DNA of 64,000 nucleotides from Aquibium oceanicum (lineage in GTDB: Bacteria > Pseudomonadota > Alphaproteobacteria > Rhizobiales > Rhizobiaceae), in contig NZ_CP018171.1 in assembly GCF_001889605.1 (NCBI RefSeq), forward strand, positions 3,556,501 to 3,620,500, read 5' to 3'. Shown here in pieces: positions 1 through 64,000 of this stretch. Both the position numbers and the translations under genes were made by a program. How positions within the stretch are numbered: the stretch's first letter is position 1; each line of letters begins with the position of its first letter. The notes under the pieces are model-generated. The model had not been told where the DNA came from, ran no database searches, and saw only the letters and a program-made list of their open reading frames with translations.

Positions 1-1
1 C

Positions 2-733
2 ATCATCCCCGAGCCGCTCAACAAGGACCGCATCTGCCTCGGCCATCGCGGCGTGTGGTGGGCGGAGATCGAGACCAAGGGCACGATCGCACACGGATCG
101 ATGCCTTTTCTCGGCGATTCCGCCGTGCGCCACATGGGAGCCGTCCTCTCCGCTTTCGAGGAGGAACTGTTTCCCGCCCTCGACCTCAAGCAGACCCGCA
201 CGCCCGTGGTGCCGGAAGGCGCGCGGCGGTCCACCATGAACATCAACTCCATCCACGGCGGGCAGACGGAGGACTATTATCCGGGCCTGCCCGCGCCCAA
301 CGTACCGGATTCCTGCCGTATCGTGATCGACCGCCGCTTCCTGCTCGAGGAAGACATCCAGAACGTGAAGGGCGAGGTGCTGTCGATCCTCGAACGGCTG
401 AAGAGCGACCGGCCGCGCTTCGACTATGCCGTGCGCGACCTGATGGAGGTCCTGCCGCTGATGACCGAGCGCGACGCGCCGGTCGCGGCCGCCGTCGCCG
501 CAGGCATCCGCGAGGTGCTGGGCAAGGAGCCGGACTACGTCGTGTCGCCGGGGACCTACGACCAGAAGCACATCGCCCGCATCGGCCATCTGCACGACTG
601 CGTCGCCTACGGGCCCGGCATCCTCGACCTCGCGCATACGCCGAACGAATGGGTGGGGATCGCAGACATGGTTGAATCGGCCAAGGTCATGGCGATGAGC
701 CTCGATGTTCTGCTGCGGGGTGTCGGCCGCTAA
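2..733 (+). CDS. M20-family metallopeptidase/deacylase (ArgE/DapE type), 3' part only
   Basis: The gene is cut by the left edge of the window; the reading frame is open from base 2 to the TAA at 733. M20 enzymes are cytoplasmic zinc hydrolases that remove acyl or amino-acid groups from amides (acetylornithine, succinyl-diaminopimelate, other N-acyl amino acids). What remains is the lid/dimerisation domain (GTIAHGSMPFLGDSAVRHM, NINSIHGGQ, VPDSCRIVIDRRFLLEED) and the C-terminal part of the catalytic domain, ending in ILDLAHTPNEW, whose histidine is the expected last zinc ligand. The N-terminal metal-binding part lies outside, so the substrate cannot be judged. The next gene is 134 bases away and unrelated. 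Confidence 0.85.
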   Translation: MIPEPLNKDRICLGHRGVWWAEIETKGTIAHGSMPFLGDSAVRHMGAVLSAFEEELFPALDLKQTRTPVVPEGARRSTMNINSIHGGQTEDYYPGLPAPNVPDSCRIVIDRRFLLEEDIQNVKGEVLSILERLKSDRPRFDYAVRDLMEVLPLMTERDAPVAAAVAAGIREVLGKEPDYVVSPGTYDQKHIARIGHLHDCVAYGPGILDLAHTPNEWVGIADMVESAKVMAMSLDVLLRGVGR

Positions 734-867
734 GGACTCACCGACGACAGAATCCCTTTAACCATACCGGCACGACCACGGAAAGTTGATCACACGGTAA
801 CTTGAACGAAACTGCTCCCGTGCTGGATGATGTCGTGTATACTGCATTGGGCTTGAGGGGTTCTCGT

Positions 868-1299
868 ATGATGCGTCTTTTGTATTCGGTTCTGCTTGCG
901 GCCAGTGTGCTGCTCGTCCAGCCACTCACCGCTTCCGCTGCCAGCATCGTGGCACGCGTGGATCTTTCCACCCAGACGATGACCGTCTCGCACCACGGAC
1001 ATGTGAAATATCGCTGGAAGGTATCGACCGCGCGGCAGGGAAAGGTGACGCCGGTCGGAAGCTGGAAGGCGAAGTGGCTGTCTCGCAACCACCGCTCGAG
1101 CCGCTACAACAATGCGCCGATGCCCTATTCCATCTTTTACAACGGCAACTACGCAGTGCATGGGACCTACAGCATCAAGAGGCTCGGCCGGCCAGCCTCG
1201 GCGGGTTGCATCAGGCTGCACCCCGACAACGCCGCCGTCCTGTTCCGGATGGCCCAGCGCGAGGGGCTGTCGAACGTCCGGATCGTCGTGCAGCGCTGA
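868..1299 (+). CDS. Secreted L,D-transpeptidase (YkuD domain)
   Basis: This 143-residue protein has an N-terminal signal peptide (MMRLLYSVLLAASVLLVQPL then ASAA) and a YkuD catalytic domain filling the rest. The active-site signature is clear: AVHGTYS supplies the histidine and ASAGCIRLH the nucleophilic cysteine. YkuD enzymes act in the periplasm, forming 3-3 cross-links in peptidoglycan or attaching proteins to it. The ATG at 868 was chosen because GAGGGG lies just upstream and the signal peptide starts there; the frame is open further upstream, to a TTG at 802, but that would put 22 residues before the signal peptide. A second, larger L,D-transpeptidase lies at 39680-40933. Confidence 0.88.
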   Translation: MMRLLYSVLLAASVLLVQPLTASAASIVARVDLSTQTMTVSHHGHVKYRWKVSTARQGKVTPVGSWKAKWLSRNHRSSRYNNAPMPYSIFYNGNYAVHGTYSIKRLGRPASAGCIRLHPDNAAVLFRMAQREGLSNVRIVVQR

Positions 1300-1613
1300 C
1301 CGCCGGGGCCATTCAGCCCCCATCCGTTTGCGGGCGCCGGCTCTCTCGACGCCGGCGCGGCTACCCGGAGCACTGCCCACCGGTTGAGCAGCCGCGTCGA
1401 TTTGAACGTCAACGCCGCGCCCGCAAGCATGTGCTGCCGCCACATGGATCGTCCATTTTCAAAGTGGCAAGACCTGATCAATCATGATACGGCACCGCCG
1501 AGATCGTACGTGAGGCAATCCTTAGGCGAAGCATTGCCGGGCTGGTCCGATACTTGCGTCTTCAATCGCCGCACGCTACGCGTCCGACCGACCGGATTGG
1601 AGAGTCCCTGTTC
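1300..1613. other. Intergenic stretch with a GC-rich hairpin
   Basis: No convincing gene lies here. A 7-bp inverted repeat (GCGCCGG, 1334-1340, with CCGGCGC, 1352-1358) could fold at the end of the L,D-transpeptidase transcript, but no T-run follows it, so a terminator role is weak. The rest presumably carries the promoter of the polysaccharide block that starts at 1614; I see no clear -35/-10 pair. Confidence 0.3.
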
Positions 1614-2597
1614 ATGAAACTGATCATCCAGATTCCCTGCTACAACGAGGCGGGCACGCTCGCCATCGCACTGGCGGAACTCCCCCGCCACGTACCGGGA
1701 TTCGACAAGGTCGAGTGGCTCATCATCGACGACGGCTGCGTGGACGAGACGGTGGCGGTCGCCAAGGCAAACGGCGTCGATTACGTGGTGCGCCACACCG
1801 GTAACCAGGGTCTCGCCAAGGCTTTCATGACGGGTCTTGAGGCGTGCCTGGCGGCGGGCGCCGACGTCATCGTCAACACCGACGCCGACAACCAGTACAA
1901 CGCCGGCGACATCCCCGCGCTCGTCGCGCCGATCGTCGAAGGCAAGGCCGAGATCGTGATCGGATCGCGCCCGATCGCGACGATCCAGCATTTCTCGCCG
2001 GTCAAGAAGGCGCTGCAGAAGCTCGGAAGCTGGGTCGTGCGCGCGGCGAGCAAGACCAAGGTTCCGGATGCGCCGAGTGGCTTCCGTGCCTATTCGCGCG
2101 CCGCGGCGCAGCGCATGATGCTGTTCAGCGAGTACACCTACACGCTCGAAACCATCATCCAGGCCGGTCAGAAGAACATGGCCGTGACGTCCGTGCCGGT
2201 GCGCGTCAATGGCGACCTGCGTCCTTCGCGACTGGTGAAGAGCATACCCTCCTATATCCGCCGTTCGATCGTCACGATCATACGCATCTTCATCATCTAC
2301 CGGCCGTTCCGGTTCTTCGCGACCATCGGGCTGGTGCTCTTCCTGGCGGGCGTGCTCCTCGGCCTGCGCTTTCTGGCATACTATCTCATGGGCGACGGCG
2401 ACGGCCACATCCAGTCGCTGATCCTGACCAGCGTGCTGCTGCTGATGGGCTTCCAGACCTTCCTGATCGCCTTCGTCGCCGATCTCCTGGCGGCCAACCG
2501 CAAGCTTCTGGAAGAGATCCGCTTCACCCAGCGCAGGGAGGGCGGCAACGGGCTGGCATCCTCGCGGACGCCGGTTGAAAAGGTCGCCGCCGAGTAG
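1614..2597 (+). CDS. Family 2 glycosyltransferase, polyprenyl-phosphate sugar transferase-like
   Basis: A 327-residue membrane-attached glycosyltransferase. The GT-A fold starts at once (IIQIPCYNEAGTLAIAL), with WLIIDDGCVDET and the metal/nucleotide-sugar motif VNTDADNQY near residue 85. Two hydrophobic segments follow near the C terminus (FFATIGLVLFLAGVLLGL and SLILTSVLLLMGFQTFLIAF). That layout is the DPM1/GtrB-like one, which transfers a sugar from a nucleotide donor to a polyprenyl phosphate at the inner membrane. The ATG at 1614 is preceded by GGATTGGAGAG; an upstream in-frame start at 1554 would add 20 residues before the conserved start. It leads the block 1614-4840 with the pyruvyl-transferase-like and flippase-like genes. 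Donor and acceptor are unknown. Confidence 0.85.
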   Translation: MKLIIQIPCYNEAGTLAIALAELPRHVPGFDKVEWLIIDDGCVDETVAVAKANGVDYVVRHTGNQGLAKAFMTGLEACLAAGADVIVNTDADNQYNAGDIPALVAPIVEGKAEIVIGSRPIATIQHFSPVKKALQKLGSWVVRAASKTKVPDAPSGFRAYSRAAAQRMMLFSEYTYTLETIIQAGQKNMAVTSVPVRVNGDLRPSRLVKSIPSYIRRSIVTIIRIFIIYRPFRFFATIGLVLFLAGVLLGLRFLAYYLMGDGDGHIQSLILTSVLLLMGFQTFLIAFVADLLAANRKLLEEIRFTQRREGGNGLASSRTPVEKVAAE

Positions 2598-2645
2598 CCG
2601 CGACAACGCGCGATATCTGGTTCCTATTCAGTGGATTAATCGGCG

Positions 2646-3917
2646 ATGACATCTGTCTCCATCATTGCGGCCACGTTTTACGGGAACCGTGGCGCCGAAG
2701 GCATGCTGAGCACGACGATCGGCATGCTGCGGCGACGGCTGGGAGACGACGTGACGTTCAACGTCTTCACCTATTATCCGGAGCGCGACCGCGAACTGGT
2801 CGGCGACCGTCGCATCTCGATGTACTCCTCGACGCCGGCCTATCTGGTGCTGGTGCTGTTTCCGTTCGCTCTGCTCCACCGCCTGTTCGGGCTCCTCATG
2901 CTGCGCCCGCTGCAGCGCATGATGCCCGCTTCCGTACAGGCGCTGGCACAGTCGGGCGCGCTGATCTGCCTCGCCGGCGTCTCCTTCGTCGGCGGGCGCA
3001 CCAAGTTCGTACCGTTCAACATCGCGACCATCCTGCCGGCGATGATCCTCGGCGTTCCGGTGATCAAGTTCGCCCAGGCGCTCGGGCCATTCAGGGAGGC
3101 GGCGGTGAAGCTGGCTGCGAAGTTCATGCTGCCGCGCTGCGATCACGTCTTCACGCGCGGCGAGAAGACGCAGCACCACATGGAGGAGCTCTTCGGGACC
3201 AGGCGCTTCTTCGAGCGCGCCGACGATGTGGCCTTCCTGTTCGAAAAGGAGTTCTGCATCAGCCAGCCTGCCGCGGGCGGGCTCGACGGGCTGGCGATGC
3301 TGGAAGAGCTGAAGTCCGCCGGCCGCAAAGTGGTCGGCGTGTGCCCGAGCATCGTGGTCGCAAAGCGCGCCACGGCATCCGGCTGGGACTATGCCGCGCT
3401 GATGCGCGAGCTTCTGACGGGTCTGGTCCAGCGCGGCTACGGTGTGGCGCTGTTTCCCAACGCTACGCGCGGCGAGGACATGGACAAGACCCACAACAAC
3501 GACCTGCCGCTGCTGCACGAGATCCATGACGGGCTCGATGCCCAGACGAAGGCGGCGACCGTCAGCTTCTCGGGGTCGCTCAACATCGCGCAGATCCACC
3601 AGATCATCGAGGCGTCCGACGTCGTGGCCGTGTCGCGCTTCCATGCCATGGTCGGCGCGCTTGCGGCCGGAACACCGGTCATGGTGATCGGCTGGAGCCA
3701 CAAGTATTTGGAAGTCATGGCACGCTTCGCGCAGGAAGACATGGTTCTGGACTACAAGCGCGGCGAAATCGGCGTCGTCATCGACCGGATCGAACTTTTG
3801 ATGTCCGAACGCGAGGCGCGCCGGCGGACGATCCTGGAAGCGCTGCCGGCGGTCAAGGCGCTCTCGACGCGCCAGATCGACTATGCGGCAGAACTCCTTT
3901 CCGGATCGCGTCCTTGA
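2646..3917 (+). CDS. Polysaccharide pyruvyl transferase family protein
   Basis: 423 residues, matching the PS_pyruv_trans family in length and layout: an N-terminal VSIIAATFYGNRGAEGML motif, a long two-domain body, and a C-terminal ligand-binding stretch (VSRFHAMVGALAAGTPVMVI) with the conserved histidine. Members transfer pyruvate from phosphoenolpyruvate to sugars of exopolysaccharides, but many proteins with this fold are of unproven activity. There are 48 bases to the preceding glycosyltransferase and its stop overlaps the TTG start of the next gene, so the three are almost certainly one transcript that builds and moves a surface glycan. Confidence 0.82.
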   Translation: MTSVSIIAATFYGNRGAEGMLSTTIGMLRRRLGDDVTFNVFTYYPERDRELVGDRRISMYSSTPAYLVLVLFPFALLHRLFGLLMLRPLQRMMPASVQALAQSGALICLAGVSFVGGRTKFVPFNIATILPAMILGVPVIKFAQALGPFREAAVKLAAKFMLPRCDHVFTRGEKTQHHMEELFGTRRFFERADDVAFLFEKEFCISQPAAGGLDGLAMLEELKSAGRKVVGVCPSIVVAKRATASGWDYAALMRELLTGLVQRGYGVALFPNATRGEDMDKTHNNDLPLLHEIHDGLDAQTKAATVSFSGSLNIAQIHQIIEASDVVAVSRFHAMVGALAAGTPVMVIGWSHKYLEVMARFAQEDMVLDYKRGEIGVVIDRIELLMSEREARRRTILEALPAVKALSTRQIDYAAELLSGSRP

Positions 3918-4840
3918 CCTTCGCCACTGCCAAGACCATCGCCAAATGGGCATGGACGATCGCCATACTGGGCATTGTCGTGTGGTTCTGCGTCACCCGA
4001 TGGGACAAGATCGTCCAGACGCTGGCGACCTTGCCTGCGGGCACGATCGCTTTGGCGACGCTGGCGATCGTGCTGGCGAAGTTCGGACTCGTCTTGACGA
4101 TGCGGACGGCAGCCATCGGCGCCGGGTTGCCGCTGTCGGTCAAGGACAGCTACTGGATCTACAACATGACGCAGCTTGGCAAATACGTGCCGGGCTCCAT
4201 CTGGCAGTTCGTCGGGCGCGTGGTGATCCTTAAGCGGCGCGGCGCCCCCGGCGCCAAGATCCGCGACGCGATGCTGTCCGAGCACGGCTGGGTGCTATCT
4301 ACGGCTTTGGCGATCTCGGCCGTCCTGATCCTCCTCGCCCAGCCGCATTTTTTTCTCGACTGGGCCGACAGCATAGACATCTCGCCCTGGCTGTCCCTGG
4401 GGCTCGTCCTAGGGGTAGTGGGCTTCGTTTTCGCCGCCGGGCTTGTCTATTATCGCGGCCGGCTCATCCGCTGGCTCTGGCGCATGCGGCCGCCGCCGAG
4501 CGCCATCCTAGTGCTGGCCATCACCTGGCTCTTGCTCGGCTTGTCCTACTGGATCACGCTTGGCCCCTTCGCCACCTCGCCGGTGCCTTGGTATTATGCC
4601 GTCGGCATCTACTGCTTCGCCTATATCGCAGGGTTTATGGTGCCATTCGCCCCGGCCGGCCTCGGCATTAGAGAAAGCATCCTGACCTTCGCCATGCTGC
4701 CCTACCTGCCGATCGAGACCTCGGTACTCCTCGCCTCGATGAACCGGGTGGTCTACTTCGCGGCGGAACTGATCGTGGTCGTGCCCTGCTTCTTCATGGA
4801 GCGGGAGGGCGGTAGTGCCCCCGAGGCACCGGGGGCATAG
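3914..4840 (+). CDS. Flippase-like integral membrane protein (UPF0104/lysyl-PG synthase TM-domain family)
   Basis: 308 residues with about eight hydrophobic helices. Two family landmarks are present: GKYVPGSIWQFVGRVVIL in the first third and APAGLGIRESILTFAMLPYL near the C terminus. Proteins of this family (the transmembrane half of MprF, AglD-associated proteins) are proposed to move or modify lipid-linked substrates; none of the soluble lysyl-transferase domain is present. The start is a TTG that overlaps the previous stop codon (TTGA), implying translational coupling. An ATG at 3947 is possible but would remove the first basic segment. Next to a polyprenyl-phosphate glycosyltransferase, translocation of a lipid-linked sugar is the natural guess. 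Confidence 0.8.
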   Translation: MTFATAKTIAKWAWTIAILGIVVWFCVTRWDKIVQTLATLPAGTIALATLAIVLAKFGLVLTMRTAAIGAGLPLSVKDSYWIYNMTQLGKYVPGSIWQFVGRVVILKRRGAPGAKIRDAMLSEHGWVLSTALAISAVLILLAQPHFFLDWADSIDISPWLSLGLVLGVVGFVFAAGLVYYRGRLIRWLWRMRPPPSAILVLAITWLLLGLSYWITLGPFATSPVPWYYAVGIYCFAYIAGFMVPFAPAGLGIRESILTFAMLPYLPIETSVLLASMNRVVYFAAELIVVVPCFFMEREGGSAPEAPGA

Positions 4841-4923
4841 CGGCGCGAAGGCGACCGGCTGGGAAGGTCTACGGGCATCCGCGTTCTCGACGCGACCGCC
4901 CCTTCGCCTCAGACGTTACGGGC

Positions 4924-6081
4924 TCAGGCGAGCTTGGGTTCCGACTGCGGACGCGCGCCCGCTTCGGCCTGCGCCTTCGACGGCACCTTCTCGCCGAGAT
5001 CGTTGTAGCGCCGCAAGACGTCGAGCGACTTCTTCTCGGAATAGGCGATCAGTCCGTCCGGATCGGCATAGCCGACGGCGATCAGCATGATGACGCGCTC
5101 GTCGTAGTCGAGGTTGAGCGCCTTCTGCATCTTGGCTTCCAAGGGCTCGAAGTCCGGCCAGTTGATGACGCTGGAGGCGAGCCCGAGCGTCTCGAGCGCC
5201 ATCATGAAGGGCATGGCGGCGAGCGCTGCATCGACATAGATGACGTGCCGGTCGCGCGGGCTGAAGTAATGATTGAGCCGGCCGATGACGACGATCACGG
5301 TCGGGATCTGGTGCGAATAGCCGGCAGAGCCGAAGGGGATGGCTGCCACCTTCTTGACCATCATCGGATCGTCGAAGATGCGGAACTCGTAGGGCAGCCG
5401 GTTGCACGCCGTCGGCGACTGGCGCCCGACCAGCAGCGCCTTGTCGATCAGGTCGCGCGGCACCGGCCGCTGCTCGAACCAGCGCACCGAGCGGCGCTGC
5501 ATGGCGAGCGCAAGGAGGTCTTCGTAGGCGACCTTGCTCATCGGCGTGTCGGCGCGGCGATACGGCGCCTTGGTGGCGTCGTCGGGCTTGAACTCCGCCA
5601 TGGTGGCGTCGAAGCGGTTATAGGCGCGCGCCACGACCGGGTTTTCCTTGTCGACGATGGAGAAATAGTCGTTAAGCACCCCGTAGGCCCAGACCATCTC
5701 GCCCTCGTCGGCCGCCGCGCCGCCGACGTAATGCGCCACCGCGCGTTCGTAGAACTCGATCGTCTCGATCAGGTAGTCGAGGCCGAACACCTTGCGCCGG
5801 GGGCGCATCAGGATGCCCTTCTCGAGACGGTGGATGTTGCGGCGCAGTTCGGTGCGCGAGGCGCGCTCGCGGGCAAGGTTGCGGTAGTAGTCGCGCCGCC
5901 CGCGAAGCACCGCGAACTGTTCGCGATTGAAAGTCGGGATGGAAAGCACGCTGTAGATCAGCGAGAGGAAGCGGTTGGCCGCCAGCACCTCAAGCACGGC
6001 CCGCATTAGTCCCTCGTAGAGGCGCCTGACCCAAACGATGGCGAGGAGGTCCTTGGCGATCTTCTTGAGCTTGTTGAGCAT
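4924..6081 (-). CDS. Nitroreductase-family flavoprotein with a long N-terminal extension
   Basis: 385 residues. The C-terminal half is a nitroreductase domain: RRSVRWF at residues 196-202 matches the FMN-phosphate site, followed by SPTACNRLPYEF and GSAGYSHQIPTVIVVIG. These enzymes use FMN and NAD(P)H to reduce varied substrates. The first ~165 residues are not part of that domain: they are basic and helical, with LLAIVWVRRLYEGLMRAVLE and LRRNIHRLEKGILMRPRRKV, and I do not recognise them. The ATG at 6081 is preceded by GGGAAGG; the upstream in-frame ATG at 6168 lacks such a site. It converges on the polysaccharide block at 1614-4840. Nitroreductase-like proteins recur beside pyruvyl-transferase genes in polysaccharide loci, so a shared role is plausible but unproven. 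Confidence 0.8.
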   Translation of the reverse strand: MLNKLKKIAKDLLAIVWVRRLYEGLMRAVLEVLAANRFLSLIYSVLSIPTFNREQFAVLRGRRDYYRNLARERASRTELRRNIHRLEKGILMRPRRKVFGLDYLIETIEFYERAVAHYVGGAAADEGEMVWAYGVLNDYFSIVDKENPVVARAYNRFDATMAEFKPDDATKAPYRRADTPMSKVAYEDLLALAMQRRSVRWFEQRPVPRDLIDKALLVGRQSPTACNRLPYEFRIFDDPMMVKKVAAIPFGSAGYSHQIPTVIVVIGRLNHYFSPRDRHVIYVDAALAAMPFMMALETLGLASSVINWPDFEPLEAKMQKALNLDYDERVIMLIAVGYADPDGLIAYSEKKSLDVLRRYNDLGEKVPSKAQAEAGARPQSEPKLA

Positions 6082-6517
6082 TCCAAACCTTCCCGAATGC
6101 AGAGATGCAACCGCGCCGTCCAAGTCCTCCCGAGGATCGAACCTAGAGGAAGGCGGGCGTAATGCCAATGATCGCCCACGGCGACACGGGGCCGCAATCG
6201 CGCAGGCTCTCTAGCGTGAAGGCCGTCTTCATGGAAGACGTAATATTCGCCCGGTCATCGCGCCGCGGAACCGAGATGTGACCGAAGGCGACAAAGACCT
6301 GCCGCCGGCCGTTGCAAGCCTGCCGTGGCAGTCCGCGCATCGTGTTCTCGCTTCAGGACCGCCGCACCGGTCTCGCAACCGCGGACGGTGACCACCGGGA
6401 CCCGCATCGAACGCCGCGAGCCGCTGGCGATTGCCGGAAGCCCCGATTCTCTCGAATTCGCTTGCCGGAAATCCTCCTCGGATGTACCTCTGATAAATGT
6501 CAGTCAAGGGGGAAGTC
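6082..6517. other. Divergent intergenic region
   Basis: This stretch between the nitroreductase gene (leftward) and a small rightward gene holds no supported coding region. A 7-bp inverted repeat with a 3-base loop (CGTCTTC ATG GAAGACG, 6224-6240) is followed by an AT-rich patch (TAATATTC) and may be a regulatory site. Otherwise nothing stands out. Confidence 0.3.
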
Positions 6518-6688
6518 ATGTCTTTTCAACATGTAAAGGCGCACGCGATCGCTGCGCGCTCCGAGAAGGACATTGCCAAGAAGCTCGACATGATCGCATG
6601 CGCCCTGGAAGAACTCGCCAAGGGCCTGAGTGGCGAGTCGGCGGCAACGGGGGCGAATCGTCCCGAAGAGAAGCGCGTTTTCCGGTAG
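6518..6688 (+). CDS. Small hypothetical protein, 56 residues
   Basis: A short gene supported by a strong ribosome-binding site (AAGGGGGAAG) just before the ATG at 6518. The product starts MSFQHVKAHAIAARSEKDIA and is predicted mostly helical, with a hydrophobic-charged repeat (KKLDMIACALEELAKGLSG) that could form a small dimerising helix. No signal peptide or membrane segment is present. I do not recognise a family. It stands alone between two leftward genes. Confidence 0.5.
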   Translation: MSFQHVKAHAIAARSEKDIAKKLDMIACALEELAKGLSGESAATGANRPEEKRVFR

Positions 6689-6851
6689 TCTCCACGCTAT
6701 CGGCTTCCGGAATGGACGTCGTCCAACGGACGTGAGTCGCCCGGACGTCATCGGATGGTCTGGAACGGTCCGCATCGACTCCTAGCCTTGTAGGAAGGGC
6801 GCAACACTGCGCTCCATTCGCGGCGCTCCGAGCCTACAGGCGCCGCGCGGC

Positions 6852-7778
6852 CTATCCGCCGTAATAGTTCATGACTGTGTGGCGCGCTTCGGCGAAGAAG
6901 AGCCAGCGCTCCACCAAGAGGCCGGCGGCGAAGGCCACGCTCGCCATGAGGGTCGCCACAGCAGCGATCCGCCCGCCCTCCCCGGCGAGGAGCAGCACCC
7001 CGGCCACGAGCAAGCCCGGCAGCAGGCCGCCTGCGAGTAAAGCGATGATCCAGAGCTTTCGCGCGTGCTTGCGGGCGACGCGAAACCCCATTTCGCGCGT
7101 CAGGTAGTTTTCCGTCATGTGCGGTCGCTCGAGCAGTCGCACCCGGCCGATGGTGCCGAGCCCGGTCGCCGTTTCGGGCGTCGAGGCCGGGACCAGCGCC
7201 TGCGCGCGCTTCCGCCAGGCGCTCTTCGTCCCCCATGCGGCGAGAAGGAGGACGAGCGCCGCCACGCCCGTCAAAATGACTGGGGTGCCGCCGGCGGCGC
7301 CGAAGAACGTCGCCAGCAATGCCCCGCCGGCACCCGAGAACAGGAGATAGCATGCCGGTGTCAGCGGCGTGTGCCAGCTTTGGACCGCGCGCAGCGACGC
7401 ATAGATCATGGCGGTGCAGTAGACCGTCCCGATGCACATCGCCGATCCCAGCCAGCCGATCGGCCAGAAGAAGTCACCGGTGAAGATCGAGAGGGCGGCC
7501 GTCACAGTCAGCGGCAGGAAACCCGCGAGCGCCATGACCCCTTCGCGCGAAAGCCAGCTGGAACGCCACTGCGACAGCGCCCGCCAGGCGCGCTGCGGAT
7601 TGCCGAGATGGAGCGTGGAGGACAAAAGCCCGCCGCCGATCAGGCAAAGCGCCAGGACGTGCGAGACGCGCGTCGCCGGTTCGGCCGGGTCGAGAAGGCC
7701 GAGCCCGAGGAAGAACGCCTGCCCGTAGCCGAGCCCGGACGCGACGGTGAAGACGATGATGGAAGGCGCGGGATGCAC
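6852..7778 (-). CDS. soeC: Membrane anchor subunit of a DMSO-reductase-family enzyme, SoeC-like
   Basis: About 308 residues with roughly eight transmembrane helices (for example IIVFTVASGLGYGQAFFLGL, ATLMASVAFAAGLLVERWLF) and the DmsC-like motif STLHLGNPQRAWRAL near residue 50. DmsC/SoeC subunits anchor the catalytic and iron-sulfur subunits to the inner membrane and exchange electrons with quinone. The frame stays open far upstream into the iron-sulfur gene; I chose the GTG at 7778, which gives the family's usual start (V/M-HPAPSIIVFT), although no good ribosome-binding site precedes it. It is the last gene of the leftward three-gene operon 6852-11444. Confidence 0.75.
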   Translation of the reverse strand: MHPAPSIIVFTVASGLGYGQAFFLGLGLLDPAEPATRVSHVLALCLIGGGLLSSTLHLGNPQRAWRALSQWRSSWLSREGVMALAGFLPLTVTAALSIFTGDFFWPIGWLGSAMCIGTVYCTAMIYASLRAVQSWHTPLTPACYLLFSGAGGALLATFFGAAGGTPVILTGVAALVLLLAAWGTKSAWRKRAQALVPASTPETATGLGTIGRVRLLERPHMTENYLTREMGFRVARKHARKLWIIALLAGGLLPGLLVAGVLLLAGEGGRIAAVATLMASVAFAAGLLVERWLFFAEARHTVMNYYGG

Positions 7779-7839
7779 TAGGAGCGGACCGGCGAGAGAC
7801 TGTTGCGGTGAAGAAGCGTATCGAGAGCCATCGCGCCGG

Positions 7840-8607
7840 TCAGAGCCTTTCCAGCATGCCATCGAGCCAGGAGAAGAACCCCCTGGCGCCTTCGGTGTTC
7901 TCGGCGAGGGGCAGGCCGCGCGCGCTGTCGGCAAGCGGCTTTCGCGGACGCGGCGGCAGATACTTGTTGACCGGCCGGGTGCCCTGCTCGGGCATGAGGT
8001 CCATGCCGCCGCGCTCGGCGACCATTCGGGAAACACTGGACGAGGGGTCGGCGAGGTCGCCGAAATGGCGCGCATTGGTCGGGCAAGTCCGCACGCAGGC
8101 GGGCACGCGATCGACCTCCTCCAGCGTCTCGTTGTAGATGCGGTCGATGCACAGCGTGCACTTCTTCATGACGCCGGCGGCAAGGTCCATCTCGCGCGCG
8201 CCGTAGGGGCATGACCAGGCGCAAAGGCCGCAGCCGATGCACTTGTCTTCGTCGACCAGCACGATGCCGTCGGCGGCGCGCTTGTAGGAGGCGCCGGTCG
8301 GGCAGACGGTGACGCAGGGCGCGTCCTCGCAATGCAGGCAGCTTTTCGGGAAATGGACGATACGAGCATCGCCCGCCTCGCCGACAACCTCCCCGCCCTG
8401 CGGAACGACCTCGAAGGTGTGGACGCGGTTCAGCCAGGCGCCCGAGACGTCCGCGCCGTAGGGATCCTGGTCGGACAGTGCCGCTCCGTAGCCGCCGGTG
8501 TTCCACTCCTTGCAGTTGACCACGCAGGCATGGCAGCCCACGCAGACGTCGAGGTCGATGACGAGGCCGAGCTTCTTTTCGGTTGGCAGCGACGGCAGGC
8601 TGGTCAT
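7840..8607 (-). CDS. soeB: 4Fe-4S ferredoxin-type electron-transfer subunit, SoeB-like
   Basis: 255 residues of the DmsB/SoeB type, with four cysteine clusters in order: CVGCHACVVNCKEWN, CLHCEDAPCVTVCPTGA, CIGCGLCAWSCPYGA and KKCTLCIDR with VPACVRTCPTNA, enough for four [4Fe-4S] clusters. It carries electrons between the molybdenum subunit and the membrane anchor. No Tat or Sec signal is present, so it sits on the cytoplasmic face. The ATG at 8607 overlaps the stop of the catalytic subunit gene (ATGA), implying coupled translation; a GTG at 8616 would add three residues. Confidence 0.85.
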   Translation of the reverse strand: MTSLPSLPTEKKLGLVIDLDVCVGCHACVVNCKEWNTGGYGAALSDQDPYGADVSGAWLNRVHTFEVVPQGGEVVGEAGDARIVHFPKSCLHCEDAPCVTVCPTGASYKRAADGIVLVDEDKCIGCGLCAWSCPYGAREMDLAAGVMKKCTLCIDRIYNETLEEVDRVPACVRTCPTNARHFGDLADPSSSVSRMVAERGGMDLMPEQGTRPVNKYLPPRPRKPLADSARGLPLAENTEGARGFFSWLDGMLERL

Positions 8608-11444
8608 TCGCTCCACTCCTGTCCGTAGCGAAGCTCCGAGGGGACGCCATCGGCGTTCGCCACGGCAGAAAGCTGCGGTTCGCTCGCCTCCGCCGGCCCG
8701 GCCTTCTCGATGCGCACGCGAAGGTCGTACCAGGCCGCCTGCCCCGTGACCGGATCGGAATTCGACCAGCGCAGTCCGTCGCCCTTCGGCGGCAGGAGTT
8801 CGTGGATCAGGTGGTTGAGCAGGAACCCCTTCCTGGCCTCCGGCGCGTCCGCGTCGAGGCGCCAGGCGCCCTTGCGCTTGCCGATGGCGTTCCAGGTCCA
8901 GACGGTGGACCCGTTGACCGCTTCCATCCGCGCCACTTCCACCTTGATGCGCCCGTGCGGCGAGATCACCCAGGCCCAGTCGCCATCCTCAAGCCCGAGC
9001 GAATCGCAAATGCCGCCGGGGACATAGAGCGGGTTCTTCGTGTGGATCTGCCGTAGCCAGGCGTTCATCGATCCCCAGGAGTGGTACATCGCCGCCGGCC
9101 GCTGGGTGATCGCGTGGAAGGGATACGCGTCCCGGTCGATTGCCGCCTCCTCGAGCGGGCGGTACCAGACCGGGAGCGGGTCGAAGGAGGCCAGGATGCG
9201 CGCCCGGTGGGTATCGGGCGCCACGGGCTCCCGCACGCCCTCGGCGGAAAGGCGAAACTTCTGCAGCGTCTCGTTGTAGAGCTGGAACGTCACCGGCTGC
9301 GGCGTGTCGAAGAAGCCCATCCGGACGGCAAAGTCCTGATAGGCCTGGTTCGCGTGCTTGAAGAACTGCGCCTCGGCCGGAATGTGGTGGACGAAGAAAG
9401 AGCCGTTCCCGATGTAGCGGTCGAGCTGGTCCGGGTTCGACGCGCCGCGCCCGGTGCGCTCGCCGTCCGTGCCGCGAAAACCTGCCAGCGGGCCGATCCC
9501 GGGCCGCCGCTCGTGGCGCACGATGTAGTCGGCATAGTCCCGGTAGAGGGGCACGCCGCGGCTGTCGGCGAAGCCCGGCAGCCGCAGCCGCGCGCCGAGG
9601 TCGAGCAGCACCGACTGGAATCCGCGCACGTCGCGGTCCGGTTCGAGCACGGGCCAGCGGATCGCGTCCTGCACGGCGTCGGGCTCGGAGATCGGCCGGT
9701 CGAGCATCGAGATGCAGTCGTGGCGTTCGAGATAGGTCGTGTCGGGCAGCACGAGATCGGCATAGGCCACCATTTCGGAGGAATAGGCATCCGAGACGAT
9801 GATTTTCGGAATGCGGTACTCCCCGGTCGCCTCGTCCTTCTCCTCCAGCATACGGATCACCGCACCCGTGTTCATGGAGGAATTCCAGGCCATGTTGGCC
9901 ATGTAGAGGAATAGAACGTCGGTCGGATACGGGTCGCCGGCATGCGCGTTGGCGATCACCATGTGCATCAGCCCGTGCGCGGAGATCGGCGCATCCCAGG
10001 AAAACGCCTTGTCGAGGCGTGTCGGCCGGCCTTCGGCATCGACCAGCAGGTCCTCCGGCCCGCGCGGAAACCCCAGATGCGGACCGGCGAGCGGTTGCGA
10101 GGAGCCGAAGTGCTCGGACTTGCCGTGCGGGCGCGGATGCGCCTCGATCGGCTTTGGATAGGGCGGCTCGAAGCGGAAGCCGCCGGGGCAGTCGACCGCG
10201 CCGATCAGCACCTGCAAGAGGTGCAGCGCCCGCGCGGTCTGGAAGCCGTTGGAATGGGCCGAGATGCCGCGCATGGCGTGGAAGGAGACCGGGCGCCCCG
10301 TGAAGCCGCTGTGCCGCTCGCCGCGGACGTCCGTCCACGGCTGGTGAACGAATATCTCCTCCTCGAAGGCGACGCGGGCGATCTCCGCCGCCAGCCCCCG
10401 GATCGTGTCGGCGGAAACGCCGGTCTCCGCGGCGACGCTCTCGGGCGCATACTTCTCGTCGAGATAGGTCTCGGCCAGCATCTGGAACGACGGCACCGCG
10501 AAGCGCCCGTCGCCGAGATCGAAGCGGCCGGAGAGCGCCGGGTTCGCGCCCTTCGCGTCGTGGGCCACCGCCCGTTCGGTCACCGTTTCCCAGACGAGCG
10601 CCCTGCCCTCCCGGTCGCGCGCGAAGAGGCCGTGCTCGGCCGTGCCCGGGGCATCGATCACCAACCAGGCCGCATTGGAATAGCGCACCAGATAGTCGAC
10701 GTCGATCTTCCTCGCCTTCAGCAGCTCGTGGACGATCGAAAGTATCATGAGGCCGTCGGTCCCCGGCCGGATGCCGATCCAGTTGTCGGCGATGGCCGAG
10801 TATCCGGTGCGCACCGGATTGACCGAGACGAAGCGCGCGCCGCGGCTCTTCAGTTTCGAGATACCGATCTTCAGCGGGTTCGAATCATGGTCCTCCGCCA
10901 CGCCGAACAGCACGAAGAGCTTCGTGCGGTCCCAGTCGGGCGCGCCGAACTCCCAGAAGGCGCCGCCGATGGTCATGATGCCGGCAGCCGCCATGTTGAC
11001 CGAGCAGAAGCCGCCATGCGCGGCATAGTTCGGCGTGCCAAACTGCTGAGCCCAGAAACTGGTCAGCGCCTGGCTCTGGTCGCGGCCGGTGAAGAAGGCG
11101 AGCTTCTTCGGGTCGGTCTGGCGAATGTCGCCCAGCCATTCGGTGGCGAGATCGAGCGCCTCGTCCCAGGATATGGGCTCGAAAATACCCGACCCGCGCG
11201 GTCCGGTCCGCCGCATCGGGCCGTTGAGCCTCGCGGGAGCATAGTGCTGCATGATGCCGGCGGAACCCTTGGCGCACAGCACGCCGCGGTTCACGGGGTG
11301 GTCACGGTTGCCCTCGATGTAGCGAATCTTGCCGTCCTTCAGATGGACGTCGATGCCGCACCGGCAGGCGCACATGTAGCACGTGGTCTTGCGAACCGTG
11401 TCGGCGACGGGCCGCGACAGCGCAAGACGCGGTTCAGGACTCAT
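8604..11444 (-). CDS. soeA: Molybdopterin oxidoreductase catalytic subunit, probable cytoplasmic sulfite dehydrogenase SoeA
   Basis: 946 residues of the DMSO-reductase superfamily. Cys22, Cys25, Cys29 and Cys57 form the N-terminal [4Fe-4S] site; FFTGRDQSQALTSFW and the C-terminal molydopterin dinucleotide-binding domain (residues ~800-910) follow. There is no twin-arginine signal: the first cysteine is only 22 residues in. A cytoplasmic catalytic subunit with a DmsB-like and a DmsC-like partner in this order matches SoeABC, which oxidises sulfite to sulfate and passes electrons to the quinone pool. Other substrates (thiosulfate, polysulfide) use the same fold, usually with exported subunits, so the assignment rests on topology and gene order. 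The promoter should lie in 11445-11636, shared with aroQ. Confidence 0.72.
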   Translation of the reverse strand: MSPEPRLALSRPVADTVRKTTCYMCACRCGIDVHLKDGKIRYIEGNRDHPVNRGVLCAKGSAGIMQHYAPARLNGPMRRTGPRGSGIFEPISWDEALDLATEWLGDIRQTDPKKLAFFTGRDQSQALTSFWAQQFGTPNYAAHGGFCSVNMAAAGIMTIGGAFWEFGAPDWDRTKLFVLFGVAEDHDSNPLKIGISKLKSRGARFVSVNPVRTGYSAIADNWIGIRPGTDGLMILSIVHELLKARKIDVDYLVRYSNAAWLVIDAPGTAEHGLFARDREGRALVWETVTERAVAHDAKGANPALSGRFDLGDGRFAVPSFQMLAETYLDEKYAPESVAAETGVSADTIRGLAAEIARVAFEEEIFVHQPWTDVRGERHSGFTGRPVSFHAMRGISAHSNGFQTARALHLLQVLIGAVDCPGGFRFEPPYPKPIEAHPRPHGKSEHFGSSQPLAGPHLGFPRGPEDLLVDAEGRPTRLDKAFSWDAPISAHGLMHMVIANAHAGDPYPTDVLFLYMANMAWNSSMNTGAVIRMLEEKDEATGEYRIPKIIVSDAYSSEMVAYADLVLPDTTYLERHDCISMLDRPISEPDAVQDAIRWPVLEPDRDVRGFQSVLLDLGARLRLPGFADSRGVPLYRDYADYIVRHERRPGIGPLAGFRGTDGERTGRGASNPDQLDRYIGNGSFFVHHIPAEAQFFKHANQAYQDFAVRMGFFDTPQPVTFQLYNETLQKFRLSAEGVREPVAPDTHRARILASFDPLPVWYRPLEEAAIDRDAYPFHAITQRPAAMYHSWGSMNAWLRQIHTKNPLYVPGGICDSLGLEDGDWAWVISPHGRIKVEVARMEAVNGSTVWTWNAIGKRKGAWRLDADAPEARKGFLLNHLIHELLPPKGDGLRWSNSDPVTGQAAWYDLRVRIEKAGPAEASEPQLSAVANADGVPSELRYGQEWSE

Positions 11445-11636
11445 GTGACACTCCCCATGCCGACAGTCTTATATAGGACCTGGCCCGTTGGGAATGACCC
11501 GACCCTTTCACACGCGCCGGAATGGGCGATACCGTTTTTCTTTGTTCGTGCCCCTCGATTGCCCTAGACCTCTCTCCCGCCATCGGCGAAGCATTTCGGA
11601 GCGCCGGGCGAGGCGACGCGAGCGGAGTGCATGACG

Positions 11637-12083
11637 ATGAAGACGGTTCACATCCTGAACGGCCCGAACCTCAATCTGCTTGGCAAGCGGCAGCCGGAGA
11701 TCTACGGCCGCGAGACGCTCGCCGACGTGGAAGCCGCCTGCGCAAGGGTGGCGGAGCAATTCGGCTTCGGCATCCGTCTCATGCAGTCGAACGCGGAGCA
11801 CCAGATCATCGAATGGATTCATGCCGCCCGCGAGGAGGCGGCCGGCATCATCATCAATCCGGGCGCCTACACCCACACCTCGATCGCCATCCTCGACGCG
11901 CTCAACACTTTCGAGGGTCCGGTCCTGGAGGTCCACATCTCGAACATCCACAAGCGCGAGAGCTTCCGCCACCATTCCTACGTGTCGATGCGCGCAGACG
12001 GTGTGATCGCCGGTTGCGGCGTTGAAGGCTACGCGCTCGCCACCCGGCGGATGGGCTCCCTCATCGGGGGACAGAAGGCCTAG
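11637..12083 (+). CDS. aroQ: 3-dehydroquinate dehydratase, type II
   Basis: About 148 residues, the normal size for this dodecameric cytoplasmic enzyme, which converts 3-dehydroquinate to 3-dehydroshikimate in the shikimate pathway. The family signature opens the protein ([19 protein letters not shown], with the active-site tyrosine), followed by [24 protein letters not shown] and [18 protein letters not shown], including the catalytic histidine. Two ATGs compete: 11631 and 11637. GGAG at 11624-11627 is 3 bases from the first and 9 from the second, so I favour 11637. It is transcribed away from the molybdoenzyme operon. Confidence 0.93.
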
Positions 12084-12275
12084 AAACGCGAGGAAATCGC
12101 GAGAAAAATGCGCGCCACAACGACTTGCGCCGCGGCGCGACTGCGGCAGTCTCTTGTTGGGCCAGTTTCAGCCGCAGCATGTATGAAACTTATGCGGGTA
12201 GGGATCGGTTCCGGAAAAGTAGGATAGGCGAATGGAAATCCGCCTGGATGGAACCGCCCGGCGCGCGCCTGTTCA

Positions 12276-12512
12276 TCAGCGTCGCTCTTCGACACTACCG
12301 CCGAAGCTGAGGCTGAAGACGCGCCGGCCGTCCTCGTCGATCACTTCCATGACCCATGCGCGAGCGGGCTCGAGGGTCCGGTACTGGTCCCGGATCATCT
12401 CGCCGCAGGTGCGTACCGCCTCGGACCACGCGGCGTGGGTGTCGGGGAACTCGAACCCCTCCTCGTCGCGTCGCGCCCCTTCTCCACTCAGATGGAAAAA
12501 GAAGCGAGGCAT
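12276..12512 (-). CDS. DUF6894 family protein
   Basis: A 78-residue protein with the DUF6894 pattern common in Hyphomicrobiales: MPRFFFHLSGEG at the start, then DEEGFEFPDTHAAWSEAVRT, and a C-terminal VIDEDGRRVFSLSFG strand. Function is unknown; the fold is small, soluble and cytoplasmic. GGGAAAG lies just before the ATG. It diverges from the Crp-type regulator gene (64 bases between starts), so it could be a target of that protein. Confidence 0.7.
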   Translation of the reverse strand: MPRFFFHLSGEGARRDEEGFEFPDTHAAWSEAVRTCGEMIRDQYRTLEPARAWVMEVIDEDGRRVFSLSFGGSVEERR

Positions 12513-12576
12513 GGCTTTCCCGGCGTGTTCGATTGGCGCTGGCTCAAAACGGCAGATTGTCTAAGTTGTTCCCGCT

Positions 12577-13398
12577 ATGTCATTTATTAACGAACTCCAA
12601 CCCGAAATGCGGCAGTTGAATGACGGTCACCGTCAGGCGGGGAAAAGGCAAACGGAGCTGACAGGATTGGAAGACTTCATCCCGGAAGCGCTCTACGCCA
12701 TGCTGGAGCGGCGTGACGAGCTTTCCGCCATCGAGCGCAAGGCGCTCGCATCGCTTTCCTGGCGCCTGCGCACTTACGGCGACGGCGACGAGATCATCGG
12801 CGAAGGATCCGAGCCGACGGAAAGCTGTCTTCTGGTCGAGGGTCTCGCGGCACGCAGCAGGCAACTCGCCAACGGCAACAGGCAGCTGACCGCCGTGCAC
12901 GTTCCCGGCGATTTCGTCGACCTGCACGGCCTGCTCCTCAAGGTCATGGATCACGCCGTCATGGCGCTGGCACCCTGCAAGGTGGCATTCGCCCCTCACA
13001 CCGAGTTGCGGCGCGTCGCAGCCGAGCTTCCCCATCTCGGGCGCATGCTGTTCATGTGCGTGGCCATCGACGCGGCGGTGCAGCGCAACTGGATCGCCTG
13101 CATGGGCAGGATGGACCCGCTCAGGCACATCGCCTATCTCGTCTGCGAGGTCTACCGCCGGCTCGACGTTGTCGGCCAGGTCAGGGACGGAGCGTTCGAG
13201 TTTCCCGTCACGCAGTCGGAAGTGGCGGATCTGGTGGGGTTGTCGATCGTCCACACGAACCGGACCATCCAGGAACTCCGGGCCAGCGGTTACGTCACGT
13301 GGCAGGGAAACCAGGTGATCGTCCACGACTGGGACGGCCTTTCCCGGCTGGCGGAATTCGATCCCACCTATCTCAATCTCGTGCGCCGCCCCCGCTGA
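12577..13398 (+). CDS. Crp/Fnr-family transcriptional regulator
   Basis: 273 residues: a cyclic-nucleotide-binding-like N-terminal domain (ERKALASLSWRLRTYGDGDE to about residue 150), a long dimerisation helix, and a C-terminal winged helix (FPVTQSEVADLVGLSIVHTN, then RTIQELRASGYV). It lacks the N-terminal cysteine cluster of oxygen-sensing Fnr proteins and the usual cAMP-phosphate loop is not evident, so the signal is unknown. Many such proteins occur per genome in this order. The start is uncertain because no strong ribosome-binding site precedes the ATG at 12577; an ATG at 12607 is an alternative. Confidence 0.85.
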   Translation: MSFINELQPEMRQLNDGHRQAGKRQTELTGLEDFIPEALYAMLERRDELSAIERKALASLSWRLRTYGDGDEIIGEGSEPTESCLLVEGLAARSRQLANGNRQLTAVHVPGDFVDLHGLLLKVMDHAVMALAPCKVAFAPHTELRRVAAELPHLGRMLFMCVAIDAAVQRNWIACMGRMDPLRHIAYLVCEVYRRLDVVGQVRDGAFEFPVTQSEVADLVGLSIVHTNRTIQELRASGYVTWQGNQVIVHDWDGLSRLAEFDPTYLNLVRRPR

Positions 13399-13501
13399 CG
13401 ATCCGTCGGGTGGCATCGGCGTGCGCGAGGAACATGCAGCGAGCATTTCGCGTTGCGCGCGAAGGGATGTACAAGGGCGACAGGACGGACGGGAGCGCGA
13501 C

Positions 13502-13867
13502 GTGGAAGAATTCAGCATCATCGTCGAATACGAGACCGAGGACGGCCGCGAGGACGAGTTCCTGCAACTCGTCACTGACCATGCGCGCAGGACGCTCGAG
13601 GAGGAATCCGGCTGCCTCCGCTTCGAGGTCCTGAAGCCCGTTGAGCGCGGCGGCGCGCCCATCCCGAACAGGATCATCGTCAGCGAGTACTATGCCAGCT
13701 ACGGCGCGGTCGAAGAGCACGAGAACAATCCCCGGCTCGAACGTGTCCGATCGGCTCTCGCGCCGCTGGTGAAGTCGCGCCGCCTCGTGCTGTCAAAAGC
13801 CTTGCAGCAGCGCCCCGCCGAGGAGGGGATCAGGCCCGAGAACCTGAACGCGGCCAACGACGACTGA
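13502..13867 (+). CDS. Antibiotic-biosynthesis-monooxygenase (ABM) domain protein
   Basis: A 121-residue protein with a dimeric alpha/beta ABM fold: FSIIVEYETEDGREDEFLQL, ESGCLRFEVLKP, RIIVSEYYASYGAVEEH. Family members include quinol monooxygenases (YgiN) and haem-degrading enzymes, but many have no known activity. The GTG at 13502 is chosen because GGGAG lies about seven bases before it and because the domain begins right there; the frame is open further upstream without a good site. It ends 21 bases from the converging merR-type gene. Confidence 0.75.
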   Translation: MEEFSIIVEYETEDGREDEFLQLVTDHARRTLEEESGCLRFEVLKPVERGGAPIPNRIIVSEYYASYGAVEEHENNPRLERVRSALAPLVKSRRLVLSKALQQRPAEEGIRPENLNAANDD

Positions 13868-13888
13868 CCGCCTTTCGGTTGGCCACGG

Positions 13889-14422
13889 TTACCGGACCTG
13901 GTCGAGCAGCCTCTTGCACTCAAGGAGATCGAACAGCGCTTCCTGCAACAGGGCGCGGTTGTCGCGCGACAGCCTGTTCTCGCCGGCCGCCACGGGACCC
14001 TCCTCCTCCGCCTTGCCCAGACCGAAGAAGCGGCGGCTCGGGCGCACCTTCGGCTCGCCGAGCAGCACCTCGTCGTCGTTCTGGCGGGAGGGCTGGCCGG
14101 CGGGCGCCGCGGCCTGCTTGCGCTGCGTGATCGCTTCGACGGCGGCCATGTCCCCTGCCCCGATGGCCGAGACGAACTGGTTGCCGTTCTCGCGCAGCAG
14201 TTTCTGGACACCCTTGATCGTGTAGCCCTGGTCGTAGAGCATCGCCTTGATGCCCTTGATCAGTTCGACATCCTGCGGACGGTAGTAGCGCCGGCCGCCG
14301 CCGCGCTTCAGCGGCTTTATCTGGGTGAAGCGGGTCTCCCAGAAGCGCAGCACGTGCTGGGGCAGGTCGAGGTCTTCGGCGACCTCGCTGATGGTGCGGA
14401 AGGCATCAGGGCTCTTGTCCAC
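13889..14422 (-). CDS. MerR-family transcriptional regulator
   Basis: About 177 residues. The N-terminal winged helix is typical: [20 protein letters not shown] then WETRF and [15 protein letters not shown]. The C-terminal part has no metal-binding cysteines, so this is not a classic metal sensor. The GTG at 14422 follows GAGGGA; it gives the usual start ([14 protein letters not shown]). In Hyphomicrobiales this gene stands directly downstream of ihfA in the plsX-fabH-ihfA block, as here. Target genes are unknown. Confidence 0.85.
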
Positions 14423-14517
14423 GGGAGTCCCTCGCAGGAAATCGATTCGGCCCCATTCGAGCGCTTTGCGGCCCGGCATTCAAGCCCGCGATACGAGCGA
14501 ACGCCGAGGGGTGCTGG

Positions 14518-14865
14518 CTATTTCCCGTCCTTGTCCTTGTCCCCGCCCTTGTCCTTGCTCTTCGCCTTCTTGTGGGCTTGCAGGATGCGGTTCTTCAACA
14601 CGTTCGAGGCCTTGAAGGTCATCACCTTGCGCGGCAGGATGGGCACTTCCTCGCCGGTCTTGGGATTGCGGCCGATCCGCTCGTTCTTTTCGCGCACCTG
14701 GAAGGTGGCGAAGGAAGAGAGCTTCACCGTCTCTCCCGCCACGATCGCCTCGCAGATCTCATCGAGGACCATCTCGACGAGTTGAGCGGATTCGGTGCGC
14801 GACAGACCGACCTTCCGGTAGACGGACTCGGCCAAGTCGGCGCGCGTAAGAGTTTTTCCCCCCAT
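14518..14865 (-). CDS. ihfA: Integration host factor subunit alpha
   Basis: 115 residues of the HU/IHF family: [20 protein letters not shown] at the start and the DNA-intercalating arm [20 protein letters not shown] with its conserved proline. IHF bends DNA by about 160 degrees as an alpha/beta heterodimer and serves in recombination, replication and transcription. The C-terminal tail is a lysine/aspartate/glycine run ([14 protein letters not shown]) longer than in E. coli, typical of rhizobial IhfA. It lies 107 bases after fabH, in the same direction. Confidence 0.93.
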
Positions 14866-14972
14866 CGTCCGTCCGATCTTCGAAAAATGTCAGTTTATAC
14901 AATAGGCTGGAACGTTAGGGAATCGACCGGGAGAGGTCAAGGACTAGCTTGGCTTCGAAGGCTAACCAAGCG

Positions 14973-15944
14973 TTACCAGCGGACGAGGACGGCGCCCCAG
15001 GTGAACCCGCCTCCCATGGCTTCCAGCAGCACCAGATCGCCCTTCTTGATGCGCCCGTCCTGCACCGCGGCGCTGAGCGCCAGAGGGACGGACGCCGCGG
15101 AGGTGTTCCCGTGCAGGTGGACCGTGATCACCACCTTCTCGTCGGCGATGCCGAGCTTCTTGGCAGAGGCATCGATGATCCGCTTGTTGGCCTGGTGCGG
15201 GACGAACCAGTCGAGATCGTCGGCGGTGATGCCGCCTGCCCCGAACGTCGCCTCGACCACGTCCGTGATCATGGCGACCGCGTGCTTGAAGACCTCGCGG
15301 CCTTCCATGCGCAGATGCCCGACGGTGCCAGTCGTGGACGGGCCGCCGTCGACGTAGAGCTTTTCCTGGTGCGATCCGTCTGATCTGAGGCTGGTCGCCA
15401 GGATGCCGCGGTCCTCTATCGTCCCGCCGCCTTCGGCCGCCTCGAGGATCACCGCGCCCGCGCCGTCCCCGAACAGCACGCAGGTCGAGCGGTCGGTCCA
15501 GTCGAGAATGCGCGAGAAGGTCTCCGAACCGATCACCAGAACGCGCTTTGCAAGCCCGCCGCGGATGTAGAGATCGGCCGTGGTCATGGCATAGACGAAG
15601 CCGCTGCACACCGCCTGCATGTCGAAGGCGAAGCCATGGTGCATGCCGAGCCGTTCCTGGATCTCTACGGCGGTGGCGGGGAAGGTTCGGTTCGGGGTCG
15701 AAGTGGCAAGCACGATCAGGTCGATATCGTCCGGCGTCATGCCTGCCGCTTTCAGGGCGGCCCGGGCGGCGGCCTCGCCGAGCGAAGCGGTCGTCTCGCT
15801 GTCGTCGGCGATGTGGCGCTGCGTGATGCCGGTTCGCTGCACGATCCAGGCATCGGAAGTTTCCATCATGCCTTCGAAATCGGCATTGCGCATGATGCGG
15901 CGGGGTAACGCGGATCCCACGCCGCATACGACGGAACGTATCAT
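14973..15944 (-). CDS. fabH: Beta-ketoacyl-ACP synthase III
   Basis: 323 residues. FabH starts each fatty acid by condensing acetyl-CoA with malonyl-ACP. The thiolase-fold catalytic triad is visible: cysteine in [12 protein letters not shown] (~113), histidine in [11 protein letters not shown] (~249), and asparagine in [13 protein letters not shown] (~279). The ATG overlaps the stop of plsX (ATGA), the normal plsX-fabH coupling that links phospholipid and fatty-acid synthesis. Confidence 0.95.
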
Positions 15945-17008
15945 GCTTGCCCCTGCTCGCCGTTCGGTTCGGCCCGGACTCGCACGTCGGGCACTTTTGC
16001 GTGGAACAGGTCGATATCCGCTCTGATCTTGTCGATCAACCTGTTGCGGACCATGTCGTAGCCGAGTTCGACGGCGGCGGCGAAGCCCTCGTCGTCAGTG
16101 CCGCCATGGCTCTTCACGACGATGCCGTTCAGGCCGAGGAACACTCCGCCGTTGATCTTGCGCACGTCCATCTTCTCGCGCAGCCGCTGGAAGGCGTCGC
16201 GCGCAAAGACATATCCGAGCCGCGCCATCCAGGTACGGCTCATCGCGGCCCGCAGGTACTCGGCGATCTGCTTTGCCGTTCCCTCGGCCGTCTTGAGCGC
16301 GATGTTGCCGGAGAACCCTTCCGTGACCACGACGTCGACCGTGCCCTTGCCGATGTCGTCGCCCTCGACGTAGCCCCGATAGTCCATCGTCTTCAGGTCG
16401 GCCTCGCGCAGGAGCCGGCCTGCCTCGCGCACGTCTTCCTGGCCCTTGATCTCTTCGACGCCGACATTGAGCAGGCCTACCGTCGGCCTCTCGACCTGGA
16501 ACAGCGCCCTGGCCATCGCCGAGCCGAGAATGGCGAAATCGATCAACTGGTGTGCGTCGGCGCCGATCGTGGCACCGACGTCGAGAACGATGCTCTCGCT
16601 CCTCGCGGTCGGCCAGATCGCGGCAATCGCCGGACGCTCGATGCTCGCCATCGTGCGCAGACAGAATTTCGACATGGCCATCAATGCGCCGGTGTTGCCG
16701 GCCGAGATGCAGACGTCCGCGTCGCCTGCCTTCACTGCCTCGATCGCCTTCCACATGGAGGATTTCCAGCGCCCATGGCGCAGCGCCTGGCTGGGCTTGT
16801 CGTCCATGCGCACGGCGATCTCGCAATGCACGAAGTCCGAAACGGCCGCGACCTTGGGAAACCGGTCGAGGACCGGAGCCACCACGTCTTGCTGGCCGAA
16901 GATCAGGAAGCGGACGTCGGAACGCCTCTGAACCACGTTCTGGAGGCCGGCGACGGTGACCGCCGGTCCGTGGTCGCCGCCCATGGCATCGATGGAAATT
17001 CTTACCAC
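15941..17008 (-). CDS. plsX: Phosphate acyltransferase PlsX
   Basis: About 355 residues. PlsX makes acyl-phosphate from acyl-ACP for the first step of phospholipid synthesis at the membrane surface. The family start [19 protein letters not shown] and later motifs ([28 protein letters not shown]-like [48 protein letters not shown]) are all present. The GTG at 17008 is preceded by GGGAA and gives the usual N terminus; an upstream in-frame ATG at 17086 would add 26 non-conserved residues. Confidence 0.94.
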
Positions 17009-17114
17009 GCGTTTCCCGTCATGATCCGCACTCCGAAATGCGTCTGCAAAGTGCGGCGAAAATAGCTGTTTTCGCAGCCGGCACAACCGTTATCGGGCCC
17101 CGTCGCCAAAGCGT

Positions 17115-17669
17115 TCAGAGTTTCGTCTTCAGAGCCGCGAGCCTGGCGAAGGGCGATTCGGTCTCGTCCCTGAACGATCTGTCCCCGTGAACGGTTTCAC
17201 CGTCCGGCGCCCTCTTGCGCGGATAAGGGTCGATGCCGAGCGCGAAGAACTCCTCCGCCAGGGCGCCGACGTCGATCTTGTCCCCGGTGAAGATTTCGGG
17301 CGCGTCCGGTCCTTCCGGATCGATCAATAGCTCGCCGGAGGGATCGCTCTCGTAGCGCGCGAGCGGCGAATGCTCTGGGATGAACAGGGCATCGATTCGC
17401 TCGTGCACCTCGCTTTCCACCGGCTCCAGAGTGACCACGCAGGCCTGCGTGACATGCGCGGAGACTTCGCCCGACACCCGCACCCCGTCGCCCTTCCACG
17501 GCTCCACGAGCATGTCTGCGCGGAAGCGGTCGAGGCTCAGGAGGTCGTGCTCCTGAGCCAACCGCGCGCGCTCGGCGTCGTCGGGTTCCAGCACGACGGG
17601 CATGCCTTTCCTGGGCAGCCGCAGGATAGTGGCATAAAACGAGATCGGACTTTTCTGATGTTCGTTCAT
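17115..17669 (-). CDS. DUF177 (YceD-like) protein
   Basis: 184 residues. DUF177/YceD proteins, in plants and bacteria, are linked to 23S rRNA and ribosome maturation; here the typical central block is visible (VSAHVTQACVVTLEPVESEV with one conserved cysteine; the plant-type CxxC is reduced to a single C). The C terminus ends SPFARLAALKTKL, the common DUF177 ending. The ATG at 17669 fits the family start; the frame runs upstream into the overlapping gene on the same strand. In rhizobia this gene lies between the bc1 chaperone gene and plsX, as here. Confidence 0.82.
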   Translation of the reverse strand: MNEHQKSPISFYATILRLPRKGMPVVLEPDDAERARLAQEHDLLSLDRFRADMLVEPWKGDGVRVSGEVSAHVTQACVVTLEPVESEVHERIDALFIPEHSPLARYESDPSGELLIDPEGPDAPEIFTGDKIDVGALAEEFFALGIDPYPRKRAPDGETVHGDRSFRDETESPFARLAALKTKL

Positions 17670-17685
17670 ATCGGTAATCCGCGCT

Positions 17686-18234
17686 CTAGCGAACCGGCGA
17701 TGGGAATTCCACCCTGCCCTGGAGCAGGTCTTCGGAGGTCTGCGTCGCAAGGCTCCGCTCGACGTCCATCGCGTAAAGCGACAAGGGGCCGGCTCCGTTC
17801 CAGTCCTTCAGGTCGGGCCGTATGTTACGCTGGAAGGCTGCGGCGAGCGCCGGCGCATCGCCGGCCTGCAAAGCGGCGTCATAGGCTTCCGCGCGGCCGT
17901 AGAACATCCGCGCGAGCTTCTTCATGCGCTTCGAGATGCCCATGTCACCAATACCCAGTTCACGCAGGGAATGGTCGACGTCGGTGAAGAATTCGTCCGT
18001 CAGCTCCTGCGTCAGGTCGGCGAGCGCCTGGTCGCCGCCGCGGGTCCGGTGCATGAACAGGAAGACATGCAGCGAAAGCATCTCGAAACGCCCGAGCGGC
18101 GTATCCGGCACGTCCCAGTCGGCGTAGAATTCGGGCTGCCGCGCCGCCGCCACGATTCGGGCGTAGACGGCATCCGCTACGGCCCTGTTGGCGTTCGGCC
18201 GGAGGCCCAACAATCGTCTGAGCATGCCGGGCAT
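17686..18234 (-). CDS. Ubiquinol-cytochrome c chaperone family protein (CBP3-like)
   Basis: 182 residues of the Ubiq_cyt_C_chap family, related to mitochondrial CBP3, an assembly factor for cytochrome b of the bc1 complex. Recognisable stretches are RFEMLSLHVFLFMHRTRG, LTDEFFTDVDHSLRELGIGD and KRMKKLARMFYGRAEAYDAA. No signal peptide or membrane helix. The ATG at 18234 directly follows GAGGGAGAC; ATG 18225 is the alternative. It is upstream of, and in line with, the DUF177 gene, and diverges from the lipoprotein gene. Confidence 0.85.
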   Translation of the reverse strand: MPGMLRRLLGLRPNANRAVADAVYARIVAAARQPEFYADWDVPDTPLGRFEMLSLHVFLFMHRTRGGDQALADLTQELTDEFFTDVDHSLRELGIGDMGISKRMKKLARMFYGRAEAYDAALQAGDAPALAAAFQRNIRPDLKDWNGAGPLSLYAMDVERSLATQTSEDLLQGRVEFPSPVR

Positions 18235-18335
18235 GTCTCCCTCGTGTGCCACGCACGCAGCGGGTCAGGTTGCATCGGCGAAGAAGCTGGTTTACCGAGT
18301 TCGCGGCCCCGCGCAAGCTTGCAGGGCCGATTTGC

Positions 18336-18860
18336 ATGGAGATGTCGGTGCGGTCGCAGTTTTTCAAGGCAGGGTCCATCCTTCGACCGGCGGTGTTGTG
18401 CGTTGCTGGCGCGGGGGTCGTCCTTTCCGGGTGCACCACCGCCTCCCTCGCCCCCAGCGAGACGCTCACCCAGGGCTACGTGATCGACGAGCAGGCACTC
18501 GAACTCGTTCCGGTGGGCTCGAGCCGCGAACAGGTGCTTCTGGCCCTCGGCTCGCCTTCCACGACCGCGACCTTCGATAGCGAGGTGTTTTACTACATCT
18601 CCCAGAAGCGCGTGCGACCGGTGGCCTTCATGAACCCGAAGATCGTCGATCAGCAGGTGATGGCGGTCTATTTCAACGATGAAGGCCGCGTGGACAACAT
18701 AGCCCACTACGGCCTCAAGGACGGCAAGGTCTTCGACTTCGTCTCGCGCACCACGCCGACCGGCGGCAAGGATCAGTCCTTCGTCGGCCAGCTTCTCTCC
18801 GGTCTCTCCAGCGGCAAGCCGCCCGCAGGTGGCCCCTTCGGCAACAGCGGGCCGAACTAG
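18336..18860 (+). CDS. bamE: SmpA/OmlA (BamE)-domain outer-membrane lipoprotein
   Basis: 174 residues with a lipoprotein signal: a hydrophobic segment (PAVLCVAGAGVVLSGC) ending in the lipobox LSGC, so the mature protein starts at a lipidated cysteine. The BamE-like domain follows, with VPVGSSREQVLLALGSPSTT as the hallmark and FYYISQKRVRPVAF next. BamE helps the BAM complex insert beta-barrel proteins into the outer membrane. The ATG at 18336 gives a proper n-region; the frame is open back to 18246. The C-terminal Gly/Pro-rich tail is longer than in E. coli BamE. Confidence 0.82.
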   Translation: MEMSVRSQFFKAGSILRPAVLCVAGAGVVLSGCTTASLAPSETLTQGYVIDEQALELVPVGSSREQVLLALGSPSTTATFDSEVFYYISQKRVRPVAFMNPKIVDQQVMAVYFNDEGRVDNIAHYGLKDGKVFDFVSRTTPTGGKDQSFVGQLLSGLSSGKPPAGGPFGNSGPN

Positions 18861-18940
18861 AACAGACGCGGCTCCTCCCACTTCGGGAACAGAACTCACC
18901 TCAAGCAGTTCCTCCACGTCATTCGGACGAGGAACGAACT

Positions 18941-20020
18941 TTGCGCACGACTTACTCGCCCCGGGTGGCAATACCGGCCCGGAACGAAGCCGCCAGACTT
19001 CCGGGCATCGTCAGGGCGCTCGCCGGCCAGTCGTGGCAACGACTAAGCGGCGCCGTGCTGCCTGTCGTCATCGTCCTGAACAACTCCGACGACGGTTCCC
19101 GCGAGATCCTCGAGACCGTCATCGCGAACACTCCGTCGCTTAGTGTGACCATTGTGGACGTTCGGTTTTCCAAGGACGACGCGCACGTTGGTTCGGCACG
19201 GCGTCTCGCGATGGAAGTCGCAATTAGTCAAGAAGGACCTGAACCACTGGTGCTTCTCACGACCGATGCGGATGCAATACCCGATACCCGCTGGGTGGAG
19301 GCCAACATCGCTGCCATCGATACGGGAGCGGACGTCGTCGGTGGTGAAATCTTCGGCGATGAGGACGAGGAGCGGAGCCTGGGGCCCGGTTTCTGTAGAA
19401 GAGCTTCACTGCACAGAACCTACACACGCCTGGCCGACGATTTGGCCGCCCTGATCGATCCGCTGGAGTATGACCCGGCACCCCGGCATACCGACCACTC
19501 AGGTGCCAGTATTGCGGTGACGGCCGCGGCCTATCGGGCGGTCGGAGGTTTGCGGGCGCTTCCCGTGCGAGAAGACATCGATCTGGTCGAACGCTTGCTT
19601 TTGGCGGGTTTCAAACTGCGACATGATCCCGCGGTCAAGGTCACAGTCTCGGCGAGACTTGTGGGCCGCGCACGAAACGGAATGGCCAACTGCATAAGAG
19701 AATGGGTGGAACAAGAGGCCGTGGGGATGCCGCATCTCGTGGAAGGTCCGCTGAGAATCGAACGGCGTCATGCTTCGCGGCGTGCCATACGCACCACGGA
19801 TTTTCGGCGACCGGTTGAGGTGGCATCGCTTGCAAACACTTTGGGTGTCGACCTCTCACGTCTTCTCGATTCCGATGGTGGGCCTCTGGGGATAAACCAT
19901 TTGATCGCACGTCATGCGCCCGCCGAACTCGACGCTCCCGGAACGACACCGGTCGATCAGGCAATCGCAGCCATCATGGAGCGAATAGCCCAACGCGAAG
20001 GACGCGCCCATGCTGCATGA
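18941..20020 (+). CDS. Family 2 glycosyltransferase of a four-gene unknown pathway
   Basis: 359 residues. The GT-A glycosyltransferase domain shows VAIPARNEAARLPGIVRAL at the N terminus, the metal-binding TTDADAIPDTRWV near residue 108, and the acceptor-side REDIDLVERLLLAGF near residue 210. No signal peptide or transmembrane segment is seen, so it is a soluble or peripheral enzyme. The start is TTG at 18941 with GAGGAA six bases before it. It overlaps the next gene by 11 bases and leads the cluster 18941-22413. Its codon use is less GC-biased than the flanking housekeeping genes. Donor and acceptor are unknown. Confidence 0.85.
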   Translation: MRTTYSPRVAIPARNEAARLPGIVRALAGQSWQRLSGAVLPVVIVLNNSDDGSREILETVIANTPSLSVTIVDVRFSKDDAHVGSARRLAMEVAISQEGPEPLVLLTTDADAIPDTRWVEANIAAIDTGADVVGGEIFGDEDEERSLGPGFCRRASLHRTYTRLADDLAALIDPLEYDPAPRHTDHSGASIAVTAAAYRAVGGLRALPVREDIDLVERLLLAGFKLRHDPAVKVTVSARLVGRARNGMANCIREWVEQEAVGMPHLVEGPLRIERRHASRRAIRTTDFRRPVEVASLANTLGVDLSRLLDSDGGPLGINHLIARHAPAELDAPGTTPVDQAIAAIMERIAQREGRAHAA

Positions 20021-21128
20021 ACCTCGGATAGGCCGCGACAGCTTCGCGGGCCTCAGTGAGGCGATCGCGGCGCACGCCCCCGCCCACGATGCGAACGGCA
20101 GCTTTCCGCAGGAGGCATTCGAAGAACTCGCGATGCGGGGCCACCTCGGCCGTCCACCGATCGCCGTAGGCCAGGCAGCGGATCTTCTCCATCTCTTGAG
20201 CGCGGTGGGACGAGGCGACCTCAGCGTGGGCCGGATCTTCGAAGGCCACGTAAACGCGCTCGTCCTGATCGATCGATTCGGCACCGCACACCAGCGCGAG
20301 ACCGCCTTCCGCAACGCCAGCGCCGAAGCGACATATGGCGTCTGGAATACGGATGCACCGTCAAATCCCCTGGTCTTGGAAAGTGGCAGTTTGAGCGGCG
20401 CAAAGAATTTTGCCTCCGGGGTGGATGGCCTCGCCTGTGCGATCGTGACTGTCACGCTCGCCGAAGGCAGACAGATGATCCTACTCCCCACGAGCGTTCT
20501 TACGGTGGACCGGAGCTGGTGGAAGCCGAGCGGCATGCGTGCCTCCGGAAGCCACATCATCTCGGTCGAGAATCTGAACGTGTCGGATGAGATGTTTCTA
20601 GGTGCGCCCGACACCTACATTCGCGAACCATTGTTTTCCGGGGGCGCGATCCGTTTCGTCGCGGTACAAACTGGCGGCATACATGCGATATTCGATTGTG
20701 CTGTCGAGCATCTCCGTCGAACCGGGCGCGCCGGAAACCCGTATCAGAGCCAGCGCATCGCGTTGATGGGGGCAGCGCTCCAAACAGCCTATGATTGGCT
20801 GCTGCGTGGTGCCGAGGCTTGGGAGCAAGCGGAAAACGATCCGGAGGACAAGGCGGCTGCAAACCGTTTGATCGCGACGACGCAGGCCGCGCGTGCGGTG
20901 ATCGAACGCTCGGCGATGACTGTGCTCGAACTGGCCGAACAAGGCGTCGGCGCGGCTGGGTTCAACGCACCCCATCCGCTTGAGAGACTAGACCGCGACT
21001 TGCGCACCTATCTGCGTCAACCCAACCCCGATGGCTCGCTCGCATCGCTCGGCGACGCGATCACCGCGGGTGCATGGGGCCCCTCCTTTCCTCGAAATTT
21101 GATCGCCGCGATTGCAGAGCCCCGATGA
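20010..21128 (+). CDS. Acyl-CoA dehydrogenase-like flavoprotein
   Basis: 372 residues with the acyl-CoA dehydrogenase fold: an N-terminal helical domain, a central beta domain (LSGAKNFASGVDGLACAIV, then MRASGSHIISVENLNV) and a C-terminal four-helix bundle ending GAAGFNAPHPLERLDRDLRT. The last segment resembles the FAD-monooxygenase branch (DszC-like) more than classic fatty acyl-CoA dehydrogenases, and I cannot identify the usual catalytic glutamate. It could desaturate an acyl chain or oxidise another carrier-bound intermediate. GAAGGA precedes the ATG; it overlaps both neighbours (11 bases upstream, ATGA downstream), so translation is coupled through the cluster. Confidence 0.8.
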   Translation: MLHEPRIGRDSFAGLSEAIAAHAPAHDANGSFPQEAFEELAMRGHLGRPPIAVGQAADLLHLLSAVGRGDLSVGRIFEGHVNALVLIDRFGTAHQRETAFRNASAEATYGVWNTDAPSNPLVLESGSLSGAKNFASGVDGLACAIVTVTLAEGRQMILLPTSVLTVDRSWWKPSGMRASGSHIISVENLNVSDEMFLGAPDTYIREPLFSGGAIRFVAVQTGGIHAIFDCAVEHLRRTGRAGNPYQSQRIALMGAALQTAYDWLLRGAEAWEQAENDPEDKAAANRLIATTQAARAVIERSAMTVLELAEQGVGAAGFNAPHPLERLDRDLRTYLRQPNPDGSLASLGDAITAGAWGPSFPRNLIAAIAEPR

Positions 21129-21844
21129 TTAGCCACGGGCAGTTCGAACGGCAGGTCGGCTCCGCTCGACGCATACTGGTCGTGGCGCCGCATCCGGACG
21201 ACGAGACGCTTGGGTGTGGCGGCCTGATCGCCGCCGCGGTCGCTCGCGGGAGCCGGGTCCATACGTTGTTTGTCACCGACGGAGGCGCTTCGCATCCTGC
21301 TTCGCCTGCCTGGCCCCGTCCAAGACTGGCGATGGTACGCGAACGGGAGGCAGAAGAAGCATTGAGATTGCTGGGCGCGGGCGAACAGCCGCGCACCTTC
21401 CTGCGCTTGCCGGACGCCGCGATGCCGGCCACGGGGTCGGAAGAATGGACTTCCGCAAGAGATCGAATTGCCGATCTGATCCGCGAGTTTGATCCGGATC
21501 TGGTGGTTCTGCCGTGGCGACGCGACCCGCACTCCGATCATCGAGACTCCCATACGCTGGTTTGCGAAGGGCTTCGTGCTGCCGGTTGCGCGGCACCTTG
21601 CCTGGAATATGCGATCTGGCTCGAGAAATTCGGCGCACCGGAAGATTTCCCGCGCGACGGCGAGGTAGAGGTCGTTTCGCTATCGATCGCCACGCAGCGA
21701 TCGAAGAAGATCGAAGCCCTGATGGCGCATTCCACGCAACTCGGTGCGATTGAAGCAGAAGCTCCCGGAGGTTTCGTCCTCGACCAGGAAACGCAGGCGC
21801 GGCTGACCGGGCCGGTCGAAAGTTACTTCCGTCCATGCATGTGA
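21125..21844 (+). CDS. PIG-L family N-deacetylase
   Basis: 239 residues of the PIG-L/LmbE zinc deacetylase family. The metal site is explicit: VVAPHPDDETLGCGG (His, Asp, Asp) near residue 20 and the second histidine in DPHSDHRDSH near residue 140. Known members remove N-acetyl from N-acetylglucosamine attached to phosphatidylinositol, inositol (MshB) or malate (BshB). The ATG at 21125 overlaps the previous stop (ATGA); it overlaps the next gene by 10 bases. In this cluster it would free an amine on the sugar placed by the glycosyltransferase, leaving it for N-methylation or N-acylation. Confidence 0.87.
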   Translation: MISHGQFERQVGSARRILVVAPHPDDETLGCGGLIAAAVARGSRVHTLFVTDGGASHPASPAWPRPRLAMVREREAEEALRLLGAGEQPRTFLRLPDAAMPATGSEEWTSARDRIADLIREFDPDLVVLPWRRDPHSDHRDSHTLVCEGLRAAGCAAPCLEYAIWLEKFGAPEDFPRDGEVEVVSLSIATQRSKKIEALMAHSTQLGAIEAEAPGGFVLDQETQARLTGPVESYFRPCM

Positions 21845-22413
21845 TCAATCCCGCGGGTTTCGAAGCGTTGTTTCGCGCCAATCCGGATCCATGGAACTAC
21901 GCGACCTCCCGGTTCGAGGCCTACAAGCGCGGGATTCTCCTGAAAGCTTGCGGGCCGACCATCCGAGGACGGGCGCTGGAACTCGCTTGTGCAAACGGCG
22001 AGACGACCCGCGCGCTGGCTCCGAAATGCCTACGCCTGCTCGCGCTCGATGCCTCAGCAACCGCTGTCGGTGAGGCGTCGCATCGTCTGGCGGGGATGGA
22101 GACCGTGACGATACGCCAGGCACTTCTGCCTGCCGACTTGCCGCGGCAGCCGTTCGACCTCATCGTCGTGTCAGAACTCCTTTATTACCTAAGCGCTTCA
22201 GATTCCGAGCGGTTGATCGTATCGCTCGCAAGATCGACCGCCCCGGGAGGCCGGGTCGTCCTGCTGCATCATCATGTCGACTTCGATGACGCCGCGCAGC
22301 ACCCGAACGACGCACACCGCAATGCGGTTCGAAGTCTCGCCAGGATCATGTCCATCGTGTTTCATCATCGCGACAGGCGGTTCGATTGCGTGGCCTTTGC
22401 CCGTGGCAGATGA
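21835..22413 (+). CDS. NodS-like SAM-dependent methyltransferase
   Basis: 192 residues. The N terminus has the NodS-type signature RANPDPWNYATSRFEAYKRG, followed by a class I SAM-binding motif (ALELACANGETTRALAPKC) and FDLIVVSELLYYLS. NodS N-methylates the deacetylated end of rhizobial Nod-factor precursors; related proteins occur in many bacteria without nodulation genes, and no nodABC is seen here. It is the last gene of the four-gene cluster. Placed after a deacetylase, N-methylation of the freed amine is a reasonable inference. Confidence 0.8.
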   Translation: MHVINPAGFEALFRANPDPWNYATSRFEAYKRGILLKACGPTIRGRALELACANGETTRALAPKCLRLLALDASATAVGEASHRLAGMETVTIRQALLPADLPRQPFDLIVVSELLYYLSASDSERLIVSLARSTAPGGRVVLLHHHVDFDDAAQHPNDAHRNAVRSLARIMSIVFHHRDRRFDCVAFARGR

Positions 22414-22521
22414 GGAATGATCGGGATTATCAGGCAGGCTGTTTCCTTTGCAGGTCGTCTCCGTTTCCCGGACGGGGATATGATTCGACACCGAAATATC
22501 GATCGTGGTCTGCCCAGAGGT

Positions 22522-23177
22522 TCAGACGGGGCTGGGTTCGGTTCGTGCCGCCGCGGACCCCACCGTGGCAAGTTCGGATGGCTCGCGTGCCACCGGCAAT
22601 TGGGTCTCGAAGCCATTTACCCGTTCCCAGGCGCGAAAGATCACGAAGCCGACCTGCGGTTCGATCTTCATGAGCAGCGAGACGGCGCGGCCAGGAAGGC
22701 GGCGGACGCGACCCAGGCCGATGCGGGACATGAACGCCCTGATGCCCGTCTCGCAGAGCGCGGATTCGTAGGCATCTCAATCGTGATGCGGAGAGAGACA
22801 CGTCCAAGAAGCAGGTCGCGCGCGAGCGACTCGACCTCCCGCCAGCGACGGCGCACGCGCTTGCGTTCCTCCCACGCCGCTTCGGCCTCGATGATCGCGC
22901 TGCCGGCATCCGGCGCCAGCGAATGGTAGCCCAGCGCCTTGTCGATGTGCCTGACCATCCACATCGGCTGGCCTTCGAAGGACACGCCGCGGAAGGCTGA
23001 GATCATGCCGCCGCTTGCATGAACGACATGCCGCATGTCCAGCCACATGTGCACCCAGTTCTCACGACTGACGACGATCCCGTCGTCGACGCCCTGATCC
23101 AGAACGGATGGTCTCGCGGAGGCGTTTCGCAGTTCAAGGAGCGTTTTTTTGGCATTTCGCCGGGCCCGCATCAGCAT
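22522..23177 (-). pseudogene. Frameshifted hypothetical gene
   Basis: A leftward gene that starts at ATG 23177 with a perfect AGGAGG six bases upstream. It codes for about 134 residues (WVHMWLDMRHVVHASGGMIS, MWMVRHIDKALGYHSL, RDLLLGRVSLRITIE) and then falls out of frame near 22776. The next frame continues as protein-like sequence (DAYESALCETGIRAFMSRIG, AVSLLMKIEPQVGFVIFRAW) to a stop at 22522. One missing base between 22776 and 22777 accounts for this: adding one base gives an uninterrupted 218-codon gene. It is either a true recent frameshift or an assembly error. I do not recognise the family. Confidence 0.65.
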
Positions 23178-23360
23178 CGTTCACCTCCTGAACTGAACAG
23201 TGATCGATCAGAACATTAGCCAATGCCGATGGGGAAATAGTGCGACGTTCGTGTGATACCGGCATGCTTCGGAAAGGTCCGACAGTCGGCAGACGGCGCC
23301 GACAAGTTGTGGACTGACGGGACTTAGTCGCTAAGCTGTTCGCCGGATCATCGGCCGGGG

Positions 23361-24518
23361 GTGTCATTGGACGCGGATTTCCTCAACCAAGCCGTCTCGC
23401 GGATTTACGACTGCGCCATCGAGCCGGATGGTTGGGAGGCGACGCTGGATTTCATCCGGGATCGGCTGGACCTTGCTTTTCTGGCCATCCACTTCGTCTC
23501 GTTCCCGCAAGCCGGGACCAGCGCGCCACCCCAGCTCCTTACCCTGCGGACCGACTGGGACGAGGGGCGCATGGTCGAACTGCTCGGCAAGCTGGAAACA
23601 ATCCCCGGCTTCCAGAACATGCGCTCCGCGCCGATCGACTCTCCGGTGGTCCAGCTGCGCCTCGTGGACGAGCAGCAGTTCCGCAGGACCGACTTCTATC
23701 GGACCTGGGTCGGCCCGCAGGGCCTGAAGGATGCCTGCAACACACCGGTCATTCAGCGTCGCAATCTCACCGCCATGCTGTCGGCATGGACGTCGGCCGA
23801 TCGCCCTCCGGTGACCGATACGGAGATGGAGGTCATGTCGATGCTGACGCCGCACATACGGCGGGCCTTGCTGATCTCCGACATGCTCGACGACGCACAT
23901 GTGCTGTTGCGCATCCATCGCGGCGTTCTCGACCGTCTTACTGTCGCGATCTTCATCGTCGGTGCGAGCGGAAGGCTGGTCTACCACAACGCGGCTGGCG
24001 AGGCGCTCCTTTCGCGCGGCAACTTCATCCAGGCCGTTGCGGGCAATCTGCGTCCCTTGTCCGAGACCCACAGGAGCAGCTTTGTCACGGCCGTCGACAT
24101 CGCCTGTTCCGGTATCGACAGCAATCTGGGCACCTGGGGCGCCGGCATGGCGCTACCCGGCAGCGATGGTGAGGCATGCGTCGTCAACGTCCTGCCCTTC
24201 GGGATGTCGGACCGGCGGCGCGCACTCGGTCCGGGGATGGCAGCGATTTTCGTGACCGGCAGCGGCGCAGCGAGACCACCGTCCGTGGAAGTGCTGTCGG
24301 CGTTGACCGGGCTGACGAGTGCCGAAGCCGAGATTGCACTGGGTGTTGCCGAAGGAGAAAGCGTCGACACCATCGCGAGGCGAAGGGGGATCTCTATCAA
24401 CACGGTGCGCAAGCATCTTTCCAACGCGTTTAATAAGACAGGAGCCGCCGGACAGAACGAGCTCGGCGCGCTTGTGAACCGTTTGCGCGTTTCACTTGAT
24501 ACGGGTGAACATGGATAG
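23361..24518 (+). CDS. LuxR-family regulator with a PAS-like sensor region (paralogue 1)
   Basis: 385 residues. The C-terminal helix-turn-helix is clear (LTGLTSAEAEIALGVAEGES, RRGISINTVRKHLSNAFNKT). The N-terminal ~300 residues have no response-regulator phosphorylation site and no acyl-homoserine-lactone motif; a PAS-like segment (RLTVAIFIVGASGRLVYHNA) sits in the middle. It should sense a small molecule or redox signal, identity unknown. The GTG at 23361 lies in a G-rich ribosome-binding context; TTG 23367 is possible. It diverges from the frameshifted gene, with the palindrome TGATCGATCA (23201-23210) between them, and precedes a paralogue. Confidence 0.82.
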   Translation: MSLDADFLNQAVSRIYDCAIEPDGWEATLDFIRDRLDLAFLAIHFVSFPQAGTSAPPQLLTLRTDWDEGRMVELLGKLETIPGFQNMRSAPIDSPVVQLRLVDEQQFRRTDFYRTWVGPQGLKDACNTPVIQRRNLTAMLSAWTSADRPPVTDTEMEVMSMLTPHIRRALLISDMLDDAHVLLRIHRGVLDRLTVAIFIVGASGRLVYHNAAGEALLSRGNFIQAVAGNLRPLSETHRSSFVTAVDIACSGIDSNLGTWGAGMALPGSDGEACVVNVLPFGMSDRRRALGPGMAAIFVTGSGAARPPSVEVLSALTGLTSAEAEIALGVAEGESVDTIARRRGISINTVRKHLSNAFNKTGAAGQNELGALVNRLRVSLDTGEHG

Positions 24519-24669
24519 GGCTAGATCGTAGCCATGTCTTGCATGTTGCAGTCCTCTCCATCCGACGGGGTGCGACTGAAACAAACATTCCCGCATTATT
24601 CATATCGATGATGCGATCTCCCCCTATCGCCACTACAAATTCGCAACGCGGCTTGTCTGGGAACGGAGC

Positions 24670-25815
24670 ATGATCGGCGGACGCACCAACCCGGGCGAGA
24701 ACCGCGATCTCCTTTCGCTGGTCGGGCGCGTCTATGACGGCGCGCTCGGCGACGACGACTGGCCGGCGATCCTCAACTCGATCGCGGACTTCTGCGGAGC
24801 CGACAACAGCGCTCTCGTGATCGTCGACAACAGCGCAGGCTATTCCTCGGTGACCACGCCGAGGGCCGATCCGGACGTCGTCGCAAGCTTCGGCGACTAC
24901 TGGTGGCAACACGACCCGACATCGAAGGCAACGGCTTCAGCCCCGGTCGGAACGATCACCACCCTGGCCGACACGGGCCGCGACCGCTTCTTCGACAGCA
25001 CCTTCTACAAGGACTATTGGCGAAACTCCGGCCTCGGCAGCGAGCGACTGGCCTCCAATCTGGCGTTGGGAGAGAACTTCTTCGCGAGCCTCGTCCTGCA
25101 GGCATCGAGCCGGGAAGACCGGATCGAGCAGGAGAGCTTCCGCGCCTTTGAAGCGATCCTGCCGCATCTGGTGCGCGCCATGCGCTTCACCCAGAAGTTC
25201 CGCTGGCTCGAGCAGGTCGATGCCCTCGCGCAAGCGGGAAGAAGCGAAGAGCATGGCATCATCCTAGTCGATCAACTTGGGACCGTGACGCATGCGGACG
25301 CGATTGCCGAGGAAATCCTGTCTCGCTCGACCCTGCTCAGGATGCGCGACAAGGTGCTCTTTCTCAGCGATCCCGCGTCGGACGAGCGCATGCGCCGTCT
25401 CATCCGGGAGTCTGCGCGGCTGGAGTTTGCCACCTCCGGATCATCCGGGGAGACGATCGCCTGCGGGCACGACGGCCGGCCACGGATCACGATCGAAGTG
25501 CTGCCGTTCCGGCCAGCCATGGCGACCAGAGACCTCCTGGCCATTCGCAGGCCGTCGGTAATCCTGCGCGTAGTCGACAACGAGGCTCTCAGGGTCCGTC
25601 GCGCGGCGGACTTTCGGCAGCGGTTCGGCTTGACCGGCGCCGAAGCGGCCCTTGCGGTGGAGATGCTTGCAGGCGACGGCCGCGCGGCCGCGGCCGGCCG
25701 ATGCGGAATTTCGATCAACACCGCTCGCACCCATTTGATGCGCATCTTCGAGAAGACGGGTGCGAACCGTCAAGCCGAACTGGTGAGCCTGCTTCTCGCC
25801 TGTACCAAAGGATAG
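24670..25815 (+). CDS. LuxR-family regulator with a PAS-like sensor region (paralogue 2)
   Basis: 381 residues with the same layout as the gene before it: an N-terminal LLSLVGRVYDGALGDDDWPA region, a middle PAS-like stretch (HGIILVDQLGTVTHADAIAE), and a C-terminal helix-turn-helix (FGLTGAEAALAVEMLAGDGR, CGISINTARTHLMRIFEKTG). The two proteins align over their whole length, so they arose by tandem duplication. Here the recognition region has a Gly/Ala-rich loop (DGRAAAAGR) where paralogue 1 has ESVDTIARRR, which may change DNA binding. ATG 24670 follows GGGAACGGAG. No obvious target next to it. Confidence 0.82.
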   Translation: MIGGRTNPGENRDLLSLVGRVYDGALGDDDWPAILNSIADFCGADNSALVIVDNSAGYSSVTTPRADPDVVASFGDYWWQHDPTSKATASAPVGTITTLADTGRDRFFDSTFYKDYWRNSGLGSERLASNLALGENFFASLVLQASSREDRIEQESFRAFEAILPHLVRAMRFTQKFRWLEQVDALAQAGRSEEHGIILVDQLGTVTHADAIAEEILSRSTLLRMRDKVLFLSDPASDERMRRLIRESARLEFATSGSSGETIACGHDGRPRITIEVLPFRPAMATRDLLAIRRPSVILRVVDNEALRVRRAADFRQRFGLTGAEAALAVEMLAGDGRAAAAGRCGISINTARTHLMRIFEKTGANRQAELVSLLLACTKG

Positions 25816-25872
25816 GCGGCATCGGCCGGTCGCCGCGACGGATCCCCGAACTTGCTAGCCGTGCATCGCAAC

Positions 25873-25910
25873 AGAAAGAAAAAAGCCCCGCCGGATCGCT
25901 CCGGCGGGGC
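25873..25910 (-). terminator. Rho-independent terminator of hppA
   Basis: Read on the minus strand, an 11-bp perfect stem (GCCCCGCCGGA with TCCGGCGGGGC, 4-base loop) is followed directly by a T-rich run (TTTTTTCTTTCT). It lies just after the hppA stop. On the plus strand no T-run follows, so it serves hppA rather than the LuxR gene. Confidence 0.88.
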
Positions 25911-25933
25911 CTCTTGAACCGATCTGCGCCCTA

Positions 25934-28075
25934 TCAGCTGTGCGCGAGCACTGCCAGCAGCAGGAGCGCCATGATGTTGGTGATCTTGATGGCCGGGTTC
26001 ACGGCCGGCCCGGCGGTATCCTTGTAGGGATCGCCGACCGTGTCGCCGGTCACCGAGGCCTTGTGGGCCTCGCTGCCCTTGACGTGCTTGACCCCGTCCT
26101 TGTCGATGAAGCCGTCCTCGAAGGACTTCTTGGCGTTGTCCCAGGCGCCGCCGCCCGAAGTCATCGAGATGGCCACGAAGAGGCCGTTGACGATGACACC
26201 GAGCAACGAGGCGCCGAGCGCCGCGAAGGCCGAGGCCTTGGAGCCGGAGATCAGGAGCACGCCGAAGTACACCACCAGCGGCGCCAGGACCGGCAGCAGC
26301 GAGGGGATGATCATCTCCCGGATCGCGGCTTTGGTCAGCATGTCCACCGCGCGGGCATAGTCCGGACGGTCCTTGCCTTCCATGATGCCCGGCTTCTCGC
26401 GGAACTGCCGGCGAACCTCCTCCACGACCGCCCCCGCAGCGCGGCCGACCGCCGTCATGGCGATGCCGCCGAAGAGATACGGGATCAGTCCGCCGAAGAT
26501 CAGGCCCGCCACCACGTAGGGATTGGAGAGCGAGAATGACACGTTCTCCATGCCCGCGAAGTAGGGGTAGGTCTCGCTGTTGGCCATGAAGAATTCGAGG
26601 TCGTAGGAATAGGCCGCGAACAGCACCAGCGCGCCGAGGCCGGCCGAACCGATCGCGTATCCCTTGGTGACCGCCTTTGTGGTGTTGCCCACCGCGTCGA
26701 GCGCGTCGGTCGACTGACGCACCTCCTTGGGCAGGCCCGACATCTCGGCGATGCCGCCCGCATTGTCGGTCACCGGGCCGAAAGCGTCGAGCGCCACGAT
26801 CATGCCGGCAAGCCCGAGCATGGTCGTCACCGCGATCGCGGTGCCGAAGAGGCCGGCGAGCTGGTAGGTGACGATGATGCCGCCGACGATGACGGTGGCC
26901 GGCAGCGCGGTGGCTTCGAGCGACACGGCCAGGCCCTGGATGACGTTGGTACCATGGCCGCTCACAGACGCCTGCGCGATCGAGTTCACCGGGCGCTTGT
27001 TGGTGCCGGTGTAGTATTCGGTGATGACGACGATCAGCCCCGTCACGATCAGGCCGACGATGCCGCAGACGAACAGGTAGGTGCCGTTGACGGCCACGCC
27101 GCCGCCCACCCCGATATCGCCCCAGCCGACCGTCAGCGAGGTCGCGCCGCCCAGCCCGATGATGGAGAGCAGGCCGGTCACGATCAGGCCCTTGTAGAGG
27201 GCGCCCATGATGGAGCCGTTGGAGCCGAGCTTGACGAAGAAGGTGCCGATGATCGACGTGATGATGCAGGCCCCGCAGATGGCGAGCGGGTAGAGCATGA
27301 CGCTGCCCAGGATGGCGGTGCCGCCGAAGAAGATCGCGCCAAGCACCATTGTCGCCACGACCGTGACGGCGTAGGTTTCGAACAGGTCGGCGGCCATGCC
27401 GGCGCAGTCGCCGACGTTGTCGCCTACGTTGTCGGCGATGGTCGCCGGATTGCGCGGATCGTCCTCGGGAATGCCGGCTTCCACCTTGCCCACGAGATCG
27501 CCGCCCACGTCGGCGCCCTTGGTGAAGATGCCGCCGCCCAGGCGCGCGAAGATGGAGATCAGCGAGGCGCCGAAGCCGAGCGCCACGAGCGCGTCGATGA
27601 CCGCCCGATCGTTCGGGGCGAGGCCGAGCACGCCGATCAGCACCCAATAGTAGACGGCGACGCCGAGCAGGGCGAGGCCGGCGACCAGCATTCCGGTGAT
27701 GGCGCCCGACTTGAAGGCGATGTCGAGACCCGCCGCCAGGCTGTTGGAAGCTGCCTGCGCGGTGCGCACGTTGGCGCGCACCGACACGTGCATGCCGATG
27801 AAGCCGGCGGCGCCCGACAGCACGGCGCCGATCAGGAAGCCGATCGCCGCCAGTCCGCTGAGAAGCCACCAGGCGAGCAGCAGCACCACGACGCCGACGA
27901 TGGCGATCGTCGTGTACTGGCGGGTGAGATAGGCTTGCGCGCCCTCACGGATCGCGCCGGCGATTTCCTGCATGCGCGCATTGCCCTGGTCGGCCGCAAG
28001 GACCGACTGCGTCGCCCAGATGGCGTACACGATGGAGAGCGCGCCGCAGAGAATGACGACATAAAGTATTGTCAT
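25934..28075 (-). CDS. hppA: Membrane-bound proton-pumping pyrophosphatase, K+-independent type
   Basis: 713 residues, about 16 transmembrane helices. The enzyme hydrolyses pyrophosphate and pumps protons out of the cytoplasm. The pyrophosphate site is visible: [20 protein letters not shown] then [19 protein letters not shown], and the second acidic set near [16 protein letters not shown]. In [18 protein letters not shown] the residue after GNTT is lysine, which marks the potassium-independent class. The ATG at 28075 follows GAGGAA and starts the first helix; the frame runs 38 codons further upstream without support. Single-gene unit ended by the terminator at 25873-25910. Confidence 0.95.
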
Positions 28076-28256
28076 TTGCGGAATTCCTCGATTGGTGGCC
28101 CGAAAGAACCCCTCCCCGGGCCGTTGATGGCAGGCCGGCCGCGCGACGCGGTTTCCGGCCGATCGTCGCGGTGTATGCGAAACGGCCAAGTCAACGTCAA
28201 GGATTTGTTATGGTTTTGCCCGGCTTTCGTCACGAAGCGGGCCGAAGCGCGGGCGT

Positions 28257-29480
28257 TCAGGCGTGGCTTTCGATCTTGCGGCCCGCGGAAAGCCTCAACC
28301 AGACGAGTGCGACCAGGCAAAGGGCGGCGACCGGGAATATGACCCAGTTCAGCATATCCCATCCCCAGTGGTTGTAGACCTGACCCGACATCAGCGATCC
28401 GAAGGCCACCGAGCCGAAGAGCAGGAAATCGTGGATGCCCGAAATCTTGCCCTTCTCGGATTCGCGGTAGCACTCCGAAACCATGGCCGTCGCACCGATG
28501 AAGCCGAAGTTCCAGCCGATGCCGAGCAGGATCAGCGCCGTCCAGAACTGCCACAGCGCGATGCCGGAGAGTGCGACCAGGCCGCATCCGATGAGAAGCA
28601 GCAGGCCTGTCGCGACCACGTTTTCCTTGCCGAAGCGCGCGATGAGGCGCCCGGTGAAGAAGCTCGGCGCGAACATCGCCATCACGTGCCAGGAGATGCC
28701 GAGTGCCGCCTCGTCGGGCGAGAAGCCGCAGCCCACCATGGCGAGCGGCGCACCGGTCATGACGAAGCTCATCAGAGCGTAGGAACCGATGGCGCACAGG
28801 AGCGCCACGACGAAACGCGGCTGGGAAAGGATTTCGCCGAGCGGCCGCGCCGGTTCGGCGCCCGCCACCACCGGCTTCGGCCGTTTGTCGTGCAGGCGCA
28901 GGAAGGAGAGGATGACGGCGCCGATCGCCGCCAGACCGATGATGGCGGCGAAAGAACCTGCGAACATCACCGGGGCGAAGAGTTCGCGCGAGAAGATCAC
29001 CACCTGCGGCCCGACGATTGCCATGGCGACGCCGCCGGTGAGCACCGTCGAGATGGCGCGCGCCTTGTAGGTCGATGGTGCGTTGTCGGCCGCCGCGAAC
29101 CGGTACTGCTGCACGGAGGCGCCGCCGAAGCCGATGACCAGCAGCCCGGCGGCGAAAAGCCAGAACTCGCCGCGGAAGAGGCCGAGCGTAGCGATCGCGC
29201 CGCCGAGCGCCGTCGCCAAGGTGCCGGAGACGAAGGCATTGCGCTGCCCGACATTGCGCACCAGCGCCGCGAGCGGCAGGGCGCCGAGTGCGACGCCGAT
29301 ATTGTAGGCCGTGATCGGAGCGGTCGCGAGCGACTTGTCGGCGTCGAGCAGGTAGTATCCCGCCAGTCCGCCGGTCGAGATGGAGATCGGGGCTGCGGAG
29401 CCCACTATGGCGCTGGCGCAGGCGAGGATGATCGCGGTGCGCCGCGCCTCCTTCTGCTGCGTCTCGAGCGACGCTGTCAC
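28257..29480 (-). CDS. MFS transporter
   Basis: 407 residues, about 12 hydrophobic helices, no signal peptide. Loop motifs such as [13 protein letters not shown] (between helices 2 and 3) and a long central loop with [11 protein letters not shown] fit a major facilitator. No specific substrate motif is recognisable. The GTG start at 29480 overlaps the nusB stop (GTGA), so it is the last gene of the nrdR-rib-nusB operon; a riboflavin-pathway link is possible but not shown. Confidence 0.82.
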
Positions 29481-30001
29481 TGGGCGTCCTGGCCGCGGCC
29501 TTCGCCGCGGATGCGCCGGGCGACGCGGTCGAGCACGGCGTTGACCAGCCGCGGCTCCTCCTCCTCATAGAAGGCCTTGGCGATGTCGACATACTCCGAC
29601 ACGATCACCGCCACCGGCACGTCGCGCCGCTCCATCAGCTCGTAGACCCCGGCGCGCATGATCGCGCGCAACGTCGAGTCCAGGCGAGACAGCGGCCAGT
29701 CCTCGGTGAGCGCGTCGTGGATGACCGGATCGATCGTCTTCTGGTTCTGCACCACGCCGGCCAGGATCGACCGAAACCACTGTGCGTCGGCCTCGCGATA
29801 GACGGCGCCGTCGATCTCCTTGCCGAGCCGGAAGGATTCATACTCCGCGGTGATCTCGAGCAGCCCGCTGCCGGCCACGTCCATCTGATAGAGCGCCTGC
29901 ACGGCGGCCAGACGCGCGGCACCGCGCTTGTTGGCCTGCCGGGGCGCCCGATCGTCGCCGCTGGTCGCCTCCTTCACGGGATCAGGCTCCGAGCTGTCCA
30001 C
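29477..30001 (-). CDS. nusB: Transcription antitermination factor NusB
   Basis: 174 residues. NusB binds boxA RNA with S10/NusE in rRNA antitermination. Family stretches: [40 protein letters not shown] and [20 protein letters not shown]. The start at GTG 30001 overlaps the end of ribH by 20 bases; a GTG at 29977, with GGAG nine bases upstream and beyond the ribH stop, is an equally good choice. The ribH-nusB order is conserved in many bacteria. Confidence 0.93.
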
Positions 30002-30434
30002 GGATGGCGATCATGGTCAGCGCGGCGCGCGCCGCGAAGCCGCCCTTGTCGCCCTCGGTTTTCCTGGCACGGGCCCAGGCCTGGGCCTCGTTCTCGACCG
30101 TGATGATGCCGTTGCCGATCGCCAGCGCCTCGTCGACCGCGAGGTTCATCAGCGCACGCGCCGATTCATTGGCGACGATATCGAAGTGGTGCGTCTCGCC
30201 GCGGATCACGCAGCCGAGCGCGACGAAGCCGTCGTACTCGGTGCCGTCGTCCTCGGCGTCGAGCGCGAAGGCAATGACCGCCGGCACCTCGAGCGCGCCG
30301 GGAGCGCTGATGACGTCGTAGGTCGCGCCGGCTTCGTCCAGCGCGGCCTTGGCGCCTTCCAGGAGCGCGTCCGCCAGTCCGTCATAGTAACGGGCCTCCA
30401 CGATGAGGAGGTGGGGTTTTGAGGACGAGGCCAT
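29982..30434 (-). CDS. ribH: 6,7-dimethyl-8-ribityllumazine synthase
   Basis: 150 residues. Condenses the ribityl-uracil intermediate with dihydroxybutanone phosphate to form the lumazine that riboflavin synthase uses. Motifs: [31 protein letters not shown], and [20 protein letters not shown] with the catalytic histidine. Lies 90 bases after ribE and overlaps nusB. Confidence 0.95.
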
Positions 30435-30524
30435 GAATATCTCCGAATGAGCCGGTCACTTAGGCCGATCGGCGCGGAACGGCAAGGCGCAGTTTGACGC
30501 GAGGAGGGCTTTCTTGCCGGTCCG

Positions 30525-31142
30525 CTACAGTCCCTGCGCCGCCGCCTCGGCGAGCCGGGCCGCGTAGCGCGCCATGGTGTCGATTTCGAGATTGACCTCG
30601 TCGCCTATCGACCGCTCGCCCCATGTCGTCACCGAAAGCGAATGCTGGATCAGGAGCACGTCGAAGCGGGCGCCCTCGACATTGTTGACCGTCAGCGACG
30701 TGCCGTCGAGGGCCACCGAGCCCTTCGGCGCGATGAAGCGGGCGAGCTCCTTCGGTGCTTCCAGCGTGAAGCGCACCGCGTCGCCCTCCTCTTTGCGCGC
30801 GACGATTGTGGCGGTTCCGTCGGCATGGCCAGACACGATATGGCCGCCGAGCTCGTCGCCGACCTTGAGCGCCCGTTCCAGGTTGATGCGAGTTCCCTTG
30901 TCCCAAGTCCGCGCGGTCGTCAGGCGCAGCGCCTCCTCCCAGGCCTCGACCTCGAACCAGCGGGCGTTGGAGCCCGCCTCGGGCAGCGCCACCACCGTGA
31001 GGCAGACGCCGGAACAGGCGATGGAGGCTCCGATGTCGATGCCAGCGGGATCGTAGGCGGTCTCAACGCGCAGCCGCACGCCTTCGTTGAGCAGGCGGAC
31101 GTCGGCCACGGTCCCGACGTCGGTGACGATCCCGGTGAACAT
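30525..31142 (-). CDS. ribE: Riboflavin synthase, alpha subunit
   Basis: 205 residues with the two lumazine-binding repeats: MFTGIVTDVGTVADV with IDIGASIACSGVCLTVV, and RALKVGDELGGHIVSGHADG with GSVALDGTSLTVNNVEG. Dismutates two lumazine molecules into riboflavin and the ribityl-uracil. Its ATG shares one base with the ribD stop (TGATG), so the two are translated together. Confidence 0.94.
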   Translation of the reverse strand: MFTGIVTDVGTVADVRLLNEGVRLRVETAYDPAGIDIGASIACSGVCLTVVALPEAGSNARWFEVEAWEEALRLTTARTWDKGTRINLERALKVGDELGGHIVSGHADGTATIVARKEEGDAVRFTLEAPKELARFIAPKGSVALDGTSLTVNNVEGARFDVLLIQHSLSVTTWGERSIGDEVNLEIDTMARYAARLAEAAAQGL

Positions 31143-32272
31143 CAGGAACTCCTCTCGTATTCAATGAGCCGGTCCTCGCCGAAGCGGCTTTCCGCCGTTG
31201 CGCGGAATTCGGCAGGCACGGTTGCCTCGTGGACCGGCGAGGCTATGCCGCCCTCGCCCACGGTCGCGGCCCCCTTGAACAGCAGGAGCCGGTCGACCAG
31301 ACCGGCATCGAGGAAACGGCGGGCGGTCTCGGCGCCACCCTCCAGGAAAACGCTCTTGATCCCGAGCACGCCCAGCATGCGCAGGATCTCGCGGGGCTCC
31401 ATGCGGCCGCGATAGTCGGAGGCGATGGTGTGGAGGCCGGCGCCCTTGCGGCGCAGGAGGTCGAGCGAACGGCGCGGCGCCTTTTCGGTCGTCAGCACCA
31501 GCGTGCTTCCCGGCCGGCCGGACAGCATCCGCGCGGTGTCAGGCAGGCGCGCCAGCGGATCGACGACGACGCGCAGCGGCGACCTGTCTTCAAGCTCCGG
31601 CAGCCGCACGGTGAGCAGGGGATCGTCTTCGATGGCGGTGCCGACGCCGACCATCACGGCCTCGTGCTCCAGCCGCATGGTCTGGACGGCGGTGCGGGCG
31701 AGCGGGCCGGTGATGGCGACTTGGCCCTCGCCCTTGCGGCCCAGCATCCCGTCGGCCGAGACCGCGAGCTTGAGGGTGAGGAACGGGCGGCCCCTGGCCT
31801 TCAGCGACAGGAACCCGGCCATGGCGCGGCGCGCCTCGCCCTCCATGCAGCCGGTGACGACTTCGATGCCGGCCTTGCGCAGGATCGCGACGCCGCGCCC
31901 CGTGACGCGGGGGTCCGGGTCGAGCGTCGCGATGACGACGCGCGCCACGCCGGCCGACACGAGCGCGTCGGCGCAGGGCGGTGCGCGGCCGATGTGGGAG
32001 CAGGGTTCGAGCGTGGCGTAGGCGGTGGCGCCGCGGGCGGCATCGCCGGCCTCGGCCAACGCCTGGAGTTCCGCATGCGGCCTGCCGCCGGGTGCCGTCA
32101 CGCCGCGGCCGACGATCACCGGGCCGCCCTGGCCGGTGCGTACCACCAGCGCGCCGACCGAGGGGTTTTCGGCGGTCAGGCCGAGGTGGCGGAAGGAGAG
32201 GCGGATGGCCGCCGCCATGAATCGGCGGTCGGTTTCCTCCTGCGGCTGATCGACCGGAGAATAGGTTGCCAT
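31142..32272 (-). CDS. ribD: Bifunctional pyrimidine deaminase/reductase RibD
   Basis: 376 residues. The N-terminal cytidine-deaminase-fold domain has the zinc site GGRPHAELQAL and EPCSHIGRAPPCADAL; the C-terminal reductase domain (from about residue 145: PFLTLKLAVSADGMLG, FLEGGAETARRFLDAGLVD) uses NADPH. It performs steps two and three of riboflavin synthesis. ATG 32272 lies four bases after the nrdR stop; the frame is open further upstream inside nrdR, but the family start (DRRFMAAAIRLS) supports 32272. Confidence 0.94.
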   Translation of the reverse strand: MATYSPVDQPQEETDRRFMAAAIRLSFRHLGLTAENPSVGALVVRTGQGGPVIVGRGVTAPGGRPHAELQALAEAGDAARGATAYATLEPCSHIGRAPPCADALVSAGVARVVIATLDPDPRVTGRGVAILRKAGIEVVTGCMEGEARRAMAGFLSLKARGRPFLTLKLAVSADGMLGRKGEGQVAITGPLARTAVQTMRLEHEAVMVGVGTAIEDDPLLTVRLPELEDRSPLRVVVDPLARLPDTARMLSGRPGSTLVLTTEKAPRRSLDLLRRKGAGLHTIASDYRGRMEPREILRMLGVLGIKSVFLEGGAETARRFLDAGLVDRLLLFKGAATVGEGGIASPVHEATVPAEFRATAESRFGEDRLIEYERSS

Positions 32273-32276
32273 GGGC

Positions 32277-32750
32277 CTACTGCGCGTCGCCGTCGCGGCC
32301 CTCGCCGCCGAGCTCGCCCAGAAGCTCCTGGAAGTCGCGGGCCTCGCGAAAATTGCGGTAGACCGAGGCGAAGCGGACATAGGCGACGTCGTCGAGCGAT
32401 TTCAGGGCTTCCATCACCAGCCGGCCGACCTCGCTGGAGGCGACCTCGGCCTCGCCGGAGCTTTCGAGCTGGCGCACGATGCCGGAGACCGCGCGGTCGA
32501 TGCGGGCGGGCTCGACGTTGCGCTTGCGCAGCGCGATGTCGAAGGAGCGCTGCAGCTTGTCGCGGTCGAAGGGCGTCTTGCGGCCGGACTTCTTGACCAC
32601 GACGAGTTCGCGCAGCTGCACCCGCTCGAACGTGGTGAAGCGGCCGCCGCAATCCGGGCAGACCCGGCGCCGGCGGATGGCGGCCCCCTCCTCGGCGGGA
32701 CGGGAATCCTTCACCTGCGTGTCTTCGGACTGACAGTAGGGGCAGCGCAT
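32277..32750 (-). CDS. nrdR: Transcriptional repressor NrdR
   Basis: 157 residues. A zinc ribbon ([18 protein letters not shown] and [17 protein letters not shown]) is followed by an ATP-cone (residues ~49-139). NrdR senses dATP/ATP and represses ribonucleotide-reductase genes. It heads the ribD-ribE-ribH-nusB run. In relatives glyA usually stands directly upstream; here about 5.4 kb separates the two. Confidence 0.95.
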
Positions 32751-32752
32751 TC

Positions 32753-32792
32753 ACAAAACCTCGTGGACCGCGGGAGGCTTACGAGATTTTGT
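32753..32792. other. Imperfect inverted repeat before nrdR
   Basis: ACAAAACCTCGT (32753-32764) and ACGAGATTTTGT (32781-32792) are complementary at 11 of 12 positions, two bases upstream of the nrdR start codon. On the minus strand the 5' arm lacks a trailing T-run, so it may be a leader hairpin, an operator, or a weak end signal for the gene before it. Confidence 0.35.
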
Positions 32793-32901
32793 CGGGACAG
32801 GGAAGCGCGCGGGCGACGTCATGTCCCGCGCATACGGCATCAACCCCGGCCGCGTCGCGATCGGGAGGAATTGGCGGATTTTTCGCGGCCGCGGCGCCGC
32901 T

Positions 32902-33927
32902 CTACGATGTATCGGGCAGCGCCTCGTGGGCGAAATGGTTCAGGTCGCGCAGGATCTCGTGGATCTCGTGTCTGGGCCGGCGGCTTGCCGCGCAAAACTG
33001 GCCGGGCGGCCGGCCGACGCGCAGCGGCGAGAGGCGACGCCACGCGCCTTGCGCCCGGGCGCGGGCGCGCAGCGCCTGCAGGCGGACGAAGCGGCGGGCC
33101 TGGCGCGGCAGGTCGTCGAGTGCTTCGGCCACCGCCTTGAGCCGCAGCACCAGACGCGTCGCGTCGAGCGGATCGTCGGGCGTCGGCGGCGGCGGCAGGC
33201 GATGCGGCACAGCGTCGCCGAAGGAGAGAATGCGGGGGGCGGCATGCGGCGGCACGGTGCGCGGGCGCGCAGCGCGGGGATTGCGCAGCCGGTCGACGAG
33301 GGGCAGAGCGATAAAGGTGCGCGGGCGGCGCACGGAAGGGACGGCGCGCCGGGGCGCGGGAACGGCGGACGGCGGAAGCACCACGGCAATGCCGAGGCTG
33401 CGCAGGACGGCGACGGCGGCATTGTCCTTCCGCCCGCCGGTGTGCCGTGCCGGCCGCGCGGGCCCGGGCGGCGTCTCGGCCTCGGGGGGCGTCTCGGGCA
33501 GGGTCTTGGCCGCCACGATGACCAGCCGCCGGGCGGCCGATTCGGCCGGGCGCAGCAGGCGCAGCACGGCGCGGTGGAGCCGGCGGGGGAGTGTTGCGGC
33601 AATCGGCGGTCGGCAGTCGGCAGTCGTTGCGGAGCCCTCCCCTGACCGCCCGGGAGCCGGGGACAGTTTACTTTTTTCCGCCTGCGGATCTTCCCGGAGC
33701 GCCGCGCTGTCCGGACGGAAAAAAGTAAACTGTCCCCCGAGGTCCCCCGCCGGGTTCCCGCTGCCTGCGGCAGCGTCCCGGCCTTCTCCGCCTGTTGCCG
33801 TGCCACCGGCACGGCAAATTTGCGCCTCCGGCGCAAACCGACAGTCGAAGCCAGCCATGGCGACGAGCGCGGCCAGCACGCGCCGCAGCGCCGCCCCGTT
33901 CCCCTCGATCACCACCTGCCAGTCCAT
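32902..33927 (-). CDS. Hypothetical protein carrying an in-frame palindromic repeat
   Basis: About 341 residues, rich in Arg, Ala and Pro. The N terminus (MDWQVVIEGNGAALRRVLAA) and the C terminus (HEIHEILRDLNHFAHEALPD) look like conserved protein, and GGAAGG precedes the ATG at 33927. The middle is low-complexity and includes a 79-base palindromic element (33659-33737) read through as QFTFFRPD...EKSKLSPAP. I do not recognise a function; proteins of this kind seem confined to Hyphomicrobiales. The frame is open for 52 more codons upstream, but that part is proline-rich noise. Confidence 0.5.
   Translation of the reverse strand: MDWQVVIEGNGAALRRVLAALVAMAGFDCRFAPEAQICRAGGTATGGEGRDAAAGSGNPAGDLGGQFTFFRPDSAALREDPQAEKSKLSPAPGRSGEGSATTADCRPPIAATLPRRLHRAVLRLLRPAESAARRLVIVAAKTLPETPPEAETPPGPARPARHTGGRKDNAAVAVLRSLGIAVVLPPSAVPAPRRAVPSVRRPRTFIALPLVDRLRNPRAARPRTVPPHAAPRILSFGDAVPHRLPPPPTPDDPLDATRLVLRLKAVAEALDDLPRQARRFVRLQALRARARAQGAWRRLSPLRVGRPPGQFCAASRRPRHEIHEILRDLNHFAHEALPDTS
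33659..33737. repeat. REP-like palindromic element inside a coding gene
   Basis: Two perfect 22-bp inverted arms, GGGGACAGTTTACTTTTTTC(CG) at 33659-33680 and its complement at 33716-33737, surround a 35-base GC-rich loop. The arms are AT-rich blocks in otherwise >70% GC sequence. The GGGACAGTTTAC core is like repeats spread in many bacterial genomes, some mobilised by REP-associated transposases. It keeps the reading frame of the host gene. Confidence 0.75.
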
Positions 33928-34209
33928 CGCCGCCTTCCGTTGGTTTGGGCGGTGGGAGTATGGGGCGGGGTTTTGGGGGTGTGGATGGAAAAGCGGTGGT
34001 CGGGAGTGGGAAGTCGGCAGTCGGGCGAGCGAAATCAGGGGGTGGGGGGGGGGGATGTTTTCGGGAGGAGGAAGTTTGTCCACGCCTGAGGTGGCGGCAG
34101 GAATGGTGTTCGGAGGGCAGAACAGCGCCCCATATCGGCCGGCTAAGGCTGACCCTCATCCGCCTGAGAGCGGACCATGAACCATCAAGGTTTGGTATGG
34201 TCCGAGTGG
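33928..34209. other. G-rich intergenic stretch with a hairpin at the island edge
   Basis: No supported gene. The plus strand is strongly G-rich, with a homopolymer run near 34042-34055. From about 34090 the composition changes towards the AT-richer island. An inverted repeat (GGACCAT, 34172-34178, with ATGGTCC, 34197-34203, and a second short pairing inside) lies seven bases after the end of the ATPase gene. Confidence 0.4.
34172..34203 (-). terminator. Hairpin after the three-gene island, possible terminator
   Basis: The stem GGACCAT/ATGGTCC is extended by ACCA/TGGT after a small bulge. It lies directly downstream of the last island gene on the minus strand. No clear T-run follows, so either it is a weak terminator or it marks the island junction. 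Confidence 0.35.
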
Positions 34210-35418
34210 TTATCCGGCCGCGTCACGCTTCTTTTCAACGATCAAGTGAAGCGCTTGAAGTAGTTGTCCTTGATTTACACGCCTGAGATGAGTGGGTGCG
34301 ACGCTTCGGTCTGTGGTCGCGGCAGTGCGATAGGCATCTTCGAAATCTTCGTCAGATAGAATGGCAGGGAACTTTCCTACCTTCGAACCTGCGCGCTGCC
34401 GCTCGTAAGAGACATAAGTTTCGGCGATACCTTTAACTTCCGACGCGTCAGATATGGCGATCAAATCTGCGCGCGACCCCTCTTCGAAGCCCAACCGCTG
34501 AAACAACGGATAGTTGTAGTCGCGAAGATTCGCTGCTCCTCGTGGAGTTGACGCCGACAACATCAAAAGAGAGTAGCCCTCATCATTACGAATAGCTTCA
34601 TCGAAGAGGTAGCGAAGATCTTGTAGATATCCTTGTATCTTTGCCGCGCTGTATCCACTACCAAAAAGCGTTTCAACTTCATCAAGGCACAGCATTACTC
34701 CAAAAACTATGCCTTTGCTGCGTGCAAACGCAAGCAGCTCTGTCATATTGCGTGTCATCATCGCTGCGCTAGCGAGCCGAGCAAAGACACCTAGGTGACG
34801 CTTTTCTGTATTACTCAGCGCCGCACCTCCAAGCCATTTCTTGGCTAGATCTCTTAGAGGTTCGAACAACATGCGCCCGTCACGATCTGGCGGCATGAAT
34901 CCAGGCCGGCTTGCTCTAAAAAGAAGCTGAAGTACGTTCTTTAGCTCGCCCTGCTTCAATCCATCGAACTCTGCTGCATCTTCGCAACTTCGTATGATTG
35001 CGGTGAGCAGATCATATTCACCGGACAGTTTGGCGGCCTCATCAGCTTCGCGAAGCACCTCCCTTACGAGGTGAGAGGCTGAATTTGATCCAGCCAGGAT
35101 CTCAACGACCGCAAAAGGACGCCCGGAGGTTCGCCGGAACTCCCTCATCAAATACTGACAATGCCGCAAGAAGTGGGTCTTGCCTCCCCCCGTGCTGCCT
35201 TGGACACCCATAGCGCGGCGTTGAGGCTCTTCAGCCAGCATCTCTCGCACGAGGCCGACAAACCGATCCCGTGCGTCGACCTGATTGTATAGCACCTCCT
35301 CAATGATCGTTCGGGCCGCCGGAAACGGATTACGCTTGAAACCGAACCGACCGTAGAAGGGATCATTGTGATCCTTCTGATCAAGCGTCTCGCCGAGAAG
35401 CTCCGCGAGAGACGGCAT
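34210..35418 (-). CDS. AAA-type ATPase of an uncharacterised three-gene island
   Basis: 402 residues. A P-loop (VQGSTGGGKTHFLRH, residues ~72-86) and a Walker B motif (VMLCLDEVETLF, Asp246-Glu247) make it a working ATPase; SLLMLSASTPRG (sensor 1-like) and YPLFQRLGF (arginine-finger-like) follow. The N-terminal DHNDPFYGRFGFKRNPFPAA resembles openings of ORC/ExeA-like AAA proteins. It recalls BREX-type ATP-binding proteins in size but I cannot assign it to one. The ATG at 35418 shares a base with the stop of the PIN gene; a GTG at 35421 is also possible. Base composition is far more AT-rich than the flanks. Confidence 0.75.
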   Translation of the reverse strand: MPSLAELLGETLDQKDHNDPFYGRFGFKRNPFPAARTIIEEVLYNQVDARDRFVGLVREMLAEEPQRRAMGVQGSTGGGKTHFLRHCQYLMREFRRTSGRPFAVVEILAGSNSASHLVREVLREADEAAKLSGEYDLLTAIIRSCEDAAEFDGLKQGELKNVLQLLFRASRPGFMPPDRDGRMLFEPLRDLAKKWLGGAALSNTEKRHLGVFARLASAAMMTRNMTELLAFARSKGIVFGVMLCLDEVETLFGSGYSAAKIQGYLQDLRYLFDEAIRNDEGYSLLMLSASTPRGAANLRDYNYPLFQRLGFEEGSRADLIAISDASEVKGIAETYVSYERQRAGSKVGKFPAILSDEDFEDAYRTAATTDRSVAPTHLRRVNQGQLLQALHLIVEKKRDAAG

Positions 35419-37475
35419 CACCGCACCCTTTCAATGGTGAAGACGGGTCGCCCACCGATTTCAAATCTATCCATTGGTACTGGCACTTCCTCAAGTTCGA
35501 GCAGCGACCCGGAGATAACAGCGTCAACGCCGGTCGGCTTCCCGCCGACAGCGTATCCGAAAGCGAATTTCTCAGATAGCACCCTAGCATGCTCTTGAAG
35601 CGAACGGGATACAGCCCACGGTGAAATAAGAACTCCCCGGCAAATAATCGGTAGAAATTCAGATACTTGCGCAATGTTGTCGCGCGCTGCACTCTCATAT
35701 GCAGTCTCGAAGGCTTGCAGGAAGCCCGGCGCATCAGGTCGCCGCGAACCGTCTCGCCAAACGGCCCCATCAGACCAGCACTGCCCGAGCAGCACATGAT
35801 AGCGGACAAGGCGGATGCTAGCCTCCTGCGCCACTTCAGCGCCGAGGGCTGCGGTGAGGATGCCCCTCACATGCTCCCTCGTCAGCTCACCGTTCTCCTG
35901 AAGATGGCCTAGGATCACTCGATAAGGTTCAAAATTCTGGAACTGCTTACTAACCCGATCCAAGTCCGCTCTTTGCAGGCAACCTTCTACGTCATCCAAC
36001 TCTGCTCGGGAAACGATCGTTTTTCCGTCGAAATCAACGAGTTTGGCCCGACGAATCACCTCCAGGCTCCTGCGAACATTTCCCTCATTGGGCCGGCTTA
36101 CAGCGGGCAACTTCTCCATTAGTTCTGCAAACGTTAGTTTTCCTGAAGCGTAAAGGGCGCCCGCTATCCGCAGGGCGAGAGGCAATGAGGATTGAGGGAT
36201 TGCAGCGTTGCTGAATACCCGACTAAAGGCGTCGGTCCCCGGTTCTTCTTCGGGCGAAGTCGCACCATCGGGTCGTTCCACGGCCTCCACCGGCATTGAT
36301 ATCACCGGATTCGCGTCCTTCGCCTTTGCTCCCTTCCTTTTGGCGGTCTGCGCTGGCTGCGGAGGCGCTGACCCGGCCTTCTTCGCCGGGGTGGCGGCAT
36401 CATCTAGATTGCGAACGTCTAAACACTCTGCCACCCAGTCTTGCGGCTGTTTACCCGGCCAATAGCAGCTCAAGCTGAGTGACACTTTTCTTGAACTTTG
36501 CATCCTGACGGTTCCGAAAGCGTGGGTCAGATCCCAGAGCAAGCCCCTTATCGAGGTACCCATAAATGTGCCGGCCCAGGCGTCATAACGAAAGCTGGGG
36601 ATTTCCTTCTCTTGCAGCTTAGGGGTGGGCAGACAGATGTTCGGTATTCCCTCCGCGCCCAAGACGCGGGATAACAGAACATCCGAAGTCACAACCAACT
36701 GCTTGGCTCGTGTTCGTGTCGAGCGCAGAACTGTATGCACCCCCTCAATCAAGAGGCGGTCCTCAAGGACATCACCTTCATCTTGGTCTAACCCCCCCTT
36801 GCCAGCAGCACGCAAGTACCGAAGGAGCGACGGATCGAGTTCCAGAACCTGATAGCGATGCTGATTGCGTTCAAGAAAACTTAGGCCCGCATTCACCAAC
36901 GCCCGTGAGCGAAGCGCCTGCGCAAGATTTCCATCCTTGCCGCTTCTAGCGAGCGACTTCAGAGTTGCCTCGCGGGCCTGCATTTGCGTTAACGACATCA
37001 CGAAAGGCATTAGCCAAACAGTCGTCTCCTTAAGGACGTTCAACAGCCAATGGAGGGTACCGTTATAGAGGCTGTTTGTATCGGGTATAAGAACAATGCC
37101 CTTTGCACTCCGAAGATCAAGCAACTGCTGGGCCGTTCTACCGGACACAAGTGGCGATAAAATGCCCAATCTCGTAGCGCAAAGGGAAATAGTATCAATT
37201 ACGACATTAGCGTTTCTGTCCTTCCGGTCTTTTACCTCTTTACTATCCTGTTCTCCCGATAAAAATCTTTTATCCAAGTTCAACTTCAGCCGAAATGAGC
37301 ATTCTCTCTCGTCTTCGGATGGTGGTGGTTCGTTGATCCCAATCGAGACGAGACTGCACCACTCGCCGTTCTTGATGTGGGTGCTGTCAGTATAAGAAAC
37401 CGACAATGTTCCTTCGCGGACGCCTAAATAGCGCTGGTCCTTCGCAAAATCAGCTTGACTGAAGAGTGTGGTCAT
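35418..37475 (-). CDS. PIN-domain protein with winged helix, three-gene island
   Basis: 685 residues. Residues ~125-280 have the layout of a PIN nuclease: Asp132 in IVLIPDTNSLYNG, acidic Glu238-Asp239 in DVLEDRLLIEGVHTVLRS, and Asp265 in QLVVTSDVLLSRVLGAEGI, the last matching the usual TxD strand. A Lys/Ala/Pro linker (residues ~385-415) leads to a helical region with a winged-helix-like stretch (KLTFAELMEKLPAVSRPNEG, RRSLEVIRRAKLVDFDGK). PIN domains cleave RNA, less often DNA. ATG 37475 overlaps the stop of the small gene before it (ATGA); its stop overlaps the ATPase start. The whole-protein family is unknown to me. Confidence 0.65.
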   Translation of the reverse strand: MTTLFSQADFAKDQRYLGVREGTLSVSYTDSTHIKNGEWCSLVSIGINEPPPSEDERECSFRLKLNLDKRFLSGEQDSKEVKDRKDRNANVVIDTISLCATRLGILSPLVSGRTAQQLLDLRSAKGIVLIPDTNSLYNGTLHWLLNVLKETTVWLMPFVMSLTQMQAREATLKSLARSGKDGNLAQALRSRALVNAGLSFLERNQHRYQVLELDPSLLRYLRAAGKGGLDQDEGDVLEDRLLIEGVHTVLRSTRTRAKQLVVTSDVLLSRVLGAEGIPNICLPTPKLQEKEIPSFRYDAWAGTFMGTSIRGLLWDLTHAFGTVRMQSSRKVSLSLSCYWPGKQPQDWVAECLDVRNLDDAATPAKKAGSAPPQPAQTAKRKGAKAKDANPVISMPVEAVERPDGATSPEEEPGTDAFSRVFSNAAIPQSSLPLALRIAGALYASGKLTFAELMEKLPAVSRPNEGNVRRSLEVIRRAKLVDFDGKTIVSRAELDDVEGCLQRADLDRVSKQFQNFEPYRVILGHLQENGELTREHVRGILTAALGAEVAQEASIRLVRYHVLLGQCWSDGAVWRDGSRRPDAPGFLQAFETAYESAARDNIAQVSEFLPIICRGVLISPWAVSRSLQEHARVLSEKFAFGYAVGGKPTGVDAVISGSLLELEEVPVPMDRFEIGGRPVFTIERVR

Positions 37476-37852
37476 TCGATCCGGACCCAAACGTGCTTCT
37501 TATCTAGCGATTTCAATAGATCCAGTGCATTCAGACAGACGCTTGCTACCGCTTCCGATAGTGGGATGTCTGTCGTGAACATCGGCGAAGCCGCAACAGC
37601 TTGTTCTGTCAAATTCAACGATGTCCAGCCTTCAGCCTCTTTGGTCCAGTCCAAAGAAGCCAGCAGCGCTGCAAAATCTGCCAGCTTGTACCAAACGCCG
37701 GGCTGGGCCTCCGGGATGAATGACAAAATCGCCGCTGTCGTAACCCCTGAAGCCTCTTCATCATCGGAAGCACCAACGCCCCCGTACCAAAGCTCCTCCC
37801 AGTCGCCCGCTATATCTGGCGATTCCTGGGAGATAATTGCCCTTAGTGCCAA
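37472..37852 (-). CDS. Small acidic protein, first gene of the island
   Basis: 126 residues, acidic and without cysteine clusters, signal peptide or membrane helix. Visible stretches: SQESPDIAGDWEELWYGGVG, FIPEAQPGVWYKLADFAALL and LNALDLLKSLDKKHVWVRIE. The start is TTG 37852 with GGGGAGAG about seven bases upstream. Its stop overlaps the PIN gene start. I do not recognise it; a small acidic protein ahead of a nuclease and an ATPase could be an adaptor, an inhibitor or a sensor. Confidence 0.55.
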   Translation of the reverse strand: MALRAIISQESPDIAGDWEELWYGGVGASDDEEASGVTTAAILSFIPEAQPGVWYKLADFAALLASLDWTKEAEGWTSLNLTEQAVAASPMFTTDIPLSEAVASVCLNALDLLKSLDKKHVWVRIE

Positions 37853-38187
37853 TTCTTCTCTCCCCAGCCATCCCCACTATACTGTCGCATGGCTATCTTC
37901 TCATAACACCCACTCTGTCGATCATCGAGTCGCTACGATATCTCGCAAATAATGGCACGTAGCAGCCGCACTGTCGCCCCGCCAAGACAGGAGCGCGCAC
38001 CCGTCAGCCATTTCATGAGCTCTCGCAAAAACTGGCCAGTCCCGCTCACGGACTCACACCGGTCATTAGACGCTTCAGCGCACCGCCTTCCCCCGGGTGC
38101 AACCCGCCGCCTGCGGCAAGCCCCACCCGTTCGCAGCCTGCCGTTAAGCCCCCGGCATAACGGCTTCGCCTGCGGCGAACCGGCCTC
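37853..38187. other. Upstream edge of the island
   Basis: No gene is supported here. The promoter for the three-gene unit should lie in the AT-rich part (37880-37960: CTATACTGTCGCATGGC, GATCATCGAGTCGCTACGAT). From about 38060 the composition returns to the high-GC background. I found no tRNA and no clear direct repeat matching the other edge. Confidence 0.35.
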
Positions 38188-39501
38188 TCACCCCATGAAC
38201 GGGTAAAGCGGGAACCGGTCCGTCAGCGCGATCACCTTCTTCTTCACCGCTTCCTCGACCGCGGCGTTGCCCTCATCGGAGTTGGCGGCCTTGAGGCCGT
38301 CCAGCACCTCGGCGATGAGCTTGCCGATCTCGCGGAATTCGGCCTGGCCGAAGCCGCGCGTGGTGCCGGCGGGGGTGCCGAGGCGCACGCCGGAGGTGAC
38401 GAAGGGCTTTTCGGGGTCGAAGGGGATGCCGTTCTTGTTGCAGGTGATGTTGGCGCGGCCGAGGGCTGCCTCGGCGCGCTTGCCCGTGGCGTTCTTGGGG
38501 CGCAGGTCGACCAGCATGGAATGGTTGTCGGTGCCGCCCGAGACGATTTCGAGGCCGGTCTCCTGCAGGCTCGCCGCCAGCGCGCGGGAATTGGCCACGA
38601 CCTCGTGCGCGTAGGCCTTGAAGTCGGGGCGCAGCGCCTCGCCGAAGGCCACCGCCTTGGCGGCGATGACGTGCATGAGCGGGCCGCCCTGCAGGCCCGG
38701 GAAGACGGCCGAATTGACCTTCTTGGCGATGTCCTCGTCGTTGGTGAGGATCATGCCGCCGCGGGGCCCGCGCAGCGACTTGTGCGTGGTCGTGGTGACC
38801 ACGTGGGCATGCGGCAGCGGCGAGGGATGCGCGCCGCCGGCGACGAGGCCGGCGATGTGGGCCATGTCGACCATGAGATAGGCGCCGACCGCGTCGGCGA
38901 TCTGGCGGAAGCGCTGCCAGTCCCAGATGCGCGAATAGGCCGTGCCGCCGGCGATGATCAGCTTGGGCTTGTGCTCGTTGGCGAGGCGCTCGACCTCGTC
39001 CATGTCGAGGCGATGGTCCTCGCGGCGCACGCCGTAGGAGATCACGTTGAACCATTTGCCGGACATGTTGACCGGCGAACCGTGGGTCAGGTGGCCGCCG
39101 GAGTTCAAGTCGAGGCCCATGAAGGTGTCGCCCGGCTGCAGCAGCGCCAGGAAGACGGCCTGGTTCATCTGTGAGCCGGAATTGGGCTGGACGTTGGCGA
39201 AGCCGCAGTCGAACAGCTTTTTCGCGCGTTCGATGGCGAGGCTCTCGGCGATGTCGACGAACTGGCAGCCGCCATAATAGCGCTTGCCGGGATAGCCCTC
39301 GGCATACTTGTTGGTCATGATCGACCCTTGCGCCTCGAGCACGGCGCGGGAGACGATGTTTTCCGACGCGATCAGCTCGATCTCGTGGCGCTGGCGGCCG
39401 AGTTCCTTGCCGATGGCGCCGAAAATCTCGGGATCGACCTGTTCGAGCGGCAGGTTGAAAGGGTTTTCCTGGATCGTCTTGGCGGCGTTCGCGGTGGCCA
39501 T
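38188..39501 (-). CDS. glyA: Serine hydroxymethyltransferase
   Basis: 437 residues. The PLP enzyme interconverts serine and glycine with tetrahydrofolate. Motifs: [36 protein letters not shown], the PLP-lysine region [16 protein letters not shown], and [17 protein letters not shown]. The ATG at 39501 follows AAGGA with good spacing; the frame is open 24 codons further upstream. In related genomes nrdR follows directly; here the island 32902-38187 intervenes. Confidence 0.95.
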
Positions 39502-39630
39502 GGGCAGCGTCCTTGGGCGGGAGATCTTCGTTCGGGGGCGCAATACCACAGACGGATGCCGCCTGCCACGCAAGGGACGCGAATTTCGCCGGTCCGTTTG
39601 CGCCGTCGCGTGGCAGAGGCCCGCGCAAAC

Positions 39631-39663
39631 GAAAAGGGCCGCCCCTGCGGACGGCCCTTTCGA
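39631..39663 (-). terminator. Rho-independent terminator after the L,D-transpeptidase gene
   Basis: AAAGGGCCG (39633-39641) pairs with CGGCCCTTT (39652-39660) around a 10-base loop; on the minus strand it is followed by TTTTCGTTTG. It lies 17 bases beyond the stop at 39680. Confidence 0.75.
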
Positions 39664-39679
39664 AGGAGTGATTTTCGGC

Positions 39680-40933
39680 TCAGAGCGCGGAGGACAGCAT
39701 CAGTTCCTCGACGCCGTCGCGGCCGTAGATGTCGTCGCGGAAGTGGACGACACGGTCGCCGGTCGACCAGGCCGAGATGTAGGTGAAGTAGACCGGCACC
39801 GGCGTCGACAGCGCGACGGGGGTGCTTTCGCCGGTCTTGATGGTCTGCTCGAAGCGCTGGCGGTCCCAGCCGGGCGTGTCGCGCAGGAGCCAGGTCACGA
39901 GATCGCGCACGTTCTGGACGCGCACGCAGCCCGAGGAATCGAAGCGCATCAGATTGTTGAACAGGCTCTGCTGCGGGGTGTCGTGCATGTAGACGGCGTG
40001 GGGATTGGGGAAGTTGATCTTCACCGAGGCCATGGCGTTGATCTTGCCCGGATCCTGGCGGAAGTGCAGCTTGGCGGCCTCTTCGGTGTTCCAGTCGATC
40101 GTCATGGGATCGACCTCGACGCCGCCGGGACCGAGGATGCGGATGAAGTTGTCCTTCAGGTAGTTCGGGTTCTTGCGCATCAGCGGGATGATGTCCTTGC
40201 GGACGATCGATTCCGGCGCGTTCCAGTACGGATTGACGATCACTTCGTTGATCTGGGAGTTGAGGATCGGCGTCTGGCGGTCGATCTTGCCCACGATTGC
40301 AGTGTGGCGCGAGACCACGCGGCCGTTCTCCACCGCCTCGATCTGCGCGGCCGGGATGTTGACCATCACGTAGCGGTCGCCGAGGAAGCCGGACATGGAG
40401 CGCAGGCGCACCAGGTTGGTCTCGAGCTGGCCGAGCCGGACGGAGGCCGAGACGTTCATCGCGGCATAGGTGTGGGCGCCCATGACGCCGTCTTCGGGCA
40501 GGCCGTGGCGGGCCTGGAAGCGCTTGACGGCGGCGTCGACGTAGGAATCGAAGGCTGGCGAGATGCCGGCGCTGGACGACAGGTCGCCCGAGATCATCAG
40601 GCGGCGGCGCAGCATGTCCACGTCGGGGTCGACGACGCCGAGCCGGAGCTTCTTGGTGGCGGGAACCATCGGCCAGCCGCCCTGCCCCTGGATGCCCATG
40701 TACTGCGAGATCGCCTGTTCCACGTAGGAAACCGTCTCGGGGCTGAAGATGGGCAGATTGGTCGCCACCTTGCCGCCCTCGGAAGCGCGCGCGTCGAACT
40801 GGTCGTTCCAGCTCCCGCGTTTCGGCGAGAGGATCAGGTCGCGGATGATGTCCTGCGCATGCGCGGATCCGGCAACCGCGGTCGCGGCCATCGCACCGGC
40901 GCCGGTAAGGAAAGTACGGCGGTCTGTCTTCAT
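39680..40933 (-). CDS. ldtP: Exported L,D-transpeptidase with peptidoglycan-binding domain (LdtP-like)
   Basis: 417 residues. The N terminus is a twin-arginine-type signal ([20 protein letters not shown], then AHA). A peptidoglycan-binding domain follows ([20 protein letters not shown], ~150-175) and then a YkuD domain with [12 protein letters not shown] and [16 protein letters not shown], giving the histidine and the catalytic cysteine. It forms 3-3 peptidoglycan cross-links in the periplasm. Upstream on the same strand is a gene for the MarR regulator LdtR, which in Liberibacter and Sinorhizobium controls this gene; the pairing supports the symbol. Confidence 0.87.
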
Positions 40934-41162
40934 GATGCCTTCAACCCTGTGGTGGTCGCGCCGCAGGCGCGTCGTCGATGCCGGAAAGATAGGTCGGGGC
41001 TGTTAACAAAGCACCAACCATGTCTCCCCTGATACGCCGCCGAGAAACCGTCGGAATGGTCGCGAAGAAATCCACGCGGCGCTTCGAAGTTCAACACCAT
41101 CCGAATATGGCCGCATGAAGGCCCCAGCCGACACAAACCGGTGAGACGACGGCCAAAGGGCG

Positions 41163-41191
41163 TCGGGGCCGGCGCATGGCACCGGCCCCGA
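41163..41191 (-). terminator. Stem-loop after ldtR
   Basis: TCGGGGCCGG (41163-41172) and CCGGCCCCGA (41182-41191) form a perfect 10-bp stem with a 9-base loop, 28 bases after the ldtR stop. A T-run is almost absent, so termination may be partial, leaving some read-through to ldtP. Confidence 0.5.
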
Positions 41192-41219
41192 AGACGGGAT
41201 CGAAAATCGCGGCCGCAGA

Positions 41220-41735
41220 CTACATGCGGTAGGCGATCGTGTCGTTCCAGAACCGGTCGAGCCGCAGCAGGAACTTGTTCATCTGCTTGAACTCGTCGGC
41301 GTTGATGCCGCCCACCTGCTCGATCGAACCGATGTGGCGCTCGTAGAGACCGGAGACGATCTCGGCGATCTCCTGGCCCTTGCCGGTGAGGCTCACGCGC
41401 ACCGAGCGGCGGTCGACCCGCGAGCGCTGGTGGTTGATGAAGCCGAGGTCGACCAGCTTCTTGAGATTGTAGGAGACGTTGGAGCCGAGATAGTAGCCCC
41501 GCGTGCGCAGTTCGCCGGCCGTGAGCTCGGAATTGCCGATGTTGAACAGCAGCAGCGCCTGGACGGCGTTGATGTCGGAGCGGCCGTTGCGTTCGAACTC
41601 GTCCTTGATGACGTCCAGCAGGCGGCGGTGGAGCCGCTCGACGAGCTGGAGGGATTCCAGGTAGAGCGAACGGATCGCGTCCTTGCGGTCATCGAGAACC
41701 GGGACCGGCTTCTGGGCCTGTCGTGCGTTGATCAT
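41220..41735 (-). CDS. ldtR: MarR-family regulator LdtR
   Basis: 171 residues, winged-helix MarR protein: NSELTAGELRTRGYYLGSNV (recognition region), then YNLKKLVDLGFINHQRSRVD and RRSVRVSLTGKGQEIAEI. LdtR is known in alphaproteobacteria to act on the promoter of an L,D-transpeptidase gene and to respond to stress; the transpeptidase gene lies directly downstream here. ATG 41735 follows GAGG; the upstream frame has no support. Confidence 0.87.
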   Translation of the reverse strand: MINARQAQKPVPVLDDRKDAIRSLYLESLQLVERLHRRLLDVIKDEFERNGRSDINAVQALLLFNIGNSELTAGELRTRGYYLGSNVSYNLKKLVDLGFINHQRSRVDRRSVRVSLTGKGQEIAEIVSGLYERHIGSIEQVGGINADEFKQMNKFLLRLDRFWNDTIAYRM

Positions 41736-41879
41736 TTTTCTGTGCCTCGTGTTTGACGCCGGTGATTGTTTTTTTCTCACCTTGGCCCCAACCTATCGCG
41801 GACACCTAAAATTCGACTTAAACGCCAGCCTTAACAAGGCCTTTCGATACGACCGACTGAAGGATGCGTTAATTTTTCG

Positions 41880-42299
41880 TCAATCGCGAACTTGCCGTCG
41901 CTGAAAAAACAGGGTCGTACGGAAGCCCGCGTAGATCACGGCGACGAGGATGTGGGAGGCGACGATCAGCTGCCGTTCGCCGAAGATCGGGGACATGGCC
42001 TGGAACATGACCACCTCCGTGGCAGCGCAGATGAACCAGATCACCGGCCCCCACGAGGCCGTCATCCACAGGCCGATTCCGGCGATCGGGAACAGCGCCG
42101 CGAGCACGACGCTTGCCACCTGCCACTCGATCGGCATGGTGTCGAAGCGCCAGAGTGCGCCCGGATAGATCCCGATCAGCCGCACCCAGTAGAAGACACC
42201 GAACAGCAGGCAGTACGCCGCGACGATGCGCAGGAAGGCCTCGAAGAGGCTGTCGATCAACGCCGGCCGCAGGACCGGGGTGTCGAAATCCTCTTCCAT
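41880..42299 (-). CDS. DUF6163 family membrane protein
   Basis: 139 residues with four hydrophobic helices: IVAAYCLLFGVFYWVRLIGI, VASVVLAALFPIAGIGLWMT, WGPVIWFICAATEVVMFQ and LIVASHILVAVIYAGF. The WRFDTMP and SWGPVIWFICA motifs match a family found mainly in Hyphomicrobiales, without known function, often beside ldtR as here. The ATG shares one base with the stop of the upstream hydratase gene (TGATG). Confidence 0.72.
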   Translation of the reverse strand: MEEDFDTPVLRPALIDSLFEAFLRIVAAYCLLFGVFYWVRLIGIYPGALWRFDTMPIEWQVASVVLAALFPIAGIGLWMTASWGPVIWFICAATEVVMFQAMSPIFGERQLIVASHILVAVIYAGFRTTLFFQRRQVRD

Positions 42300-43345
42300 C
42301 ACACGGCCAGCTCCGAATCTCCGAGCGGCGCGAAATAGGCCTCGATCTCGGCCTCGCCGACGTCCTCGATCGTCGCGGGCTTCCACTCCGGCTTCGATCC
42401 CTTGTCGATCAGCGCCGCGCGGATTCCCTCGTAGAAATCGTGCCCCTTGAGCATGCGGTTCAGGATGCGGAATTCCATCCGCATGCACTCGTCCATGCTC
42501 AGCATGCCGCCCGCAAGGATCTGGCGGTGCGTGACGTGAAGACTGGTCGGCGAGCGGGTGCGGATCGTCGCCAGAGCCTTGCCTGCGAATTCGTCGCCGT
42601 GCTCGCGCCCCTGCCCCAGGCTGACCAGGATGTCGTTGATGTTCTCAAGCGAGAAATGCCGGCCGATCGAGGAGAGCGACGCGTCTTCCGTCTCGCGCGC
42701 CGGTTCGAACGCGAAGCGCTCGCAGACCTCGTCCGGATCGCCCGATTCGGCTAGCGCCTCGACGATCGCGTCCCTATCGGCCGAATGCACCGCGTGCGTG
42801 GCGATGCCGCTCCATAGCGCATCGCCGAAGCGGATGCGCTCGCCGGTAAGGCCGAGCCAGGAGCCGAAGGAATTCCGGAGACGGGGCAGGAAGAAGCTGC
42901 CGCCGACGTCGGGGAAGAAGCCGATACCGACTTCCGGCATGGCGAAGACGGCGTTTTCGGTGAACAGGCGATGGCTGCCGTGAACCGATATGCCGACGCC
43001 GCCGCCCATCACGATGCCGTCGATGAGGGACACGTAGGGCTTCTCGAACCGCGCGATCGCGGCGTTCAGCCGGTATTCGTCGGCGAAGAAGGCGACGGGA
43101 AAACCGCCGGCCTTGCCCGCTTCGTAGATGCGCAGGATGTCACCACCGGCCGAAAAGGCGCGCCCCTCCGCAGTGACCACCACGACCGCAACCCGGTCGT
43201 CCGACTGCCATTCGTCCAGCGCGCGCGTCAGCGCAAGCACCATGCGGTGGGTGATGGCATTGAGCGCCTTCGGACGCGTCAGCGTCACAATTCCGGTGGC
43301 ACCGCGCCGCTCGAAGCGGATTTCGTCACCTCCTCCGAAGTCCAT
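42299..43345 (-). CDS. Enoyl-CoA hydratase/isomerase family protein, 3-hydroxyisobutyryl-CoA hydrolase type
   Basis: 348 residues, longer than simple enoyl-CoA hydratases (~260) and typical of 3-hydroxyisobutyryl-CoA hydrolases in valine breakdown. The crotonase oxyanion-hole motifs are present: AFSAGGDILRIYEAGKAG and DGIVMGGGVGISVHGSH, then MPEVGIGFFPDVGGSFFLPR, whose glutamate and aspartate match the hydrolase group. ATG 43345 follows GGAAGGG. It overlaps the DUF6163 gene and diverges from hemB. Confidence 0.85.
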   Translation of the reverse strand: MDFGGGDEIRFERRGATGIVTLTRPKALNAITHRMVLALTRALDEWQSDDRVAVVVVTAEGRAFSAGGDILRIYEAGKAGGFPVAFFADEYRLNAAIARFEKPYVSLIDGIVMGGGVGISVHGSHRLFTENAVFAMPEVGIGFFPDVGGSFFLPRLRNSFGSWLGLTGERIRFGDALWSGIATHAVHSADRDAIVEALAESGDPDEVCERFAFEPARETEDASLSSIGRHFSLENINDILVSLGQGREHGDEFAGKALATIRTRSPTSLHVTHRQILAGGMLSMDECMRMEFRILNRMLKGHDFYEGIRAALIDKGSKPEWKPATIEDVGEAEIEAYFAPLGDSELAV

Positions 43346-43493
43346 CGAAAGCCCTTCCGTTTCAGTGATCCGAGGCTTAAGCAGGCGCTGCCGACGCGTC
43401 AATGGCGCAAGCGGGCGTGGGGTGGCCAAGGCTGGCTTGCGCATTTTGTCGACCGCTTGGGCATGATATCACTCCGCCGACGGGAGAAGAGCC

Positions 43494-44525
<1,032 letters not shown>

Positions 44526-44564
44526 CGACGGCAGGACGGTGATTTCAAAGAAGGGCGGACGGGG

Positions 44565-45704
44565 ATGAACGAACGACTGAAATATGCCTCCAGCCTGTTT
44601 TCGGGCGCGCGGCAGGACGACACGTTCGGCCGGGTGCACGAGATCTTTCCGGTCGCCACGATGACGGCCTCGCCGGAACCCTTCGTCTTCCCGCAGGGCG
44701 AGCCGATAGAGCTGCCCCAGAACTTCATGCACGAGGGCACCGCGAAGGACACGATGGCGTTCCTGGGCGAGACCGACACCGTCGCGCTGCTCGTCATCAA
44801 GGACGGCGCGATGCGGCTCGAGCGCTACTGGCTCACCGGCAGTCCGACAACCACCTGGGTCTCAATGTCGGTGGCCAAGAGCTTCGTCTCGGCCGCGCTG
44901 GGCATCGCGCAGGCCGAAGGCGGGTTCGGTTCGGTGGAGGAGCAGATCGTCGACCACCTGCCGGAACTGAAGGGCTCCGCCTATGACGGCGCGCGGATCA
45001 AGGACGTGCTGCAGATGTCGTCCGGCGCCCGCTGGAACGAGGACTACAGCGACCCGAATTCCGACATCAACCGGTTCGTGTCGATCTTCGCCCATGGCGG
45101 CTCGTTCAACGACTTCGCCGCGACGCTGGAGCGGGAGCACGCTCCGGGGACCTACAACCTCTACAACAGCACCGACACGCAAGTGCTGGGCATGCTTCTG
45201 AAAAAGGTGACCGGGCGCCCGATCCGCGACTACATGGAAGAGAAGCTCTGGCATCCGCTCGGCATGGAGCACGATGCGCACTGGCTGATCGACGAGACCG
45301 GCATGGAGATGGCCTATGGCGGCCTCAACGCCACCGCGCGCGACTACGCCAAGATCGGCGAACTCTATCGCAACGGCGGCACCTGCGGCGGCCGCCAGAT
45401 CGTGCCGGCGGACTGGGTAGAGGCCTCCGTCACCGCCGACGCGCCGCACCTGAAGGCCGGCAGCACCGGGCTCATCGGGACCATCTTCAGCTACGGATAC
45501 CAGTGGTGGCTGCCCTACGACGAGGGCGAGTTCTCCGCCATCGGCGTCTACAACCAGTTCGTCTACGTGCATCCGGGCCGCGGGCTCGTGATCGTCAAGC
45601 TTTCGGCCAGCCGCAACTACGGCACCACGAACGACGAGACCTCCTTCCGCGAAACCGAAACGATCCACCTCTTCCAAGCCATCGGAAAGGCGCTGGAGGA
45701 CTGA
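44565..45704 (+). CDS. Serine hydrolase of the beta-lactamase/class C family
   Basis: 379 residues. The SxxK motif is in VSMSVAKSFVSAALG (~104), the second motif Tyr-x-Asn in TYNLYNSTDTQVLG (~198), and a late GYQWWLPYD/VYVHPGRGLVIVKLSAS region stands where KTG-like motifs occur. No signal peptide is visible, so it is probably cytoplasmic: an esterase or peptidase rather than a beta-lactamase. It follows hemB by 39 bases. Confidence 0.82.
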   Translation: MNERLKYASSLFSGARQDDTFGRVHEIFPVATMTASPEPFVFPQGEPIELPQNFMHEGTAKDTMAFLGETDTVALLVIKDGAMRLERYWLTGSPTTTWVSMSVAKSFVSAALGIAQAEGGFGSVEEQIVDHLPELKGSAYDGARIKDVLQMSSGARWNEDYSDPNSDINRFVSIFAHGGSFNDFAATLEREHAPGTYNLYNSTDTQVLGMLLKKVTGRPIRDYMEEKLWHPLGMEHDAHWLIDETGMEMAYGGLNATARDYAKIGELYRNGGTCGGRQIVPADWVEASVTADAPHLKAGSTGLIGTIFSYGYQWWLPYDEGEFSAIGVYNQFVYVHPGRGLVIVKLSASRNYGTTNDETSFRETETIHLFQAIGKALED

Positions 45705-45852
45705 CCGCGCGGCCGCGCCGGCGGTAACGGGGGACTGGCCTCCGCGGCATATCCGTGTGACACTCGCTTCGACATGCTCGCGCGGGTGCATTCGGTCTAT
45801 CCAAATCCGCGAAGATCGCACTCGCCCGCAAGGGTCCGGCCCAGGAGGGCTC

Positions 45853-46368
45853 ATGATGCGAACGGTCGGAATCTTATGTCTCGCCGCGGTCTCCGCCTTC
45901 ACGACGGCGCCCGCCATTGCGCAATCCGGTTGCTCGATCGAGCAGGTCGGCGGCACGCAACGCCAGATCGTGCGCTGCGGAACCGGCATCACCATCACCG
46001 TGGAGCCCGGCGCCGAATACACGCTGCGCGACCGCAATGGCGACGGGACCGTCGACCGCGTGAACCTTTCTTCCAAGGCGCTGCTGCTCGAAGCCTCCGG
46101 GGACGCCGCGTCTTCCGGCTTCGAGGTCGTCGCCCCGCAGGCGATCGCGGCCGTGCGCGGCACGCGCTGGGCTGTGGACGCCGAGGGCGCGGAGACGTCG
46201 GTGTTCGTCGTCGAAGGCCAGGTGGCGGTCGCCCGCCGCAACGGCGAGGTGCGCGTCGTGCTGGATGCCGGAGAAGGCGTCGATGTGGATGCCGGCACGG
46301 GGGCGCTGACGGTGAGGACCTGGCCGGCCGCACGCGTCAATGCCCTGCTCGCCCGCTTCGGCCTCTAG
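45853..46368 (+). CDS. FecR-domain periplasmic protein
   Basis: 171 residues with a signal peptide (MMRTVGILCLAAVSAFTTAP then AIAQ) and a FecR-like beta domain: EPGAEYTLRDRNGDGTVDRV, QAIAAVRGTRWAVDAEGAET, VVEGQVAVARRNGEVRVVLD. Classic FecR senses iron siderophore status with a sigma factor; short FecR proteins without a membrane helix instead pair with CHASE2 cyclases, as here. AGGAGG (45843-45848) precedes two ATGs at 45853 and 45856. The stop is 15 bases before the cyclase. Confidence 0.78.
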   Translation: MMRTVGILCLAAVSAFTTAPAIAQSGCSIEQVGGTQRQIVRCGTGITITVEPGAEYTLRDRNGDGTVDRVNLSSKALLLEASGDAASSGFEVVAPQAIAAVRGTRWAVDAEGAETSVFVVEGQVAVARRNGEVRVVLDAGEGVDVDAGTGALTVRTWPAARVNALLARFGL

Positions 46369-46383
46369 CCCGGGGCGCTTGCG

Positions 46384-48237
46384 GTGACGGGGCGGACGGC
46401 GCAGCTGATCGTTGCGCTGGTCCTTGCCGGAGCATGGGGCCTGTTGCTCGCCGCCGGCCATCTGCGGGGCGAGCTGCCCGTCCTCGAACGGCTCGAAGCC
46501 ACCCTGACGGATTTCCGGCTTCTCCTGCGCGGAGAGCGGCAGCCGGCCGGCGCGGTGGCGATCGTCGCCATCGACGACGCAACGGTGCAGCGGGCGGGCC
46601 GCTTTCCGGTTCCGCGCGCCGTGCTGGCGGACCTCCTTTCGGCGATCGCAAGCCACGAACCGGCGGTGACCGCGCTCGACGTCCTGCTGGTGGACGAGGG
46701 GCCGGCGGACGAGGACCGCGAACTCGCCGAGGCGCTGGCCGGCAGCCCGACGGTGATCGCGGGCGCCGCCGTGTTCGAGGAGATGGCGCAGACGACGCCG
46801 GGGGAAGGCCCGCTGGCGGGCGTGCCGGTCGCGGCGCGGCTGCTCCTGCCGCGGCAATCCTTCCTCGATCGCGCCTCGCTCGGCATCGTCAACGTGGCCA
46901 CCGACCGCAACGGCACACCGCGTTTCGTCCCGATGCTCTTTCGCACCAGCGACAGGCTGGAGATATCGCTTCCGCTCCGTGCAGCCGCTTCCGCGCTGGG
47001 CGAGGAGCCGGTTCTCGGAGACGGAGCGCTGCGGCTTGGCGAACGGCGGATCGCCACCGACATAGGCTACCGCCTCCCGCTGGCGTTCTTTGGCGGGCGC
47101 GGGACGATCCCGACATTCAGCGCCGCCGACCTTCTGGACGGAACGGTCGCGCCGGAGGCGTTGCGCGGCCAAGTGGTGGTCGTCGGCGCCACGGTGACGG
47201 GCGGCGGGGACGTGTTTCCCACGCCCTTCGATCCGGTGCTGCCAGGCGTGGAGGTGATCGCGACGGCCGTCTCCCATCTCATTGCCGGCGACGCCCTCGT
47301 GCGCGACCGGAACGTCCGGCGCATCGACGCCGCGATCGCCGTCGTGCTGCCGATGGTCCTGGTGGCGCTGATCGGCTGGCGCCGCAACGTCATCGGCATC
47401 GCCGCGGTCGGCGCCGTGCTGACCGTCTGGGCGATCGGCAACGTCGCCGCCTTCGACACCGGCTACTGGCTGAGTGCGGCCGTGCCGCTCGCCGCGGCGG
47501 CGCCGCCGGCGCTGATCTACGGCGCGGCGCAGCTGCTGCAGGGCCGCCAGCGCGCCACCTTCTTCGAGACCCAGAGCGCGATGCTCCAGCGCATCCAGGC
47601 AGCCGGGCTGTCGCAATGGCTGGCGCGCGATCCTGACTTTCTAAGCGAGCCGGTACGGCAGGACGCGGCGGTGGTGTTCGTCGACCTCTCCGGCTTCACC
47701 GGGCTGTCCGAGACGCTGGGTCCGGTGGCGACGCGCGAACTCCTCGACAGCTTCTACGATCTCGTCGACCGCGAGGTAACGGCCTGCCACGGCGCGGTGA
47801 CCAGCTTCATGGGCGACGGCGCCATGATCCTCTTCGGCCTGCCGGAGCCGACCGCCGGGGACGCGGCCAACGCGGCGGAGTGCGCGGTGCGCCTGTGTCT
47901 CCGGCTGCGCGAATGGCTCGACAGGCGCGGCGAGACCCGCATCGGCTTCAAGCTCGGGGCGCATTTCGGCTCGGTGGTCGCCTCGCGCCTCGGCCGCGGC
48001 TCCAACCAGCAGATCGCCACGACCGGCGACACGGTGAACGTCGCCAGCCGGCTGATGGAGTTCGCCAAGGAGAACGGCGCCGAACTGGCGGTCAGTGAGG
48101 ACTTGCTGCGCGAGGCGGGACGCACGACATTCGACCGGGGTACGCTCGACGGTCCGGCCGGCGCGCACCTGCGCGGACGCGCGGGAACGCTGTCGGTGTG
48201 GCTGTGGCGGCCGGCGCGGCAGAACCAAAGCGCTTGA
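46384..48237 (+). CDS. CHASE2-domain adenylate/guanylate cyclase
   Basis: 617 residues. An N-terminal helix (LIVALVLAGAWGLLLAAG) is followed by a periplasmic CHASE2 domain (~residues 30-310: VAIVAIDDATVQRAGRFPVP, TALDVLLVDEGPADEDREL), two or three helices (ALIGWRRNVIGIAAVGAVLT), and a class III cyclase domain (~425-600: VVFVDLSGFTGLSETLGP, SFMGDGAMILFGLPEP, NQQIATTGDTVNVASRL). It should make cAMP or cGMP in response to a periplasmic signal passed through the neighbouring FecR-like protein. Start is GTG 46384. Confidence 0.88.
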   Translation: MTGRTAQLIVALVLAGAWGLLLAAGHLRGELPVLERLEATLTDFRLLLRGERQPAGAVAIVAIDDATVQRAGRFPVPRAVLADLLSAIASHEPAVTALDVLLVDEGPADEDRELAEALAGSPTVIAGAAVFEEMAQTTPGEGPLAGVPVAARLLLPRQSFLDRASLGIVNVATDRNGTPRFVPMLFRTSDRLEISLPLRAAASALGEEPVLGDGALRLGERRIATDIGYRLPLAFFGGRGTIPTFSAADLLDGTVAPEALRGQVVVVGATVTGGGDVFPTPFDPVLPGVEVIATAVSHLIAGDALVRDRNVRRIDAAIAVVLPMVLVALIGWRRNVIGIAAVGAVLTVWAIGNVAAFDTGYWLSAAVPLAAAAPPALIYGAAQLLQGRQRATFFETQSAMLQRIQAAGLSQWLARDPDFLSEPVRQDAAVVFVDLSGFTGLSETLGPVATRELLDSFYDLVDREVTACHGAVTSFMGDGAMILFGLPEPTAGDAANAAECAVRLCLRLREWLDRRGETRIGFKLGAHFGSVVASRLGRGSNQQIATTGDTVNVASRLMEFAKENGAELAVSEDLLREAGRTTFDRGTLDGPAGAHLRGRAGTLSVWLWRPARQNQSA

Positions 48238-48304
48238 GCCGCGTTCGCGCCGATACATATAGCTGTTGCGGGTCGGCGGTCACGCGCCTTTCGGAGGATG
48301 CACG

Positions 48305-49480
48305 ATGAACGATGTGGCCGCGGCCGGTTTCGGGTTCTACGACGGGATCGCGCCCGAGACCGACTTCGACCGGCTGGCGGACGGCTCCGCCTACCGCCCG
48401 CTGCCCGGCGACTGGTTCGTCGGCGTCGCCGACATCGTCGATTCCACCGGGCACATCGCGGCCGGGCGCTACAAGACGGTGAACACGGTCGGGGCAGCGG
48501 TCATCTCGGCGCAGATCAATGCCGCCAAGGGGGCGGCCTTCCCTTTCGTCTTCGGCGGCGACGGCGCCGGCTTCGCGTTCCCCGAAGCGCACCGCGCGGT
48601 GGCCGAGGATGCGCTGGCGCGGGTGATCCGCTGGGCGGACGAGGAGTTCGGCTTCACCATGCGCGGCGCCCTCGTGCCCGTCGCCGACGTCCGCGCGGCG
48701 GGTCTGGACGTGCAGGTGGCGCGCTACCGGCCTTCGACCGGCGTCGACTACGCGATGTTCGCCGGCGGCGGACTTGCCTGGGCCGAAAAGGCGATGAAGG
48801 CGGGACGCTACGGCATCGAGCCCGCGCCGGCCGGCACGTTTCCCGATCTCGAAGGCCTGTCGTGCCGCTGGACGCCGATGCGGGCCCGCAACGGCAAGAT
48901 CCTGTCGATCCTCATCGTTCCACAGCCCGGCGCGGCCCCCGGCCAGGTCGCCGGCGTCGCGCAGCGGGTGCTGGAGATCACCAAGCGCCTCGACCGCGGC
49001 GGGCATCCGGTGCCGGCGGAAGGGCCTGGCGTCGGCTGGCCGCCGGAGGGGTTGGCGCTGGAGGCGCATGCCACGCATGGCCGCACCTCGCTCTTGCGCC
49101 GCAAGGCCTATCTGCTGGCGGCGACCTTCATGGCGTACGTCCTGTTCAAGACGCGCTGGCGCGCCGGCACATTCGATCCCTCGCACTACGTCCACACGAC
49201 GCGGGACAATGCCGACTACCGCAAGTTCGACGACGGGCTGAAGATGACGATCGACTGCGACGCGGAGACCCGGATGAAGATCGAAGCGGTGTTGAAGCGC
49301 GCGCAGGCAGACGGGATCGTCTCCTACGGCCTGTTCGAGCAGGACGAGGCGATCATGACCTGCATCGTTCCGGCGGTCTCGCGCGACGACCACGTCCACT
49401 TCATCGACGGCGCGGCCGGCGGCTACACCAGCGCCGCGACGGCGATCCGGCAGACCGCGGCGGGCGCGAGCCAAGCCTGA
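48305..49480 (+). CDS. DUF3095 protein with a cyclase-like signature
   Basis: 391 residues, no signal peptide or membrane segment. DUF3095 has no assigned function. Two stretches resemble the metal sites of class III cyclases and GGDEF domains: DWFVGVADIVDSTGHIAAG (Asp43, Asp46) and FPFVFGGDGAGFAFPEAH (residues 79-96). The C-terminal half (TFDPSHYVHTTRDNADYRKF, KMTIDCDAETRMKIEAVLKR) has no parallel I know. GGAGG precedes ATG 48305. It is 67 bases behind the adenylate cyclase and in the same direction. Confidence 0.75.
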   Translation: MNDVAAAGFGFYDGIAPETDFDRLADGSAYRPLPGDWFVGVADIVDSTGHIAAGRYKTVNTVGAAVISAQINAAKGAAFPFVFGGDGAGFAFPEAHRAVAEDALARVIRWADEEFGFTMRGALVPVADVRAAGLDVQVARYRPSTGVDYAMFAGGGLAWAEKAMKAGRYGIEPAPAGTFPDLEGLSCRWTPMRARNGKILSILIVPQPGAAPGQVAGVAQRVLEITKRLDRGGHPVPAEGPGVGWPPEGLALEAHATHGRTSLLRRKAYLLAATFMAYVLFKTRWRAGTFDPSHYVHTTRDNADYRKFDDGLKMTIDCDAETRMKIEAVLKRAQADGIVSYGLFEQDEAIMTCIVPAVSRDDHVHFIDGAAGGYTSAATAIRQTAAGASQA

Positions 49481-49493
49481 GCATCGTTGCGGA

Positions 49494-50885
49494 TCAGCGC
49501 GACACCATGCGGTTCCAGGCGTCGAGGCCGGCGATCTTGTAGGCTTCGGCCAGCGTCGGATAGTTGAAGGTGTTCTCGACGAAGAAGTCGACCGTGCCGC
49601 CGAGATTGATCACAGCCTGTCCGATGTGGATCAGTTCGGTGGCGCCCTCCCCCACGATATGCGCGCCGAGCAGCCTGCGTGTCTCGAGCGAGAAGATCAG
49701 CTTCAGGAACCCCGAATTGACGCCCATGATGTGGCCGCGCGAGGTCTCGCGGAAGCGCGCGATGCCGCATTCGTAGGGCGCGCCGCTCGCCCTTACCTCT
49801 TCCTCCGACTGGCCCACGGTCGAGATCTCGGGAACCGCGTAGATGCCGTACGGAAAGGTCGCAGGCGCCGGCGGCAGCGGCATGCCGAAGGCGTGGCAGG
49901 CCGCCACGCGGCCTTGTTCCATCGAGGTGGAGGCGAGGCTCGGGAAGCCGATGATGTCGCCCGCGGCATAGATGTTGCCGGCCGAGGTCTGGAAGGTGCG
50001 CGGATCGACCGTGATGCGCCCGCGGCTGTCCGGTTCGATGCCGACGGCGTCGAGCCCGAGGTCGTCGACGTTGCCGGTCCGGCCGGCGGCATAGAGCACG
50101 ATCTCGGCGCGCACGACGCGGCCGTCGGCCATCCGCACCTCGACGTGGTCGCCCTTCCTCTCCACCGCCGCGACGCCGCAGCCGAGCCGCACGGTCATGC
50201 CCCGGTCGCGCATCTGGTGGACGAAATCGTCGACGATCTCGCGATCGACGAAGTCGAGGATCGCCGGGCGCGATTCGATCAGCGTGACGGGAACGTCGAG
50301 CGCCGAGAAGATCGTGGCGTATTCCACACCGATGACGCCGCCGCCGATCACCGCCAGCGTTCGGGGCAGGTGCGGAAGATCGAGGATCTCGTCCGAATCA
50401 AGCACCCGCTCGCCGTCGAAAGGGATGTTCTTTGGCCGGTGGGGTCGCGTGCCGACGGCGATCAGCGCATTGGCGAACCCGACTTCGCTGAAATCGCCGT
50501 TGCCCAGCGACAGCCGCACGCGGTCTGGCCCGACGAAGCGCGCCGCGGCATGGGCACTGCGAACCATGTTGCGCATGAACTGGTGCTGCAAGACTTCTAC
50601 TTCGTGGTCGAGCGTCTTGTGGAGCCGCGAGACCAGATCGGTCATCGCGATCTCCTGTTTCACGCGGTAGGCCTGGCCGTAGAAGCCACGCTCGCGAAAG
50701 CCAGACAGGTTCAGGACAGTCTCGCGGATCGTCTTGGACGGGATCGTCCCGGTGTGCACCGAGACGCCGCCCAGCCGCCGCCCCTTGTCGACCACCAGCA
50801 CGGACTTGCCGAGCTTGGCGGACTGCACGGCGGCGCGCCGGCCCGAGGGTCCGCTGCCAATGACGAGCATATCGCAGTCCTGCAT
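49494..50885 (-). CDS. sthA: Soluble NAD(P) transhydrogenase
   Basis: 463 residues. A pyridine nucleotide-disulfide oxidoreductase fold: FAD site MLVIGSGPSGRRAAVQSAKL, NAD(P) site LAVIGGGVIGVEYATIFSAL, second FAD stretch SAGNIYAAGDIIGFPSLAST, and the dimerisation domain at the C terminus. The redox-disulfide position reads GGVSVHTGTIPSKT, with no cysteine, which excludes a disulfide reductase and fits SthA, which rebalances NADPH and NADH. ATG 50885 follows GGAGGGG. Confidence 0.9.
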   Translation of the reverse strand: MQDCDMLVIGSGPSGRRAAVQSAKLGKSVLVVDKGRRLGGVSVHTGTIPSKTIRETVLNLSGFRERGFYGQAYRVKQEIAMTDLVSRLHKTLDHEVEVLQHQFMRNMVRSAHAAARFVGPDRVRLSLGNGDFSEVGFANALIAVGTRPHRPKNIPFDGERVLDSDEILDLPHLPRTLAVIGGGVIGVEYATIFSALDVPVTLIESRPAILDFVDREIVDDFVHQMRDRGMTVRLGCGVAAVERKGDHVEVRMADGRVVRAEIVLYAAGRTGNVDDLGLDAVGIEPDSRGRITVDPRTFQTSAGNIYAAGDIIGFPSLASTSMEQGRVAACHAFGMPLPPAPATFPYGIYAVPEISTVGQSEEEVRASGAPYECGIARFRETSRGHIMGVNSGFLKLIFSLETRRLLGAHIVGEGATELIHIGQAVINLGGTVDFFVENTFNYPTLAEAYKIAGLDAWNRMVSR

Positions 50886-51061
50886 CGCGCCCCTCCGATG
50901 CGAAGCGAACATCATCTGCTGCGACGCACATAATGCACTGCAATATACTAGGTCGTTTCCGGCGCGGAAGTGAAGGCTCTCCGGCGCGGAATCTTGAATT
51001 TCCGCAGCTCTCCACCCATTTCAGACGCACAGATGGCCCGCATCCGGGCACGAGGAGAAAA

Positions 51062-51532
51062 ATGACCGAACGCGTACTGGATGGCGAAATCGTTGGTTCG
51101 AGGCTCGACGACTGGCGGGCCTACGAGGGCGTGCGCACGCGCCGCGTGTTCGCCTTCCTTATCGACTACCTGATCGTCGGGCTGCTGTGCATCCCGTTCG
51201 CGATTCTGATCGCCATCCTCGGGGTCATCACGCTCGGGCTCGGCTGGGCGCTCTTCGGCATCATCGGGCCGCTGGTCGCCGCCATCTACGTATGGAACAC
51301 GCTCGGCGGAAGCAACCAGGCCACGGTCGGCATGCGCATGATGGGCATCCGGCTCGAAAGGCTCGACGGGCGTAAGGTCGACGGCCTGATCGCTGTGGTG
51401 CACACCGTGCTGTTCTGGGCCGGCAACGTGCTGCTGACGCCCCTGATTCTGCTTGCCCCCCTGCTTCTCGACCGCAAGCGCACGGTCCACGACCTGCTCC
51501 TGGGAACCGTCGTCACCCGCTCCGACTTCTGA
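51062..51532 (+). CDS. RDD family membrane protein
   Basis: 156 residues with the RDD domain: RRVFAFLIDYLIVGLLCIPF (Arg-Asp motif), a second helix LGVITLGLGWALFGIIGPLV, then QATVGMRMMGIRLERLDG and LLDRKRTVHDLLLGTVV. Three to four helices; proposed ion or solute transport, not proven for most members. GAGGAGA precedes the ATG. RDD and bpt genes are neighbours in many Hyphomicrobiales. Confidence 0.85.
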   Translation: MTERVLDGEIVGSRLDDWRAYEGVRTRRVFAFLIDYLIVGLLCIPFAILIAILGVITLGLGWALFGIIGPLVAAIYVWNTLGGSNQATVGMRMMGIRLERLDGRKVDGLIAVVHTVLFWAGNVLLTPLILLAPLLLDRKRTVHDLLLGTVVTRSDF

Positions 51533-51638
51533 TCCGGACGCAAAGCCCCGCCCGCCGCCACGCTTCGGCCCGAAATACGGTTGACGTTTCGCGCCGACCG
51601 GACGATTTTTCTGGGGCCACCGCAGAGTCTCGCGAAGA

Positions 51639-52397
51639 ATGACGCATCATCCTACCCAGTCGCCTCAGTTCTTCCTGACCGCGCCATCCCCCTGCCCCTA
51701 CATCGAGGGGCAGTTCGAACGGAAGGTCTTCACGCATCTCGTCGGCGACAAGGCGCCGGAGATGAACGACCTCCTGACCCAGGGCGGTTTCCGCCGTTCG
51801 CAGAACATCGCCTATCGCCCGGCCTGCGAGACCTGCCGCGCCTGCGTGTCCGTGCGGATCATCGCCGACGAGTTCAAGCCGTCCAAAAACATGAAGCGCA
51901 TCCTGCGCCGCAACGCCGACCTGATCGGCGCCATGCACGATGCCGAGCCGACGACGGAGCAATACTCGCTCTTTCGCACCTATCTCGATGCCCGGCACCG
52001 CAAGGGCGGCATGTCGGACATGACGGTGCTCGACTACGCCATGATGGTCGAGGACACCCACGTCGACACGAAGATCATCGAGTACCGGCGACGGGGACCC
52101 GATTCCTTCATCACCGGCAAGGGACAGGGCGAACTCATCGCCGTCGCTCTGACCGACAAGATGGCCGACGGCCTCTCCATGGTCTATTCCTACTACAACC
52201 CTGAGCTCGAGGACCGCTCGCTCGGGACCTTTTTGATCCTCGACCACATCGCGCGCGCCCGCGCCGCCGGCCACCCGCACGTCTATCTCGGCTACTGGGT
52301 CGAGGGTTCGCGCAAGATGGCCTACAAGGTCCGCTTCGGGCCGCAGGAGCATCTTGGCCCGAAGGGGTGGGACCGCTTCGACACCGAGGCCGTGTAG
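51639..52397 (+). CDS. bpt: Aspartate/glutamate leucyltransferase (Bpt)
   Basis: 252 residues of the bacterial arginyl-tRNA-protein-transferase-like family, which attaches leucine to proteins starting with Asp or Glu and sends them to ClpS/ClpAP (N-degron pathway). Motifs: [37 protein letters not shown] with conserved cysteines, and [39 protein letters not shown]. Ribosome-binding site before ATG 51639 is weak. Confidence 0.92.
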
Positions 52398-52529
52398 CGG
52401 CTGGCCCATCCCTTTCGACCGCAAAGCGCTGTTGCTTTCCAAGCGACGACGATAGCTTGCGGCTCTTTTTTCCCACGAAGCACGAATGCGCGCCGCGCAA
52501 TCGTCAAACCGCGGCGGATCCGGCGTTTC

Positions 52530-53429
52530 ATGTCCAACCTCTCCAGCAACCACGCCCGGGGGCTTCTGATCACCGGCATCGGCGGAATGGCGCTGACCGT
52601 CGACATCCCTCTCATCCGGCTGGCCGATGGCGAGCCGTGGACGATCCTGCTCTTGCGCGGCCTGGCGACGCTGGTGGTAACGCTGGTGATCTGGGGCGCA
52701 TGGCGCATGTTGCGCGGCGACGCACCCGCGTTGATACCGGGCCGGCCGGGGCTGGCCGTCGCAGGGCTCTACTCGCTCGCCTCGCTGGCCTTCATCACCG
52801 CCGTCTACACGACCTCGACGGCGAACCTCGTGTTCATCCTCGCCTTCAACACCATGTTCGCCGCCCTTCTGTCGTGGATCTTCCTGAAGGAACGCCCGCG
52901 GCCGGTCACGCTGGCGGCGATGCTCGTCATGCTGATCGGCGTCTTCATCATCGTGTTCGACGGCATGTCGAGCGGGCATCTGCTCGGCGACGCGCTGGCG
53001 CTCTTCACCGCCTTCTGCATCGCCTCCGCTATCACAATCACGCGGGCTTCCGGCCGGGACATGGGCTTCACCGCGCTGGTCGCCGTCGCGGCCCCGCTGC
53101 TGGTCGCGGCCTTCATGGTCTCCGATACGGGACTGCAGGTCGCAGCGCCGTGGTGGATCATCTTCAATGGAGCGGTGATCACGCCGGTCGCCTTCTTCTG
53201 CCTGGCGACGGGACCGAAATACATCACCGGACCGGAGGTGGCGATGTTCTACCTGCTCGAAACGGTGCTGGCGCCGGTCTGGGTCTGGATGATCTTTTCC
53301 GAGGTGCCCTCCACGGCATCGATGATCGGCGGCACGATCCTGATCGTCACCCTGGTGCTTCATTCGCTCTGGCAGTTGCAGGACGGCCGCCGGCGCCGCG
53401 CCGCGCTGGCCGTGCGCCATCCGGCTTGA
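52530..53429 (+). CDS. EamA/DMT-family permease
   Basis: 299 residues with ten predicted helices in two EamA repeats (for example AVYTTSTANLVFILAFNTMF in the first and TGPKYITGPEVAMFYLLETV in the second). DMT permeases export amino acids, nucleotides or other metabolites; no motif indicates a substrate. It stands alone between bpt and a tandem repeat. Confidence 0.85.
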   Translation: MSNLSSNHARGLLITGIGGMALTVDIPLIRLADGEPWTILLLRGLATLVVTLVIWGAWRMLRGDAPALIPGRPGLAVAGLYSLASLAFITAVYTTSTANLVFILAFNTMFAALLSWIFLKERPRPVTLAAMLVMLIGVFIIVFDGMSSGHLLGDALALFTAFCIASAITITRASGRDMGFTALVAVAAPLLVAAFMVSDTGLQVAAPWWIIFNGAVITPVAFFCLATGPKYITGPEVAMFYLLETVLAPVWVWMIFSEVPSTASMIGGTILIVTLVLHSLWQLQDGRRRRAALAVRHPA

Positions 53430-53470
53430 TCGGGATCTCAACGAAGCCGTGACCTGACGCGATTGCGCGG

Positions 53471-53676
53471 CTAAAGCGCGTCGCGATCTTCGGATTCGCT
53501 CGTTGCGCTTTAGCTGTTTGTTTTTATGCATGTCTTTGTCCCGAAACCGGTTCCCACTTTCGAGAGACATGCTCTAAAGCGCGTCGCGATCTTCAGATTC
53601 GCTCGTTGCGCTTTAGCTGTTTGTTTTTACGCATGTCTTTGTCCCGAAACCGGTTCCCACTTTCGGGAGACATGCT
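53471..53676. repeat. Two tandem copies of a 103-bp dispersed-type repeat
   Basis: Copy 1 is 53471-53573 and copy 2 is 53574-53676, with only three differences. Each contains two palindromic parts: CTAAAGCGC...GCGCTTTAG, and CATGTCTTTGTCCCGAAACC...TTTCGGGAGACATG, the style of rhizobial intergenic mosaic repeats. A weak open frame crosses them into the next gene but starts inside the repeat and is not credible. They sit in the leader region of the acetoacetyl-CoA synthetase gene. Confidence 0.88.
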
Positions 53677-53720
53677 CTAGTAGAGAGCGCAACCAACGGA
53701 GCGGAGCACGAGGACACAGC

Positions 53721-55751
53721 ATGACCGTCAGGGAAGGCGATCTCATCTGGAAGGGCGACGAGGCCTTCAGGACCGCGTCCAATCCCGCCCGGTTCATGGA
53801 CTGGCTGCGGCGCGAGCGCGGGCTGGATTTCGCCTCCTACGAGGCGATGCTGGACTGGTCGACGAACGAGATCGAGGCGTTCTGGGCCGCCATCTGGGAC
53901 TATTTCGGCATCATCTCCGAGACGCACTACGACTGCGTCCTCGAAGCCCGCACCATGCCGGGAGCCTCGTGGTTTCCCGGCAGCCGCGTCAACTACGCCG
54001 AGCACATCCTGCGCCGCGAGAACGATCATCCCGAACGCACCGTGTTCCATCACCTGTCCGAGAGCCGTCCGCTCGCCGAGATGAGCTGGGGCGAGCTTGG
54101 GTCCAGGGTCCGCATCCTGGCGACGCGGCTGCGCGAGCGCGGCGTCGGCCCCGGCGACCGCGTCGTCTCCTACATGCCGAACGTTCCGGAGACGATCATC
54201 GCCATGCTGGCGACCACGGCGATCGGCGCAATCTGGTCGTCGGCGGCGCCGGAATTCGGCGTCAAGACGGTCGCCGACCGCTTCTCGCAGATCGAGCCGA
54301 AGGTGCTCTTCGCCGCCGACGGATACCGCTTCGGCGGCAGGGACTTCGTCCGCGTGGCCGAGATCGAAGAGATCGCCGGCGGCCTGCCGAGCCTGGAGAC
54401 GATCGTGTGGCTCGACTATCTCGGCAACCGCGAGCGCCCGAGAACGCATGTTGACGATTTCGTCGGCTGGGACGAGATGACGGGAGGCGAGCCAGTGACG
54501 GCGGAGGATTTCCGCTACGAGCGCGTCGCGCACGACCATCCGCTGTGGATCCTGTTCTCCTCGGGCACGACGGGCCTGCCCAAGGCCATCGTGCACAGCC
54601 ATGTCGGCGTCATCGTCGAGCACTACAAGACGGCGGCGTTCCACCTGAACCTGCAGCCGCATTCCTGCATGTTCTTCTATTCCACCACCGGCTGGGTGAT
54701 GTGGAACTCGCTGCTGTGGGGACCGCTGATGGGCGGGCGCGTGGCGCTCTACGACGGCAGCCCCACCTATCCCGGCCCCGACCTCCTGTGGAAGCTCGCC
54801 GCCGACGTCGGCGCGACCTCCTTCGGTGCGAGCCCGACCTTCGTGGAGAATATGCGCAAGCAGGGCATCGTGCCTAATGCGCGCTACGACCTCTCGAAGC
54901 TGGAGAACGTCTTCCTCGCCGGCTCGCCGTCGACGCCCGAAACCTTCGTGTGGCTGCAGCAGGCTGTGAAGGAGGACCTCTGGATCACCTCGCAGTCCGG
55001 CGGGACCGAATTCTGCAGCGGCATCGTCGGCGGCGCCCCGATGCTGCCCGTCCATGCCGGCGAGATCCAGTCTCGCTGCCTGGCCGTCGACGTGCGCGTG
55101 CTCGACGACGAGGGGAAGGAACTGATCGGCGAGGTGGGCGAGATGGTGATCGCCAAACCGATGCCTTCCATGCCGATCTTCATGTGGGGCGACGAGGACT
55201 TTTCGCGTTACCGCGAGAGCTATTTCGACGTCTATCCCGGCCTGTGGCGGCACGGCGATTTCATGCTGATCAACGAGCGCGGCGGCTGCTACGTGCACGG
55301 GCGCTCGGATTCGACGCTGAACAGGTTCGGCGTGCGCATCGGCTCGGCCGAGATCTACCGCACGCTGGAGAAGGTCGACGGCGTGGTCGACAGCCTGATC
55401 GTGTGCATCGAGGAGCCCGGCGGCGGCTTCTACATGCCGCTGTTCGTGCAGCTTCGCGATGGTGCGGCGCTCGACGAGGCCCTGGCCGGGGAGATCCGTT
55501 CGCGCCTGCGCAGCGAGCGCAGCCCCCGCCACGTGCCCGACGAGGTGATCGCGGTGCCGGCGATCCCCTACACGCTGACCGGCAAGAAGATGGAGGTGCC
55601 GGTGCGCAAGCTCCTGATGGGCTGGCCAGCGGAAAAGGCCTACAGCCCGGATGCGATGCAGAACCGCCAGTCGATGGACTGGTTCATCGACTTCGCCCGC
55701 CGCCGCAGCGAGGGCGGCGCTGGGATGTACCAGAGCCTGGCGCGACGGTAG
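53721..55751 (+). CDS. Acetoacetate-CoA ligase
   Basis: About 676 residues, the length of acetoacetyl-CoA synthetases. An ANL-family enzyme with ILFSSGTTGLPKAIVHSHVG (ATP loop), a middle SQSGGTEFCSGIVG, GSAEIYRTLEKVDGVVDSL and a C-terminal TGKKMEVPVRKLL (catalytic lysine). It activates acetoacetate for ketone-body use or PHB cycling. ATG 53721 follows GAGG at a spacing of eight and lies after the tandem repeat. Confidence 0.92.
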   Translation: MTVREGDLIWKGDEAFRTASNPARFMDWLRRERGLDFASYEAMLDWSTNEIEAFWAAIWDYFGIISETHYDCVLEARTMPGASWFPGSRVNYAEHILRRENDHPERTVFHHLSESRPLAEMSWGELGSRVRILATRLRERGVGPGDRVVSYMPNVPETIIAMLATTAIGAIWSSAAPEFGVKTVADRFSQIEPKVLFAADGYRFGGRDFVRVAEIEEIAGGLPSLETIVWLDYLGNRERPRTHVDDFVGWDEMTGGEPVTAEDFRYERVAHDHPLWILFSSGTTGLPKAIVHSHVGVIVEHYKTAAFHLNLQPHSCMFFYSTTGWVMWNSLLWGPLMGGRVALYDGSPTYPGPDLLWKLAADVGATSFGASPTFVENMRKQGIVPNARYDLSKLENVFLAGSPSTPETFVWLQQAVKEDLWITSQSGGTEFCSGIVGGAPMLPVHAGEIQSRCLAVDVRVLDDEGKELIGEVGEMVIAKPMPSMPIFMWGDEDFSRYRESYFDVYPGLWRHGDFMLINERGGCYVHGRSDSTLNRFGVRIGSAEIYRTLEKVDGVVDSLIVCIEEPGGGFYMPLFVQLRDGAALDEALAGEIRSRLRSERSPRHVPDEVIAVPAIPYTLTGKKMEVPVRKLLMGWPAEKAYSPDAMQNRQSMDWFIDFARRRSEGGAGMYQSLARR

Positions 55752-55764
55752 CCGCCGCGGCAGG

Positions 55765-56643
55765 TCAGGCGAGCTTCAGGAGCTTCGCCGCGTTTTCCTT
55801 CAGCACCAGGGAACGCACCTCGTCCTTGATGCCGATCTTTTCGAAGTCGGCAAGCCAGCGGTCGGGCGTGATCGCCGGCCAGTCGGAGCCGAACAGCATT
55901 TTGTGCTTCAGGATGCTGTTGGTGTACTGGACGAGGATCGGCGGGAAGTACTTCGGCGACCAGCCCGAGAGGTCGATGTAGACGTTCGGCTTGTGGGTCG
56001 CGACCGACAGCGCCTCCTCCTGCCAGGGGAAGGACGGGTGCGCCAGGATGATCTTCATGTCCGGGAAGTCGACGGCGACGTCGTCGAGGTACATCGGGTT
56101 GGAGTATTTGAGCCGCATGCCCATGCCGCCCGGCATGCCCGAGCCGACGCCGGTCTGGCCGGTGTGGAAGAGCGCGATGGCGCCCTCCTCCGCGATCGCC
56201 TCGTACATGACGTAGGCACTGCGGTCGTTGGGGTAGAAGCCCTGCATGGTGGGGTGGAACTTGAAGCCCTTGATGCCGAAGTCGCGCATCAGGCGGCGTG
56301 CCTCGCGGGCGCCGGCCTTGCCCTTGGCCGGGTCGATCGAGGCGAAGGGGATCATGATGTCGCTGTTTGCGGCGGCGATCTCGGCCACTTCCTCGTTCTT
56401 GTAGCGGCGGAAGCCCGTCTCGCGCTCGGCATCGACGGGGAAGATCACGCAGCCGATCTTGCGCTCGCGATAGTAGGCCGCGGTCTCCTGCACCGTCGGC
56501 AGCATGCCCTTGGCGCCGGCCGGGTTGCGGAAGTATTTCGCCATGCCGGCCTGGAACTCGTCGTAGCCGTCGTCGCGCGGGCCGCAGCACGGTTCCTCCG
56601 CATGGGTGTGGATGTCGATCGCCACCAGTTCGTCGAGCTTCAT
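55765..56643 (-). CDS. Amidohydrolase_2 family protein (ACMSD-like TIM barrel)
   Basis: 292 residues. Metal ligands of the Amidohydro_2/ACMSD family are in order: AIDIHTHAEEP near residue 10, GFKFHPTMQGF, LFHTGQTG, ILAHPSFPW and LFGSDWPAITP. Members are non-oxidative decarboxylases or hydrolases of ring-derived acids. The gene is last in the leftward line paaI-paaK-tetR-paaX, so a role in aromatic breakdown is probable; the reaction is unknown. It ends 13 bases from the converging acetoacetyl-CoA synthetase gene. Confidence 0.8.
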   Translation of the reverse strand: MKLDELVAIDIHTHAEEPCCGPRDDGYDEFQAGMAKYFRNPAGAKGMLPTVQETAAYYRERKIGCVIFPVDAERETGFRRYKNEEVAEIAAANSDIMIPFASIDPAKGKAGAREARRLMRDFGIKGFKFHPTMQGFYPNDRSAYVMYEAIAEEGAIALFHTGQTGVGSGMPGGMGMRLKYSNPMYLDDVAVDFPDMKIILAHPSFPWQEEALSVATHKPNVYIDLSGWSPKYFPPILVQYTNSILKHKMLFGSDWPAITPDRWLADFEKIGIKDEVRSLVLKENAAKLLKLA

Positions 56644-56772
56644 GAAAATACCGGTCCCGTTTCGCGCGGCCGCCCCCAACCTCGAAGCGGCCGTCCTCTC
56701 GCGAGGAGGAATAGCGCTTCCGCCGCCAATGGCAACCATGTGCATGAAGGGAATGGCGAAGCGGGGCGGCTT

Positions 56773-57681
56773 CTAGCCGGGAGGTACAGGCCCCAGGCCT
56801 CCGAACCGTCCGGCAAACAGCGCCGGCTTCACCTGCCCCGGCATGCCCGCCCGGTCGAGCCAGGCCTCGCTCGGGCCGGCGAGTGCCGCGTACACAATTC
56901 GCACAGTCTCGCGCGCCTCCTCCCCCGGCCAGTCCGCCGGAAGCAACGCCTCGGGAAGGCCGGGATCGCGGAGCACGATGCGGCGCCAGGAGTGGTTGAC
57001 CAGCACGCGCGCGGCCATGGCGTCGAGCGGCGCCAGCGCCTCGCCCCGCGACAGCGCGGCGGCCAGCGGCGCGAGCTCGTCGCGCAGGTCGCGGTAGGCA
57101 TCGGCGATGCTTCCGAGCTGCCAGAGCCGGCCGACACCGTCCGGTATCCGCGCCGCCGCGCCGTCGATCACGAGCATGTCCTCCGGCAGGTCCTCCAGCG
57201 GGTCGGCGCCTTCGGTGTGCGGCTTCAGCCAGGCCGTCGGGCCGGTCGGGACGAAGCCCAGAGCCCGGAGCGACCGGCCGCGATCGCCGCGCCTTCCGCC
57301 GTCGCCTTCCGGCGAGACCGCGACGATCCAGCGCCCGTCCCAGGCCGGCGGGCCGGCGGCGTAGATGCGCCGCGTGGCGAGGTCGAAGGCGTGACGCCCT
57401 TCCTCCGCCAGCCGGTAGAAGCTGTTGCGGCCGCCGCGCTCGCGCGTCACCCAGTGGTCGGCCGCCAGCCGCGACATCGCGGTGCGCACCGCGCCGGGCT
57501 CGACGCGCAGCCGCGCCATCAGCTCCTGCAGCACCGACAGCGGCACCTGCCCGCCGCGCGGCACGACGCCATCGCCGAAGACGGTGATGACGAGCGACCA
57601 CACCCGCAGCCGCCCTCGCTCGTGCAGGCGGTCGATCATGCGATCGAGGATCATGGGCGCGGATGGCGGCTCGGCATTCAT
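56773..57681 (-). CDS. paaX: PaaX-family transcriptional repressor
   Basis: 302 residues. PaaX proteins are GntR-like repressors of phenylacetate genes that release DNA on binding phenylacetyl-CoA. The N-terminal winged helix (VPLSVLQELMARLRVEPGAV, RTAMSRLAADHWVTRERGGR NS) and the PaaX_C region (LFAGRFGGLGP end) are visible. ATG 57681 fits the family; a TTG at 57717 is possible. It sits 99 bases after tetR, in the same direction. Confidence 0.86.
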   Translation of the reverse strand: MNAEPPSAPMILDRMIDRLHERGRLRVWSLVITVFGDGVVPRGGQVPLSVLQELMARLRVEPGAVRTAMSRLAADHWVTRERGGRNSFYRLAEEGRHAFDLATRRIYAAGPPAWDGRWIVAVSPEGDGGRRGDRGRSLRALGFVPTGPTAWLKPHTEGADPLEDLPEDMLVIDGAAARIPDGVGRLWQLGSIADAYRDLRDELAPLAAALSRGEALAPLDAMAARVLVNHSWRRIVLRDPGLPEALLPADWPGEEARETVRIVYAALAGPSEAWLDRAGMPGQVKPALFAGRFGGLGPVPPG

Positions 57682-57780
57682 CGCGTCCAGATGACATGCC
57701 GGGTTCGGGTCAGGCAAGCAGCGGCACGTTCGGAGACCGTCGCGGGAAGCGATCGCGACATACCGGCGAACGTTCGGCCG

Positions 57781-58377
57781 TCAGGTCAGGCCGCGGATTC
57801 CGCCAACCAGCAGCTTCGTCGCGAGCCCGGCATACTCCCGCCGGCTGACCGGGCCGCCGTCGCGGAACCACATGTAGAACCAGTTCAGCATGCCGAAGAG
57901 GCTCATCGTCACCGGCTTGAGCAGCGGCGTGCCCTCGAAGGCCTCGGGATCGATCGCGCGCACGGCCTCGGCGAAGCGCGCGACGAGGTCGCGTTCGAGC
58001 GATTTCAGCCGGGCCTGGTCGGCTTCGGGGAGCAGCTGCATGGCGCCGATTTGCAGCTTGTGCTCGGCGTCGGCGTCGCGATAGGCCTCCAGCAGCGCCG
58101 CGACCAGGCGCTCCAGACGCTCCTCCGCCGGCAGGCTCGCCTCGTCGGCCGCGTCGACGGCATCGATCAGCTCTTCCAGGTGCGAGTTGACGATGTCGAA
58201 GAGCAGCGCCTCCTTCGACGCGTAGTAATGGTAGAGCAGCGCCTTTGACACGCCGCATTCGGCAGCGACGCCGGCCATCGAGGCGCGGTCGTAGCCGTCG
58301 CGCGCGAACACGCTCGCCGCCTGGTGCAGCATGGCCTGGCGTTTGTCGTCGTAATCCTTGGCGCGGGTACGGGCCAT
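57781..58377 (-). CDS. TetR-family repressor of the phenylacetate block
   Basis: 198 residues. N-terminal TetR DNA-binding domain (MLHQAASVFARDGYDRASMA, VAAECGVSKALLYHYYASKE) and a ligand domain ending NWFYMWFRDGGPVSRREYAG. TetR proteins in this position, sometimes named PaaR, control aromatic acyl-CoA pathways. The perfect palindrome at 60244-60257 in the paaI/P450 gap is a reasonable operator. The gene starts 22 bases after paaK. Confidence 0.86.
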   Translation of the reverse strand: MARTRAKDYDDKRQAMLHQAASVFARDGYDRASMAGVAAECGVSKALLYHYYASKEALLFDIVNSHLEELIDAVDAADEASLPAEERLERLVAALLEAYRDADAEHKLQIGAMQLLPEADQARLKSLERDLVARFAEAVRAIDPEAFEGTPLLKPVTMSLFGMLNWFYMWFRDGGPVSRREYAGLATKLLVGGIRGLT

Positions 58378-58399
58378 CAGGTGTCGACCATGAGGCTGC

Positions 58400-59710
58400 C
58401 TAGCCCTTCGGCCGGTTGTCGACGATGCGCTGCGCCTTGCCCTGGCTGCGCGCGACCTTCTCCGGCTCGGTGACGTTGACCCGCACGCTGACGCCGACCA
58501 CGTCCTTGACGCGCTCACGCAGCCGGTGGCCGGCGCTCATGCGCGCGTCGTCGGCGGTGTGCGTCACGGCGGCTTCCACATGGACGATCATCTCGTCCAT
58601 GCGGCCTTCGCGGATCAGCTCGATCTGGAAATGCGGCGCCAGTCCCTCGACGGCCAGGATCTGCTCCTCGATCTGCGTCGGGAAGACGTTGACGCCGCGC
58701 AGGATCATCATATCGTCGGAGCGTCCGGTGATCTTCTCCATGCGCCGCATGGTGCGCGCGGTCCCCGGCAGGAGCCGCGTCAGGTCGCGCGTGCGGTAGC
58801 GGATGACCGGGAAAGCCTCCTTGGAAAGCGAGGTGAAGACGAGTTCGCCCTGCCCGCCGTCGTCGACGGGATCGCCGGTGATCGGGTCGATCACCTCCGG
58901 ATAGAAATGGTCCTCCCAGATGTGCAGCCCGTCCTTGGTCTCCACGCACTCGTTGGCGACGCCGGGACCCATCACCTCCGACAGCCCGTAGATGTCGACG
59001 GCATGCATGTCGAAGGCGTCCTCGATCTCGGCCCGCATGGCGTTGGTCCATGGTTCGGCGCCGAAGATGCCGACCTGGAGCGGGCTCTGGCGCGGGTCGA
59101 GCCCCTGGGCGCGGTACTCGTCGAGGATGGAGAGCATGTAGGATGGCGTCACCATGATGGTGGTGGCGCGGAAATCCTCGATCAGCGTCACCTGCCGCGC
59201 GGTCATGCCGCCCGAGCACGGAACGACGGTGCAGCCCAGTCGCTCCGCCCCGTAGTGGGCGCCGAGCCCGCCGGTGAACAGGCCGTATCCGTAGGAGATG
59301 TGGACGATGTCGCCCGGCCGCGTGCCCGACGCGCGCATCGAGCGCGCCACGCATTCGGCCCACACCTCGATGTCGTTGCGCGTGTAGCCGACCACGGTGG
59401 GCTTGCCGGTCGTTCCCGAGGAGGCATGGACGCGCACCACCTTCTCGCGCGGGACCGCGAACATGCCGAAGGGGTAGTTCTCGCGCAAATCCTGCTTGGA
59501 CGTGAAGGGGAATTTCTTCAGGTCCGAAAGCTGCTTCAGGTCGTCGGGATGGACACCTGCCGCGTCAAAGCTCTTCCGGTAGTGCGCGACGTTGTCGTAG
59601 GCGTGCTTGAGCGACCATTTCAGCCGCGAAAGCTGCAGCGCCGCGATCTCGTCGCGCGAGGCGATCTCGATCGGATCGAGATCCTGCTTGTTCGGTGTCA
59701 GATCCCTCAT
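58400..59710 (-). CDS. paaK: Phenylacetate-CoA ligase
   Basis: 436 residues. Activates phenylacetate to phenylacetyl-CoA with ATP. Motifs: VRVHASSGTTGKPTVVGYTR (ATP loop), YGLSEVMGPGVANE, YRTRDLTRLLPG, and MRRMEKITGRSDDMMILRGV; the length is normal. GGGAGGAAC precedes the ATG. It follows paaI by 37 bases. Confidence 0.94.
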   Translation of the reverse strand: MRDLTPNKQDLDPIEIASRDEIAALQLSRLKWSLKHAYDNVAHYRKSFDAAGVHPDDLKQLSDLKKFPFTSKQDLRENYPFGMFAVPREKVVRVHASSGTTGKPTVVGYTRNDIEVWAECVARSMRASGTRPGDIVHISYGYGLFTGGLGAHYGAERLGCTVVPCSGGMTARQVTLIEDFRATTIMVTPSYMLSILDEYRAQGLDPRQSPLQVGIFGAEPWTNAMRAEIEDAFDMHAVDIYGLSEVMGPGVANECVETKDGLHIWEDHFYPEVIDPITGDPVDDGGQGELVFTSLSKEAFPVIRYRTRDLTRLLPGTARTMRRMEKITGRSDDMMILRGVNVFPTQIEEQILAVEGLAPHFQIELIREGRMDEMIVHVEAAVTHTADDARMSAGHRLRERVKDVVGVSVRVNVTEPEKVARSQGKAQRIVDNRPKG

Positions 59711-59747
59711 GTCGTTCCTCCCACGGACGCCCTCTGCCTCACGCGGC

Positions 59748-60188
59748 TCAGGCAGCGTCCTCGTCGAAATGCCTGCCCTCGATCGCCCGCGATGCGCCGC
59801 GGAATTCGGCGATCAGCCTGCCGGACTGATCGGTGACCCGGACGTCGTAGAGCCCGGAGCGGCCGAAGCGGGTCACTTCCTTCGCCGTCGCCTCCAGCCT
59901 GTCGCCGAGCCTCCCGGGCGCGACGAAGGTGATGACGTTGTGCTGCGCCACCACGAGCTGATTGTAGGAATTGCAGGCGAAAGCGAAGGCCGAGTCGGCG
60001 AGCGTGAAGATGAAACCGCCGTGGCAGATGTCGTGGCCGTTGGTGTGATGTTTTTCCACCGTCATCGACATGGTGGCGGTGCCGGGGCCGACGGCGTCGA
60101 GTGAGGCTCCAAGCCATTTCGAGGCATCGTCGCGCGCCCACATCGCGTCCGCCGAGCGCCGCGCGATCTCCTCAGCCGTCAGTGCCAT
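59748..60188 (-). CDS. paaI: Hydroxyphenylacetyl-CoA thioesterase PaaI
   Basis: 146 residues of the hot-dog fold: HHTNGHDICHGGFIFTLADS is the PaaI active-site signature (with the aspartate in LADSAFAFACNSY). It rescues CoA from dead-end phenylacetyl-CoA products. GGGAGG precedes the ATG at 60188. First gene of the leftward operon. Confidence 0.92.
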   Translation of the reverse strand: MALTAEEIARRSADAMWARDDASKWLGASLDAVGPGTATMSMTVEKHHTNGHDICHGGFIFTLADSAFAFACNSYNQLVVAQHNVITFVAPGRLGDRLEATAKEVTRFGRSGLYDVRVTDQSGRLIAEFRGASRAIEGRHFDEDAA

Positions 60189-60243
60189 CCGAGCCTCCCT
60201 GCCCGCGCCCCTCCCAGGGCATCGTGGCGGGAGACTTGCATAA

Positions 60244-60257
60244 ACCGGCCGGCCGGT
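60244..60257. promoter_or_regulatory. Perfect 14-bp palindrome between paaI and the P450 gene
   Basis: ACCGGCCGGCCGGT reads the same on both strands and is centred in the 122-base divergent gap, next to AT-rich promoter-like sequence (TCAATAATACGCAT). A TetR-type or PaaX-type repressor encoded in the leftward operon is the likely binder, controlling both directions. Confidence 0.55.
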
Positions 60258-60310
60258 CAATAATACGCATGGAGCCGCCCGCGACCGGCTCCGCGCTTGG
60301 GAGGAGCGAC

Positions 60311-61525
60311 ATGCAGGCGGAACGATCTCTCGCCGAGGAGTTCGACATCGGCGCACTGACGCCCGGCTTCGCCGAGGACCCCTTCCCGGTCTACCGCGCC
60401 CTGCTCGACCATGCGCCGCTGAAGCGCTTCCGCGACGGATCGGTGATGCTGTCGCGCCACGCCGACCTCGACCGCGTCTACCGGGACACAAAGACCTTCT
60501 CGTCGGACAAGAAGGTGGAGTTTTTGCCGAAGTTTGGCCGCACGCCGCTCTACGAGCATCATACGACCAGCCTCGTCTTCAACGATCCGCCGCTGCACAC
60601 GCGTGTGCGCAAGATCATGATGGGGGCGCTGACCCCACGGGCGATCGCGGCGATGGAGCCGGGTCTCGTCGAGCTCGTGGACGGCCTGCTCGACCGCATC
60701 GCCGACAAGGGCGAGGTCGACCTGATCGAGGATTTCGCCGCCGCCATTCCGCTCGAAGTGATCGGCAACCTCTTCGTCATGCCGCACGAGGAGCGCGGTC
60801 CCCTGCGCGACTGGTCGCTGGCGATCCTCGGCGCGCTGGAGCCTGTGCTGACGCAGGAACAGCAGGAGCGCGGCAACCGCGCCGTGAGCGACTTCAAGGC
60901 CTATCTCGGCGAGCTGGCGGAAAAGCGGCGCGCCAGCCCGGGCGATCCCGCCACCGATGTGCTGACCCGCCTCATCAATGGCAATGACGGCGAACTGCTC
61001 TCGGATACGGAACTGCTTCAGAATTGCATCTTCATCCTCAACGCCGGCCACGAGACCACGACCAACCTGATCGGCAACGCGCTGCACGAACTCACCCGCT
61101 GGCCAGAGGAGCGCCGGCGGCTGGCTGAGAACCCGGACCTCATCGATACGGCCGTGGACGAATTCCTGCGCTTCCAGAGCCCGAACCAGCTCGGCAACCG
61201 CATGACCGTGGAGGCCTGCGAATTTCACAGCGAGACGATCGAGCCCGGCACGCGCATCCATCTGGCGATCGGCGCGGCGAACCGCGATCCGCGCCAGTTT
61301 CCCGATCCGGACCGGCTCGACGTCGCCCGCAAGCCCAACCGCCACCTCGCCTTCGCGCAGGGCCCGCATCTGTGCGCCGGCTTCTCGCTCGCGCGCATGG
61401 AAGGCCGCATCGCCGTCTCGCGCTTCCTCGGGCGTTTTCCGGACTACCGCCTCGCCGGCGAGCCGAAACGCACCGGCCGCGTGCGGTTTCGCGGGTTTTC
61501 GACGCTGCCGGCGCGGATCGCCTGA
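60311..61525 (+). CDS. Cytochrome P450
   Basis: 404 residues, soluble bacterial class. The I-helix oxygen motif is NAGHETTTNLIGN, the ExxR motif EFLRF with surrounding DTAVDEFLRFQSPNQLGNR, and the haem loop FAQGPHLCAGFSLARME with the thiolate cysteine (~359). GAGGAG precedes the ATG. No ferredoxin or reductase gene is visible nearby. It is 17 bases before paaZ and divergent from paaI, an unusual member of a phenylacetate cluster; ring or side-chain hydroxylation before CoA activation is possible. Confidence 0.93.
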   Translation: MQAERSLAEEFDIGALTPGFAEDPFPVYRALLDHAPLKRFRDGSVMLSRHADLDRVYRDTKTFSSDKKVEFLPKFGRTPLYEHHTTSLVFNDPPLHTRVRKIMMGALTPRAIAAMEPGLVELVDGLLDRIADKGEVDLIEDFAAAIPLEVIGNLFVMPHEERGPLRDWSLAILGALEPVLTQEQQERGNRAVSDFKAYLGELAEKRRASPGDPATDVLTRLINGNDGELLSDTELLQNCIFILNAGHETTTNLIGNALHELTRWPEERRRLAENPDLIDTAVDEFLRFQSPNQLGNRMTVEACEFHSETIEPGTRIHLAIGAANRDPRQFPDPDRLDVARKPNRHLAFAQGPHLCAGFSLARMEGRIAVSRFLGRFPDYRLAGEPKRTGRVRFRGFSTLPARIA

Positions 61526-61542
61526 ACAACAGGAGTTTTTCC

Positions 61543-63567
61543 ATGACCATCCTCTCGCTCAACAGCTACGCCGCCGGCAAATGGGTCGCGCCTTCGGGCA
61601 GAATCTCGGACCTGAAGAGCGCGGTGGACGGTCGCGTGATCGCCCGGCTCGGCGCAGAGCTCGACTTCGAACGCATGACCGACCACGCGCGCAAGGTGGG
61701 CGGACCGGCGCTGCGGGAACTCACCTTCCACCAGCGCGCGGCCATGCTGAAGGCGCTGGCGCAGTATCTGAACGAGCGCCGCGACGCGCTATACGAGCTC
61801 TCCTACGACACCGGCGCGACCAAGACCGATTCCATGATCGACATCGACGGCGGCATCGGGACGATGTTCGTCTACGCCTCGAAGGGGCGGCGCGAACTGC
61901 CCGACGACGTCATCTATGTGGACGGCAATCTCGAACAGCTCGGCAAGACGGGCGCCTTCCTCGGCCAGCACGTGGCGACGTCGCTGCAGGGCGTGGCGGT
62001 GCACATCAATGCATTCAATTTCCCGGTCTGGGGCATGCTGGAAAAGCTTGCGCCGACGCTGCTTGCCGGCGTGCCCGCAATCGTCAAGCCGGCCTCGGCC
62101 ACCGCGTGGCTCGCCGAGGCCGCCTTCCGCATGATGATCGAGTCCGGCGTGCTGCCGGACGGCGCGGTGCAGTTCGTCGCCGGCTCCACCGGCGACCTGC
62201 TTGATCGCCTGGGCTCGCAGGACGTGGTCTCCTTCACCGGTTCGGCGGCGACGGCCGGCATGCTGCGCTCCAACGAAAACCTGCTCGGCAATGCGGTTCG
62301 CTTCGTTGCCGAACAGGATTCGCTCAACGCCACCATTCTGGGGCCCGACGCCGCACCCGGAACGCCGGAGTTCGACATTTTCGTGCGCGAGGTGCACCGC
62401 GAGATGACCGCCAAGGCCGGCCAGAAATGCACCGCCATCCGCCGCGTGCTGGTTCCGGCCGAACACCAGGAGGCCGTCATCGAGGCGATCTCGGAACGTC
62501 TGGCGAAGACCGTGGTTGGCGACCCTCGCGCGGAGGCCACGAAGATGGGGGCGCTGGCGAGCCTTGGCCAGCGCGAGGATGTGCTTGAGAAGGCGCGGCT
62601 CATCGGCTCGGAGGCACGGCTCGTCTTCGGCAGCACGGACGGTTCGCGGCCAGATGGCGTGGATGCTGAGGGCGCTTTCGTCTCGCCGATGCTGTTTTCC
62701 TGCGACGATCCGGACAGAGCCGAGAACGTGCACTCGGTCGAGGCGTTCGGGCCGGTCTCGACCGTCATGGCCTATCGCGATCTCGATCATGCGACCGCGC
62801 TCGCCAACCGGGGCGCGGGCTCGCTGGTCGCCTCGGTGTTCACCCACGATCCGCAGGTCGCCCGCAAGGTCGTGCTGGCCTCCGGCGCCTGGCACGGGCG
62901 CCTCTATTTCGCCAACCGCGACACCGGCAAGGAGGCGACCGGCCACGGCTCTCCCCTGCCCCATCTCGTCCATGGCGGACCGGGGCGCGCCGGCGGCGGC
63001 GAGGAGATGGGCGGCATCCGCGGCGTCATGCACTACATGCAGCGCACCGCGATCCAGGCGAGCCCGGATTTGCTTACCGGCATCACGCGGAGCTGGGTAA
63101 AAGGTGCGAGGACAAGGACCGGGGACGCGCATCCCTTCCGGATGACCTTCGGGGAACTTGAGATCGGGGACGCCATTGGCACTCCTTGGCGCGACGTGAC
63201 GCTGGCCGACGTCGAGCACTTCGCCGAGTTCACGGGGGATAACTTCTATGCCCACATGGACGAGGAAGCAGCGAAGGCGAACCCGTTCTTTCCGGGCCGC
63301 GTCGCCCACGGCTACCTGATCCTGTCCTTCGCAGCCGGCCTCTTCGTCGATCCGGCGCCCGGCCCGGTGCTCGCAAACTACGGCCTCGACAATCTGCGCT
63401 TCATGAAGCCGGTCTCGCCGGGCGATCGTATCACGGTGAACCTCATCGTGAAGGAGAAGACACCCCGCAATGCGGAATACGGAGAAGTTCGTTGGGTCGT
63501 CGCGGTCACCAACCAGGATGGAGAACAGGTCGCGGGCTACGAACTGCTTACGATGAACGCGATGTAG
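61543..63567 (+). CDS. paaZ: Bifunctional oxepin-CoA hydrolase/3-oxo-5,6-dehydrosuberyl-CoA semialdehyde dehydrogenase PaaZ
   Basis: 674 residues, two domains. The aldehyde dehydrogenase part (~1-520) has [37 protein letters not shown] and [14 protein letters not shown] with the catalytic cysteine. The C-terminal MaoC hydratase part (~535-674) has [20 protein letters not shown], whose aspartate and histidine are the hydrolase pair, and [11 protein letters not shown]. PaaZ opens and oxidises the ring-derived oxepin-CoA. AGGAG precedes ATG 61543. The paaABCDE epoxidase genes are not in the window. Confidence 0.93.
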
Positions 63568-63572
63568 GAGCG

Positions 63573-64000
63573 CTATCGGGCGCCGCCTTCACCTCCTCGG
63601 CGCCATCCCAGCAGCCCGAAGAGGCACAGCGTGCAGATGGCGAGCAGCGTCCAGCAGAACGCGGTGACGCTGTCGCCCGTCAGCACGACCAGAACCGCGA
63701 CGATCGTCGCCGAGCCGATCTGGCTGACGAAGCCGTAGAAGGCGGCCGTGAAGCCGGCGATGTCGCCGTGCGGGTCGAGCACCATCGCGGCGGCGTTGGA
63801 ATAGAGAATGAGGTAGCTGGTCGCGAAGAGCACGAGCAGCGCCGTCATGACGAATGCGCTCATGAAGCCGGCCCAGATTGCGGCCAACATGAGAAGCACT
63901 GAAACGATCAGCACCGCCGTGCCCGCGAGCATCGCGTTGACGATGCCGACGCGCCGGATCAGCTGCCTGTTCGCCGCCTGGCCGATGATGATCCCAAAGC
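63573..64000 (-). CDS. MFS transporter, 3' part only
   Basis: The frame is open to the right window edge (IIIGQAANRQLIRRVGIVNA, MLAGTAVLIVSVLLMLAAIW, AFVMTALLVLFATSYLILYS, TIVAVLVVLTGDSVTAFCW), so the gene continues outside; the ATG at 63932 is internal. The helix pattern and the RRVG loop fit the last four helices of a drug-exporter-like (Bcr/CflA) permease. It converges on paaZ with five bases between stops. Confidence 0.75.
   Translation of the reverse strand, partial: FGIIIGQAANRQLIRRVGIVNAMLAGTAVLIVSVLLMLAAIWAGFMSAFVMTALLVLFATSYLILYSNAAAMVLDPHGDIAGFTAAFYGFVSQIGSATIVAVLVVLTGDSVTAFCWTLLAICTLCLFGLLGWRRGGEGGAR

Follow-up and report, generated by a model that had tools for sequence, protein, structure and literature searches.

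Three genes, A, B, and C, overlap head to tail on the minus strand at 34210–37852 of the window (the whole analysed stretch of 64,000 nucleotides from Aquibium oceanicum). With a probability of roughly one half, they form a rare, mobile module for defence, whose PIN-type nuclease would be gated by a BrxD-like ATPase together with a small acidic partner; it is the genomic context that suggests the defence role. The pieces are of known kinds, and their combination appears to be new. PADLOC-DB 2023 contains no system matching the trio, which bears out the first-pass annotation in recognising no named system here, and no description of it turned up in searches of an open-licence PMC library.

Gene content and insertion site

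Gene A (37472–37852, minus strand) starts with TTG and encodes a small acidic protein of 126 aa with a pI of 4.16. Gene B (35418–37475, minus strand) encodes 685 aa with a PIN-like signature, a winged-helix-like part recognised by eye, and a conserved C-terminal region. Gene C (34210–35418, minus strand) encodes a predicted AAA+ ATPase of 402 aa, and its start is most likely the ATG at 35418, the position at which its homologues also start in the alignment. A and B overlap through ATGA at 37475–37472, and B and C through TGATG at 35420–35416. The initial description of three minus-strand genes with overlapping stop and start codons therefore holds, as does that of an AT-rich island in a high-GC region: GC content is 0.537, 0.543, and 0.532 for A, B, and C (0.53–0.54), against 0.658 for the window outside 32751–38188. 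Across all trio copies at the four loci described below it ranges from 0.505 to 0.543. A hairpin just 3' of C (34172–34203, minus strand) has a modest z of −1.94 compared with shuffled sequences, 8 of 200 of which fold equally well; it has no T-run and is possibly the 3' end of the operon transcript. A conserved operator was sought upstream of the trio and none was found, and counts of promoter-like and terminator-like elements are at shuffle level.

The trio lies inside a 5.4-kb insertion at the glyA-nrdR junction. Spanning 32751–38187, the segment from nrdR to glyA is missing from congeners G489 and G619; it comprises the trio together with 1.4 kb of GC-rich DNA. The glyA and nrdR matches end 317 bp apart in G489 and 132 bp apart in G619, i.e., the junction is near-empty (132–317 bp) in 2 of the 3 comparable congeners. 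The third, G561, carries a different 6.7 kb at the same place (locus L026, 10164–16836), and the junction is therefore variable. According to a family search, none of these three genomes has a copy of gene C, while in G1236, the genus's fifth genome, with a completeness of 69%, no match occurs at this place. The insertion had been called foreign-looking from the start, and the analysis supports reading the three genes as a foreign, mobile unit. No convincing flanking or terminal repeats that would mark exact ends of the insertion were found around the window trio, and the window contains no tRNA.

Judged by eye, the G561 genes at this junction are metabolic-looking (dehydrogenase-like, a regulator, and peptide-binding-protein-like). 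Between nrdR and the trio, at 32751–34160 of the window, lies the GC-rich stretch of 1.4 kb (about 0.70–0.75), which G489 and G619 lack at this junction; the ORF examined in it has no Pfam family match. The stretch also holds, beside the trio, a perfect 22-bp inverted repeat with a 35-nt spacer at 33659–33737, and no exact copies of the repeat arm exist elsewhere in the genome.

Recurrence, mobility, and selection

The trio is intact at 4 of 4 loci, with the order A-B-C kept and with stop and start codons overlapping or abutting. The other three copies all belong to Rhizobiaceae, namely an Ensifer canadensis plasmid, Neorhizobium huautlense, and Sinorhizobium terangae. Co-occurrence in other genomes was a check proposed by the first-pass annotation, and the three further loci with the same gene order provide it; such recurrence is more than chance. 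A tblastn search of 72,556 plasmids reports a single record, E. canadensis pT173c, which carries all three genes. The S. terangae and N. huautlense copies come from a scan of genome contigs that used two short peptide patterns only and is therefore no census. Searches of overlapping sets of 385, 247, 297, 398, 57, and 372 genomes recovered the window's own copy and, as the only further full one, that of N. huautlense (G524). The trio is absent from viral contigs in 3 scans, each with a few short peptide patterns, and B and C each have 0 matches in 50,697 phage records. Weak extra matches in G056 (E 8.8e-4, 92 residues) and G917 (E 0.0097) were discarded as chance, and those in G490 (E 2.1e-4) and G863 (E 5.8e-4) turned out to be SngB loci. 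The four hosts are related soil bacteria of one family; the trio is rare in what was searched, and this lowers its weight. The same rarity may explain its absence from catalogues.

In the flanks that were fetched, all four loci have only three ORFs in common, namely A, B, and C, which makes these a real module of three genes. This comparison was all-against-all (ORFs of at least 60 aa, E 1e-8, antisense shadow matches set aside) and covered 12 kb of the window and 32, 19, and 21 kb of the other loci.

Pairwise identity among the copies is 40–74% for A, 51–82% for B, and 67–88% for C. The highest values belong to E. canadensis and N. huautlense (74%, 82%, and 88%, respectively), compared with 54, 64, and 74% when S. 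terangae is taken instead. All three genes thus pair E. canadensis with N. huautlense and not with S. terangae, whereas NCBI taxonomy groups Ensifer with Sinorhizobium and assigns Neorhizobium to a different group. Since A, B, and C share a grouping that contradicts taxonomy, they move together, and the comparison points to horizontal transfer of the trio as a unit. E. canadensis and N. huautlense are also the least saturated pair, the others being saturated or nearly so at synonymous sites. For this pair dS equals 1.5–2.4, itself a high value, dN equals 0.08–0.17, and dN/dS is about 0.03–0.11. The low dN relative to dS indicates purifying selection on A, B, and C.

A is the fastest-evolving member, as would be expected of a sensor, an inhibitor, or a specificity factor. 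It is acidic in all four copies (pI 4.16–4.38) and matches no family in Pfam, PADLOC, NCBIfam, or PHROGs, in agreement with its original labelling as a protein of no recognised kind. The TTG start in the window is replaced by ATG in E. canadensis and N. huautlense, and in S. terangae an ATG lies two codons further upstream.

Mobile-element genes (integrase and/or mobilization) adjoin the trio in 3 of the 3 other loci, and known defence operons do so in 2 of them (Hma/DUF499-like and type I restriction). The suggested location in defence islands is therefore seen at two of the other loci. At the window copy, no integrase, mobilization, or known-defence neighbours like theirs are seen, and an inspection by eye of the ORF list of 30–42 kb reveals no defence gene beside the trio. 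In E. canadensis, SNF2, DUF1156-annotated methylase, and DUF499 genes lie directly downstream of the trio on the opposite strand and form an operon with two unmatched small genes (L003 18459–28715, pT173c). According to PADLOC, the helicase has BrxHI as its best match (1.3e-101), followed by HmaA (7.4e-94), the methylase matches HmaB (1.1e-34), and the DUF499 protein matches HmaC weakly (1.3e-4). Such sets of helicase, methylase, and DUF499 protein are termed DUF499-centred BREX-related systems in PMC12839542. The trio adjoins this related operon but is separate from it and on the opposite strand, and its DUF499 ATPase can be aligned with C only around the P-loop, over 26 columns and with a probability of 18%. 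Farther away on the upstream side of the E. canadensis trio there is an AbiEi-like gene.

In S. terangae, HsdM, HsdS, and HsdR are located upstream of the trio and a tyrosine integrase of DUF6538 type downstream, beside tRNA-Thr (the whole array occupies L011 238–13924). The N. huautlense trio has a tyrosine integrase downstream and NikA-like and relaxase genes upstream. Related relaxase/MobC mobilization genes just upstream of the trio are common to E. canadensis and N. huautlense. The E. canadensis relaxase, which has a homologue in the N. huautlense element, appears split into two frames (L003 12666–13709) and is apparently decayed.

This mobile setting would also suit a TniABQ/Tn7-like transposition module, with B as a DDE transposase, C as a TnsC/TniB-like ATPase, and A as a target selector, and a transposase, an AAA protein, and a small protein are indeed the TniABQ/Tn7-like layout. 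However, B has no transposase match in Pfam, NCBIfam, PHROGs, or PADLOC, C resembles BrxC/BrxD, and the window trio has no convincing terminal repeats around it; with no transposase match of any kind, this hardly credible reading was rejected. A cargo operon of metabolic or regulatory function, unrelated to conflict, is very improbable as well. The metabolic-looking genes of G561 at the same glyA-nrdR junction would fit it, whereas the sporadic distribution and mobility of the trio, the defence neighbours in 2 of the 3 other loci, and the BREX-type kinship of the ATPase argue against it.

The ATPase and the PIN-like protein

The first-pass annotation had taken C for an intact P-loop ATPase, and the motifs confirm this: Walker A is GSTGGGKT (residues 74–81; 35176–35199, minus strand) and Walker B is LCLDEVETLF (residues 243–252; 34663–34692, minus strand). 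Both are conserved in 4 of 4 copies, with one Walker A position being Ser or Gly. Profile comparisons further place C as a remote relative of the BrxC/BrxD/SngB AAA+ ATPases. With hits up to E 5 admitted, PF10923 (BrxC_BrxD) is listed for C in every one of the 4 members, the best E being 1.5e-5. For the window protein, E is 5.1e-4 and the score of 19.5 bits is below the curated cut-off of 22.2 bits, so it is filed as a remote relative and not as a member. Other Pfam families listed are AAA_22 in 4 members (best E 1.1e-4) and ORC-CDC6-like in 3 (best E 0.014). In PADLOC, a single member of the 4 has a BrxD hit (E 1.1e-4), and mad8 is reported for 2 of 4 (best E 0.02). Regarding SngB as identified by PADLOC, the nearest relative of C met in genome searches, hhalign gives 77.5% probability and an E of 1.9e-5 over 115 columns that take in Walker B as well as the W..G....EKR.LGV and STP regions. 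An AlphaFold model of C made with a three-row alignment has a mean pLDDT of 41.9, too low to be of use. TerB and SngB pairs, assigned to Sng by PADLOC, were also observed in two genomes of the same order (L006 and L007).

C and BREX BrxD/BrxC (PF10923) are alike in the P-loop, Walker B (CLDE), W..G....EKR.LGV, and STP regions. The BREX core of PglX, PglZ, and BrxC, however, is not among the genes common to the four loci within the fetched flanks, and PADLOC reports no BREX match to A or B. Similarly, SngA-SngB, which we take to be Shango (TerB, a DUF2791 ATPase, and a helicase), differs from the trio, which has neither TerB nor helicase and instead has the PIN-like B and the acidic A.

Of the columns in the most conserved core of B, residues 126–290 (36606–37100, minus strand; D132, E169, E238/D239, and D265), 67% are invariant, compared with 34% elsewhere in the protein; this core holds GIVL(I/L)PDTN, EDRLLIEG, and VVTSD. 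The acids on which the earlier designation of B as a PIN nuclease relied, D132, E238, D239, and D265, are all there and do not vary among the 4 homologues; PIN profiles, in contrast, score B at background. It has no meaningful family score in Pfam, PADLOC, NCBIfam, or PHROGs, and no PIN family is among its Pfam hits at E up to 5. In an HMM scan of 658 stop-to-stop ORFs, B is at background with the PIN and PIN_4 profiles, its best ranks being 143 of 564 scored ORFs and 71 of 324, respectively. Comparison by hhalign with alignments of 29 PIN sequences (30 cut out, stop-containing ones left out), 27 PIN_4, and 2 PIN_12 is not significant, shuffles doing equally well in 30 of 150 cases for PIN, 19 of 150 for PIN_4, and 149 of 150 for PIN_12. 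Among the controls, PIN and PIN_4 find each other with 69.7% probability, and both reach only 1–2% with PIN_12, which means that this test has little power where PINs are distant. The best of these non-significant alignments puts D132, D239, and D265 on PIN acids; the second canonical acid is Gln in B (Q166), with E169 three residues on.

A strict pattern, DTN...D...TSD, which was composed after inspecting B, occurs in 4 of 4 B proteins and 0 of the other 654 of the 658 ORFs. It is also found in 25 of 27 PIN_4 sequences, a set from which 3 of the 30 fetched had been dropped by a filter that demanded DTN close to the start as well as an open frame. Only 1 of 29 VapC-type PINs has it, and it misses one clear VapC among the 658 ORFs. 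The pattern appears in 0 of 20,000 shuffles of B and 3 of 131,600 shuffled ORFs, and a looser one in 14 and 9, respectively. PIN_4 nucleases, presumably PhoH-type, are thus nearest to B in pattern, VapC less so, and have the signature hh.DTN ... D..h ... hhTSD in common with it. In comparison with PIN nucleases, B is a larger multidomain protein undetected by PIN profiles, with a core of about 165 residues that contains long insertions. We therefore treat B as PIN-like by motif and spacing, with the fold unproven. A CARF-PIN hit reported by PADLOC (E 0.022, residues 308–356) falls beyond the PIN-like core and was left out of account.

As for the winged-helix part that had been claimed for B, a pattern is visible by eye in the C-terminal half, at residues 424–510 (35946–36206, minus strand), but eS25 winged-helix profile hits have E of 0.2–1, which is chance level like others in the list; they cover profile positions 465–531 and overlap the winged-helix-like part partially. 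The AlphaFold model of B, made with a 3-sequence alignment, has a mean pLDDT of 34.6 and is unusable.

Possible mechanisms and significance

The upstream gene of the trio is small, encodes an acidic protein, and overlaps a larger one that is nuclease-like, and integrase and/or mobilization genes lie next to 3 of the 3 other copies. In these respects the trio also resembles an addiction (toxin-antitoxin-like) module, in which A would be the antitoxin, B a PIN toxin, and C a regulating ATPase, serving upkeep of the element first and not phage defence. We consider this unlikely. In comparison with VapBC, B has 685 aa and no PIN profile match and A has no match to any family; VapC-type toxins are far smaller than B, and an ATPase as third member is, to our knowledge, not usual in toxin-antitoxin modules. 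According to PMC13092281, moreover, the PIN-plus-partner pair of DS-5 is defensive, requires its second protein, and is likely not a toxin-antitoxin pair. That source also provides a precedent for PIN effectors in phage defence, in DS-3 with one protein and DS-5 with two, and its passages on them that were consulted mention no ATPase for either; B is likened to these PIN nucleases by description.

The kind of nucleic acid that B would cut separates the preferred defence module from one that restricts DNA, in which C would load B onto DNA, B would cut foreign or damaged DNA through a PIN/FEN-like site, and A would set specificity. Bacterial PIN effectors are mostly RNases, and no methyltransferase or other self-marking gene is present in the trio or common to the four loci; both points speak against DNA restriction, which appears doubtful. 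In its favour are the distant kinship of C to BrxD/SngB and the winged-helix-like part of B seen by eye. PMC12839542 describes BrxD as an ORC-Cdc6 AAA+ ATPase of uncharacterized role that may help to load a helicase. The suggested loading of the BrxHI helicase by BrxD would be a model for C loading B.

In the preferred reading, the trio is a self-contained conflict module of Rhizobiaceae that moves horizontally and has a gated PIN-type nuclease. C would oligomerise as a BrxD/SngB-like, ORC/Cdc6-type AAA+ ATPase and act as sensor or switch. B would be the effector: its PIN-type nuclease, by precedent most likely an RNase, would be joined to a winged-helix-like part that binds nucleic acid. The small acidic partner A would keep B inactive or bring it to C. 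Upon infection, C would release or load B, RNA would be cut, and the cell or the phage would be stopped. Of this, the analysis shows where the module ends, that it is mobile and under selection, that C has its distant ATPase kin, and which motifs B contains; nuclease activity, its substrate, the role of A, and defence are inferred. A more specific form, to which we give slightly less than even odds, has the trio provide immunity by itself: an AAA+ ATPase of the BREX/Shango type would be coupled straight to the PIN-like nuclease effector and to a fast-evolving acidic sensor or inhibitor, and methyltransferase, helicase, and PglZ would all be dispensed with. It would represent an undescribed minimal use of a BrxD-type ATPase, so far found only in rhizobial mobile elements.

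If so, a simple nuclease effector can be driven by a BrxD/SngB-type ATPase unaided, and what such an ATPase senses would be far easier to learn from a system of three genes. A defence module absent from PADLOC-DB 2023 would also be added to the mobile elements of agriculturally useful rhizobia.
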